The notes below the pieces were generated by a model, which made no database searches, was not told the DNA's origin, and saw only the letters and a list, made by a program, of their open reading frames with translations. The position numbers were made by a program, and so were the translations under genes. DNA of 43,745 nt from Pseudomonadota bacterium (GTDB lineage Bacteria; Pseudomonadota; Alphaproteobacteria; Rhizobiales; Xanthobacteraceae), in assembly GCA_016195095.1 (NCBI GenBank), contig JACQAE010000178.1:1-43745 (forward strand), in the 5' to 3' direction. Of this stretch, positions 1-43,745 are shown one piece after another (position 1 is the first letter of the stretch; each line of letters opens with the position of its first letter).

Positions 1-820
1 GGGCCGGCGCCTGCGGCTTGCGCGCCCCGGCCGGCTTTTTCGCGATTGGCCGGACGGCGGCCTTGCCGATCGCGGGCTTCGTGCCGCGATCCGGCGGCGT
101 TTGAATTCCCGAGGGGTCCACACGCCGCACCCAGTAGTCCCACGCACGCTGCATGGGAAAATCACGGGTATTATGCGCCTCCGCCAGTGCCGCCTCGCCG
201 GGTGTGAGGCGCTGGACATGGCCATGGCCATGCGCGAGCGTCTGGTACTCGGCATTGCGGCATGTATAGATCGAGCGGAACACCACCTCGCGCAGCGAGC
301 GGCCGGCCACGGTCGCACCGTGCCGGCGCATGATCACCGTCCAGTTGGGCCCAAGTGCACGCGCGAGCGCTCGCCCTTCCTCGACCTTCACGACGAGCAG
401 GCTGGTATCGCTGAATTCGTCCTGCTGGTCCCAGCAGGGAACCTTCGGCCCCATCGTGGCGCCAAGATGGAAAATCGGCACGAGCTCCATGCCTGAGACG
501 GCATAGGGCATGATCGCGGGCGCATGATGATGGCACACGGCGTTAACGTCGGGCCTTGCCTCGTAGATGGCACCGTGAATGACGCGCTCGCTGTAGCCGC
601 GCACGGTCATGGGTTCCGCCGGCTCGCCTTGCAGATTGAACTGGTAGATGTCCGCGGGTACGACCAGTTCCGGCGCGCGGTGGCGCGAGAGCATGAAGCG
701 GCTAGGGTCGCTTGGGTGGCGCATGCTGACATGGCCGAATGCGTCGAGTACGCCCTCGTTAGCCAGTATGCGGTTGGCGAGCGCAAGCTCTTCGCGCTGA
801 TCGGCAAGGGAAAGCGGCAC
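1..820 (-). CDS. Class II aldolase/adducin-family protein (C-terminus cut by window edge)
   Basis: The reading frame is open from a GTG codon at 820 down to the left edge (at least 273 residues, no stop reached). The GTG is preceded by a good AAGGAG ribosome site 6-7 bases upstream and no in-frame ATG fits better. The protein shows the class II aldolase/adducin fold signatures: an early GHVSMRHP segment, the metal-site histidines in AVCHHHAPAIMPYAVSG, and a second histidine in MRRHGATVAGRSLREVVF. Members of this family are Zn-dependent aldolases, epimerases or decarboxylases acting on hydroxylated substrates; the exact substrate cannot be read here. The C-terminus becomes rich in Ala, Pro and Lys, which is unusual for the family core and looks like a tail. 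It stands alone on the minus strand, with a 524-base gap upstream. Confidence 0.85.
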   Translation of the reverse strand, partial: MPLSLADQREELALANRILANEGVLDAFGHVSMRHPSDPSRFMLSRHRAPELVVPADIYQFNLQGEPAEPMTVRGYSERVIHGAIYEARPDVNAVCHHHAPAIMPYAVSGMELVPIFHLGATMGPKVPCWDQQDEFSDTSLLVVKVEEGRALARALGPNWTVIMRRHGATVAGRSLREVVFRSIYTCRNAEYQTLAHGHGHVQRLTPGEAALAEAHNTRDFPMQRAWDYWVRRVDPSGIQTPPDRGTKPAIGKAAVRPIAKKPAGARKPQAPA

Positions 821-1344
821 GGTCGGCTCCTTCGGTGGGTCGTCGTCCTCCGGCACCTGAGAGAGGCATGTCCGAAAAGCCGCCGACTTCAGGCAGGATA
901 TCACGCCTGCGTTGAAAACGACGAAGCGGCAACGGGCGGCGGGACGACCGCGCGTTGGCTTATCGAGCCGGCGTATGCCCTCCCACTAGGGGACCGATCC
1001 GAAGGGCCCGCGCGCCCCGCAGGTGGAGGTGCAGCAGTTCGACGTCCTGTCTCGTCGATCCCACCCAACCGCCCCATCGCAAAGGCACGCGCCCCGAATC
1101 CGATCGCACCATCGCAAATATTGTGATGAATCGTTTCGCATTCGATCATAAAATATGGATGTTGCCCAAGAGAGCGGACGCTACCGTCCGCAACATCAGC
1201 ATAAATATCAAGGTAGGGAGATGGCGGAAGGCAGCGTGGAGAACCGTCGCGCCGAGCGGCCCCGCATCGCCAGGCTAGGCCCTTACTCACGTTGGGCAAA
1301 AGGAGGTCGCGCCAAACGGCAGCAATCCATCCTTGGGCACAATA
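821..1344. other. Gene-free stretch
   Basis: This lies upstream of the aldolase gene and beyond the 3' end of the carbonic anhydrase gene. Short open frames occur on both strands but none has a ribosome site, a family motif or coherent codon use. It must hold the aldolase promoter; no clear -35/-10 pair was recognised. Confidence 0.5.
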
Positions 1345-2133
1345 CTACCTGATCTTGTCGAGCAAAGCGGGCGCCGTCACGAGGTCACGGACGCCATGGC
1401 CGTGATCCTCTTGGAACGCGTTCTTCTCGCACCACTTGTGCACGGAATTGATATCGATCTTGGCGCATGCAGGCCGCACGCTCCAGGTCACCTGCAGCGG
1501 CGAACATTTCTGCTCGGTGTAGCTCGGACCGGTCGTGGAGCCGCGAAAAACGACCGGCGTTCCGGTTCTTGCCGGCAACGATTTTGGCTGATGCAAGCCG
1601 CGTATGGGAGCGCCGGTATAATCAAAATCGGCAAAATTCCGCGCCGCCTTGCTGTTCACCACGAGAAACACCTGCGTTTCCACCCGCAGCGTTGGGTTGC
1701 CGCATTGCGGAGATAGGCAGGCTCCAAGCCCACTGCCGGGAGCGACATCGCAAGACGAGTAAACCCAGTGGACTTCAATTGTATCGCCAGGCTTGAGGCC
1801 CTTGCACGCGCCGCCGTCGGGAGCCTTGAGTTCAGCCTGCGTCAATTTCGGCGTTTGGTTGCACTTCCACCCACCATGTTCGCCCTTGCCGGCGAATACC
1901 GCGAACCCTGGCCCTTTGTGTTCGGCGTTGACGTGGTAATGAATATTGCAGAGGTTCATGGTTTTGGGCGCGGCCGCGAACGGGAATGCTCGCGCATTGG
2001 TGCCCGCCTTGCTGCTGATGTCCCTCGGCGTCTGTGGGCCGAATTTTTGGCAATACTCTTGCGCTTGCGCCAAACCGCCAAGCAGCGGGCTAACAGCGAG
2101 CATCGCAGCGGTAACGAATATGCCAATTTTCAT
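1345..2133 (-). CDS. Exported delta-class carbonic anhydrase-like protein
   Basis: A 262-residue protein. The ATG at 2133 was chosen because an AGAGGAG ribosome site lies just upstream and it opens a classic signal peptide (residues 1-25, ending AQA); the frame is open further upstream but without these signals. Residues 61-72 (LCNIHYHVNAEH) give an H-x-H pair (His65, His67), and His122 in IEVHWVY is the likely third zinc ligand, as in alpha/delta-type carbonic anhydrases. Several cysteines (28, 62, 91, 110, 128) suggest disulfides in the periplasm. By family knowledge it would hydrate CO2 to bicarbonate in the periplasm. It is a single-gene unit; the neighbours give no pathway hint. Alternative: a catalytically altered member of the same fold. 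Confidence 0.8.
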   Translation of the reverse strand: MKIGIFVTAAMLAVSPLLGGLAQAQEYCQKFGPQTPRDISSKAGTNARAFPFAAAPKTMNLCNIHYHVNAEHKGPGFAVFAGKGEHGGWKCNQTPKLTQAELKAPDGGACKGLKPGDTIEVHWVYSSCDVAPGSGLGACLSPQCGNPTLRVETQVFLVVNSKAARNFADFDYTGAPIRGLHQPKSLPARTGTPVVFRGSTTGPSYTEQKCSPLQVTWSVRPACAKIDINSVHKWCEKNAFQEDHGHGVRDLVTAPALLDKIR

Positions 2134-2735
2134 TCGACATCTCCTCTGAGCATGTTGACCGTCGCGGCTCCTCCGCAGAGCAGGTCTACCAGGCACACGC
2201 AACAATGGGACGCGATTCGCTGCTAAATACCACGGTTGGCAGGAAAGTGGCTCGATAAAGCTGTTGCTCGATTTCGGGAAATTTCTGATTCTCGATCCTG
2301 ACCAACTGTTGACGTTGGGGAAGCGCCGTCTCAATTTCTCGTCCCGTCCGTCGGGATTGCGAGTTCAGTACAATCTGGCTGACGCGAGTTGAGTGGCGAC
2401 CGAACAGACGACGCCGCTGCGACAGTGCACGATCGGCGATATGGCGATACGCGCACGGTGCGCCATGGCGGCAGGCATCTCGCGTTCCAAACAAGATGGC
2501 ACCGCAGCCTCAAACTCGACAAACAGCACCCGTCGCCGTCAACGTTGCCGACCAACCTCCATGGCTGCGGATTGCGGCCCGCAGTATCGTGCGATCAGGT
2601 TCCCAAGACTCCCCCAGCGACGCCGGAGGTATCCTCACGGCACGGCGCCGTGGATAAATCATTATTGCACAACGGCGCATTGCCGCCAGGCGCCGGTTGG
2701 GCGATGCTTGGTGCCCTGCAACCCGGAGCAGAATC
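2134..2735. other. Gene-free divergent region
   Basis: It separates the minus-strand carbonic anhydrase gene from the plus-strand decarboxylase-like gene and so must carry both promoters. Open frames here on both strands have arginine-rich, motif-free translations typical of non-coding high-GC DNA. No convincing promoter, riboswitch or repeat was recognised. Confidence 0.5.
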
Positions 2736-3122
2736 ATGGACAAAGCCTTATACGACAAGGGTCTTGCCGTGCGCCGCGCGGTACTCGGCGACGAATATGT
2801 CGACAGCGCGTTGAAGAACGTCGATGATTTCAACCGTCCGATGCAGGACATGCTCAATGAGTATTGCTGGGGTTCGGTTTGGGGGCGCGAGGGCCTGCCA
2901 CGTAAATCGCGCAGTATGCTCAACCTGGCGATGATCTCGATTCTCAACCGCCCGCATGAACTGCGCGCGCATATCCGTGGCGCCCTCACCAATGGCGTGA
3001 CTAAGGCGGAGATCAGCGAAATATTCCTCCAGGTGGCGATTTATGCCGGCGTCCCAGCGGCGGTCGATTCCTTCCGTATCGCGCGCGAGCTGTTCAAGGA
3101 GATGGACGCCAAGGAGAAATAA
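2736..3122 (+). CDS. Carboxymuconolactone decarboxylase family protein
   Basis: A 128-residue protein of the CMD/AhpD-like alpha-helical family. The start at 2736 follows a GGAGCAG ribosome site; an upstream in-frame start at 2697 gives a non-family extension. Characteristic segments are EYCWGSVWGREGLPRKSRS (about residues 46-64), the helix NLAMISILNRPHELRAH, and the C-terminal ISEIFLQVAIYAGVPAA with a bound-helix end RIARELF. PcaC proteins of this length convert 4-carboxymuconolactone to beta-ketoadipate enol-lactone in protocatechuate degradation, but other pca genes are missing here, and the family also contains redox and other enzymes. A metallo-hydrolase follows 133 bases downstream on the same strand and may be co-transcribed. 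Confidence 0.85.
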   Translation: MDKALYDKGLAVRRAVLGDEYVDSALKNVDDFNRPMQDMLNEYCWGSVWGREGLPRKSRSMLNLAMISILNRPHELRAHIRGALTNGVTKAEISEIFLQVAIYAGVPAAVDSFRIARELFKEMDAKEK

Positions 3123-3255
3123 GCCCCGAACATCGTGGGCCGACAGGCGCTCGGCGTTCGCACCGACATTTTGCGGCGCCAGGCAATCGGAGAAATCGAT
3201 GGTCGTCGGCGCCCGCGTCGGCAGCCCGTGTCGCCCGCGACGGCGGAATTGCAGG

Positions 3256-4056
3256 ATGAGTAACGATACCCACGAAATTTATGCCATTCGCTACGGCCAC
3301 CATGCGCGCAAGGCGGCGGAGAACTATATTGGTGGCGACCCGCATGACGTGATGGAGCCACTCGACTATTTCGTCTGGGTGATCGTGGGCGCGAACGAAG
3401 CGATTATCGTCGATACCGGCTTTGACGCGACCATCGCCGCGCAGCGCGGGCGCCAGATCCTGCGCCCGGTGCGCGATGGCCTCGACGCACTTGGCATTGC
3501 ACCGGACAAGGTCGCCAACGTTATCGTCAGCCACCTGCACTATGACCATTGCGGTAATGACGACCTCTTCGCGCACGCACGCTACCATCTGCAAGATCGC
3601 GAGATGGAGCACGCGACGGGCCGCTGCATGTGCGACTCGCATTTGCGCCAGCCCTACGAGTGCGACTACGTCGTCGCCATGGTGCGTAGGCTGTATGGCG
3701 GGCGCGTCGTCTTCCACGACGGCGATAGCGAAATCGCGCCGGGAATTTCGCTGCACCATGTTGGCGGGCATGCCAGAGGGCTGCAATGCGTGCGCGTCAA
3801 GACGCGGCTGGGCCATGTCGTGCTGGCGTCCGACGCCACTCACCTCTACCGGCACATGGCGGAAGGCCTCGTATTCCCGATCACTTACGATGTCGGCGCG
3901 GTGCTCGAAGGCTACGCCAAGCTCAAGAAGCTCGCCTGCGCGCCGAGGCACGTAGTGCCCGGCCACGATCCGCTGGTTCTGACGCGCTACCCGGCCGCGC
4001 GTGCGGGCTTGGAGGATTGGATCGTGCGCCTCGACGTCGAGCCGACGTTGGAGTGA
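3256..4056 (+). CDS. Metallo-beta-lactamase-fold hydrolase, N-acyl homoserine lactonase-like
   Basis: A 266-residue protein starting at the ATG at 3256, close behind an AGG; an ATG at 3199 in the same frame is possible but adds a low-complexity Arg/Cys stretch. The metal-binding motif HLHYDHCG lies at residues 93-100 (His93, His95, Asp97, His98), with later ligands in VGGHARG, LASDATH and VVPGHDP. This is the layout of the lactonase branch of the MBL fold (AiiA/AttM-like), which opens lactone rings using two metal ions in the cytoplasm; there is no signal peptide. The preceding gene is a muconolactone decarboxylase relative, so a catabolic lactone substrate is as likely as a quorum-sensing one. 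This substrate assignment is inference. Confidence 0.8.
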   Translation: MSNDTHEIYAIRYGHHARKAAENYIGGDPHDVMEPLDYFVWVIVGANEAIIVDTGFDATIAAQRGRQILRPVRDGLDALGIAPDKVANVIVSHLHYDHCGNDDLFAHARYHLQDREMEHATGRCMCDSHLRQPYECDYVVAMVRRLYGGRVVFHDGDSEIAPGISLHHVGGHARGLQCVRVKTRLGHVVLASDATHLYRHMAEGLVFPITYDVGAVLEGYAKLKKLACAPRHVVPGHDPLVLTRYPAARAGLEDWIVRLDVEPTLE

Positions 4057-4142
4057 ACGGCGCAAACGCCATCGATCCGCGAACCGACTTGACTAACCTT
4101 GGTCACCGGCAAAGTGCGCGCCAGCTCCTTGCGCCGAAGCCG

Positions 4143-4187
4143 GAAAGCAAACGGCCGGCGATCCTCGCTTACGCGGATCACCGGCCG
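4143..4187 (-). terminator. Hairpin terminator after the DsrE-like gene
   Basis: Arms at 4152-4164 and 4175-4187 pair over 13 bases with one mismatch around a 10-base loop. Read on the minus strand, the stem is followed by TTTGCTTT, giving a rho-independent-like end just beyond the stop of the DsrE gene. The plus-strand side lacks a T run, so it serves the minus-strand gene better. Confidence 0.6.
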
Positions 4188-4205
4188 CAAGGTAAATCCG
4201 CCGTC

Positions 4206-4709
4206 TCAGGGCTTGACGTAGCTCCAGCCCTGCTCCTGCAACTCGATCAAGCGGACGACGCCAGATTCCACCGACTTCGCGCTATGCACGAGCGGAATGT
4301 CCATGGCCTTCTTGCCTTCCGCGCGCGCCATGTTGGTGCGTGTGTTTTCGCAGGCGGAAAACGTCACGTTCGGCATGCTCTCGGAAAAGGATTTCAGGCG
4401 ACCCTGCACCTGCGCAGGCGAGGTGTCGGAGCGCAACATGTGCAAACCCGGGCCGTAGGCGACGATTTCGATTTCAACCTCCTCGCCCTTGTCGGTAAAG
4501 TGCTTGCTGACATTGGCGGCGTTGTTGAGGGCAAGATTCATTTTCTGCGCGTCGTTGTCGTCAACGTGAATCGCCAGGCGATGCGCTTTCTTGTCCTTGG
4601 CCGCGGTCGGGCTTTGAGCCGAGGCCAGGGATAACGCCGATGCCAACGAGCCGATGGCCACCGCGGTGGCGGCGAACACGCGGCGGCGGCTGAGCGATGA
4701 CAAATTCAT
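4206..4709 (-). CDS. Exported DsrE-family protein
   Basis: A 167-residue protein with an AGGGAGA ribosome site upstream of the ATG at 4709. Residues 1-32 are a signal peptide; the SRRRVFAATAV start resembles a twin-arginine signal but could also use Sec. The mature part shows the DsrE/DsrF-like alpha/beta fold: HRLAIHVDDNDAQKMNLALNNAANV, then VEIEIVAYGPGLHML and FSACENT. DsrE-like proteins act in sulfur relay or related small-molecule chemistry. Only one cysteine (in FSACENT) is present, so a persulfide role is possible but unproven. It is monocistronic, followed by a hairpin terminator. Confidence 0.8.
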   Translation of the reverse strand: MNLSSLSRRRVFAATAVAIGSLASALSLASAQSPTAAKDKKAHRLAIHVDDNDAQKMNLALNNAANVSKHFTDKGEEVEIEIVAYGPGLHMLRSDTSPAQVQGRLKSFSESMPNVTFSACENTRTNMARAEGKKAMDIPLVHSAKSVESGVVRLIELQEQGWSYVKP

Positions 4710-5028
4710 AGACAGTTCTCCCTATTCCGATCTGGATGGCTTGCGTGCAAGCCGGACTGAGCCTTCTATGTTCCAGCCACCTACGTTCCAGGCATGGTGA
4801 CACAGATGCGCCTCGGGACCTTGGCGATTGGCAACCGTGATCTGTTTCTCGTGCGTTCCGAAACTAGCACGAATTTACGCCTATTTTCCAATAACAGACA
4901 CGTGACAATAGGGTCGCGACGCGCATTCCCGCTACCCATAATTTCCCGCTGATGCTGGCGCTTTTTTGGGCGCCGCCAATGTCAGCTTGCCATTAACCCG
5001 CCGCGCGATCGCCAGGGTCGCGCTATCT
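4710..5028. other. Gene-free stretch with an imperfect hairpin
   Basis: It contains the promoter region of the DsrE-like gene and the 3' side of the DUF255 gene. An imperfect 13-base stem (4948-4960 with 4974-4986, three mismatches) lies about 40 bases past the DUF255 stop but has no T run on either strand. Nothing else was recognised. Confidence 0.4.
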
Positions 5029-7155
5029 TCAGGGTACGGAACGCCCACGCATGGCGACCAGCGTCTCACGCAGGTCATTCACCGTCGTCGCCGGCAGCGA
5101 GCAAACCTGCCCGACACAGACATAGGCCGTCGCGCGCCCGCCCTCCTGATCCTTGAACCTGGCCGGATGCGACTGCGGCAAAACGGCGCCGGGCGCGATG
5201 ACCTGCAGGACGCGGCCGGGCAGCGACGTGTGCCAAGCCGTGGCAAGCAGCGTCTGCGTGTCCGCCTGCGCGCGATCACCGACGATGACGATCTGCATGG
5301 CCGCCATCAGTGTATCCGCGGCATTGAGAATGCCACTCGATTGCAGCGGGTCGCCCTCGGCGGCACCAAAGAACGCGCCAACCGCGCGTTCGGCGCGCGT
5401 GCGCAACAAGGGCTCGCCGGTCAGGTGATACACACGCATCACGACGTCGGCCATCACGGCGTTGCCGGCGGGAAGCGCGGTGTCGACAGCGACCTTCGCC
5501 AGCGGCAGCTGCGGCAGGTCCGGCCGGGCGGCGAGAAAATATCCGCCTGGACCATCGTCCCATAATGGCTCGGCCGCCGCAATCCATGCCCGCGCCGCGG
5601 CAAGGTATTCGTCCTTTCCGGTCGCTTCGAACAGGATGACGGCCGCCCGCGCCATCTGGGCAAAATCGTCAAGCGTCGCAGGAAGGCCCGACCGCGCGGC
5701 GCTCCAGGAATGGCGCAACCCAGCTGGACCGTCGAGATTGGTCCGCACAAAGGCGAACGCTGCTTGCGCAGCGGTAAGCCAGACGGGCTCGCCGAAGGCG
5801 GCGCCAGCTTCCGCCAGCGCCGCGATCATCGCGCCGTTCCAGTCCGCCAGCACCTTGTCGTCGCGGCGTGGGCGCGGGCGCGTATCGCGAACCGCCCGCA
5901 GCCGCGCGCGCGCCGAAACAAGACGGCTTGCGAGCTCGCCTTCCGCTGCGCCGAACCGTTCGCGCAGCGCGGCCATGGAGGGCTCGGCAAGATAAAGTAC
6001 GGACATTCCCTCCCAATTGCCCTCGGCGGTGACGCCGTAAACGCGCTTGAACAGGGTCGCATCCTTACCGAGTGCGCGGTCGATCTGCGCGTCGGTCCAC
6101 ACATAAAACGCTCCCTCGCGCCCTTCGCTGTCGGCGTCGATGGCCGTGGCAAACCCTCCGCCAGGCAGGCGCATTTCGCCGAGCACGAATGCAACGCTCT
6201 CGCGCAGTCGCTCCGCCAGCAATGGCGAGCGTGTTTCGCGCCACACGTCGGTCATCAGAGTGATAAATTGCGCGTTGACGTCGAGCATCTTCTCGAAATG
6301 CGGAATGCGCCATTCCGGGTCGGTCGTATAGCGGGAAAAGCCGCCGCCAAGGTGGTCGTAGAGGCCACCTCGCGACATCGCGTCGAGGGCATGCGAAACA
6401 GCTTCGCGCAATGGCGGCGAGTTCTTGCGCAAATATCCCCGCCACAGCGACTCGATCGCGGTGAGGCGGGGAAATTTGGGGGCGGCGCCAAATCCGCCAT
6501 TGAACACGTCGACATTCCGGTTGAGCTCGGCGACCGCCCGCTCCAGCGCCGCGCGCGAGGGTTCGCCGGGCTCCGGCTTGAGCCGCTCGCGCAGCGCGCC
6601 ACCGAGTGCCGCGCTGATGGCGGCGACCTCACCATGCTGCTCGCGATAAGTTTCCGCTACGACGCCGAGCGCCTCGGTGAAGGGTGGCAATCCCTGGCGC
6701 CGTTCGGGCGGCAAATAGCCGACCGCGAAAAATGGCACGCCGTCCGGCGCGAGAAATACGTTGAGTGGCCATCCCGTCTGCGAACCAAGGAGCGAAGCCG
6801 CGCGCTGATAGATGTCGTCAATCTCAGGCCGCTCCTCGCGATCGACCAGGACCGGGATGAAATTTTCGTTGATCATCCGGCCAATGGTGGCATTGGCGAA
6901 GCTCTCCGATTGCAGGACGTGGCACCAATGGCATGCGAGATATCCGATCGAGAGCAAGATCGGCTTTTGCGTTCGCTTGGCCTCGGCCAACGCCTCAAGG
7001 CCCCATGGCCACCAGTCAACGGCATCGCCGCGATGCGATTGTAGGTAGGGGCTCGCCTCCCCGGCAAGGCGGGGCGCGGCTGTTGCGGCGCCAATGGACG
7101 ACACGGCGACAAGCACCGTCGCAAGCGCGGCAAGCCATCCGCGCCAGCCTGACAT
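5029..7155 (-). CDS. Exported thioredoxin-fold DUF255 protein (YyaL/SPATA20-like)
   Basis: A 708-residue protein. The ATG at 7155 opens a signal peptide ([20 protein letters not shown], cleaved near residue 27); the longer frame upstream lacks any family similarity. Residues 33-195 form the DUF255 thioredoxin-like domain, with SPYLQSH, AVDWWPW and the cysteine motif ACHWCH (Cys75, Cys78), then the conserved [10 protein letters not shown] and [13 protein letters not shown]. The rest is an alpha/alpha-barrel like N-acylglucosamine 2-epimerases ([37 protein letters not shown]). The family is widespread but its reaction is unknown; thiol-disulfide chemistry coupled to a sugar-like substrate has been suggested by fold only. 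Many members are cytoplasmic, so the signal peptide here is a notable variant. Confidence 0.88.
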
Positions 7156-7500
7156 AACCGGCGCGCCATCGGCAAAGGCGGAATCCGATTTTGCATCCGA
7201 GTGTATCTTGTCCACGTATCGTGGCCGCGACTTTCGACGGATAGCCAATTTCCACGGCGTTGAAGCGTGCCGCAATCCTCGCTGCAACCGCCACCCGGAC
7301 ACGTCCATCTGCCGCTGCTCCCGCCGTGACCCAACCCTGTAAACCACGAGAGCAGATTCTGGCGCAGTGGCAGCGGGTTCGCCACAAAAAACGCACCGAA
7401 CACGAGGAGTTGAGCGCTCTTGGACTCGTAAACCGCAATTGTGGGGTATGCCAATTTTCGCGACACTTGGCGTCGCGCACGCAACCCATTCATCTTATGG
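7156..7500. other. Gene-free stretch
   Basis: It lies between the start of the DUF255 gene and the end of the diheme peroxidase gene, both on the minus strand. A short inverted repeat (CGCGAC/GTCGCG around 7460-7477) sits just past the peroxidase stop but has no T run. No gene or clear promoter was seen. Confidence 0.4.
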
Positions 7501-8655
7501 CTACTTGAACGTTCCGCTGGTCATCGGAAACTCCAGCACCCCATAGGGCGGCAACGTCGGACGCTCATGCCGCAGCTCGGTGCCGCTCAACGATTCAAGG
7601 AACGATACGAGGTCGGCTTTCTCCTGCCCGGAGAGGCGCAACGGCGTGATGAGGTCAGACTTCGTGCCGAACGAATCGGCGTCGCCGCCGCGATCGTAGA
7701 AGTCGACGACTTCCTCAAGCGTGAAAAACACGCCGTTATGCATATAGGGCGCGGTATAGGTCAGATAGCGCAAGGGCGGGGTGCGGAACTTCCCCAGGTC
7801 CTCGTCTTTCTTGGTTTCAAGATAGCGGCCCGGGTCGCGATCGAACTTGAGATAGACCTGTTCGGGAATTCCCTTGCCGCGAATGCGCTCGCGCATGGCG
7901 ATCTGGCGTTGCGGATTTGTGACAAATTCCGGATTGGGGGGAACGCCGATATTGTAGTGCTGCTCATCGGTAAGAAGCGCGCCGTTATGACAAGCAATGC
8001 AGCCGGCCTTGGTTTCAAACAGCGTGCGGCCTCGCTGCTGGCCGGCCGTCATCGCGGTACGGTCACCGCGCACGAACCGGTCGAAGGGCGCGTCGTTGGA
8101 GGTGACCTTGCGCTCATAGGCGGCGATCGCCAGCATGGCCTTTTCCCAGGACGGCTTCTCACCGTAGACGCGCTGGAACAGATCGACATAGACCGCGATC
8201 TGCTTCATGCGCTCCTCGCCGAGCCTAGGCTGGATATTTCCGGCAAGCGCGCCGGTGGCGGCTGAATGCGCCTGGGCTTCCAGCGTCGATGATCCGCTGC
8301 CCCAGAAAAAATTCTTCAGATAGGCGGAATTCACCACGGTTTGCGAGTTGCGCCAATGCATCGTACCTGGATATCCGCGCGACAGCGCATTGCCGTCGCC
8401 CCAGCCCTTCTTGGGATCGTGACAATCCACGCAGCCGATCGAGCCGTCGCCGGACAAGCGCGGATCGAAGAACAGCAGTTCTCCAAGCTTGACGCGATCC
8501 GCGGTCAACGGCTGGTCAGGCGGCACCGGTACCGCGGGCAGCGCGGCAAGCGGCGCTGGCTGCTTCTGCGCGTGAACGCTGCGCATTGGCCCGGCCAACA
8601 GCACGGCTACAATGCCGACCGTGAAAAGAGCAAAGACTGCTGATCGTGGATTCAT
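7501..8655 (-). CDS. Diheme cytochrome c peroxidase / MauG-family protein
   Basis: A 384-residue periplasmic protein with a signal peptide (about residues 1-29, ending VHA). It carries two haem c sites, CVDCH (75-79) and CIACH (219-223), and the peroxidase signatures LGELLFFDPRLSGDGS, RNSQTVVNSAYL and TAPYMHNGVFFTLEEVVDFY; Met305 in PYMHNG is a candidate distal ligand. CcpA/MauG relatives reduce H2O2 or oxidise protein or small-molecule substrates using electrons from small cytochromes. It is the last gene of the operon that begins with the ECF sigma factor, 15 bases after the cupredoxin-like gene. In iodate-reductase loci, peroxidases of this class accompany the Mo-enzyme, presumably to detoxify reactive products. 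That parallel is inference here. Confidence 0.9.
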   Translation of the reverse strand: MNPRSAVFALFTVGIVAVLLAGPMRSVHAQKQPAPLAALPAVPVPPDQPLTADRVKLGELLFFDPRLSGDGSIGCVDCHDPKKGWGDGNALSRGYPGTMHWRNSQTVVNSAYLKNFFWGSGSSTLEAQAHSAATGALAGNIQPRLGEERMKQIAVYVDLFQRVYGEKPSWEKAMLAIAAYERKVTSNDAPFDRFVRGDRTAMTAGQQRGRTLFETKAGCIACHNGALLTDEQHYNIGVPPNPEFVTNPQRQIAMRERIRGKGIPEQVYLKFDRDPGRYLETKKDEDLGKFRTPPLRYLTYTAPYMHNGVFFTLEEVVDFYDRGGDADSFGTKSDLITPLRLSGQEKADLVSFLESLSGTELRHERPTLPPYGVLEFPMTSGTFK

Positions 8656-8670
8656 GTTCTTGTCCGATCG

Positions 8671-9432
8671 CTATGCGCCAAAGGAGATCGTCGCCGCTGC
8701 CCTCGCCTTGGACGCGACTTTTGCGCGCGTGCTCATGCTCCCCAGTCCGGGGTGCCAAGCCACCAGTTCAAATTCGCCAGCGGGAACGTCGTCGATCGCG
8801 AATCGCCCCGCTGAATCCGTGACCGCGACGTAGGGGTGATCGGAGGTGACGATCCAGGCCGACATCCAGTTATGCGCGTCGCAATCGATCTCGATGATGC
8901 TGCCGCGCGTGAGCGCGACCTTGTGCCGATCGACCTGGTTGGCCTGCGGCTGCGCGATATTGAACAGGGTGCGGCGCGCGCGGCCGATGATTTCATAGGC
9001 ATGAATGTTGTGCAGCACCGGGTCCTTGTTAAGGATGCTGAGTTCGAAGCTCCTGGGCGCGAACTGAATGTAGGGATGGAAGACGCATTTTTCCTGCACG
9101 ATGTCGAACCGCTCGCGCTTGGCCCAGGGCTTGCCGCGCGCGATGTCCTTAATCATGACGACCGCGTTCTTGAGGCCGCGCTCATCCGATAGCGTCACCG
9201 GGTCGGGCGTCGCATGGCCTTCGCCGCAGATATGATTGTCCTTGCCGATGATGATCTGCTCCGCCGCAGAGAGATTGTCGCCGACGCGCACGATGCCGTC
9301 GATGCCGCCGCCGATTACCGCACCCGGCACATAGGAACTCGCTTGCGCCAATGCCGCGCCCGCAAGCGCGAGGCTGCCGCCGCAGGCTGCAAAGCCCATG
9401 GACGCGCCAATCATGTCTCGTCTGCTCAGCAT
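8671..9432 (-). CDS. Cupredoxin-like 'methylamine utilization' family protein, Tat-exported
   Basis: A 253-residue protein. The ATG at 9432 opens MLSRRDMIGASMGFAACGG, a twin-arginine signal; the frame extends upstream without similarity. The mature region has the family pattern NAVVMIKDIARGKPW, PVLHNIHAYE, then IEIDCDAHNWMSAW followed by HPYVAVTDSAGRFAIDDVP and ELVAWHPGLG. The Cys-x2-His-x2-Met cluster and the upstream His residues look like a copper-site loop on a beta-sandwich, followed by a carboxypeptidase-regulatory-like beta domain. Database annotation usually calls these 'methylamine utilization protein', but no methylamine dehydrogenase genes are here, so the name should not be read as function. 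It probably carries electrons or binds metal between the cytochrome and the peroxidase. It is separated by 128 bases from the cytochrome gene upstream. Confidence 0.8.
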   Translation of the reverse strand: MLSRRDMIGASMGFAACGGSLALAGAALAQASSYVPGAVIGGGIDGIVRVGDNLSAAEQIIIGKDNHICGEGHATPDPVTLSDERGLKNAVVMIKDIARGKPWAKRERFDIVQEKCVFHPYIQFAPRSFELSILNKDPVLHNIHAYEIIGRARRTLFNIAQPQANQVDRHKVALTRGSIIEIDCDAHNWMSAWIVTSDHPYVAVTDSAGRFAIDDVPAGEFELVAWHPGLGSMSTRAKVASKARAAATISFGA

Positions 9433-9482
9433 CTTTGCCTCAACATATTTCCGCGCCGCGAACCCTATTTGGAAGTTCGCCC

Positions 9483-9513
9483 ACCCTTCGGCCGGGTAAC
9501 GCCCTGCCGAAGG
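9483..9513. repeat. Intra-operon hairpin between cytochrome and cupredoxin genes
   Basis: Perfect 9-base arms CCCTTCGGC (9483-9491) and GCCGAAGGG (9505-9513) enclose a 13-base loop. It lies in the only long gap (128 bases) of the Mo-enzyme operon. There is no T run, so it is more likely an RNA-stability or attenuation element than a full terminator. Confidence 0.5.
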
Positions 9514-9560
9514 GAGGGAATTGCGCACGAGGCGGAAGCCGACCTCGGCGCATGATCGGT

Positions 9561-10304
9561 TCAACGCTTGGCGAGCGAGCGCACATAGTGAACCACGGCC
9601 CAGATTTCGTCGGGCTTGGCCTGGCTGGCATAGGAAGGCATCGGCGTGCCATCGAGGCCGGTGGCGATGCGCGCATAAAGCGCCTTCGCGTCGTCGCCGC
9701 TCTTGAAGACACCGGTGGTAAGGTCGGGCGCCCAGATGCGTCCCTTGGCATCGTCTTTAAGCGTCAGCGAGGACGCGCCATCGCCGGTTCCGGTGTCGCC
9801 GTGACAGGTCTGGCACTTGAGCGCCGTGTAAACGGTTTTGCCTTTTTCCAAAAGCGCCGCCGAGACTTCGGGCGCGGCCGGGATCGCGATCGGACGCGGC
9901 GCCGTCTTGATATCGGCGAACTGCCTGACCACGCCGACCAGCGCCCGCCGGTCGGCCTCGGGCAGTTCTCGAAACGACGGCATGGCGGAATGGGCGATGC
10001 CCTGCGTGATCGTGCGCAACAGGTCGTCGTCAGTCGGCGGCTGACCGCTTGGCGTCGTGCGCAGCTTGAACACGCCGAGGATGAAATTGCGCGGCTTGGG
10101 GTTGACGATGTGCGCCCCAGGGCCCTCGCCGTCACCCTTGACGCCATGGCAGGCGGCGCATTCGCGCGCGTAGATTTCCTTGCCCTTGGCGAGCGAGGCC
10201 TGTGCTCGGCCCGGCCGCTCCGCCGCCGGCGCGGACAAGGCGCTGGCGCCAAGGAGCGCGGACGCGAGCAAGAGCATGCCGGCAGCGGATCGATGCGATA
10301 TCAT
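9561..10304 (-). CDS. Periplasmic diheme cytochrome c
   Basis: A 247-residue protein whose ATG at 10304 follows an AGGGAGG ribosome site; it starts 10 bases after the stop of the Mo-enzyme gene. Residues 1-28 are a signal peptide. Two class I cytochrome c domains follow, with haem motifs CAACH (49-53) and CQTCH (164-168) and methionine ligands in SAMPSF (Met108) and TPMPSY (Met222). Its place directly behind the Rieske/Mo-enzyme pair makes it the obvious electron partner. Electrons could pass between the Rieske subunit and this cytochrome and on to either an oxidase or the diheme peroxidase. The direction of flow cannot be told from sequence. Confidence 0.9.
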   Translation of the reverse strand: MISHRSAAGMLLLASALLGASALSAPAAERPGRAQASLAKGKEIYARECAACHGVKGDGEGPGAHIVNPKPRNFILGVFKLRTTPSGQPPTDDDLLRTITQGIAHSAMPSFRELPEADRRALVGVVRQFADIKTAPRPIAIPAAPEVSAALLEKGKTVYTALKCQTCHGDTGTGDGASSLTLKDDAKGRIWAPDLTTGVFKSGDDAKALYARIATGLDGTPMPSYASQAKPDEIWAVVHYVRSLAKR

Positions 10305-10314
10305 GTCCGCCTCC

Positions 10315-12921
10315 CTAACCGATGCTGCGCGGAACAAACGACATGCCGCCTTCGAGCTTCTTCAGCGGCGTCTCGCCGATCTTGGCCACCCTGCCCTTGC
10401 CGAGCTTGTAGTTGTAAACGCCGGTGACCGGGTCGGTGATCGCCGGGACGACGTTGTTGGCGTTCTGCCCGGGATAGAAGGTGTAAGTATAGGCAACGCC
10501 CGGCGCGACTTCGTCGGTGACATAGGCGACGAGCGAGATCGCCCCCTTGGTCGCCTCACCCAGAATATTGACGACGAAATCGTTCTCGACGCTGACCAGA
10601 TCGCCGCTCTCGATGCCGCGTGGCATCGCGTCGGCGGCATTGATGAAGAGAAAATTCGACGGATAGCGCCGCTTGACGGCGGCCTTGCGCAGATCGTCAT
10701 ACATCGTCTGCCACAATTCGTTGATGCGGCCATTGGTGATCCACAGCTCGCCGTCGCGTGGCGAAAAGCGCTCGCGCACCGGCTTGACGCTGCGCCAATC
10801 GCCCTTCATCAGGATCGCCTTGCCGCTCGCCGTGTTGAACTGCTTGACGATCTTGTTGGCGTCCTTGTCGGCGGGAAAAGTCTGGTCGTGCAGGCGATCC
10901 GTACCCACCAGTTTGCCGGCCTCGATGCGGGCCGGAAGCTGGATGCCGGTCGTGCTGAGTTCGGTCAGCAGGTCATGGGCGCGCTTGCCCGTTCTTTTCG
11001 CTAGTTCGACGACGGCGGTCGCGTCATAGGCGCCGCCCTTGGACTTCGTGACCGCTTCCTCAAATACGTCGTTGGAAGTCTTCCACGCGTAGCCGCTATA
11101 GCCCATCTTCTTGGCGACTTCGGCCACGATCCACCAGTCGGGCTTGGCCTCGCCTGGCGCGTCATAGAATTTCGAGTAGATGCGCAAGCGGCGCTCGCCC
11201 TGCGCGCGCGCGAAATTTTCCTCGCCCCAACCCGCCGCCGGCAGAACGAGGTCGGCATATTCGGTGAGATCGTTCTGGTAGATGTCCTGCTGAATGAGCA
11301 CCATGCCGCCATTGTCGACGCGCTGCTTGAGCGTCGCGATGGCTTGGTCCTTGTCGAAGGAGCTGACCTGCGCGGCGTGCTGGCGGGTAAGCGCGGCAAT
11401 CTTGTCGCGCAGTGATTGCCCCGCCGACAGCGCGGTCACCCAGGTCGTTCCGATGGCCCAGGTCAGCCGCGTCTTGCCTTCGAACACGGCGAGATCGGTA
11501 TTGAGCGGTATCTTGCCGCCGCTCGGATCGCCCGGCTTGACGTCATGATAGACCGCGTTTGACTTCGCCAGCGGATAGCCGGCGGCTTTCATCATTCCGC
11601 GCTGGTGCCCGCCGGCGCGTGACATGACTTGGCCCGGTCGGCCACCCGCGCCGCAAACGAGACCAAGCGCGGAGAGCGATGCGCTGTTGGGAAAGTTGAA
11701 CGACCAGTAATTTCCCTTTTCCAGGAGGAATGACGCTTTCGGGCGGACCTGGCCGCGCGGGCGCGCGATGAGCTCGGCGGCGCGAAGAATTTTTTGCGCC
11801 GGAACGCCGGTGACCTTCGCGACATTGTCGAGCCGGTATTCGTCGTCGGCGATGAGCCAGGCCTTGTACTCGTCAAAGCTCAGACCGAAACGCGCGCGCC
11901 GCCAGTTGGACTTCTCCTGCGCGATCTCCGCCCGTCCGGCGATGACCTTACCGATCCACGCGCGATCCTCCCAGCTATTTTCAAGAATGACGCGCGCGAT
12001 GCCGTTGTTGAGAATGGAATCCGTGCCCGGCAGCAATTGCAGATGGACGCCATCGGTGCGCTCGGCATAGGCCGCGGTCGGGCTCTTGCGCGGATTGACG
12101 AACACGATCTTGGCGCCGCCGGGCGCGATCCATTCGGTGAATAGGATCGTCTGGTTCTCGTAGGGGTCGTTGCCGCTGATGTAGATGACGTCGGCTTCTT
12201 TCCAATCCTTGTAGGCGGCCGAGAAACCGTCGACGCCGCAATCGTCGAGGCCGGTGGCGTCGTTTTCCGCGGTTGGCTTGTCGTGCTCGGCGGCGTTCGG
12301 CGTGCCGACCGAGGCGAAGGCAAGCTTGGTGATCGCGTAGGTGTTCTCCCAGAAGTGATACGAAAAAAAGCGCGTCGCCCACGACGCCTCGCCATGCCTG
12401 GCGATGACGTGCTTTGACACCTCGGCGACGATGCTGGTCGCCGCGTCCCATGAGATGGGCAGCAACATGCCGCGCACGCGCAGCAGCGGCGTTTGCAGGC
12501 GATCGGCCGTCGGCCGCGTCGGATTATAGAGTTTTTGCGCCAAAGCACCGCCGCGCACGCTGTGATTGCCCTGGCGGTTGACCGCGTTCTCCCCGTCAGG
12601 AACGATGACCACGTGGTGCAGCTTGCCGTTGCGCTTGACGACATTGTGCATGCTGGGGCTGATCCAGGCGCCCGTCGCCGGGGCGACCGGGAAGTCGGCG
12701 CGCAATGCATTGCGCGCGGCTTTCGACCCGCCCTCCTCGTCATGCGGCCACACATAGGCCTTGTAACCGCAGCCGACGATGCAGTATTCGCACGCCGTCG
12801 GAAAAACCTCTGCATTCGCCGGCGGCACGGGCACCTGGTCAACGGGTATTTCGTAGGTCGCGAAATCAATGCTCGGGGTGCGCGCGGCGAACAGGTCGCG
12901 GCGGCTAAATTTGCGCTGCAT
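10315..12921 (-). CDS. AioA/IdrA-like molybdopterin oxidoreductase large subunit
   Basis: An 868-residue DMSO-reductase-family enzyme. Two ATGs are adjacent (12924, 12921); the second is better spaced from the AGGAGG at 12927-12932. The N-terminal cluster motif CEYCIVGC (Cys44, Cys47, Cys51), with Ser121 in GNHSVRGG in place of a fourth cysteine, is the arsenite-oxidase pattern that binds a [3Fe-4S] cluster. WPHDEEGG, IVPDGENAVN, EWIAPGGAKIVFVNPR and the Arg435/His439 pair in SRAGGHQRG also match AioA. The loop that in AioA supplies arsenite-binding His195 eight residues before Glu203 reads RFFSYHFWE here (184-192): the Glu is kept, the His position is Arg. There is no own export signal; export with the Tat-signal Rieske subunit is expected. 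Likely a periplasmic oxyanion oxidase or reductase of unknown substrate; iodate reductase is the best-known alternative. Confidence 0.88.
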   Translation of the reverse strand: MQRKFSRRDLFAARTPSIDFATYEIPVDQVPVPPANAEVFPTACEYCIVGCGYKAYVWPHDEEGGSKAARNALRADFPVAPATGAWISPSMHNVVKRNGKLHHVVIVPDGENAVNRQGNHSVRGGALAQKLYNPTRPTADRLQTPLLRVRGMLLPISWDAATSIVAEVSKHVIARHGEASWATRFFSYHFWENTYAITKLAFASVGTPNAAEHDKPTAENDATGLDDCGVDGFSAAYKDWKEADVIYISGNDPYENQTILFTEWIAPGGAKIVFVNPRKSPTAAYAERTDGVHLQLLPGTDSILNNGIARVILENSWEDRAWIGKVIAGRAEIAQEKSNWRRARFGLSFDEYKAWLIADDEYRLDNVAKVTGVPAQKILRAAELIARPRGQVRPKASFLLEKGNYWSFNFPNSASLSALGLVCGAGGRPGQVMSRAGGHQRGMMKAAGYPLAKSNAVYHDVKPGDPSGGKIPLNTDLAVFEGKTRLTWAIGTTWVTALSAGQSLRDKIAALTRQHAAQVSSFDKDQAIATLKQRVDNGGMVLIQQDIYQNDLTEYADLVLPAAGWGEENFARAQGERRLRIYSKFYDAPGEAKPDWWIVAEVAKKMGYSGYAWKTSNDVFEEAVTKSKGGAYDATAVVELAKRTGKRAHDLLTELSTTGIQLPARIEAGKLVGTDRLHDQTFPADKDANKIVKQFNTASGKAILMKGDWRSVKPVRERFSPRDGELWITNGRINELWQTMYDDLRKAAVKRRYPSNFLFINAADAMPRGIESGDLVSVENDFVVNILGEATKGAISLVAYVTDEVAPGVAYTYTFYPGQNANNVVPAITDPVTGVYNYKLGKGRVAKIGETPLKKLEGGMSFVPRSIG

Positions 12922-12934
12922 CATCGCCTCCTGT

Positions 12935-13516
12935 TCAACCGCGCATTGTGGGTGTCTTCGCACCCTCGGCGAGCGAGCCGTCCTTCAGATTGTGGCGGTA
13001 GCCGTAAATCAGCCCAGCAACCCGCACCGCGAACACGTCGTCGCCAGCAATTTCGAGCACCACCTGCGGCAAGCTCTGGGTGGCGCTCGCATGCACCGCA
13101 ACGCCGCCCCTCGTGAGATCAAAGGTCGAGAAATGAAATGGACATGGACCAACCGCCTTGAGATCATGGCGGTAGCGGCCGCGCAGATTGCCGCCCATAT
13201 GCGTGCACAGTGAGCTGAACGCGACGATGTCGTGATCGGGTCCGACGCCGCCTTGCGCGGGAGCGCCGAGTTTGACGATGAAATTCGGCTGCGCTTGGAG
13301 CGGATAGGTGAATGCCAGCGGCACGCCGTCGTGCAACTCGCCGATACGCACAACGCGCTTGCGCGGATAGGCGACACCCTCGCTCGCGCGCTGCGCGCTG
13401 GCGGCGCCGATGGGCGCGACCATGCCGGCGATTATGCCACCACCACCCGCCAACAACGCATCGCGACGCGTCAGGCAAGCAGCATGATCGCAGGCGGTTT
13501 CCTTTTCGGCGCTCAT
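12935..13516 (-). CDS. Rieske [2Fe-2S] subunit, AioB/IdrB-like, Tat-exported
   Basis: A 193-residue protein starting at the ATG at 13516 behind GGGAG. It has a twin-arginine signal (LTRRDALLAGGGGIIAG, residues 15-31, cleaved near 41). The Rieske ligands are in LCTHMGG (Cys104, His106) and GPCPFH (Cys125, His128). Surrounding segments GVPLAFTYP, GGVGPDHDIVAFSSLCTH and AVRVAGLIYGYRHN are those of arsenite oxidase small subunits. The usual disulfide cysteines next to the cluster are Gly109 and Phe127 here, as in some AioB proteins, which is expected to affect redox behaviour. The gene is 13 bases upstream of the Mo-subunit gene and 26 bases downstream of the anti-sigma gene, so the two subunits are co-expressed and probably co-exported. 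Confidence 0.88.
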   Translation of the reverse strand: MSAEKETACDHAACLTRRDALLAGGGGIIAGMVAPIGAASAQRASEGVAYPRKRVVRIGELHDGVPLAFTYPLQAQPNFIVKLGAPAQGGVGPDHDIVAFSSLCTHMGGNLRGRYRHDLKAVGPCPFHFSTFDLTRGGVAVHASATQSLPQVVLEIAGDDVFAVRVAGLIYGYRHNLKDGSLAEGAKTPTMRG

Positions 13517-13542
13517 CACCACACTCCCTTCATGAAAACAGG

Positions 13543-14511
13543 CTAGCGGACCGCGCAGGGACAGGTCGCATCTGGCTGCGATTGGGTGATGGCGTAGGCG
13601 CCCACCATGGCAATTGCGCGCGATCGCAGCACGCGCGTATCGTGGCCCTGACCCCAGCTCCGCCGCAGGTCGGTCGCGGCGCGCAGCAGCAGCGTTCGCG
13701 GCAGATCCGCCACCAGCGCGAAAGCGAGCGTGCCTTCGCGCCAAATCAAGCTGGTGTAGCCCTTGTGCTCGCGCACGGAGACGTTCCAATCGTCGATACG
13801 CTCGTCGCCGGCACTGGGAATTTCCAGCGACTCGCCCGACATGACGTAGAGCGACACGACATTTTCGCCCTTTTGGTACATCAGCGCCGACAGACGCCGA
13901 TTGAGGAAGTAGCAGAGCCGCGCGCCAACCAGCCGATAGCCGTCAATGCGCGCCGCCGGCGCCGGCGGATGAAAATCGAGCTTGTCCGCCCACCAGTCCG
14001 CGACCAGGCGCGGACTTTCGCTCGCCAAGTCGAGCGGCCGGTGGCTGGCGCGGTAGGTAATCAGGTCGTTGATCGGCTCGCGCACGAGCGCGGTCATTTG
14101 CCCCTCAGCGCGCCGCGCGAACGGGTCCGCCAATACGATCGCGACGATCAACAGCGCGGCGGCGGCGAGGCCGATCGCGGCGCGTGCGGCAAGCGGGCGA
14201 GCGATCGCCGCAAGCAGGGCAAGGCCGTTCGCGCTGCGCGTCCTCGACGGTGACGTTGCCATGGCGCGCCGCAGCTCGTCGGCGTCGAGCGCATTGGCAA
14301 CGTGCTGCCACAGCAGGTCGGGCGCCGCGTCACTCACATGCGCCGCGCGCAGGTTGCCGTCGAGCCGGGAAATGGCGGCGGCCGCGTCGCGGCAGGATTC
14401 GCAGGAGCAGACGTGCCAATCGATTCCCGCTGGCAGCGGTTCACCAGGAAGCGCCGCGCGCAGATGCTCTCTCGCACGCGCGCAGGAAACGAGCGGCATG
14501 ACATTAATCAT
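13543..14511 (-). CDS. Zinc-finger anti-sigma factor with periplasmic domain
   Basis: A 322-residue single-pass membrane protein. The ATG at 14511 has a GGAGG five bases upstream and overlaps the sigma-factor stop by 8 bases, the usual translational coupling. Residues 33-40 (HVCSCESC) give the His-x3-Cys-x2-Cys zinc anti-sigma motif (His33, Cys37, Cys40). A membrane helix spans about 111-129. The remaining 190 residues are predicted periplasmic and would be the sensor; they contain a region with DWWADKLDFHPP, LVGARLCYF and SLIWREGTLAFALVAD, seen in anti-sigma proteins of this type. It should hold the ECF factor inactive until a periplasmic signal, perhaps the substrate or product of the downstream enzymes, is sensed. 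Confidence 0.88.
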   Translation of the reverse strand: MINVMPLVSCARAREHLRAALPGEPLPAGIDWHVCSCESCRDAAAAISRLDGNLRAAHVSDAAPDLLWQHVANALDADELRRAMATSPSRTRSANGLALLAAIARPLAARAAIGLAAAALLIVAIVLADPFARRAEGQMTALVREPINDLITYRASHRPLDLASESPRLVADWWADKLDFHPPAPAARIDGYRLVGARLCYFLNRRLSALMYQKGENVVSLYVMSGESLEIPSAGDERIDDWNVSVREHKGYTSLIWREGTLAFALVADLPRTLLLRAATDLRRSWGQGHDTRVLRSRAIAMVGAYAITQSQPDATCPCAVR

Positions 14512-15148
14512 CGCGGCCTCCGGCGAGCGCGGCGTGCGTGGATTGCGGCAGGGGCTTCACACTTTCCGGCGGTGCGAAATCCACCAGCGCCGCCTGCAGC
14601 AATTGACGCCCGCGGCTCAGCCGCGAGCGCACCGTACCAATTGGCGTTGCGAGAATGTCAGCGATCTCATCGTAACGGCACTCCTCGAGAATGGCGAGCA
14701 CCACGACCGCGCGGATGTCCGGCGACAAGTCGTCGATCGCGCGCAGGAGGTGTTCATAGAACGCGCGGCCATGCGCGCCGGTCTCCGGGTCGGCACCGGA
14801 CGCGGCGTGCAAAAGGTGCAACGCCTCGCCGTCATCGTCGGCGGATTTCGCGCACTCGTGCTCGAAAATCACATTGGTGGCCCTGCGCCGCACATTGTCG
14901 ATATGGGCGTTCATCATGATCCGCAGCAGCCAACCCTTGCCGTTCGCAACCTCGCCGGCGGCGGCGAAGGCGCGGAATGCTTTAAGACAGGTATCCTGCA
15001 CCAGGTCTTCCGCCGCCTCGCGTTGGCGGGTCATGCGCAGCGCCGTGCGGTAAAGCGCGCCGAGATGCGGCCGCGCCATCGCCTCGAACGCCTCGCGATG
15101 CCCGCAATCAACCAAAACTTTTGCTCCCCACAAGCGCGCCGACTGCAC
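14504..15148 (-). CDS. ECF RNA polymerase sigma factor
   Basis: A protein of up to 214 residues with sigma region 2 (LYRTALRMTRQREAAEDLVQDTCLKAFRAF, split here: LYRTALRMTRQREAAED then LVQDTCLKAFRAF) and region 4 (LEECRYDEIADILATPIGTV then RSRLSRGRQLL). The frame opens with GTG at 15148, which lacks a ribosome site; a TTG at 15115 has GGGGAG about 8 bases upstream and may be the true start. It overlaps the anti-sigma gene and heads the Rieske/Mo-enzyme operon. Such factors direct polymerase to promoters with a GGAAC-type -35, and a matching site lies upstream of this gene, which suggests self-activation of the whole operon. Confidence 0.9.
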   Translation of the reverse strand: MQSARLWGAKVLVDCGHREAFEAMARPHLGALYRTALRMTRQREAAEDLVQDTCLKAFRAFAAAGEVANGKGWLLRIMMNAHIDNVRRRATNVIFEHECAKSADDDGEALHLLHAASGADPETGAHGRAFYEHLLRAIDDLSPDIRAVVVLAILEECRYDEIADILATPIGTVRSRLSRGRQLLQAALVDFAPPESVKPLPQSTHAALAGGRDD

Positions 15149-15267
15149 GGTCGGCGGCGCGCCAATTTTCCGGTTGGCATCGAGCCGCTATCGCGGCCGC
15201 GCGGGCTCTCAGCCACGGCTGCCGCATTCGGTCGCCACGGCATTGTCGCCGTTGACATATGGGGAAA

Positions 15268-15294
15268 TAGACGCAGCCGCGGGAAATTAGTTCC
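15268..15294 (-). promoter_or_regulatory. Putative ECF-type promoter of the sigma/anti-sigma/Mo-enzyme operon
   Basis: On the minus strand, GGAAC (15294-15290) is followed after exactly 16 bases by CGTCTA (15273-15268), the GGAAC-N16-CGT pattern of many ECF promoters in alphaproteobacteria. It lies about 120-150 bases upstream of the sigma-factor start and points into it. The neighbouring bases extend the -35 to AGGGAACTAATTTCCC, partly palindromic. Confidence 0.5.
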
Positions 15295-15366
15295 CTCGCA
15301 ATGCGCATCGCGGCGCATGCAGGCGTCGATATCGGTCACGATCGGGTGAGCGGCATGTGACCGGGG

Positions 15367-15463
15367 CATTTTCCCGCGAAACGGGAACCGGTTCGCCGCG
15401 GAAATTGCGCCAAAGTCAAAGAAAATGGAGCGCTTTCCAATTCAATTGAAACGGAAAGCGCTC
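15367..15463 (+). repeat. Dispersed palindromic repeat, copy 1
   Basis: It has the three-part layout shared with copies at 38784 and 42918: a 40-base imperfect palindrome centred on GGGAACCGGTTC, a linker CAAAGTCAAAGAAAATGGAG, and a 36-base palindrome (15428-15463) with arms GAGCGCTTTCC and GGAAAGCGCTC. It is intergenic, between the sigma factor and livG. Confidence 0.85.
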
Positions 15464-16224
15464 ATAGGTGCAGGTCAACCGGCATACGGTGCCGACACCT
15501 GAAATATGACAACGCTCAGGCCGCATTGGCGGCCCGCACACCGGGCAAAACGCGCGTTTCGCGGCCGCGCGCGGCTTGACGGCCATCCGGGAACGCAATG
15601 CATCAGTGTCGGCGAGAAATACCGGGGCGATCACGATCATAGCCGAGGCCGCTATGGTGGCGCCGCCGGCACGTCATTTGCCACCCGCCGTCCGGGGGCG
15701 AACCGAAAAACATGAACCGGACATCCGAGGCTCGAATATTGCGACCCATTGGGGAAATGCCGTTATCCCCGCGTCGGCGGCGTCCGAATAGGCGACTTTC
15801 TCGCCTGTTACGACCCTTTGCGCGAGCGGACGCCCCCCCGGCCGGCCGTTTCAGGCGGCGGCCGGTCGCGGGCACGGATAAGCAATCCTGCTGGAACGGA
15901 ATGCGATAAAACGCTAAACCTTTGCCCACCAACGCTTGCTCGACAAAACTCAGGAAGCCTAAAATCCATCAATCGCCGGCGCCGGGCTCTTGCAAGGACA
16001 AGAATGCCCGCCGGCGTCATGCCGCTGGCGACGAACGGGCGCCAAGATGCGGTCCGTGGAGAATCTCGCGGGAAAAAATGAGACTGATCAATCAACGCGA
16101 ATATCCGCTCGCGACTGGCGCGCGTGTCGCTGCTATTCTTATCGGCGCTCCGACATGGACGTCGCCGCTGCGCGAATGTCGGTACGCCGGAATAACCTCG
16201 GAACAACGTTGAGGGGCTTGCCGC

Positions 16225-16983
16225 ATGATGAGTGATGACATTATCCTCAGCACGGAGAACCTCACCAAGGAGTTTGCCGGCTTCACCGCAGTCAATGGCA
16301 TCGACCTGAAGGTGCGCCGCGGTACCATTCATGCACTCATCGGGCCCAACGGCGCCGGCAAGACCACCTTTTTTAACCTGCTCTCCAAATTCCTCAGCCC
16401 CACCCGCGGGCGCATCATGTTCAAGGGACGCGACATTACCGCGATGGCGCCGGCGGATGTCGCGCGGCGCGGGCTGGTGCGTTCGTTCCAAATCTCCGCC
16501 GTATTTCCGCATATGAGCGTGCTGGAGAACGTGCGCATCGCCTTGCAGCGCAGCCGCGGCAGCTCGTTCGATTTCTGGCGCTCGGCCTCGGCCTTGAACC
16601 GCTTCAACGCGCGGGCGATGCAATTGATCGACGATGTCGGCCTGACGTCCTTTGCCGACTGCGCGGCGGTGGAGTTGCCCTATGGACGCAAGCGCGCGCT
16701 TGAAATCGCCACCACCTTGGCGCTCGAACCGGAAATGCTGCTGCTCGACGAGCCGACCGCTGGCATGGGGCATGAGGACATCGAGCGCATCGCGCAATTG
16801 ATCAAGCGCGTCGCCGTCGAGCGCACCGTGCTGATGGTCGAACACAATTTATCAGTGGTCGCCGATCTCTCCGATCACATTACGGTCCTCACGCGCGGGC
16901 AGGTGCTGGCCGAGGGCGATTACGCGGCGGTGTCCAACAACGCGGACGTGCGCGAGGCCTATATGGGAGTGGGACATGATTGA
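16225..16983 (+). CDS. livG: ABC transporter ATP-binding protein, LivG-type
   Basis: A 252-residue ATPase of the branched-chain amino acid importer class. The start has two adjacent ATGs (16225, 16228) behind GAGGGG. It has Walker A GPNGAGKTTFFNLLS (about 38-52), the LivG-specific signature loop LPYGRKRALEIA in place of LSGGQ, Walker B MLLLDEPTAGMG and the switch VEHNLSVV. The protein drives uptake of amino acids or similar small carboxylates at the inner face of the membrane. It overlaps livF by 8 bases and is the first gene of a five-gene operon. Confidence 0.92.
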   Translation: MMSDDIILSTENLTKEFAGFTAVNGIDLKVRRGTIHALIGPNGAGKTTFFNLLSKFLSPTRGRIMFKGRDITAMAPADVARRGLVRSFQISAVFPHMSVLENVRIALQRSRGSSFDFWRSASALNRFNARAMQLIDDVGLTSFADCAAVELPYGRKRALEIATTLALEPEMLLLDEPTAGMGHEDIERIAQLIKRVAVERTVLMVEHNLSVVADLSDHITVLTRGQVLAEGDYAAVSNNADVREAYMGVGHD

Positions 16984-17692
16984 GGCCCCCACACCATTGC
17001 TCGCGGTCAATGCGTTGCAAGCTTGGTACGGCGAGTCGCACATCCTGCATGACGTAAATTTCGACGTTCGCGAAGGCGAAGTGGCGACGCTGCTCGGGCG
17101 CAACGGCGCCGGCAAGACCACGACGCTGAAATCCATCATGGGCATTGTCGGCCGTCGTACTGGCTCGGTGCGCTTCGAGGGTCAGGAGCTAATCAATCGC
17201 CCGTCGGACCAGATCGCCCGTGCCGGTATCGCATTCTGCCCCGAGGAGCGCGGAATCTTCGCCAGCCTCGGCGTCGAGGAGAACCTATTGCTGCCGCCCG
17301 TGGTCCGGCCCGGCGGGCTCTCGCTCGAGCGCATTTTCGAGCTGTTCCCCAACCTCAAGGAACGGCTCGGCTCAAGTCAGGGCACCAAACTCTCCGGCGG
17401 CGAACAACAGATGCTGGCAATCGGGCGAATCCTGCGCACCGGCGCACGCCTTCTGCTGCTCGACGAGCCGACCGAAGGACTTGCCCCGGTCATTATTCAG
17501 CAGATCGGCAAGACCATTCGCGCGCTCAAGGAACAGGGGTTTACCATCCTCCTGGTGGAACAGAATTTCCGCTTCGCCGCGACCGTCGCTGATCGCTATT
17601 ATGTCATCGAACATGGGCGTATCATCGACCAGTTCGTCAATGCCGAATTGGAAGCCAATGTCGAGAAACTGCATGACTATCTTGGTGTTTGA
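16976..17692 (+). CDS. livF: ABC transporter ATP-binding protein, LivF-type
   Basis: A 238-residue ATPase, partner of LivG. Its ATG lies inside the end of livG, so translation is coupled. It has Walker A GRNGAGKTTTLKSIMG, the conserved FCPEERGIFASLGVEENLLL of the LivF branch, the signature LSGGEQQMLAIGR, Walker B LLLLDEPTEGLAP and a switch His replaced by Gln in LVEQNF, which is normal for LivF. The two ATPases form the motor of the importer. The binding-protein gene begins 35 bases downstream. Confidence 0.92.
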   Translation: MIEAPTPLLAVNALQAWYGESHILHDVNFDVREGEVATLLGRNGAGKTTTLKSIMGIVGRRTGSVRFEGQELINRPSDQIARAGIAFCPEERGIFASLGVEENLLLPPVVRPGGLSLERIFELFPNLKERLGSSQGTKLSGGEQQMLAIGRILRTGARLLLLDEPTEGLAPVIIQQIGKTIRALKEQGFTILLVEQNFRFAATVADRYYVIEHGRIIDQFVNAELEANVEKLHDYLGV

Positions 17693-17727
17693 TTAGCGTA
17701 TTCGACGACAACAGGGGGACTCCTTCC

Positions 17728-18939
17728 ATGCGAAAGATTCTAGGTCTGGCGACGCTCGTCGTCGCATCGGCTTGCGGTGGCGCCAACGCCCAGCAGGTTA
17801 CCGTGAAGGTCGGCGTGCTCAGCGACATGTCGAGCCTTTATTCCGACATTGGCGGGGCGGGCTCGGTTGCCGCGGCCAAGCTGGCGATCGCCGATTTCAC
17901 CAAGGCCAATCCCAACGTCAAGGTCGAGCTCATTTCCGGCGACCATCAGAACAAGCCCGACATTGGTTTGCAGCTCGCCAACCAATGGTATGACGTCGAA
18001 AAGGTCGATTTGATTATCGATACGCCCAATTCCGGCGTTGCGCTGGCCGTGAGCCAGACATCGAATGCCAAGAACAAGGTGTTCGTTGTTTCTGGCGCAG
18101 CGGCTTCCGACCTTACCGGACCGAAGTGCAACGCTAATACCGTGCATTGGACCTACGACACCTGGATGCTCGCCAACGGCACCGGCAAGGCGCTGGTGAA
18201 GACGGGCGGCGATACCTGGTTCTTCCTGACCTCCGATTATGCCTTCGGTCACGCGCTTGAGCGCGACACCATGGCGGCGGTCGAGAAGAACGGCGGCAAG
18301 GTGCTGGGCAAGGTTCGCCATCCGCTCAATACCAACGACTTCTCGTCGTTCCTGCTGCAGGCACAAGCCTCGAAAGCCAAGATTATCGGACTGGCTAACG
18401 CCGGCGGCGATACCATCAACGCCATCAAGGCGGGGGCCGAATTCGGTATCGTCAAGGGCGGGCAGAAATTCGCCGGATTGCTTGTGTTTGCGAGCGACGT
18501 GAATGCGCTCGGGCTGCAGACCGCGCAGGGCCTGACCCTGACGGAAACCTGGTATTGGGACATGAACGACGCCAACCGCGCCTGGACCAAGCGCTGGCAG
18601 GCGGAACGTGGAGCGCCTGGCAAGTTCCCGACAATGGTGCAGGCCGGCGTGTATTCGGGCCTCACGCACTATCTCAAATCGGTGGTCGCGCTCAAGAGCG
18701 CAACTGACGGCAAAGCCGTCGTTGCGCAGATGAAGAAGACCCCCACAGACGATGCGCTGTTCGGTAAGGGCAGCATTCGCGTCGATGGCCGCAAGTTGCA
18801 TCCGGCCTATCTGCTCGAAGTGAAGGCGCCGTCGGAATCGAAATATCCCGGCGATTTCTACAAGTTGCGCGCCACGATCCCGGCGGACGAGGCATTCCGT
18901 CCGCTCAAGGACGGCAATTGTCCGATGGCGACCGGCTGA
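17728..18939 (+). CDS. Periplasmic substrate-binding protein, branched-chain amino acid type
   Basis: A 403-residue protein. The ATG at 17728 follows AGGGGGA and opens a signal peptide (MRKILGLATLVVASACGG, cleaved after NAQ near residue 22); an earlier ATG at 17689 is less likely. The mature protein has the type I periplasmic-binding fold: VKVGVLSDMSSLYSDIGG, AKLAIADFTKANP, VEKVDLIIDTPNSGVALAVS and TDYAF-like LTSDYAFGHALERD. Related proteins bind amino acids, amides or aromatic acids; the ligand cannot be named. It sits between the ATPase genes and the permease genes, with a stable hairpin directly downstream. Confidence 0.9.
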   Translation: MRKILGLATLVVASACGGANAQQVTVKVGVLSDMSSLYSDIGGAGSVAAAKLAIADFTKANPNVKVELISGDHQNKPDIGLQLANQWYDVEKVDLIIDTPNSGVALAVSQTSNAKNKVFVVSGAAASDLTGPKCNANTVHWTYDTWMLANGTGKALVKTGGDTWFFLTSDYAFGHALERDTMAAVEKNGGKVLGKVRHPLNTNDFSSFLLQAQASKAKIIGLANAGGDTINAIKAGAEFGIVKGGQKFAGLLVFASDVNALGLQTAQGLTLTETWYWDMNDANRAWTKRWQAERGAPGKFPTMVQAGVYSGLTHYLKSVVALKSATDGKAVVAQMKKTPTDDALFGKGSIRVDGRKLHPAYLLEVKAPSESKYPGDFYKLRATIPADEAFRPLKDGNCPMATG

Positions 18940-18973
18940 GCTTCGCGCGCAGCCCTTTCGCGCTCGGGGGCGC

Positions 18974-19006
18974 GCCACGCGTGACGCGCTTCTCGACACG
19001 CGTGGC
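18974..19006 (+). repeat. Intercistronic hairpin after the binding-protein gene
   Basis: Perfect 10-base arms GCCACGCGTG (18974-18983) and CACGCGTGGC (18997-19006) with a 13-base loop, 34 bases past the binding-protein stop and before livH. No T run follows. Hairpins at this place commonly protect the upstream message, so the binding protein is made in excess over the permeases; that role is inferred. Confidence 0.6.
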
Positions 19007-19080
19007 TGCCATCGCGACCTCATGCTTCGCGGCGGCGGTGCCGCCGCCGCGGGATGCACGCCAGTATCGTGGATTCGCGG

Positions 19081-19968
19081 ATGTTTGAAATCCTCGGCAT
19101 TCCCTCGTCGGCGCTTTTTGGCCAGCTCTTGATCGGGCTGATCAATGGCTCGTTCTACGCGCTGTTGAGCCTGGGACTGGCGGTGATATTTGGCATGCTC
19201 AACATCATCAATTTCAGCCATGGCGCCCAGTACATGCTGGGCGCGTTCGCCGCCTATCTGCTCCTGCAATATTCCGGTCTCGGCTATTGGCCGGCGCTGG
19301 TCATCGCCCCCTTGTTGGTCGGCGCCACCGGTGTGATCGTCGAGCGGCTATTTCTGCAATGGCTCTACAAGCTCGACCACCTTTATGGTCTGCTTTTGAC
19401 ATTCGGCTTGGCGCTGATCATCGAGGGCGTGGCGCGCAACTATTTCGGCTCCGCCGGCCTGCCCTATATCGTGCCGGAATCGCTGCAAGGCGGGCGCAAT
19501 CTCGGTTTCATGTTTCTCCCCAACTATCGCGCCTGGGTGATCGTGGCCTCGCTCACGATCTGCATCAGCACCTGGTTCGTGATCGAACGCACGCGCCTCG
19601 GCGCGTATTTGCGCGCCGCGACGGAAAATCCGACCCTGGTGCGCGCCTTCGGCATCAATGTGCCGCGCATGATCACGCTCACCTACGGCTTCGGCGTCGC
19701 GCTTGCCGCGTTCGCCGGGGTGATGGCGGCGCCGATCTACAACGTCTCGCCGCAGATGGGCTCCGAGTTGATCATTGTGGTTTTCGCGGTGGTGGTCATC
19801 GGCGGCATGGGCTCTATTCTCGGCGCCATTGTCACCGGCTTCGGTCTCGGCGTGATCGAGGGCATGACCAAGGTGTTCTTTCCCGAAGCCTCCAATACCG
19901 TGATCTTCGTCATCATGGCGATCGTGTTGCTGGTGCGGCCGGCCGGCTTGTTCGGGCGGAGAGGTTGA
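19081..19968 (+). CDS. livH: ABC transporter permease, LivH-type
   Basis: An integral membrane protein of 295 residues from the ATG at 19081 (an ATG at 19054 would add nine residues). The 19081 start is preferred because MFEILGIPSSALFGQLLIGL matches the usual family beginning. Signature segments are NGSFYALLSLGLAVIFGMLN, INFSHGAQYMLGAF and the C-terminal VVIGGMGSILGAIVTGFGLG. About eight membrane helices are visible. It forms the transmembrane channel together with LivM. Its stop overlaps the livM start (TGATG). Confidence 0.92.
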   Translation: MFEILGIPSSALFGQLLIGLINGSFYALLSLGLAVIFGMLNIINFSHGAQYMLGAFAAYLLLQYSGLGYWPALVIAPLLVGATGVIVERLFLQWLYKLDHLYGLLLTFGLALIIEGVARNYFGSAGLPYIVPESLQGGRNLGFMFLPNYRAWVIVASLTICISTWFVIERTRLGAYLRAATENPTLVRAFGINVPRMITLTYGFGVALAAFAGVMAAPIYNVSPQMGSELIIVVFAVVVIGGMGSILGAIVTGFGLGVIEGMTKVFFPEASNTVIFVIMAIVLLVRPAGLFGRRG

Positions 19969-20951
19969 TGGAACAGCGCTTGTCCGATCCTGCCGCCGAC
20001 CCACACGCATTGCAGCGATCCACACTGCGCGGCAACGCCGAATCCATCGGATTCGCGATCATGGTGGCGGCGCTCGTCGTGACGCCGTTCTTTACCTATC
20101 CGTTGTTCCTGATGCAGGCGATGTGTTTTGCGTTGTTCGCTTGCGCCTTCAACCTGCTGATTGGGTATGTCGGATTGCTGTCGTTCGGCCATGCGCTGTA
20201 TTTCGGCTGGGCGAGCTATCTTTCGGCCTATGCGGCGAAAGCTTGGGGTTTCACGCCCGAACTCGCGATCCTCACGGGCACCGCGACCGCCGCGCTTTGC
20301 GGCTTGGTTGCCGGCCTGCTCGCCATCCGCCGCCAGGGCATCTATTTCGCGATGATTACGCTGGCGTTGGCGCAGATGATGTACTTCTTCGCGCTGCAGG
20401 CCAAGTTTACCGGCGGCGAGGACGGCATACAGGCGGTGCCGCGCGGGCATTTATTCGGCGTCATCGACCTGCGCAACGAGGCGGCGATGTACGTCGTCGT
20501 GCTGGTAATATTTCTTGCCGGCTTTCTGTTCATCCATCGTGTCGTCAATTCGCCGTTCGGCGAGGTGCTCAAGGCGATCCGTGAGAATGAGACGCGCGCG
20601 ATTTCGCTCGGATATAGAACCGACCGTTACAAGCTGATCGCCTTCGTGCTCTCGGCAACGCTTGCCGGGGTCGCCGGCGCCACCAAGGCGATCGTGCTGC
20701 AGCTCGCCTCGCTCACCGACGTGAATTGGCCGATGTCCGGCGAAGTCGTACTGATGACGCTGGTCGGCGGACTGGGAACGATTTTCGGCCCCGTGGTCGG
20801 CTCGTTCGTGATCCTGGTCATGCAATTCAAGCTGGCGGCCATGGGCGAATGGGTGCTGGTCATTCAGGGGGTGATTTTCGTCGCCTGCGTGCTGTTGTTC
20901 CGCCGCGGCGTTATTGGCGAAATCGCCAATTGGCTACGTATCCGCCTGTAA
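19968..20951 (+). CDS. livM: ABC transporter permease, LivM-type
   Basis: A 327-residue permease whose ATG overlaps the livH stop by one base. It contains the LivM hallmarks LIGYVGLLSFGHALYFGWAS, GIYFAMITLALAQMMYFFA with FTGGEDGIQ, the cytoplasmic loop LKAIRENETRAISLGYRTDR that contacts the ATPases, and SGEVVLMTLVGGLGTIFGPV. The N-terminal 25 residues are polar and vary in the family. It closes the liv operon; 263 bases without a gene separate it from the tRNA. Confidence 0.92.
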   Translation: MEQRLSDPAADPHALQRSTLRGNAESIGFAIMVAALVVTPFFTYPLFLMQAMCFALFACAFNLLIGYVGLLSFGHALYFGWASYLSAYAAKAWGFTPELAILTGTATAALCGLVAGLLAIRRQGIYFAMITLALAQMMYFFALQAKFTGGEDGIQAVPRGHLFGVIDLRNEAAMYVVVLVIFLAGFLFIHRVVNSPFGEVLKAIRENETRAISLGYRTDRYKLIAFVLSATLAGVAGATKAIVLQLASLTDVNWPMSGEVVLMTLVGGLGTIFGPVVGSFVILVMQFKLAAMGEWVLVIQGVIFVACVLLFRRGVIGEIANWLRIRL

Positions 20952-21214
20952 ATCTAGCTGTGGGCAGACTGGCAAGTTGCAACCGGGTGGCCGCCATCGC
21001 GCAGATAGCGGCGACCGGTGGCGGCGTCGTTTCATTCCTGGAATGATTGCCGCGGCGGAGTCGCGGCAGGGAAATCGCGGCAGGGAAATCGTGTCTGGAA
21101 GGGAACCAAAATGGTGGGAACCGGTGTTCGGAAATGGGCATGATCGGAGAAATTTTGGGCCGGGCGCCGATGCAACCAGAATCGATCAGATTCTCATAGT
21201 GGATTTCAGCGTCG

Positions 21215-21304
21215 TGGCGGAGAGGGAGGGATTCGAACCCCCGATACGGTTACCCGTATGCCGCATTTCGAGTGCGGTGCTTTCAACCACTCAGCCACCT
21301 CTCC
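21215..21304 (-). tRNA. tRNA-Ser(CGA)
   Basis: Read on the minus strand, it begins GGAGAGGTGGCTGAGTGG and ends with the matching acceptor strand CCTCTCC, discriminator G and an encoded CCA. The anticodon loop CTCGAAA gives anticodon CGA, reading UCG codons. A long variable arm (ATACGGGTAACCGTAT region) and the GTTCGAATC T-loop confirm a class II serine tRNA. The length is 90 bases including CCA. Confidence 0.97.
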
Positions 21305-21326
21305 AGCGGCGCAGGACGTCGGCGAC

Positions 21327-21355
21327 TTTGTAGTCAAGAGAGCGACGCGAGACAA
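21327..21355 (-). promoter_or_regulatory. Putative promoter of tRNA-Ser
   Basis: On the minus strand, TTGTCT (21355-21350) and TACAAA (21332-21327) are 17 bases apart and lie about 23 bases upstream of the tRNA 5' end. Spacing and position suit a housekeeping sigma promoter, but the hexamers are imperfect. Confidence 0.4.
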
Positions 21356-21402
21356 GGGCGGAACGGACAAGCATTGGCGCGGCAACGGTCGCCCGCGCCG
21401 GC

Positions 21403-22188
21403 CTATTTCGACGTTACCGCCGTCGTGATGCCAAAGCGTACGACGCTCACCTTCTCGGTATTGCCAAGCCGTTCCTCGTCGTTTTCTCCGGCGAGCCGCG
21501 GGCTCTTTTCGCGCAGGCCGCGCAGCATGATCGAGATCGTTCCAAGCCGACGCGCCAGCGCGAGCGTCTCCGCGCGCCGCGGCGTGAGTTCGAGCGTCGC
21601 GATCTTGCCAACAACGACCTTCTGCCCGTTCTTCTCCTCCACCGTCTGATCGATGGCGAGGACACGCACGTCGGACAGAATGGTCTCGCTCGAAAAAACC
21701 TCCTGGTTGTTCACGGTTCTCTCGGAACGCGTGAGCAGAACGTCGACATGATCGTTGGGCAGCACGAAACCGCCAACGCCGGTTTCCGGCGAAATCTCGA
21801 TGGCAATGGCGCGCTTGCCCGGCTGCACGATTGCCGCCATGTAACCCGATCCGTCGGCGCGGATGACCTTGGATTCGCGGATTGGCTCGCCGCTTGCAAA
21901 CGACACGCGCGCGATCGCGCCGGCGACTTTGTCGGCCGCATTTGGATCGTCGGATCTCTTCATGAACTGCGAATTAAGCGAGGTTTTCGGCCAAGTCTGC
22001 CATTGCACGTCCGCCGCTTGCAGCGTGTGCCCAATGCCAATGTCGTTCTTGGCGACCAGCACATCGCTGGTCTCGATGTTGGCCACCTTGACCGCCGGCA
22101 AAGGCGCCTCGGAGCGTCCCATCAAAACCATCGCGCCGCCGCCCGCGGCAACCGCCGTGAGCAGAACAATGATTTGCGCCGGCCGCAT
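21403..22188 (-). CDS. cpaB: Flp pilus assembly protein CpaB
   Basis: A 261-residue protein with a CAGGAG ribosome site before the ATG at 22188. An N-terminal membrane anchor (about residues 5-24) is followed by a SAF domain (VLVAKNDIGIGHTLQAADVQWQTWP) and the RcpC/CpaB region (RAIAIEISPETGVGGFVLPNDHVDVLLT), then VGKIATLELTPRRAETLALARRLGTI. CpaB helps assemble Flp/Tad pili at the periplasmic side. It is normally followed by cpaC and the rest of the tad locus; here the next element downstream is a tRNA, so this is an isolated copy. Confidence 0.88.
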   Translation of the reverse strand: MRPAQIIVLLTAVAAGGGAMVLMGRSEAPLPAVKVANIETSDVLVAKNDIGIGHTLQAADVQWQTWPKTSLNSQFMKRSDDPNAADKVAGAIARVSFASGEPIRESKVIRADGSGYMAAIVQPGKRAIAIEISPETGVGGFVLPNDHVDVLLTRSERTVNNQEVFSSETILSDVRVLAIDQTVEEKNGQKVVVGKIATLELTPRRAETLALARRLGTISIMLRGLREKSPRLAGENDEERLGNTEKVSVVRFGITTAVTSK

Positions 22189-22346
22189 CGGTTACTCCTG
22201 ACCAGAACCCGAGCCTTGGCTGATTACCGCCAGAGAATGATCAATACATCGTTAAGCAATGACGTTCGCCGAAACGCGATCGGACGCCGCCAGCGCGCGA
22301 TTTCCGTCCCAATTATATGCGAAAGTGCCCAGTTCCACTTGGCATT

Positions 22347-22395
22347 GTCGTGCTTTCCAGCGCGAACCGGTTCCCGCTTCGCCGCAAGATACTCC
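22347..22395 (-). repeat. Degenerate copy of the dispersed repeat, first module only
   Basis: It aligns with the GCGAACCGGTTCCCACTTCGCCG module of the repeat near 32210, in the same orientation, but without the linker and second palindrome. It sits in the 283-base gap between cpaB and glcE, which otherwise shows nothing. Confidence 0.5.
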
Positions 22396-22471
22396 GGCCA
22401 CAAGCCGGCACGGCTAACAAAGGGTTAATCCGGCGATCCCTCGCGCCCGTGCCACGCCGACTTAGCGCGCG

Positions 22472-23698
22472 TCACATACCCGCCCACATGCGGCCGGGGC
22501 CGAGTATGCCGGCCGGATCGAAGCTTTCCTTCACGCGCAAACTCAACTCCGCCAACGCCGTGTCTTGCGACAACACGCCAGCGATCGCCGCGCGCGCGGC
22601 GGCAGGCGCGCGCACGAGGGCGGCGTGCCCGCCGCTGGTGACGATCGCCCGCCGCACCAGCGCGGCACCGGCCAGCGCGTCCGGCGCCAAGGCTACCCAC
22701 ACCAGACCGCCAGCCCAGTCGAGGAAGATTTCGGCGTCGGCATGACGCGCGATATGGCGGCTGAGCGCCGCACCCTCGGTCGGCGCGGTCGAAATCCGCC
22801 ATACGTGGCGTTCGCCGGCTGGACCACGCGCCGCGAACGGCTCGACATCGCGCACGGCGCGCCACAGCGCGCGCGAGTCCTTATTGCCAAGGGCGGCCAT
22901 GACGCCGTAGGGCTTGAGCATGGCGCGCAGGGAACGCATCCGGTGCACGACCGACGGCTCGACGCCCTCGATGCGCAACGCCGTCACCGCGCTGCGCGCC
23001 GGCAGCGCAGTCGAGGCGCGCGCCGTCACCACCGGCGGCAGATGCGCCGCGGCGGAAACATCGAGCGGGGAACCCATCGCGGTCGCCATCGCCTTGACCG
23101 CCGCCGCATCGTCGAGCCCGACGATCAGCGCCGTGCCTTCGGTCTCCGCCCGCGGCATGACCTTGATCGTCACCTCGGTCATCGCGGCCAGCGTTCCCCA
23201 CGAGCCCGCCAATAGCTTGCACAGGTCGTAGCCGGTGACATTCTTCACGACGCGTCCGCCCGACTTGAACGTCTCGGCATGCCCCGACACCGCGGTAACA
23301 CCGAGAAAATGGTCGCGCGCGGCGCCGGCCTTGATGCGGCGCGGTCCCGAAAGATTCGCCGCCAGCATCCCGCCGACCGTTCCCCGGCTCTCCGGCCAGC
23401 CGAGGAGCGCGCCGTAATCCATGGGCTCGAACGCAAGTTCTTGTTTGTTGGCCGCGACCAGCGCCTCGATATCCGCGCGCGGCGTACCGGCCATCGCGGT
23501 CAATACGAGTTCCTGCGGCTCGTAGAGCGTGACGCCGGCGAGCGCGGACATGTCGAGGGTGAGGTCGTACTGCGCCGGCCGGCCGAGCGTGCGCTTGGTG
23601 CCGCGCCCGATGATCTCGAGCGAGCGCGCGCCGGCGCGCGCCGCCTGCACGGCGGTCTCGACGTCCTTATGGTCGCGCGGCTTGAGAATGTCGGTCAT
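22472..23698 (-). CDS. glcE: Glycolate oxidase FAD-binding subunit GlcE
   Basis: A 408-residue protein; the ATG at 23698 gives the family start MTDILKPRDHKDVETAV, while a longer frame upstream adds unrelated residues. The FAD-binding PCMH-type domain is visible: LEIIGRGTKRTLG, EALVAANKQELAFEPMDY, RGTVGGMLAANLSGPRR and GRVVKNVTGYDLCKLLAGSWG. GlcE works with GlcD and GlcF to oxidise glycolate to glyoxylate, feeding electrons to the quinone pool. The glcD gene lies 28 bases upstream but is frameshifted, and glcF, which normally follows glcE, is absent. GlcE itself looks intact. Confidence 0.9.
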   Translation of the reverse strand: MTDILKPRDHKDVETAVQAARAGARSLEIIGRGTKRTLGRPAQYDLTLDMSALAGVTLYEPQELVLTAMAGTPRADIEALVAANKQELAFEPMDYGALLGWPESRGTVGGMLAANLSGPRRIKAGAARDHFLGVTAVSGHAETFKSGGRVVKNVTGYDLCKLLAGSWGTLAAMTEVTIKVMPRAETEGTALIVGLDDAAAVKAMATAMGSPLDVSAAAHLPPVVTARASTALPARSAVTALRIEGVEPSVVHRMRSLRAMLKPYGVMAALGNKDSRALWRAVRDVEPFAARGPAGERHVWRISTAPTEGAALSRHIARHADAEIFLDWAGGLVWVALAPDALAGAALVRRAIVTSGGHAALVRAPAAARAAIAGVLSQDTALAELSLRVKESFDPAGILGPGRMWAGM

Positions 23699-23726
23699 GC
23701 CCGTCAACGCTGCTTGGCTTGCGGCG

Positions 23727-25218
23727 TCAGAAACGCGGCAGGTCGGCGAATGCCAGCCGGCCGGCATGCACGTGCACGCGACCGAGCTCGGCGCAGCGAT
23801 GCAGCGTCGGAAACACCTTGCCCGGATTGAGCAGGCCCTTTTCGTCGAACGCGCACTTGAGCCGCTGTTGCTGGTCGAGGTCGGCCGTGGAAAACATTTC
23901 CGGCATCAGGTCGCGCTTCTCGACGCCGACGCCGTGTTCGCCGGTGATGACGCCGCCGACCTCGACGCAGAGCCGCAAGATGTCGGCGCCGAAAGCTTCG
24001 CAGCGATCGAGCTCGCCCGGCTTGTTGGCGTCGTAGAGAATCAGCGGATGCAAGTTGCCGTCGCCGGCATGGAAAACGTTGGCCACCCGCAATCCATATT
24101 TCTCCGACAGCGCGCGCACGCGCGCAAGAACGCGCGGTAGCTGCGCGCGCGGAATGGTTCCATCCATGCACATGTAGTCGGGCGAAATGCGCCCGACCGC
24201 GGGGAACGCCGCCTTGCGGCCGGCCCAGAACAGGAGCCGTTCCTCTTCCGAATTGGAAATGCGCAAGGTCGCGGCGCGTACGCCGCGCGCGATGGCGCTC
24301 ACGCGGCCGATGAGGTGGTCGACTTCCGCCTGCGGACCATCAAGCTCGATGATCAGCAGCGCCTCAACGTCAAGCGGATAGCCGGCATGCACGAATTCCT
24401 CGACCGCGTGTATGGCCGTGCGATCCATCATCTCCATGCCGCCGGGGATAATTCCCGCGCCGATGATGCGGCTGACGCATTCGCCGGCGTCCTCCGCCGA
24501 GGCAAAGCCGACGAGGAGCGCGCGCGGTCTCGGGGCTGCGCAGGATGCGCACGGTGATCTCGGTCACGACGCCGAGCAGACCTTCCGAGCCAGTCACGAC
24601 GCCGATGAGGTCGTAGCCGTCGGCGTCGAGATGCTTGCCGCCGAGGCGCAAAACTTCGCCGGTCATGAGCACGAGTTCGACGCCCAAGATGTTGTTCGTC
24701 GTCATGCCGTATTTGAGGCAGTGCACGCCACCGGAATTTTCCGCGACATTGCCGCCGATGGTGCAGGCGATCTGCGACGACGGGTCGGGGGCGTAGTAGA
24801 AGCCCTTGTGTTCAACTGCCGCGGTGATGGCGAGATTGGTGACGCCCGGTTCGACCACGGCGACGCGATTGTCGAAATCGACCTCGCGGATGCGGTTGAA
24901 CTTGGCCATGCCGAGCAGCACGCCGTCGGCGAGCGGCAGCGCGCCGCCCGACAGCGATGTGCCGGCGCCACGCGGGACGACCTTGATGCCCTCGGCGTGA
25001 CAGTGGCGCAGCACCTGTGCGACCTGCGCGGTCGTCTCGGGCAGGACGACGACCATTGGCAGCTGGCGATAGGCCGTCAGGCCATCCGACTCGTAGGGCC
25101 GCATCTCGCGTTCGCCCTCGATGACGCCTTCGCCGGGAACGATCGCGCGCAGGGCACGCACGATTTCCGCGCGCCGCGCCAGCACGTCGGCGTCGGGTAC
25201 GGGCATCATCACGGACAT
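23727..25218 (-). pseudogene. glcD: Glycolate oxidase subunit GlcD, interrupted by a frameshift
   Basis: Two adjacent frames together make one GlcD. The first runs from the ATG at 25218 through PRGAGTSLSGGALPL, QIACTIGGNVAENSGGVHC and GLLGVVTEITVRILRSPETA, then leaves the family sequence. The second frame resumes with LLVGFASAEDAGECVSRI, then GAGIIPGGMEMMDRTAIH and FHAGDGNLHPLILYD, ending at 23727. The switch lies at a GC dinucleotide run (24518-24526): adding one GC unit restores the expected ARALLVGF and a 497-residue protein, the usual length. GlcD is the catalytic flavoprotein of glycolate oxidase. Either the gene is dead, or the read/assembly lost two bases. If only the second frame were translated (ATG 24437) it would lack the FAD domain. 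Confidence 0.88.
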
Positions 25219-25427
25219 CGCTGGCCTCCCTGCTCGGGCACATTATAGCGTGGTATCGCGCGCACACGCCAACGCCCGCCATTTTCGCGCGTGACGCCAG
25301 CGCCACGGGGCGCGCGGCGTTGACGGCACGCGCGTCCAATTTGCGCCCGATCAAAGGCGCAAGCCTAGTCGGGTATAGTATGAGGACAGCACGATACCGC
25401 AATTTCGGTGCCATATTGGAGAAAATC

Positions 25428-26077
25428 ATGATCAGGGATGCTGTTGTCGGTCTGTCGGCGGGCGTCGAGCGCGATCCGGCGATGGACTATGCGATTTCAA
25501 TTGCCTCTGCCTTTAATGCCCACATTGCCGGCCTCGCATTTTCCTATACGCCAGTGATCGCGCCTGCGCTGATGGGCGGCCTGCCCGCCGATATCATCGA
25601 CGCCCAGCGCGTGGAGGCGGCGCGGCAGGCGCAAGCGGCAATAGAACGCTTCGAGGCCGCCGCCAAGCGCGCCGGGCTGTCATGCGCGCATCGCCTGATA
25701 GACGCCACGCTCGGCGGCGCGGTCGACATGTTCGCGCGGCTGGCGCGCCGCCATGACATATCCATCGTCGGCCAGTCCAGCCCCGACCAGTCCACGCCGC
25801 AGCAGCTTCTGATCGAGGCCGCCCTGTTCGAATCCGGTCGCCCCGTGATTGTCTCGCGCAGCATCTCGCCCGCCATGGTCTGAGGGTCGAGGTCAAACGA
25901 ATCACGGCGACGGACGTCGATGTTCCCAACACCGTGCTCTCATACGCCGCCGATATTTCCGCCGACTTCATCGTCATGGGTGGATACGGCCATTCGCGCC
26001 TGCGCGAATTCATTCTTGGCGGGGCGACGCGCGGCATTCTGGAGTCAATGACGGTGCCGACGCTGATGTCGCATTGA
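25428..26077 (+). pseudogene. Universal stress protein gene with an internal deletion
   Basis: The ATG at 25428 (GGAGAA upstream) opens MIRDAVVGLSAGVERDPAMD, the first Usp domain of the tandem-domain family common in rhizobia, and runs to a premature TGA at 25881-25883. The end of the second domain follows in another frame: AQHLARHGLRVEVKRI, then VLSYAADISADFIVMGGYGH, LREFILGGATRGIL and TVPTLMSH, stop at 26075-26077. The join falls near 25853-25856, directly after SGRPVIV. Compared with the family's usual length of about 280 residues, some 55-60 residues (the linker and first half of domain two) are missing and the frame is shifted. The nucleotide-binding GGYGHSRLREF loop is therefore out of frame. 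The N-terminal 151-residue product may still be made. Confidence 0.82.
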
Positions 26078-26237
26078 CGCGCGCCAGATCGCGCGGCGCG
26101 GCGCCCAAATGAATTCTTGTATTTGCCATAATCACGAATCGGCGGCCTCATAACAGCCCGATTCCACAAGCCTTTTTGCATCCGTGGATGGGTGGAGTGC
26201 GCAGCAGCGACAACGCAATGCACATATGGGGTGGATC

Positions 26238-27359
26238 ATGTCCGACGACTACATATTCGCGATCGAGGAGGAGTATGTCCTGGTCGAGGCCGCTACCGGA
26301 ATCGTCAACAGCGAAAAATTCGCCACGTTTAACGACGCCGCGCGCGTGGCGATCGGCGAAAGGGTCAACGCCAACGCGCGGCAATCGCGCGTTGGGATTG
26401 CAACCGCGATGCATGCCGGCATGGCGGGCGCGCGACCGGAGCTCGCGGCGCTGCGCCAGCATGTCGCCACGATCGCAGGCCAGCACGGGCTCTTGATGCT
26501 GGCGGCGGCGACACCGGAGACCATGCGCGACGCGCCAGCTGGTAGCTGCGCCGGAATTGGGATGTCCGCGCACGATGACAATGCCAGCCGCAAGCTCCTT
26601 TGCGGTCTCAACGTGGCCGTGGAACTGCCGGACGCCGACGATCGTGTCGACATCATGTACCGCATGCTGCCCTACCTTCCGCTGTTCGTCGCGCTGACGA
26701 CGTCCGCGCCGTTCTGGCGCGTGCAAACGAGCGAGCACAAGCGCATGCGGCGCACGTCCTGCGATGAAACCATCGCAACCGGCGTGCCTGAATTATTCCG
26801 CCGGCAGGAGGATTTCGACGCCTATGTCGCGGCGCTGACGCGCGCCGGCGTGATGGCCGACTCGCGTTATGTGTCCTGGGCCCTGCGCCCCGCGCATGAC
26901 GGCTCGACCCTTGACTTGCGCGCGCCCGATTGCTGCGCGCGCATTGCCGACTCAGTCGCCATCGCCGCGCTCTACCGGTCGCTGGCGCGCCACCTCTACC
27001 GCAACCCGTGGGCCAACTGGGACATTTCGCCGGTGACGCGCGCGATCATCATCGAAAACAAATGGCGGGCGCAACGCCATGGCATGCACGCGACCTTTAT
27101 CAGCGCGCATGGCGCCGGCGTGATCGGCGCCAGCGAGATGCTTGAACAGACGCTTGATGAGGCACGCCCGCACGCCGAAGCGCTCGACTGCCTGGCCGAA
27201 ATCGAGCATTGCCGCGCCATTGCCGGCGATAGCGCCATGACAGGCGAAGCCAATTCGGTTCCGACCGCCGTCGTTGCGGAAGATGAAAGCGTGGCCGCGG
27301 AGCGCACAGATGCGCCCGCCGCCGTAACCGGCGGCCGCGCCGAAGCTGCCTTGCAATAG
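26238..27359 (+). CDS. Carboxylate-amine ligase, YbdK/GCS2 family
   Basis: A 373-residue protein. The ATG at 26238 follows GGGGTGG and starts MSDDYIFAIEEEYVLV, with the family's metal/ATP-site EEEY motif. Other GCS2 features are VDIMYRMLPYLPLFVALTTS with PFW, SRYVSWALRPA and TLDLRAPD, and NKWRAQRHGM near the C-terminal third. These enzymes join a carboxylate to an amino acid amine (weak glutamate-cysteine ligase activity is known for some members), making gamma-glutamyl-like dipeptides. The last 35 residues are Ala/Glu-rich and outside the core. It stands alone after the broken stress protein gene. Confidence 0.88.
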   Translation: MSDDYIFAIEEEYVLVEAATGIVNSEKFATFNDAARVAIGERVNANARQSRVGIATAMHAGMAGARPELAALRQHVATIAGQHGLLMLAAATPETMRDAPAGSCAGIGMSAHDDNASRKLLCGLNVAVELPDADDRVDIMYRMLPYLPLFVALTTSAPFWRVQTSEHKRMRRTSCDETIATGVPELFRRQEDFDAYVAALTRAGVMADSRYVSWALRPAHDGSTLDLRAPDCCARIADSVAIAALYRSLARHLYRNPWANWDISPVTRAIIIENKWRAQRHGMHATFISAHGAGVIGASEMLEQTLDEARPHAEALDCLAEIEHCRAIAGDSAMTGEANSVPTAVVAEDESVAAERTDAPAAVTGGRAEAALQ

Positions 27360-27432
27360 GGGTCGCAGGCGTCATTCACAGGCGTCATTCATACGTGCGG
27401 CGCCCGCGCGTCGCCGCACCGGCACCCTCGGA

Positions 27433-27708
27433 TTAGGCAGCGCGGCTGGACGGTCCGCCGGCGCCGCGCAGGATCGCCAGCCGCTCGTAATTGCGGCAGA
27501 ACGCCGGCGCTTCGCCTGCCCCGTCCGCGCATTCAAACAGCCAGTCGCGGCAAGCGTCGCCAACGTCGCAATATTGGCAAGCCCGGACCGTCGCGGCAAA
27601 GACCCCCGCCAGCGCGGGTTGGCCCGCCACTGCCGGGTCGATCGATAGCCGGTCAAACATCTCGTGCAAAGTCGCCAATTGCCGATCGCAGTTCCGATAG
27701 AGGTTCAT
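27433..27708 (-). CDS. Small cysteine-containing DUF6455-type protein
   Basis: A 91-residue protein with the pattern CQYCDVGDACRDWL...FCRNYERL (cysteines at 44, 47, 53, 60 and 70). Small alphaproteobacterial proteins with this C-x2-C-x5-C and FCxN spacing are grouped as DUF6455; their function is unknown. The cysteine spacing suggests metal binding. It lies downstream of the TetR gene on the same strand, 119 bases away. Confidence 0.7.
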   Translation of the reverse strand: MNLYRNCDRQLATLHEMFDRLSIDPAVAGQPALAGVFAATVRACQYCDVGDACRDWLFECADGAGEAPAFCRNYERLAILRGAGGPSSRAA

Positions 27709-27827
27709 ACGGCGCCTCCATGCTTTCCATGCAAATGACCATCGTCACGCGATGATCGCGGCGGCGCCCGGCACGGGCATTGATATGGCGCAAACCCACC
27801 GCCGCGCCCCGGTGGTGGCGCGGGCGC

Positions 27828-28499
27828 TCAGGCCGCGTCGATGTCCCCAGGCCAATCGGTTTGCACCACCAGGCCACGGGCGCGTGCGTCAACGACGCCG
27901 AGCGCACGCAACGCAAGGAGCGTGAACATGTACACCACCTCCCGCGGCCGCTCCGCCGCGGCGCGTGCGGACGGGCTCGTTGGCCCGACAAGGCCGCCGA
28001 GGAGCGCGCCGACGATGGCCGCGGCGGCGAACGCGGCGTCCTGCTCCGGCAGGTGCCCGGCGGCGACGGCGGCGCGAACGCGCGTTTCGAATTCCGCACA
28101 TAGCGCCCGCCGGCTGGATATTTGCAGGGCGTCAATTTCGGCATCCACGGGTTCTGCGAGCAGCGCCCAGGTCAGCCGCCGCGCGCGTAGCGCGCGCGCC
28201 CCGACCGTCGCAAGCGTGGCCGTGAGTGCCGATAATGGGCCTGGCGCCGCCTGCCCGGCGCGGCGCGCGGCGGCGATCTCGACCTCGGTCATGGCACCGA
28301 TCAGTGCGCTGACAAGGTCGTTCTTGGCGCGGAAATAGCGATAGACGGTGCCGGCGGCGACGCCGGCGCGCGCGGCGACGGGGACGATCTGCACGCCGGC
28401 CATGCCCTCCTCGGCCGCGATCGAGCGCGCCGCATTGAGGATGGCGGCGCGCCGCGCGGCGAGACGCTTGAGCACGCCCTCGGTGCGCCGGTAGGCCAT
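27828..28499 (-). CDS. TetR-family transcriptional regulator
   Basis: A 223-residue regulator. The ATG at 28499 gives the expected short lead into the DNA-binding domain; an earlier in-frame start (28556) is less likely. The helix-turn-helix is AARAGVAAGTVYRYFRAKND (about residues 41-60), preceded by RRAAILNAARSIAAEEGMAG. The C-terminal ligand domain contains SRRALCAEFETRVRAAVAAG and a helix LLGGLVGPTSP. It probably represses itself and perhaps the ThDP enzyme gene 114 bases upstream; no operator was identified. The ligand is unknown. Confidence 0.9.
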   Translation of the reverse strand: MAYRRTEGVLKRLAARRAAILNAARSIAAEEGMAGVQIVPVAARAGVAAGTVYRYFRAKNDLVSALIGAMTEVEIAAARRAGQAAPGPLSALTATLATVGARALRARRLTWALLAEPVDAEIDALQISSRRALCAEFETRVRAAVAAGHLPEQDAAFAAAAIVGALLGGLVGPTSPSARAAAERPREVVYMFTLLALRALGVVDARARGLVVQTDWPGDIDAA

Positions 28500-28613
28500 T
28501 GGCGAATCAACCCCGTTACGGGCAAAAAGCGAATCATGATTCAACTTGACGTACAAGCGAATGCGGCGAGCGGCGCCGGCGCCCGCCCAAGGCCTTCGCG
28601 CGAGGACCGACCG

Positions 28614-30314
28614 TCAGCCGGGTTTGGCGGCCAATCCCTTGGCGTCAAGCGCCTTGGCGCGGATGGCGTCGAGCGTCAGCGATGGCGTGATCGCGTTGGT
28701 GTCGATGCGCAGGTGAATAATAGCCGGCAGCCGCGACGCCACCGCGGCCCGGTAGGCGGCGGCGAATTCCGCGGACTGCGCGACGCCAACGCCAAACCCG
28801 CCATACGCCTTTGCCAAAGCGACAAAATCCGGGTTGCGCAACTGCGTCGCCGACACCCGGCCGGGATATTCGCGCTCCTGGTGCATGCGGATGGTGCCAT
28901 AGCTGCCATTGTCGGCGATGACGGTCACGAATGGCAGTTCGTATTGCACGGCAGTCGCCAATTCCTGGCCGTTCATGAGAAAGTCGCCGTCGCCTGCGAT
29001 GCAGACCACCTCCCGCGCTGGGAAAATCCGTTTCATCGCAACCGCGGCCGGAACGCCATAGCCCATGGAGCCCGATGTCGGCGCGATGTGCTGGGCGAAA
29101 CGGCGGAAGCGGAAGAATCGGTGTATCCAGCCGGCAAAATTTCCCGCGCAGTTGCAGATGATCGCGTCGTCGGGAAGGTTTTCACGCAGCCATATCATGA
29201 CCTCGCCGAGATTGACGCCGCCCGGCTGCGCCGTCGCGCTCTGCGTCCATGCAAGATAATCGGCATGGGTCATCGCTGTATCCTCGCGCCAGGGCAGCGC
29301 CGGCGGCGGCGGCAAGGCCGCGAGCGATGCCGCGAACGCGGTCGGGGACGCGTGGATAGCAAGATGCGGCCGGTAGACGCGACCGAGTTCCTCGGCGCCT
29401 GGATGGACGTGCACCAGCCGGGTCTGCGGGGCAGGAATATCGAACAGCGAATAGCTCTGTGAGGGCAATTCACCAAGCCGACCTCCGACGAGGAGGACGA
29501 GATCGGCATCCTTGACGCGCGCCAGCAGTTTGGGGTTGGGACCGATGCCGAGATCGCCCGCGTAGCACGGGTGCAGTGCGTCAAACAGCGACCCGCGCCG
29601 GAACGTGGTCGCCACCGGCAACGCAAACCGCTGCGCGAATTGAGCAAATTCCGTACAACCCGCCTGCGACCAGCGGCTGCCGCCGATAAGCGCGATGGGC
29701 CGCCTCGCCTGCGCCAGCAGCGCATGCAGGGCGGCAAGCTCGCGCGCGCCCGGCCACGTCTCCACCGGCTCGCAGGGCGGCGCGTCGCCGATGGCGAGAC
29801 GCTGCGTGAGCATGTCCTCGGGCAGCGCGATTACCACTGGGCCTGGCCGCCCGCTCGTCGCCACGTAAAACGCGCGCGACACCAGTTCCGGCACCCGCGC
29901 CGGGTCGTCGATCTCGGTCACCCACTTGGCCATCGAGCCGAACACGGCGCGGTAGTCGAGTTCCTGGAACGCCTCGCGTCCGCGCATGTCGCGCGCCACC
30001 TGGCCCACAAACACGATGAGCGGCGTCGAATCCTGGTGCGCGATATGGATGCCGGCGGACGCATTGGTCGCGCCCGGCCCGCGCGTGACGAAACAAATTC
30101 CCGCGCGGCCCGTCGCCTTGCCGACCGCCTCCGCCATCATGGCGGCGCCGCCTTCCTGCCGGCACACCGTCACCGACAGGTCGCGGTCATGGAAGGCGTC
30201 AAGCACGGCGAGGTAGCTTTCGCCGGGAACGCAGAAGACATGGCACACACCGTTGACGATCAACTGATCGACCAGCACTTCGGCTGCACTGCGCTGATTA
30301 TGCGTGGCGCGCAT
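28614..30314 (-). CDS. Thiamine-diphosphate-dependent enzyme, acetolactate synthase-like
   Basis: A 566-residue enzyme with GGGAG before the ATG at 30314. All three ThDP-enzyme domains are present: an N-terminal PYR domain (VCHVFCVPGESYLAVLDAF; catalytic Glu54 in CRQEGGAAMMAEA), a central domain (about 190-320, ARRPIALIGGS) and a C-terminal PP domain with the cofactor motif GDGDFLMNGQELATAV ... ADNGSYG. It resembles acetolactate synthase large subunits, but there is no small-subunit gene, and the residues around GDG suit several 2-oxo-acid decarboxylases or carboligases. It is divergent from an alpha-hydroxy-acid oxidase, which would produce a 2-oxo acid. A hydroxy acid to 2-oxo acid to aldehyde route, as in mandelate breakdown, is a reasonable inference. 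Confidence 0.85.
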   Translation of the reverse strand: MRATHNQRSAAEVLVDQLIVNGVCHVFCVPGESYLAVLDAFHDRDLSVTVCRQEGGAAMMAEAVGKATGRAGICFVTRGPGATNASAGIHIAHQDSTPLIVFVGQVARDMRGREAFQELDYRAVFGSMAKWVTEIDDPARVPELVSRAFYVATSGRPGPVVIALPEDMLTQRLAIGDAPPCEPVETWPGARELAALHALLAQARRPIALIGGSRWSQAGCTEFAQFAQRFALPVATTFRRGSLFDALHPCYAGDLGIGPNPKLLARVKDADLVLLVGGRLGELPSQSYSLFDIPAPQTRLVHVHPGAEELGRVYRPHLAIHASPTAFAASLAALPPPPALPWREDTAMTHADYLAWTQSATAQPGGVNLGEVMIWLRENLPDDAIICNCAGNFAGWIHRFFRFRRFAQHIAPTSGSMGYGVPAAVAMKRIFPAREVVCIAGDGDFLMNGQELATAVQYELPFVTVIADNGSYGTIRMHQEREYPGRVSATQLRNPDFVALAKAYGGFGVGVAQSAEFAAAYRAAVASRLPAIIHLRIDTNAITPSLTLDAIRAKALDAKGLAAKPG

Positions 30315-30558
30315 GCGGCGCTCCCAATGTGTCATCGGCGACGCGGACAGGCCCGCGCCGCAGCTTTGTAAACATTTTTCCAGCGTTGGCGACACCGGCA
30401 CGCCGCCCAAATCGCAAAATTTCGCACGCGCCGCCTGCCCTTGCCCCGACACCATTGTTTGACCGCGCGGACCCGCCAGGAGGACGTGACGAGGTTCCAG
30501 CCGTCACGGCATTCATGCTATCCAGTGCCGACGTCAAAAAGGGGCGCCGGGGGAAGCC

Positions 30559-31698
30559 ATGCGCAATGTCACCTGTATCGAGGACCTGCGCACCATCGCC
30601 AAGCGCCGCGTGCCGAAGGCTTTCTTCGACTACACCGACGCCGGCTCCTACGCCCAGGACACGCTACGCGCCAACCGCGCCGACCTCGAACGCATCAAGC
30701 TGCGCCAGCGCATCCTCGTCGATGTCTCGCAGCGAAGCACGGCGACGACGATATTGGGCGAAAAGGCGGCCATGCCGATCATGCTTGCCCCGATCGGGCT
30801 GTGCGGCATGCAGCATGGCGACGGCGAGATCCTCTCCTGCCGCGCTGCGCAGCAGGCCGGGGTCCCGTTCACGTTGAGCACCATGTCGGTGTGCTCGATC
30901 GAGGACGTGGCGGAGGCGGTCGAGCACCCGTTCTGGTTTCAGCTCTACGTCATGCGCGACCGCGGCTTTGTGCGCGCGCTTATCGAGCGCGCCGCCGCCG
31001 CGAAATGCGGCGCGCTGGTATTGACGCTCGACCTGCAAGTGCTCGGCCAGCGCCATTGCGACATCAAGAACGGCCTCACCGTGCCGCCGCAAATCCGGCT
31101 GCGCAACATCGTGGACATCGCGACCAAGCCATCCTGGGCGCTCAGCATCCTGCGCGCCAAGCGCCGCACCTTCGGCAACCTCGCCGGACACGTCAAGGGA
31201 ATGGAAAACGTCAATTCGCTCGCGCAATGGACGGCGAACCAGTTCGATCCGGCGCTCAGCTGGCAGGACGTCGATTGGGTGCGCGGCCTGTGGCCGGGCA
31301 AGCTGGTCCTCAAAGGCATCATGGATGTCGACGACGCGCGCCTGGCGGCCAAGGCCGGCGCCGACGCGTTGGTCGTGTCCAATCATGGCGGCCGCCAGCT
31401 CGACGGCGCGCCGTCATCGATATCGGCGCTGGCGCGCATCGCGGATGCCGTCGGCACGCAAACCGAGGTGCATTTTGACGGCGGCATACGCTCGGGGCAG
31501 GACCTCTTGCGCGCGCTCGCGCTTGGCGCGCGCGCGTGCATGGTCGGGCGTTCTTATATCTATGGTCTTGGCGCCGGCGGGCAGGCGGGCGTCGCCAAGG
31601 CACTCTCTATCCTGCGCGCGGAACTCGACGTGAGCATGGCGTTGACCGGCGTCAAGAGCGTCGCCGAAATCAATCGCGACATCCTGATGCCCGCATGA
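30559..31698 (+). CDS. FMN-dependent alpha-hydroxy-acid oxidase/dehydrogenase, LldD-like
   Basis: A 379-residue protein with GGGGAAG before the ATG at 30559. It has the family's TIM-barrel landmarks: FFDYTDAGSYAQDT with the active-site Tyr, APIGLCGMQHGDGE, ALVLTLDLQVLGQRHCDIKN and the catalytic His/Arg in VVSNHGGRQLDG, then HFDGGIRSGQDLLRALALGA. It oxidises an (S)-2-hydroxy acid such as lactate, glycolate or mandelate to the 2-oxo acid with FMN. It is divergently arranged with the ThDP enzyme (244-base shared upstream region), so the pair may act in one pathway under the nearby TetR regulator. Confidence 0.9.
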   Translation: MRNVTCIEDLRTIAKRRVPKAFFDYTDAGSYAQDTLRANRADLERIKLRQRILVDVSQRSTATTILGEKAAMPIMLAPIGLCGMQHGDGEILSCRAAQQAGVPFTLSTMSVCSIEDVAEAVEHPFWFQLYVMRDRGFVRALIERAAAAKCGALVLTLDLQVLGQRHCDIKNGLTVPPQIRLRNIVDIATKPSWALSILRAKRRTFGNLAGHVKGMENVNSLAQWTANQFDPALSWQDVDWVRGLWPGKLVLKGIMDVDDARLAAKAGADALVVSNHGGRQLDGAPSSISALARIADAVGTQTEVHFDGGIRSGQDLLRALALGARACMVGRSYIYGLGAGGQAGVAKALSILRAELDVSMALTGVKSVAEINRDILMPA

Positions 31699-31795
31699 CA
31701 ATTCTCGCCGCAACGCCGTCATGCGTCCGCGCGCAGATTCCGCGACTGCCGCAATTGCGCTGCGTTATCGCCACGCGAACGCGATAGCAGGCGCC

Positions 31796-32155
31796 ATGCG
31801 CGTGCACCCACGATTCGCACTCGGCCTAGCGCTGGCGGCAAGCGCTTGCGCGGGAGAATTCGGAGCAGGCTCGCTGCTCGTCGCGCCCGGCAAATACGCC
31901 TATTACAAGTGCCCCGATATCGCGGTGGCGACTGCGTCGTGGACGGTGCGCGAGAAGGAAATGGCCGACGCCGACCAGAAGGCAAAGCGAAGCGCCGGCG
32001 GCAGCGCGATCGGCGCTTTGGTCTATGGACCCGAAATCGCCACGGCGCGCGAGGAACTGCGGCAACTGCGCGAAGCCACCGCAGCTAAGAACTGCGCGAC
32101 GCCAACAGCGCGGCCAATTTCCGTCGTGCCCGCCGCCCGTCCGCCGCAGCGCTAG
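31796..32155 (+). CDS. Small lipoprotein of unknown function
   Basis: A 119-residue protein. The ATG at 31796 opens a lipoprotein signal with lipobox ASAC (Cys18 of RFALGLALAASAC); an earlier frame start at 31721 would spoil this signal. The mature part has KYAYYKCPDI, then a helical stretch with TVREKEMADADQKAKRSAGG and PEIATAREELRQLREATAAKNC, likely a short coiled coil. Such proteins are frequent in Hyphomicrobiales, but no function is known. A perfect 32-base palindrome begins 2 bases past the stop and could end transcription. Confidence 0.7.
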   Translation: MRVHPRFALGLALAASACAGEFGAGSLLVAPGKYAYYKCPDIAVATASWTVREKEMADADQKAKRSAGGSAIGALVYGPEIATAREELRQLREATAAKNCATPTARPISVVPAARPPQR

Positions 32156-32156
32156 T

Positions 32157-32320
32157 GCGCTTGCCGATTCAATTGAATCGGCAAGCGCTCAATTTTCTTT
32201 GCCTTTGTCGCATTTTCTGCGGCGAACCGGTTTCCACTTCGCCGGAAAATGCTCCATGTTCTTTGCCTTTGTCACATTTTCTGCGGCCATCCGGTTCCCA
32301 CTTCGCCATAAAATACTCTA
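32157..32320 (-). repeat. Dispersed palindromic repeat, copy 3, with a duplicated first module
   Basis: In reverse orientation to copy 1. A perfect 32-base palindrome (32157-32188, arms GCGCTTGCCGATTC and GAATCGGCAAGCGC) is followed by two versions of the GAACCGGTTCC-type module (about 32210-32256 and 32275-32317). It fills the space between the lipoprotein stop and the metW stop and could act as a two-way transcription end. Confidence 0.85.
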
Positions 32321-32977
32321 ACGATCGCGGCTGAGCAGGAATACCGCCTGCTCGCCAAACAGGTTCCAGAACCACCATGGTGCGTTGAGCCGCAATGGCT
32401 TGCCCCAGGCATTGAGCGCCACCGCCCGCTCCATGCGCACGCCGATCATGTTGCACAACATGCGGAAGTCCTTGATCGTGCAGAAATGAATATTGGGCGT
32501 GTCGTACCAGGATTCGGGCAAATTATCGGTGCGCGGCATTTGACCCGTGAAACTCAGCGCGAGGCGGATGCGCCAGTGGCCGAAATTGGGAAACGAGACG
32601 ATTGCATGCCGGCCGATGCGCAGCATGTGCTCGAGAACGACGCGCGGATGGCGCGTCGCCTGCAACGTCTGCGATAGAATGACAAAGTCGAACGCGTCGT
32701 CTGGGTAGGCAGCCATGTCGGTGTCGGCGTCGCCCTGGATGACAGCCAATCCCTTGGCGACACTGTCATTGACGCCCTCGCGCGAGAGCTCGATGCCGCG
32801 CCCATCAACGCCGCGCGTCTCCAAGAGCTTGAGCAGTTCGCCATCGCCGCAGCCGACGTCGAGCACGCGCGAACCCGGCTCCACCATCGCCGCCACGACA
32901 AGATGGTCGACGCGCGATCCGCCCGGCGTGCGCGCCGAACCGGCCATGGTCGGGTCCAGCGTCCGGCGCATCAGCAT
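32318..32977 (-). CDS. metW: Methionine biosynthesis protein MetW
   Basis: A 219-residue methyltransferase-fold protein. Its ATG at 32977 is 2 bases after the metX stop, so translation is coupled. The SAM-binding motif VLDVGCGDGELLKLL (about residues 38-52), AYPDDAFDFVILSQTLQATR and the typical MetW C-terminal stretch SFPNFGHWRIRLAL, then ESWYDTPNIHFCTIKDF are clear. MetW supports homoserine acylation together with MetX in the cytoplasm; its own reaction is not settled. The last bases of the gene touch the palindromic repeat. Confidence 0.93.
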   Translation of the reverse strand: MLMRRTLDPTMAGSARTPGGSRVDHLVVAAMVEPGSRVLDVGCGDGELLKLLETRGVDGRGIELSREGVNDSVAKGLAVIQGDADTDMAAYPDDAFDFVILSQTLQATRHPRVVLEHMLRIGRHAIVSFPNFGHWRIRLALSFTGQMPRTDNLPESWYDTPNIHFCTIKDFRMLCNMIGVRMERAVALNAWGKPLRLNAPWWFWNLFGEQAVFLLSRDR

Positions 32978-32979
32978 GG

Positions 32980-34176
32980 CTAGCTCCGCAGCGGTCCGAG
33001 ACCGCGCGCTTTGGCGGCGGAGTCGAGGAATCCGCGCACAATTGCAATCAGCTCGGGCTCCTCCAGTAGGAACGCGTCGTGTCCCTTGTCGGTCACGATT
33101 TCAGCGAAAGATACGCGCGCTCCGCCGGCATTGAGCGCATGCACGATCGCGCGTGAATCAGACGTCGGGAAAAGCCAATCCGACGTAAACGAAACCACGC
33201 AGAAACGCGCCGGCGTGCCCTTGAACGCGTTGGCCAAGACGCCGCCATAATCCGCCGCAAGATCGAAATAGTCCATCGCGCGCGTCAGGTAGAGGTAGCT
33301 GTTGGCGTCGAAGCGTTCGACGAACGAGATACCCTGATGGCGCAAATAACTTTCCACCTCGAAATCGGCGTCGAAGGAAAATGTCGGATTGTCGCGATCC
33401 TGGAATTTGCGCCCAAATTTTCGGTGCAGCGCGGCGTCGGACAGGTAGGTGATATGCGCGCCCATGCGCGCGACGGCCAATCCGCGCCGTGGCGTCGTCC
33501 CCTCGATCAGGTAGCGCCCCTGGCGCCATTCCGGGTCGGCCATCACCGCCTGGCGCCCGACCTCGTGGAAGGCAATGTTCTGCGCCGAATGGCGCGTCGC
33601 GCAGGCGATCGGCAAGGCCGCAAAGACGCGCTCGGGATAGCTCGCCGCCCATTGCAGCACCTGCATGCCGCCCATCGAGCCGCCGGCGACGGCGAACAGC
33701 GAATCGATGCCGAGGTAGTCGAGCAGCTTCGCTTGCGCGCGCACGATGTCGCGAATGGTTACGACGGGAAATTCGAGCCCCCAGGGCCGGTCGGTCGCGG
33801 GATTGATCGACGCCGGCCCGGTCGTGCCCATGCAGGCGCCCACGACATTCGCACAGATGACGAAATAGCGTCCGGTATCGATGGGACGGCCCGGCCCCAC
33901 CATCGTCTCCCACCAACCGGACTTGCCGGTGACCGGATGCCGGTTGGCGACATGCTGGTCGCCGGTGAGCGCATGGCAGATCAGCACGGCATTCGAGCGC
34001 TCGGCGTTGAGCGTGCCGTATGTCTGGTAGGCGATTTGGAACGGGACCAGGTTGACGTTGGCGTCCAGTTTGAGCGGATCGCTCACATCGAAGCGCACGC
34101 AATGCGAACGCGGATGCTCCGCCTCGCGAACACGGTCGCTGATCGCCTCGTCGATTGTCAAACCCGTATCGGCCAT
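32980..34176 (-). CDS. metX: Homoserine O-acyltransferase MetX
   Basis: A 398-residue alpha/beta-hydrolase that acylates homoserine, the first committed step of methionine synthesis. Motifs are [20 protein letters not shown], the nucleophile elbow [16 protein letters not shown] with its Ser, [13 protein letters not shown] with the Asp and [11 protein letters not shown] with the His. It starts at the ATG at 34176 ([11 protein letters not shown]). A strong promoter lies at 34246-34273. MetX members use acetyl- or succinyl-CoA; the choice cannot be told safely from sequence alone. Confidence 0.93.
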
Positions 34177-34245
34177 CGCTGCGCCTTGCGCCCTCGCGGC
34201 TGAAATCGTGGATCGACGCCAGACTAGCAGACATCGGGTGTGGCG

Positions 34246-34273
34246 TAGATAGGCGGCGACGCCGCGGTGTCAA
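34246..34273 (-). promoter_or_regulatory. Housekeeping-type promoter of metX-metW
   Basis: On the minus strand a perfect TTGACA (34273-34268) is followed after 16 bases by TATCTA (34251-34246). The predicted start gives a leader of about 60 bases to the metX ATG. The divergent chorismate mutase gene begins about 95 bases to the other side. Confidence 0.7.
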
Positions 34274-34367
34274 TGTTTTCTTTGCTTTCGGCCCACGCCC
34301 CACCTAACAATGGGCCTCCGCGAAGCGCGGGCATACGACTTCGCACCGCGAACAAACGACGTGCAGC

Positions 34368-35234
34368 ATGGTTAATCCGAGCCCCGCCAACGAGCCATCG
34401 CTCACCGACCTGCGCGCCGAGATCGACCGCATCGACGCGGCCATGCACGCGCTTTTGATCGAGCGCGGGGACATTATCGACCGACTTATCGGCATCAAGC
34501 GCACCAGCGAGAGCGGCTCGGCCTTTCGTCCCGCGCGCGAGGCCGACATGATGCGCCGCCTGGTCGAGCGCCATCGCGGCATCCTGCCGCTGGACACCGC
34601 CGAAAGCATCTGGCGGGTCATTATCGCCACGTTCACCTATGTGCAGGCCCCATTCGCCGTTCACGCGGATTTTTCCATCGGCGAGGCCGCGATGCGCGAT
34701 TGCGCGCGCTTTCATTTCGGCTTCACCGTGCCGCTTAACGCCCATATCGGCGCCGCCGGCGTGGTCGCGGCGGTGGCGGCTTCGCGCGGCGATCTCGGCC
34801 TCGTTCCGGCGACGGCGACCCGCGTCGCCTGGTGGTCGGCGCTAGAGGGCGAGGCAACGCCGAAGATCATCGCGCGGCTGCCCTTTGTCGAGCGCGCGGA
34901 CCATCCGGCCGGGCTGCCGGTTTTCGCCATCGCGCGCCCGCATGCCGATGCCGTGGTCGCCGATGTCGCCATGTGGAGCCTCAAGGTCTCGGGCTGGAGC
35001 GCCGCTGCGGCGCGCGCCACCGCGGCGGCGGCCGAATTGATCGCGGTGCCGGAGGGCGCCTTCGACGCCGCCGCGCTCCTGGTGTCGCTACCCGACGGAC
35101 GTGCAATTGGCGAAATCCTTGCCGTTCTTACCCGCGCCGGCGCCACGGTGCGCGTGCAGGCCCTCGTCGGCGGCCACGCGACACGCTATACGGTCGCCGA
35201 ACACAAGGCGCAGCCGGTCTCGGCGGCGCGCTGA
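34368..35234 (+). CDS. Chorismate mutase with a long C-terminal extension
   Basis: A 288-residue protein. Residues 10-95 form an AroQ-type chorismate mutase: [20 protein letters not shown] with [30 protein letters not shown] and [10 protein letters not shown]. It converts chorismate to prephenate. The remaining 190 residues have a weak likeness to the periplasmic-binding fold of prephenate dehydratase ([29 protein letters not shown]) but lack its TRF motif, so this part may bind a ligand without dehydrating prephenate. It is followed 19 bases later by hisC and then tyrC, an aromatic amino acid operon. Confidence 0.82.
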
Positions 35235-35253
35235 CGACCAATTGGAGCGAACG

Positions 35254-36360
35254 ATGTCCGCGTTGCCGCGCCCGCAACCGCGCCCCGGCGTTCTTGCGAT
35301 CGACCCCTATGTGCCGGGAAAAAGCGCCGCGCCGGGCGTGGCGCGGGCATACAAGCTCTCGTCCAATGAGTCCCCGCTCGGCGCGAGCCCGCATGCGCTT
35401 GCCGCCTACCGCGCTGCCGCCGCGCACTTGCACGACTATCCCGACGGTACGGCGGGCGAATTGCGCGCCGCGATCGCGCGCGCCTATGGGCTCGATCCCA
35501 ACCGTATCGTGTGCGGTGCGGGCTCCGACGACCTCCTCAACCTGATCGCGCGCGCCTATCTCGGCGATCAGGACGAGGCTATTCATACGACGCATGGATT
35601 CCTCGTCTATCCGATCGCGACACTCGGCTGCGGCGCCCGCCCGGTGGTCGCGCCCGAGAAGGATTTTATCGCCGACGTGGACGCCATTCTTGCCGCGGTG
35701 AGCGCGCGCACGAAAATCGTCTTTCTGGCCAACCCCAACAACCCGACCGGCACCTATATCGCCTTCGACGAGGTGCGGCGGCTGCACCGCGCGCTCGCCC
35801 CGCACGTCCTTTTCGTGATCGACGCGGCCTACGCCGAATATGTCAGTCGCAACGACTACGAGGCCGGCATTGAGCTTGTGGCCACCAGCGACAACGTGGT
35901 CATGTGCCGCACATTCTCAAAGATTCATGGGCTCGCGGCGTTGCGGCTCGGCTGGATGTATGGGCCAGCGCACGTCATTGATGCCATCAATCGCATTCGC
36001 GGGCCGTTCAACGTCAGCGCGCCTGCGATCGCCGCCGGCGTCGCCGCCGTCGCCGACACCGCGCATGTCGAGCGCTCGCGCGTGCATAACGAGCAATGGC
36101 TCGGCTGGCTGACGCAGGAAATCCGCGCGCTTGGAATCGACGTAACGCCGAGCGTCGGCAATTTCCTGCTCATGCATTTTCCGCGCGCCGCCGGCCGCAC
36201 CGCCGCCGAGGCCGACGCGTTCCTCGCCCGCCGCGGCCTCATCGTGCGCCGCCTCGACGCCTACAAGCTGCCGCACGCGCTGCGCATGAGCGTCGGCAGC
36301 GAGGAAGCAAACCGCCTTGCCGTCGCGGCACTGGCGGAGTTCATGGGGCAGAAAACGTGA
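35254..36360 (+). CDS. hisC: HisC-type aminotransferase (histidinol-phosphate/aromatic aminotransferase)
   Basis: A 368-residue PLP enzyme of class I/II. The ATG at 35254 follows TTGGAG; longer frames upstream overlap the chorismate mutase. Motifs are [13 protein letters not shown], the substrate/PLP loop [36 protein letters not shown] and the cofactor lysine in [15 protein letters not shown]. Position between chorismate mutase and a prephenate/arogenate dehydrogenase suggests transamination of prephenate, phenylpyruvate or hydroxyphenylpyruvate rather than, or besides, histidinol phosphate. Many Hyphomicrobiales keep a second hisC for this purpose. Confidence 0.9.
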
Positions 36361-37327
36361 ATTCGCCGCCGGCCATCGATCGCCTGGCATTGCTTGGGAC
36401 GGGCCTCATCGGCTCCTCGATCGCGCGCGCGGCGCGCGCGTTTGGCGCCGCCCGCAGCATCGTCGCCACAGCGCGTTCCGAGGCGACACGCGCGCGCGTC
36501 GTCGAGCTCGGTCTCGCCGATCACGTGGCCGGCAGCAACGCAGCCGCGGTCGCCGGAGCGGATCTCGTCATCGTCTGCGTGCCGGTCGGCGCGAGTGGCG
36601 CGGTGGCGCGGTGGCGGCGGAAATCGGGCCGCATCTCAAGGATGGCGCGATCGTGTCCGACGTCGGCTCGGTCAAGGCCGCGGTCGCGCGCGACATGCGC
36701 CCGCACCTGCCGAAAGGCGTGCATTTCATTCCCGCGCATCCGGTCGCCGGTACCGAGCATTCCGGGCCGGACGCGGGCTTCCCCGAACTGTTCATCAACC
36801 GCTGGTGCATCCTGACGCCGCTGGAGGACGCCAACCCCACGGCGGTCGAACGGTTGAGCACATTTTGGCGGATGCTCGGGGCCAATGTCGAATGCATGAC
36901 GGCGGAGCACCATGATCTCGTGCTCGCGGTCACTAGCCACTTGCCGCATCTCATCGCCTATACGATTGTCGGCACCGCCGACGAGCTTTCCGCGGTGACG
37001 CGCTCGGAAGTGCTCAATTTCTCCGCCGGCGGCTTTCGTGATTTCACCCGCATCGCCGCCTCCGACCCGACCATGTGGCGCGACGTGTTCCTTGCCAACA
37101 AGGACGCCGTGCTCGAAATGCTCGGAACCTTCAACGAGGACCTGTCCAAGCTCACCCGCGCCATCCGGCGCGGCGACGGCGATACGCTATTTGCGCAGTT
37201 TTCGCGCACCCGCGCCATCCGGCGTGGCATCGTCACGATCGGCCAGGATTCCGCCACGCCCGATTTCGGGCGCCGCCACGCCGAGCCGCCGCGGCCCATG
37301 CCGCGTCCCTATGCCAGCGACGAATGA
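36357..37327 (+). pseudogene. tyrC: Prephenate/arogenate dehydrogenase, interrupted by an 8-bp tandem duplication
   Basis: The GTG at 36357 overlaps the hisC stop and opens DRLALLGTGLIGSSIARAAR (NAD-binding) through ADLVIVCVPVGASGAVA. Here the octamer GCGCGGTG occurs twice in a row (36598-36605, 36606-36613). After it the family sequence continues in another frame: AAEIGPHLKDGAIVSDVGS, HFIPAHPVAGTEHSGPDAGF and TSHLPHLIAYTIVGTA, stop at 37325-37327. Removing one octamer gives a continuous 320-residue protein of normal length. The enzyme oxidatively decarboxylates prephenate or arogenate for tyrosine synthesis. As read, the first frame ends at 36815 without a substrate domain. Because tyrosine synthesis needs this step, a sequencing or assembly error is a real possibility. 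Confidence 0.88.
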
Positions 37328-37340
37328 CCTGCCCGCCCCT

Positions 37341-37715
37341 TCACATCCGCCGCGGCGCAAGCGCGCCCGCGATGACCTTGCGGATGTCGTCAAGCGACGA
37401 GGGCTTGGTGATGACCGCGTGCACGAGCGCCTGCAAGCCATGCGCGCGCTCGCGCTGGTCGGCATAACCGGTCATCAGAACGATCGTCATGTCGGGATGA
37501 TCGCGCGCAGCGGCGAGCGCGAGGGCGATGCCATCCATCACCGGCATGCGCAGATCGGTGAGCAGGAGGTCTGGTTTCGGCTTCGCGCGCCCGAGCATGT
37601 CGAGGGCCTCGGCGCCGTCGGCGGCGGTGAGGATATCGTGGCCGTCCTCGGTCAATGCGTGCGCGATGAGCGCGCGCGTGGGCTCTTCATCTTCGGCGAT
37701 GAGAATGCGCGCCAT
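37341..37715 (-). CDS. cpdR: Single-domain response regulator CpdR
   Basis: A 124-residue receiver domain with no output part. The acidic pocket is in ILIAEDEEPTRAL (Asp9, Glu10), the phosphorylated aspartate is Asp54 in LLLTDLRMPVMDG, and the switch residues are in VLMTGYAD and ITKPSS. Length and the ILIAEDE start match CpdR, which in alphaproteobacteria is controlled by the CckA-ChpT relay and steers the ClpXP protease at the cell pole. It is convergent with tyrC and transcribed behind the zinc-ribbon gene, 11 bases downstream. Confidence 0.88.
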   Translation of the reverse strand: MARILIAEDEEPTRALIAHALTEDGHDILTAADGAEALDMLGRAKPKPDLLLTDLRMPVMDGIALALAAARDHPDMTIVLMTGYADQRERAHGLQALVHAVITKPSSLDDIRKVIAGALAPRRM

Positions 37716-37726
37716 GGCGTGCCACC

Positions 37727-38587
37727 TCAGTTCAGTCCGGCGGCAAGGTCGCGACGGTGAAAGAACCGCACCATCACGTCGCGACCATTGGCCGGGGGCG
37801 AGGCAAGGCGGGTGCGAAAATCGAACCCTTCGCCGGGACCGAGAACGGTGCGGGTCGGCAGCAGCGTCCAGGCATAGAGTTCGCCGCCGCCGGCGGTGCG
37901 AACGGAAAACCGCATGCGCGGCACCTGCAGCGGCCGATCGACCGCATTGACCACGCGCCCCTCGACGACGAGCACCGGCACGCCGTCGATCGTGTCGGGT
38001 AGGCTCTTGACGTCGGCGAAACTCAGGCCGCGCAGGTTGACCGGAAGGCCGATCAGCGCATAGAGCGAGCCCGTCTGCGGCAGCACGCGCACGATGCCGG
38101 CGCGCCAGGAGACGAGCGCGGCATGGATGGCGACCAGTACCAGGATGGCAACGGCCAGGCCGTGCGGGCCGAGGGCAAGTCGCCAGCGCCCGGCGCGGTT
38201 CGATTCACGGCGGCGGGTGACGCTCTCGATGTCGGCAGGCTCGGCCGGCACGGCCCTGGCGATAGCGGCTTCGATGGTGACGTCGATATGGCGCTCGCCG
38301 TCGTCGCCCGGTGCGAGCGGGGGCGCATGATCGACAACCTGTTCGCCGGCGGCTGATTCCGCCTGCTCAAGTCCATCCGGCGCGGGGTCATGCGTGGCGT
38401 TGCCGGTGGCTGTCGTCTCCATGGCGAATTCGCCGGCGGCGGCCTCAGGCGTTGCTTCCACCAGCGCGGGGGCGCTGGCGACCCAGATGTTGCGACAACG
38501 AACGCAACGCACGGAACGGCCGCGCTCGCCCAGCGAGGCGGCGGACACATCGTAGGCGGTCGAACAATTGGGGCAGACGATTTGCAT
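37727..38587 (-). CDS. MJ0042-type zinc-ribbon membrane protein
   Basis: A 286-residue protein. The N-terminal zinc ribbon has CPNC (5-8) and CVRC (28-31) as in the MJ0042/DUF3426 group. Residues 40-135 are acidic and of low complexity. A single membrane helix follows (about 143-164, AVAILVLVAIHAALVSW). The C-terminal domain contains GLSFADVKSLPDTIDGVPVL with VVEGRVVNAVDRPLQVP and FDFRTRLASPPAN, a beta-rich domain common next to cpdR and ftsE in Hyphomicrobiales. The role is unknown. It is divergent from ftsE and precedes cpdR in a likely two-gene unit. Confidence 0.82.
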   Translation of the reverse strand: MQIVCPNCSTAYDVSAASLGERGRSVRCVRCRNIWVASAPALVEATPEAAAGEFAMETTATGNATHDPAPDGLEQAESAAGEQVVDHAPPLAPGDDGERHIDVTIEAAIARAVPAEPADIESVTRRRESNRAGRWRLALGPHGLAVAILVLVAIHAALVSWRAGIVRVLPQTGSLYALIGLPVNLRGLSFADVKSLPDTIDGVPVLVVEGRVVNAVDRPLQVPRMRFSVRTAGGGELYAWTLLPTRTVLGPGEGFDFRTRLASPPANGRDVMVRFFHRRDLAAGLN

Positions 38588-38783
38588 CGCTCAATGCCTT
38601 TGGCGCGGACCCCTGGCGTGGGCCGCGCTTAACCATCGGATAACCATGGCGGCGAGTCGCCGGCCGATACCCAACCTGCCCGATCGTTCGTTAATGCTCC
38701 ATTAACTTTGCCGCGTTTCCCGCCCGGCCCGACCGGACAGGGGCGCAAGTGTGATTTCCAGCTGCGCGATACGTGTTCGAGAA

Positions 38784-38880
38784 CATTTTCCGGCGAAGTG
38801 GGAACCGGTTCGCCGCAGAAAATGGGATAAAGTCAAAGAAAATAAAGCGATTTCCGATTCAATTGAATCGGAAAACGCTC
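38784..38880 (+). repeat. Dispersed palindromic repeat, copy 4
   Basis: Same layout and orientation as copy 1: the GGGAACCGGTTCGCCGCAGA module, the AAAGTCAAAGAAAAT linker and a terminal palindrome (about 38846-38880) built on GATTCAATTGAATC. It lies in the 369-base divergent gap between the zinc-ribbon gene and ftsE, which otherwise shows no gene. Confidence 0.85.
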
Positions 38881-38956
38881 TAATGCCGAATCAGACTGTC
38901 CTGGCGCTACGTTGGCGCCGGCCAGATGCTGGCGATGCATGCAACCGGAGACAGGA

Positions 38957-39616
38957 TTGGTCCGCTTCGAGAATGTAGGATTGCGCTACGGGCTCGGGCC
39001 CGAGGTCCTGCGCGACCTGACGTTCCATATCGAGCCGCGCTCGTTCCAGTTCTTGACCGGACCCTCGGGCGCCGGCAAGAGCACGTTCCTGCGCCTGCTG
39101 TTCCTGGCGCTGCGGCCGACCCGCGGGCTGATCACGCTGTTCGGCGAGGACGTTTCCACCCTGAGCAAGGACGCGATCGCCAGCCTGCGCCGCCAGGTCG
39201 GCGTCGTATTCCAGGATTTCCGCCTCCTCGATCACATGACGACCTTTGAAAACGTCGCGCTGCCGTTCCGTATTCTCGGACGGCGCCAGGCGAGCTACCG
39301 CCAGGAAGTCGTGGAACTCCTGCAATGGGTCGGGCTTGGCGAGCGGATGTGGGCGCTGCCGCCGGTCCTCTCGGGCGGGGAAAAGCAGCGCGCCGCGATC
39401 GCGCGCGCCGTCATCGCGCGCCCGCAACTCCTGCTCGCCGACGAGCCGACCGGCAATGTCGATCCATCGCTAGCGCAGCGGCTGCTGCGGTTGTTCGTCG
39501 AGCTGAACAAATCCGGCACCTCCGTCGTCATCGCCACGCACGACATCGCGCTGATGGATCAATTCGACGCGCGCCGGCTCGTGCTGCATGATGGCCGGCT
39601 ACACATCTATCATTGA
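38957..39616 (+). CDS. ftsE: Cell division ATP-binding protein FtsE
   Basis: A 219-residue ABC ATPase from a TTG at 38957, which has GGAG seven bases upstream and gives the usual (M)VRFENVGLRYG start; ATGs at 38939 and 38912 are alternatives without a good site. It has Walker A GPSGAGKSTFLRLL, FQDFRLLDHMTTFENVALPF as in FtsE, signature LSGGEKQR, Walker B LLLADEPTGNVD and switch ATHDIALM. FtsE and FtsX activate cell-wall hydrolases during division. The ftsX gene follows 9 bases later. Confidence 0.92.
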   Translation: MVRFENVGLRYGLGPEVLRDLTFHIEPRSFQFLTGPSGAGKSTFLRLLFLALRPTRGLITLFGEDVSTLSKDAIASLRRQVGVVFQDFRLLDHMTTFENVALPFRILGRRQASYRQEVVELLQWVGLGERMWALPPVLSGGEKQRAAIARAVIARPQLLLADEPTGNVDPSLAQRLLRLFVELNKSGTSVVIATHDIALMDQFDARRLVLHDGRLHIYH

Positions 39617-39625
39617 GGTCGAGGC

Positions 39626-40585
39626 ATGACGGCAGAGCGTCCGGCGCCGGCTTCCGAGAGCAGCGAAACGCGCTGGATGGAAGCGAGGCCGCGCGAAGAA
39701 ACCCCGATTGTGCCGCCCGACACGATTTCTGGCCGCTCGTTCACGGCGGTGGTGGCCATCATGACGCTGCTCGCCGCGCTGACCAGCGGCTGCGCCATGC
39801 TCGTGCTGGCGGCGGCGGACGATTGGCGCGCCGACGTCACCCGCGAGGTGACCATTCAGATCAAGCCGAATGCTGGAAAGGATATCGAGGCGGAGATGTA
39901 CCGCGCGGCCGAACTGGCGCGCGCACTGCCGGGCATCGCCGAAGCGCGGCCCTATTCGCGCCAGGAATCCGCGCGGCTGCTCGAGCCGTGGCTTGGCACG
40001 CTGGCCTCCATCGATCTGCCGTTGCCGCGCATCATTGCCGTGCGCGTCGCCGAGGGGCAATCCCCCGATCTTGCCGCGCTTAAGGCGGCGCTGGCGCGAC
40101 AGGTGCCGGACGCCATCCTCGACGATCACCGCCGATTTGCCGCGCGCATGCAGGCGATGGCCGGCAGCACGATCGCGGCGGCGATCGGCGTGTTGGCGCT
40201 TGTCCTCGGCGCCACCATCCTCATGGTCGGATTCGCGACGCGCGGCGCCATGGCCACGAATCGCCCGATCATCGAGGTATTGCACGTGATCGGCGCCAGC
40301 GAGCACTATATCGCGCGCCAATTCCAGCGCCGGTTCCTCATTCTTGGCCTGCGCGGCGGCGTGATCGGCGGCGGCGGCGCGGCCGCGCTGTTCCTGCTCG
40401 CCAGCCTTATGGTGAGCCGCCTCGCCGGCAGCGCCGGTGCCGATCAGATGGCGCCGCTGTTCGGATCGTTTTCCATCGGCGCCGCCGGCTACGCCGGAAT
40501 TGGCGTGCAAATCTTGCTCATCGCCGCCGTCGCCGCGGCAACGTCGCGCCATGTCGTGCGCTCAACACTATCGGCTGTCCAATAA
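39626..40585 (+). CDS. ftsX: Cell division protein FtsX
   Basis: A 319-residue membrane protein, partner of FtsE. It has a first helix about 40-65, a periplasmic loop (VTIQIKPNAGKDIEAEMYR, LPGIAEARPYSRQESARLLE, EPWLGTL) and three C-terminal helices: the first around SACWRL-free ILMVGFATRGAM region with the coupling stretch NRPIIEVLHVIGASEHYIAR, the others near 240-310. The loop and the HVIGASEHYIARQFQRRF motif identify it as FtsX. The complex transmits ATP hydrolysis to periplasmic wall hydrolases. Confidence 0.9.
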   Translation: MTAERPAPASESSETRWMEARPREETPIVPPDTISGRSFTAVVAIMTLLAALTSGCAMLVLAAADDWRADVTREVTIQIKPNAGKDIEAEMYRAAELARALPGIAEARPYSRQESARLLEPWLGTLASIDLPLPRIIAVRVAEGQSPDLAALKAALARQVPDAILDDHRRFAARMQAMAGSTIAAAIGVLALVLGATILMVGFATRGAMATNRPIIEVLHVIGASEHYIARQFQRRFLILGLRGGVIGGGGAAALFLLASLMVSRLAGSAGADQMAPLFGSFSIGAAGYAGIGVQILLIAAVAAATSRHVVRSTLSAVQ

Positions 40586-40722
40586 GGTGTCTTCGCCCGA
40601 GGGAGGTTCGAGCAATTGCGCTATGATATGCTGGGCCGGGCGGTCCACGCGGCATCGGACACGCGCCGCCACCTTGGTGGGCGGCGGCGCGGCGCCGGCG
40701 GGCAAAAAACGGGTCGCGGGCG

Positions 40723-41427
40723 ATGAGGGATGGTGACACCGACGCTGCGCGCGACGCCGCAAGGCCGGCGGCGGAAGCGTCGACGCGCGCGCCCGCGCGA
40801 CGCCTTTACCGCGCAGCCACGCTCGCGCTTGCGATAGCGGGCGCGGCGCTGGCGGTGGGATTTCTTGCCTTCGTCACCCGCGTTCCCGACGCCGAGATCG
40901 TTCTCGATCGCACCGCCGACGGCATCGTCGCGCTCACCGGCGGGGCCTCGCGCATTAGCGACGCCATCGAATTGCTGGCGGCGCGGCGCGGTCAGCGCCT
41001 GCTGATCACTGGCGTCAATCGCGCGACCAGCCCGGATCGGATTTCGCGGCTGACCGCGCCTTATGAGCGCTTGTTCGCGTGCTGCATCGACCTTGATCAT
41101 TCGGCGATGAATACGGTCGGCAATGCCGTCGCCACGCGCAAATGGGCACGCGCGCGCGGATTTCGCTCGCTCATTGTGGTGACCTCGAACTATCACCTGC
41201 CGCGCGCGATGATGGAATTGGCGCACCAATTGCCCGACGTCGCGCTCATCGCCTATCCCGTGGTCACGGAAAAGCGCCGCCAGGTGTCGTGGTGGACGGA
41301 CGCCGAGGTGGCGCGGCTTATCGTGGCGGAATATTTCAAATACCTGTACGCGATGGTGCGCAATGGGCTTGACCTGACAACCGACCCAACCGGCGTGGCG
41401 CGGCGTGACATCCAAACCGCGAGCTGA
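40723..41427 (+). CDS. YdcF/SanA-family (DUF218) membrane protein
   Basis: A 234-residue protein with one N-terminal membrane helix (about 29-51). The DUF218 domain follows: DGIVALTGGASRISDAIELL, RLLITGVNRATSPDRI, the conserved NTVGNAVATRKWARARG and SLIVVTSNYHLPRAMMEL. Proteins of this group (YdcF, SanA, ElyC) act in envelope maintenance; the reaction is not known. The 3' end overlaps plsC by 23 bases, and ftsX lies 137 bases upstream, so it may belong to the same envelope operon. Confidence 0.88.
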   Translation: MRDGDTDAARDAARPAAEASTRAPARRLYRAATLALAIAGAALAVGFLAFVTRVPDAEIVLDRTADGIVALTGGASRISDAIELLAARRGQRLLITGVNRATSPDRISRLTAPYERLFACCIDLDHSAMNTVGNAVATRKWARARGFRSLIVVTSNYHLPRAMMELAHQLPDVALIAYPVVTEKRRQVSWWTDAEVARLIVAEYFKYLYAMVRNGLDLTTDPTGVARRDIQTAS

Positions 41428-42229
41428 CGCGCGAGATCGGCCTTCGGCCGGGGCGGGGGTTGCAATCGCACCCGATGCACCGCGCGCGCACCACGCCGGC
41501 GCGGCGCTGGTCGTGCACTCGATTCTGTTCAACGTGCTGTGCTATGGCCTATTGATCGTGCTGTTGCTCGCGGCCATCCCGACCCTGGTGATGCCGCGCT
41601 GGGGCATTATCAGGCTCGCCCGCTTCTGGGGTCGTTGCAACCTTTGGCTCCTTCGCCGCATCTGCGATATCCACGTCGAATGGCGCGGGCGGGAGAATAT
41701 TCCGGCCGGCGCGCTGATCGTCGCCGCCAAGCACCAATCGATGTGGGAAACCTTCGCTTTGCTCACGGTGTTCCCCGATCCGGCATTCGTCGTCAAACGC
41801 GAACTGATGTGGATTCCCTTCTTTGGCTGGTATGCGTGGAAGGGCGGCATGATCGCCGTCGCGCGCGGCGGCGCCAAGGCGGCCACCGCCGCGATGTCGG
41901 AACGCGCGCGCGCGGTGCTCGCGCACGGACGCCAGATCGTCATTTTCCCGGAGGGAACGCGGCGCTCGCCTGGCGCGCCGGCGGCGTACAAATATGGCAC
42001 CGTGCGTCTCTACGCCGAAACCGGGGCGACGTGCCTGCCGATCGCGCTTAATTCCGGCATGTTCTGGCCGCGGCGGCAGTTCTTGCGCCGGCCCGGAACC
42101 ATTCGTGTCGCGTTCCTTCGCCCCATCGCGCCTGGGCTTGAGGCGGCCGCCTTCTTCGAGCGGCTCCAGGCTGATATCGAGGCGGCAACCGACGACCTCA
42201 TCGCCGAGGCCGAACGCGAACAAATCTGA
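41405..42229 (+). CDS. plsC: 1-acylglycerol-3-phosphate acyltransferase-like protein (PlsC family)
   Basis: A protein of up to 274 residues; the ATG at 41405 lies within the end of the ydcF-like gene, and a GTG nearer the first helix (VHSILFNVLCYGLL) is possible. The acyltransferase motif is KHQSMWETFALL, an H-x4-E rather than the usual H-x4-D. It is followed by KRELMWIPFFGWYAW, GGMIAVARGG and the substrate motif IFPEGTRRSPG. It should acylate lysophosphatidate in phospholipid synthesis at the inner membrane. The Glu variant is the main uncertainty about its activity or acyl donor. Confidence 0.87.
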   Translation: MTSKPRADARDRPSAGAGVAIAPDAPRAHHAGAALVVHSILFNVLCYGLLIVLLLAAIPTLVMPRWGIIRLARFWGRCNLWLLRRICDIHVEWRGRENIPAGALIVAAKHQSMWETFALLTVFPDPAFVVKRELMWIPFFGWYAWKGGMIAVARGGAKAATAAMSERARAVLAHGRQIVIFPEGTRRSPGAPAAYKYGTVRLYAETGATCLPIALNSGMFWPRRQFLRRPGTIRVAFLRPIAPGLEAAAFFERLQADIEAATDDLIAEAEREQI

Positions 42230-42260
42230 CCATGCCAACGCGAAATCCGTGGCGGCCGGG

Positions 42261-42842
42261 TCAGCCGGGCACCTTGCCCGTGCCCGGCGCGTTCGCTTGC
42301 AGCCGCCCTGCCAGAGCGTGCAGCCGCGCGTCGCGAATGCCGAGAAACTCCAACGCCGCGACGGTCTCGATCACATAGTCAGGGTTGCGCCCCGATTGCC
42401 CGACTCCCTGGCAGACGAGGCGCAATTGCTCCGCCAACGTGAGCCGGCCGGCATATTGCGGATGACGACGATCGACAACGTATGCCAAGGCTTCGACGCA
42501 CAGCCGGCTGCCGTCAAGCAGCATGATGCGCCGCGTCGCCTCGCGGTAGACGCTCGTCGCCTGTTCGCGCTCGCGCAGGTAGGCGATGGTCGCCGCCCGC
42601 GCATTGGGCGCGACGCGATAGGCGATCCCGTGGCAGGCGCCGCCATGATCGAGGCCGAGCACGAGGCCCGGCCGTTCGGGGGTGCCGCGATGGACAAAGG
42701 AATAGACGCACAGCGACCGGTGCAGCCCGGTGAGCCGCGCCGGCACACGATCGCGGAAGGCAAAACCGGGCCGCCAAATGAGCGAGCCATAGCCGAATAC
42801 CCAAAGGTCGCCGGCGGCGGCGTGATGAACCGTTGAATTCAT
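42261..42842 (-). CDS. ChaC-like gamma-glutamylcyclotransferase
   Basis: A 193-residue protein with the cyclotransferase substrate loop DLWVFGYGSLIWRPGF (about 12-27), then RLTGLHRSLCVYSFVHRGTP with PERPGLVLGLDHGG, and a C-terminal helix pair QYAGRLTLAEQLRLVCQGVG with NPDYVIETVAALE. ChaC enzymes cleave glutathione to 5-oxoproline and Cys-Gly in the cytoplasm. It is convergent with plsC and read toward it; the gap to the DUF2125 gene on its other side holds a repeat. Confidence 0.88.
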   Translation of the reverse strand: MNSTVHHAAAGDLWVFGYGSLIWRPGFAFRDRVPARLTGLHRSLCVYSFVHRGTPERPGLVLGLDHGGACHGIAYRVAPNARAATIAYLREREQATSVYREATRRIMLLDGSRLCVEALAYVVDRRHPQYAGRLTLAEQLRLVCQGVGQSGRNPDYVIETVAALEFLGIRDARLHALAGRLQANAPGTGKVPG

Positions 42843-42917
42843 TGCACAGCTATTGCACGGCCATTATGCGGCTCTTGGCGCCCGCGTCGATTGCGTTCCC
42901 GGTTCCCCCGCTTAGAG

Positions 42918-43014
42918 CATTTTCCGGCGAAGTGGGAACCGGTTCGCCGCAGAAAATGCAACAAAGTCAAAGAACATGGAGCGCTTCCCATTGCAACTGC
43001 AACGGGAAGCGCTC
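42918..43014 (+). repeat. Dispersed palindromic repeat, copy 5
   Basis: Same layout and orientation as copies 1 and 4. The terminal palindrome (42979-43014) has arms GAGCGCTTCCC and GGGAAGCGCTC: both arms changed together compared with copy 1 (CTTTCC/GGAAAG), so pairing is kept. It lies in the 478-base gap between the ChaC-like and DUF2125 genes. Confidence 0.88.
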
Positions 43015-43077
43015 TGGAGCCAGATCGTTTGGTCCGCAATCGCCGTTGCAACCCTAGGCATCGTTTTCGAGCTTGAT

Positions 43078-43106
43078 CCCGTGCGAAACCGCGGCTTTCG
43101 CACGGG
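43078..43106. repeat. Strong intergenic hairpin
   Basis: Perfect 11-base arms CCCGTGCGAAA (43078-43088) and TTTCGCACGGG (43096-43106) enclose CCGCGGC. No T run follows on either strand. It sits 64 bases after repeat copy 5 and may be a second kind of palindromic intergenic element; it occurs once in this window. Confidence 0.55.
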
Positions 43107-43320
43107 ACCATACGCGGCCGCAGCCTCACCATCAGCGCCTTTGCCGGCGCCACACGAGGCTGACCACTCCAGGATATGCCAAAAGACGGAATAATCGGAC
43201 GTTTTGGCGCGTCGGACACCGCGCCGCCACGAAAAAAATGCGATAAAACATCTAAGGTACCGATGCGCCGTTCGAATCCAGCGGGAGGCTTGGCGCGCCC
43301 GTGCAACGGTGGAAGATATC

Positions 43321-43745
43321 GTGCGCTTTGACCAATTTGAACATGCCCCACCCGCGCGCCGGCGATCGCTGACCATCGCCATCCCGGCTATCATTGTCGG
43401 CCTGTTGGCACTGGTCTGGTCTGGCCTGTGGTATTTTGCCGCCGGCCAGACCGCCGAAGTCATCGCCGGCTGGCGCGCGCGCGAGGCGCATGCCGGGCGC
43501 ATCCATGTCTGCGGGCGCGAGGACATCGGCGGTTTTCCGTTCCGCATCGAGGTGCGTTGCGCCGACGCGCGCGTCGACATTCGCGACGCGGTAACGCCGC
43601 TGACCGTCACCCTCAGGAACGTTGTGGTCGCCGCCCAGGTCTATGACCCGACCCACCTGATTGGCGAGTTCACCGGACCTCTGAGCGTGGCCGAGCGCGA
43701 CCAACAGCCGGGTTTCACACTCGATTGGGCGCAGGCCCAGGCGAG
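43321..43745 (+). CDS. DUF2125 domain protein (C-terminus cut by window edge)
   Basis: The frame is open from the GTG at 43321, which has GGTGGAAG upstream (another in-frame GTG lies at 43309), to the right edge, at least 141 residues. After a short polar start comes a membrane helix (about 20-42, IAIPAIIVGLLALVWSGLWY). Then the DUF2125 segment is seen: WRAREAHAGRIHVCGREDIG, GFPFRIEVRCADARV and VTLRNVVVAAQVYDPTHLIG. The family is found in alphaproteobacteria, anchored and facing the periplasm, with unknown function. Completeness cannot be judged. Confidence 0.8.
   Translation, partial: MRFDQFEHAPPARRRSLTIAIPAIIVGLLALVWSGLWYFAAGQTAEVIAGWRAREAHAGRIHVCGREDIGGFPFRIEVRCADARVDIRDAVTPLTVTLRNVVVAAQVYDPTHLIGEFTGPLSVAERDQQPGFTLDWAQAQA

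Follow-up and report, generated by a model that had tools for sequence, protein, structure and literature searches.

A recurring seven-gene locus with an ECF sigma factor and a molybdenum enzyme of the Aio/Idr group

Gene order, regulation and recurrence of the locus

The window (the whole stretch of DNA that was analysed, 43,745 bases) carries seven intact minus-strand open reading frames between positions 7501 and 15148 (Table 1). The close gene order given in a preliminary description of this DNA was confirmed by these frames and by family scans. The ECF and ASF genes overlap by 8 bases, and the intergenic gaps that follow measure 26 (ASF-RIE), 13 (RIE-MOA), 10 (MOA-CYC), 128 (CYC-CUP) and 15 bases (CUP-PER). 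Two further genes were considered as operon members, TRX/DUF255 (5029-7347) and DsrE (4206-4709). Both were rejected because no homologues were found by tblastn at E ≤ 1e-4 in the loci L088 to L093.

Table 1. Features of the locus, with positions in the window
Feature	Position	Strand	Basis or remark
Predicted ECF promoter, GGAAC-N16-CGTC	15270..15294	-	121 bases ahead of the GTG of the ECF gene
ECF sigma factor, 214 aa from GTG	14504..15148	-	Sigma70_r2, Sigma70_r4_2
Anti-sigma factor (ASF): ZAS zinc motif, likely TM segment, RseB-like periplasmic domain	13543..14511	-	
Tat-type Rieske subunit (RIE), 193 aa	12935..13516	-	TIGR02694; likely start 13516
Mo/[3Fe-4S] catalytic subunit (MOA), 868 aa	10315..12921	-	TIGR02693, trees, site residues; likely start 12921
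Diheme cytochrome c (CYC), 247 aa	9561..10304	-	Two cytochrome c domains; likely start 10304
Amicyanin-like cupredoxin (CUP) with C-terminal carboxypeptidase-regulatory-like domain	8671..9432	-	Likely start 9432
MauG/MbnH-type diheme enzyme (PER)	7501..8655	-	CCP_MauG, Tyr320, tree

At least six relatives with Mo-enzyme identities of 62-70% were found in a scan of named genomes that covered the best 80 of 562 relatives. Among the matches listed, five come from Alphaproteobacteria and one from Granulosicoccaceae, and at least three of the six hosts were obtained from corals (coral skeleton) or a sponge. The genes for the ECF factor, anti-sigma factor, Rieske protein, Mo enzyme, diheme c and cupredoxin are kept in all six, although the L093 matches to ECF (34% over 163 residues) and ASF (35% over 146 residues) are partial. 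The peroxidase is kept in three, a cbb3-like oxidase is found instead in two, and one contig is cut. One host with all seven genes is in culture, Pelagibius sp. Alg239-R121, which was isolated from a sponge. As homologues share their neighbourhood in six other listed genomes, a chance arrangement is unlikely, and the seven-gene locus is a recurring unit. Conservation of the set is thus supported; since the cbb3-like oxidase takes the place of the peroxidase in two of seven loci, however, the seven genes form no invariant set. In wider, overlapping samples, matches were found in 31/150 close relatives at 1e-20, in 26/397 (order) and 11/385 (class) at 1e-120 and in 2/398 (phylum) at 1e-240, each of these counts including the window's own genome, and in 1/4 in the family of G126. 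The sole member of the window clade in these samples besides the window was G126 itself (64-65%, same contig as L088). The majority of loci are derived from metagenome-assembled genomes (MAGs).

The HxxxCxxC motif of the anti-sigma factor (H33, C37, C40) is invariant in 8/8 aligned anti-sigmas, as are C200 and M224. The window protein has no Pfam match even at E ≤ 1; zf-HC2 is matched at E ≤ 1 by the anti-sigmas of five of the six listed relatives, four of them above its cut-off. Its structure model has a mean pLDDT of only 66.5, and the Foldseek matches to the PDB at E ≤ 0.001 are RseB in 7/7 cases. The promoter pattern GGAAC-N16-CGT[CT] has a single match on both strands of the window (mean 1.03 in 30 shuffles), and its chance rate corresponds to some 90 matches in a genome of 3.8 Mb. 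Six of seven loci have such a site ahead of their ECF gene, with the first base relaxed in L088 and L089. The pattern was not found in L092, and additional matches occur elsewhere in L089 and L093. Judged by the HxxxCxxC motif, the r2/r4 regions and the predicted promoter, the two proteins classify as an ECF sigma factor and a ZAS anti-sigma factor. The ECF control suggested earlier is supported by the conserved pair and the shared promoter-like site. AioX and AioS had no match at E ≤ 0.01 in the window or in L088 to L094, with positive controls in L170 and L176. AioR gave only partial matches of 24-29%, in the window and in L094. The preliminary statement that no AioX/AioS/AioR-type regulator lies here therefore holds, since the AioR match in the window covers just a receiver-like segment (37.3-37.7 kb) at 24% identity.

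Phylogeny and active site of the molybdenum subunit

MOA matches the AioA-type large subunit family TIGR02693 with 468 bits (cut-off 359) and contains the Rieske_3 (3Fe-4S) domain, and RIE matches the AioB-type small subunit family TIGR02694 (119.7; cut-off 95.65). The pair had been assigned to the arsenite oxidase group, and the trees agree insofar as it belongs to the Aio/Idr group, yet MOA is neither AioA nor IdrA. The window clade comprises seven members including the window (support 100/100) and lies outside both IdrA (98/100; 17 Idr rows grouped without the window) and AioA (100/100). It was joined to IdrA at 89/81, and at 95 in another tree, as a separate clade next to the iodate reductases. 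MOA is 47% identical to IdrA of strain IR-12 and about 30% identical to AioA, and the branch that separates its group from AioA measures about 1.6 changes per column. Holding the window clade together with a third group, the noPER clade from Actinomycetota and Chloroflexota, gave an AU p of 0.32; holding it together with Aio gave a borderline p-AU of 0.044. The placement of the window clade as sister of Idr, and not of the noPER group, is thus not firm. The noPER group is probably the unknown clade of PMC8692401, whose haloarchaeal members were left out of the trees. The long row L173 stood apart from the other AioA rows in the 61-row tree and was dropped from later trees. Idr-type loci, 68 in number, were called by identity and neighbourhood, and part of them entered the trees.

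The arsenite-site residues of AioA are H195, E203, R419 and H423 (PMC3758308), and the numbering by a computed alignment to A. faecalis AioA agrees with that source. H195, R419 and H423 are kept in the window clade; E203 is not, being replaced by D in 7/7 window-clade rows and in 6/6 noPER rows. At this position 61 D and 18 S were found in 81 Idr-type rows, and E in 13/13 AioA rows, so that the window protein has the IdrA-type pocket set (D or S at 203) and three of the four residues of the arsenite site. The site loop of the window, HDKPTAENDATGLDD, is similar to HDKASATNDATGLDD of Denitromonas iodatirespirans IdrA. The [3Fe-4S] residues C21-x2-C24-x3-C28 and S99 are all kept in all rows.

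A plain arsenite oxidase AioAB is very improbable. Both TIGR families are matched above their cut-offs and three site residues are retained, but the low identity to AioA, the long branch between the groups, the change of E203 to D and the missing AioX and AioS speak against it, as does a search of the genome for ACR3, which gave no match. The trees, E203D and the lack of AioX and AioS were the grounds on which this assignment was rejected.

Other positions set the window clade apart from Idr. N542 (A. faecalis numbering) is replaced by Q in 7/7 window-clade rows and is N in 102/102 other rows, S stands for G637, F stands where Idr has N (81/81), and two Idr insertions are absent. Because of the Q for N542 and the F for the Idr N, the pocket of the window clade may differ from that of Idr. 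Moreover, one genome, a Minwuiaceae MAG, has a window-type locus and a canonical idr locus together. As far as sequence comparison can tell, the Mo subunit represents a branch that is sister to the iodate reductases and would probably act on iodate or a similar oxidised ion.

Likely electron carriers, diheme enzyme and cbb3-like module

RIE has a Tat-like TRRDALL and the Rieske motif CTH...CPFH. In its longer form, CTHMGG...GPCPFH, this motif is close to the CTHMGG...GPCPLH of Idr, without the Cys pair seen in AioB of A. faecalis. Pfam matches of CUP are weak, fn3_3 being barely above and CarboxypepD_reg below its cut-off. One domain of the CUP model matches amicyanin/pseudoazurin, with amicyanin giving the best fold matches, and the cupredoxin ligands H141, C184, H187 and M190 are invariant in 24/24 aligned proteins. 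Ligand set and modelled fold identify CUP as a type-1 copper protein with predicted copper binding. Among the 54 Idr-type loci whose upstream sequence is long enough, 19 have a member of the same cupredoxin family upstream of the idr genes, which corrects the earlier view that Idr loci lack a cupredoxin. The diheme c and the amicyanin-like cupredoxin are likely to serve as soluble electron carriers.

PER matches CCP_MauG (PF03150) with 140 bits. Its Tyr320 aligns where the cytochrome c peroxidase (CCP) chain 1eb7 has Met, PDB 6e1c being aligned as well, and Tyr replaces Met at the C-terminal heme in 35/35 aligned rows. In MauG, a Tyr is the ligand at this heme position. The peroxidase had been described as possibly CcpA-type; its Tyr is the MauG-type residue, where a CcpA-type enzyme has Met. 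In the PER tree, the four window-type rows group together (99) and pair at 100 with the 17 rows of idrB-proximal Idr peroxidases, while the 14 idrB-distal rows stand apart. Of the two Idr peroxidases, the idrB-proximal one is the sister of PER. Window-clade loci have one diheme peroxidase or none, and at least two lie upstream in 51 of the 54 Idr-type loci.

The Tyr raises the alternative that PER is a MauG-like maturation enzyme which oxidises the cupredoxin Trp and is not a peroxidase, a proposal compatible with all other readings and in itself improbable. A copper-loop Trp, in CDAH[NSA]WM, is found in 7/7 window-clade cupredoxins, and the PER and CUP genes are neighbours in the window, L090, L091 and L093. 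However, the Trp is retained in L088 and L089, whose genomes have no close PER (best partial matches 38% and 41%, against 63-66% for the orthologues in three others), and Idr-locus cupredoxins have Phe in 12/17 and Trp in 5/17 cases, though their diheme enzymes carry the Tyr.

In L088 and L089 the cupredoxin gene is followed, in the same order, by genes for Cox11, DUF4382, a CcoN-like protein, a FixO-diheme c fusion, a small protein, DsbD_2 and a Cu ATPase. A CcoN-like gene was not found in any Idr-type locus searched, within the flanks covered. Together with the missing close PER in these two genomes and a B-A-cytochrome c gene order as in aio, this module argues for an enzyme working in the oxidative direction, in which a reduced inorganic donor would pass electrons through the enzyme to Rieske protein, diheme c and cupredoxin and on to H2O2 (diheme enzyme) or O2 (cbb3-like oxidase), depending on lineage. 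This direction is a serious rival but seems rather unlikely, given the Idr-like pocket, the placement adjoining IdrA and the work of the same peroxidase lineage in the Idr system; a low-O2 oxidase could equally shield an O2-sensitive reductase.

Proposed function and comparison with known systems

The explanation tentatively preferred, at a confidence just short of even, is a periplasmic enzyme that follows the iodate-reductase plan, is switched by stress and reduces an oxidised ion, a judgement that includes plain iodate as substrate. The RseB-like periplasmic domain of the anti-sigma factor would sense either an oxidant or damage to envelope proteins and then release the sigma factor. Electrons could then pass from quinol through bc1, diheme c/cupredoxin, Rieske protein, [3Fe-4S] and Mo to the substrate, which may be iodate or a related oxyanion of a halogen (possibly of a chalcogen). 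The diheme enzyme might draw on these carriers to clear peroxide or reactive halogen by-products. In the two relatives with a cbb3-like oxidase, that oxidase may hold O2 low instead. The role would be detoxification or a low-oxygen electron sink and not anaerobic growth.

This reductase is favoured by the clade next to IdrA, a PER tree that repeats the Mo-subunit pattern, E203D, the IdrA-like loop, the Idr-like Rieske motif and the shared cupredoxin family. The coral and sponge hosts were also counted in its favour, and so was the finding that Idr in aerobic marine Alphaproteobacteria is iodate-induced and active mainly under oxygen limitation (PMC11445184). Counted against it were the gene order of aio operons, the terminal oxidase in 2/7 operons, which fits an electron-delivering enzyme, the missing insertions, the Q and F replacements, the genome that also has a canonical idr locus and the sister relation to Idr that is not firm. 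An ordinary iodate reductase, with the IdrABP1P2 reaction under other regulation and one peroxidase fewer, is a subset of this explanation and not an addition to it. The neighbouring clade, the common loop and the common peroxidase and cupredoxin families fit it, but it is unlikely in view of the fixed clade changes (including S for G637), the absent insertions and the Minwuiaceae MAG with both types.

According to the cited papers, the activities tested in the Aio/Idr family are the oxidation of arsenite and the reduction of iodate. The window clade is separate and well supported and has a sigma factor, carriers and an end module of its own, which makes it the place to look for a third activity, or for the transition from one direction of electron flow to the other. 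Possibly, although this too is held with less than even confidence, the locus represents a third functional Aio/Idr class: an ECF-switched periplasmic Mo enzyme acting on an oxyanion new to the family, with an exchangeable end module, that can share a genome with a true iodate reductase. Its diheme c and amicyanin-like cupredoxin would connect it to either the MauG-type diheme enzyme or the cbb3-like oxidase. Since the cultured Pelagibius isolate has all seven genes, induction and substrate are directly testable. What IdrP1/P2 do is an unsolved question to which two findings are relevant, the cupredoxin upstream of one in three idr loci and the MauG-type Tyr in the Idr diheme enzymes.

ECF/anti-sigma systems of the SigF/NrsF type, which respond to oxidants, follow a periplasmic-stress logic. 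They resemble the window locus in placing a sigma factor and a membrane anti-sigma factor beside redox genes, whereas the window anti-sigma is ZAS-type with an RseB-like domain and has no DUF1109 match. PMC9751292 lists a DUF1109 anti-sigma that senses RCS. PER shares the Tyr at the C-terminal heme position with MauG/MbnH and differs in its score (202 bits, below the NCBIfam cut-offs of 363 and 444) and operon context. The noPER clade likewise has D at 203 and lacks the Idr insertions. Its own features are a Rieske protein with a Cys pair (CTHMGC...CPCH in L094 and L144) and H at the position of window F408, and a peroxidase homologue was not found in the sequence covered.

AioBA with cytochrome c (NT-26, A. 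faecalis) shares the cofactor motifs, H195/R419/H423 and, in NT-26, the B-A-cytochrome c order. The window locus differs from it in identity, E203D, the Rieske loop, the lack of AioX/AioS and the added cupredoxin and diheme enzyme. With IdrABP1P2 (reference hosts Denitromonas iodatirespirans IR-12, Pseudomonas SCT and Roseovarius azorensis) it shares the Mo and Rieske subunits, the IdrA-like site loop, a diheme enzyme related to the idrB-proximal one and the cupredoxin family. Unlike IdrABP1P2, it has an ECF/anti-sigma pair and a diheme c gene that immediately follows the gene for the Mo subunit, forms a separate clade with at most one diheme enzyme and its own residues, and is missing the two insertions. 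Membership in canonical IdrABP1P2 was rejected, as MOA lies outside the IdrA clade and two peroxidases are not present, and IdrABP1P2 was kept as a functional analogue.

Organization and conservation of the operon

Seven intact open reading frames lie on the minus strand of the window at 7501-15148, and their spacing is operon-like, as the close gene order proposed in the preliminary description had implied. They encode an ECF sigma factor (ECF), an anti-sigma factor (ASF), a Rieske subunit (RIE), a Mo/[3Fe-4S] catalytic subunit (MOA), a diheme cytochrome c (CYC), an amicyanin-like cupredoxin (CUP) and a diheme enzyme (PER). The ECF and ASF genes share 8 bases, and the gaps that follow are 26 (ASF-RIE), 13 (RIE-MOA), 10 (MOA-CYC), 128 (CYC-CUP) and 15 bases (CUP-PER). 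In a family scan, RIE scored above the AioB and MOA above the AioA model cut-off; ECF was identified as an ECF sigma factor, CYC as a diheme cytochrome c, CUP as cupredoxin-like and PER as a CCP_MauG diheme protein. A zinc anti-sigma motif is present in ASF, which has no Pfam match.

Several other genes were noted nearby. A DUF255/Thioredox_DsbH protein is encoded on the same strand as PER, 153 bases downstream of it, and has no homologue in the available locus sequence of L088-L093. A small DsrE/DsrF-like protein, slightly below the Pfam cut-off, has a signal-like N-terminus. The window of this bacterial MAG also encodes a carbonic anhydrase of the Delta class (PF10563, 228 bits), a family known chiefly from diatoms.

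Coordinates of features in the window and in related loci
Feature	Location	Strand	Remark
Delta-class carbonic anhydrase	window 1345-2334	minus	
DsrE/DsrF-like protein	window 4206-4709	minus	
DUF255/Thioredox_DsbH protein	window 5029-7347	minus	
CUP	likely start 9432	minus	start picked via purine-rich upstream site
CYC	likely start 10304	minus	start picked via purine-rich upstream site
MOA	window 10315-12921, likely start 12921	minus	start picked via purine-rich upstream site
RIE	likely start 13516	minus	start picked via purine-rich upstream site
Receiver-like stretch	window 37.3-37.7 kb		24% match to AioR
cbb3-like oxidase region	L088:14224-22443		FixO fused to diheme c domain, with Cox11 and DUF4382 protein
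cbb3-like oxidase region	L089:14339-22605		FixO fused to diheme c domain, with Cox11 and DUF4382 protein
Second ECF/anti-sigma pair	L090:534-2119		

GTDB r220 genomes were scanned with an alignment of six relatives, and the best 80 of 562 relatives were taken. Among these, six show 62-70% identity in MOA: Hyphomicrobiales OFTM207 (L088), Geminicoccaceae IP29b (L089), Alphaproteobacteria Dive100 (L090), Pelagibius sp. Alg239-R121 (L091), a member of the Granulosicoccaceae (L092) and Minwuiaceae PL23a (L093). Pelagibius Alg239-R121 was isolated from a sponge (PMC9860996), and the codes IP29b and PL23a denote coral-skeleton samples (PMC9868349). Co-conservation of all seven genes, suggested earlier as a check, holds for ECF, ASF, RIE, MOA, CYC and CUP, with homologues in 6/6 relatives (the ECF/ASF pair being divergent in L089), but not for PER. 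This gene follows CUP in L090, L091 and L093 (63-66% identity); the L092 contig stops within CUP, and the L088 and L089 genomes hold no close PER (best matches 38% and 41%, partial).

Relationship to iodate reductase-type loci

Trees of the Mo subunit (a quick one of 61 rows and a careful one of 39) recovered the window and its six relatives as a single group (support 100/100). Loci akin to iodate reductase IdrABP1P2 (Idr-type) form a single group excluding this window clade (98/100), as does an Actinomycetota/Chloroflexota group without a peroxidase homologue (noPER; 96/95). The Mo/Rieske pair, earlier assigned to the arsenite oxidase group, scores above the AioA and AioB model cut-offs; in the trees AioA is distant and the window clade joins Idr at 89/81. 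Constraining the window clade with noPER was not rejected (p-AU 0.32), and constraining it with Aio, the same split as Idr with noPER, was borderline (p-AU 0.044). A second connection to Idr comes from the PER tree, in which the four PER of the window type (99) group at 100 with the 17 idrB-proximal Idr peroxidases, separate from the 14 distal ones. AioA and IdrA have been handled as one family (PMC10100899). No description of the window clade was found in the open literature on iodate reductase and arsenite oxidase, covered mostly at title and abstract level, nor was a paper found combining any two of iodate, arsenite oxidase-like and ECF sigma.

The remaining 74 loci among the best 80 of 562 comprise 68 Idr-type and six noPER loci, the latter with no peroxidase homologue in the available locus sequence. 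Upstream genes were counted in the 54 Idr-type loci of this set whose sequence extends 6 kb or more beyond the Mo gene on its upstream side. As had been stated for Idr loci, two peroxidases are the rule, with at least two PER homologues in 51/54, one in 2/54 and none in 1/54. An ECF homologue lies within 6 kb in a single locus (1/54; L096, 29%) and an ASF homologue in 0/54 at 1e-6, while CUP homologues occur in 19/54. The ECF/ASF pair therefore marks the window clade, as anticipated, and the cupredoxin, thought to be lacking from Idr loci, is shared. Amicyanin-like CUP genes lie upstream of idr in L099, L100, L106, L107, L114, L118 and 13 further Idr-type loci; no mention of a cupredoxin was found in literature joining iodate, arsenite oxidase and cytochrome c peroxidase. 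In Denitromonas iodatirespirans IR-12 (L117), whose idrA has been knocked out (PMC8692401), two PER were matched and CUP was not.

The Minwuiaceae genome has a second Mo gene, 48% identical to that of the window, with a Rieske gene and two PER next to it. This second gene is placed inside Idr and shares 88% identity with L161 and about 80% with a Rhodobacteraceae locus. If this coexistence is real, the window-type and idr systems are probably not redundant; the genome is a MAG, and the gene possibly sits on a contaminating contig. The other six window-clade genomes have one Mo-gene copy each at 1e-40.

Regulation, redox partners and direction of electron flow

The promoter-like pattern GGAAC-N16-CGT[CT] has a single match in the 43,745-base window, upstream of ECF and on its strand, against a mean of 1.03 in 30 shuffles, with both strands counted. 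A like site precedes ECF in L090, L091 and L093; in L088 and L089 C or A replaces the first G, and L092 has none upstream of ECF. An additional site precedes RIE in L089 and L090, and the pattern also matches elsewhere in L089 and L093. In L090 another such ECF/anti-sigma pair lies directly upstream of the first. In the periplasmic part of ASF, Cys200 and Met224 are invariant. In a model of moderate quality (mean pLDDT 66.5) this part resembles RseB (E 1.2e-4, TM about 0.25 both ways), which offers envelope-stress sensing as a lead only. The reported lack of AioX/AioS/AioR-type regulators stands for AioX and AioS, unmatched in the window and L088-L094, and less firmly for AioR, which matches a receiver-like stretch of the window and, at 29%, one in L094.

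The CUP ligands H141, C184, H187 and M190 are invariant (24/24), and the best matches of its predicted model (pLDDT 87) are amicyanins, for one CUP domain only (E 1e-4). The copper loop carries Trp in 7/7 window-clade proteins and in 5/17 from Idr loci, the other 12 having Phe. In four diheme enzymes from the window clade and 31 from Idr loci, Tyr replaces the Met of the peroxidase 1eb7, as in PDB 6e1c, which we take to be MbnH; this places them by sequence with MauG/MbnH and not CcpA. In MauG, this Tyr serves as a heme ligand. Of the earlier label "MauG/CcpA-type", only the first half is retained. Idr diheme enzymes have been portrayed as relatives of cytochrome c peroxidases (PMC8692401, PMC11445184).

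In L088 and L089 the order is CUP, Cox11, DUF4382, CcoN-like COX1, FixO-diheme c fusion, small protein, DsbD_2 and copper ATPase. Between the two loci the COX1 proteins are 76% and the fusions 68% identical, and the diheme c domain of the fusion is akin to window CYC (43% in L088, 41% in L089). The oxidase is best termed cbb3-like, with 224 and 226 bits lying far under the ccoN cut-off of 583. No CcoN-like COX1 was found in the rest of the 110 sequences searched, apart from L039, which is the L088 contig, and the window genome has no ccoN and no ACR3 match.

The best supported reading, to which we give slightly less than an even chance, is an oxyanion reductase of the periplasm, induced by stress and built on the iodate reductase plan, the direction of electron flow being inferred. 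The enzyme would draw electrons from the cytochrome c pool, and by-products would be cleared by the diheme enzyme or the oxidase. A plain iodate reductase, which makes up somewhat more than half of that chance, is by itself unlikely. Operation of the Mo enzyme in the oxidative direction, which we consider somewhat unlikely, is favored by the aio-like gene order and by the oxidase in two operons. Three aerobic marine Alphaproteobacteria reduced 2 mM iodate in static culture, against only 0.1-0.5 mM in shaken culture, and in R. azorensis idr is induced by iodate (Kine et al., PMC11445184). An oxidase of high affinity close by would fit this behavior as well.

Catalytic site and Rieske loops

In A. 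faecalis AioA, H195, E203, R419 and H423 bind three waters where the substrate is presumed to sit, and the cluster residues are C21, C24, C28 and S99 (PMC3758308). All are kept in 7/7 window-clade rows except E203, which is D. The 81 Idr-type rows compared, some of them near-identical, comprise 68 taken from the best 80 of 562 and 13 others; at this position 61 have D, 18 S, one P and one A. It is D in the six noPER rows, and E in 13 AioA and two intermediate rows. At three positions the window clade is fixed for a different residue: N542 is Q (N in 102/102 other rows), G637 is S (G in 101/102) and N391 is F (N in 81/81 Idr and 11/13 AioA, H in noPER). Two Idr stretches are missing from it. 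The first, near window residues 336-342, is missing in noPER too and variable in AioA; the second, following residue 794, is missing also in AioA and nearly so in noPER. Residues 7-8 of MOA are RR in 7/7 window-clade and 0/81 Idr-type rows; no hydrophobic stretch follows in the window protein, and it may be asked whether this is a vestigial Tat motif. The Rieske loops of the window clade, CTHMGG...GPCPFH, resemble those of Idr and, unlike A. faecalis AioB, lack the disulfide Cys.
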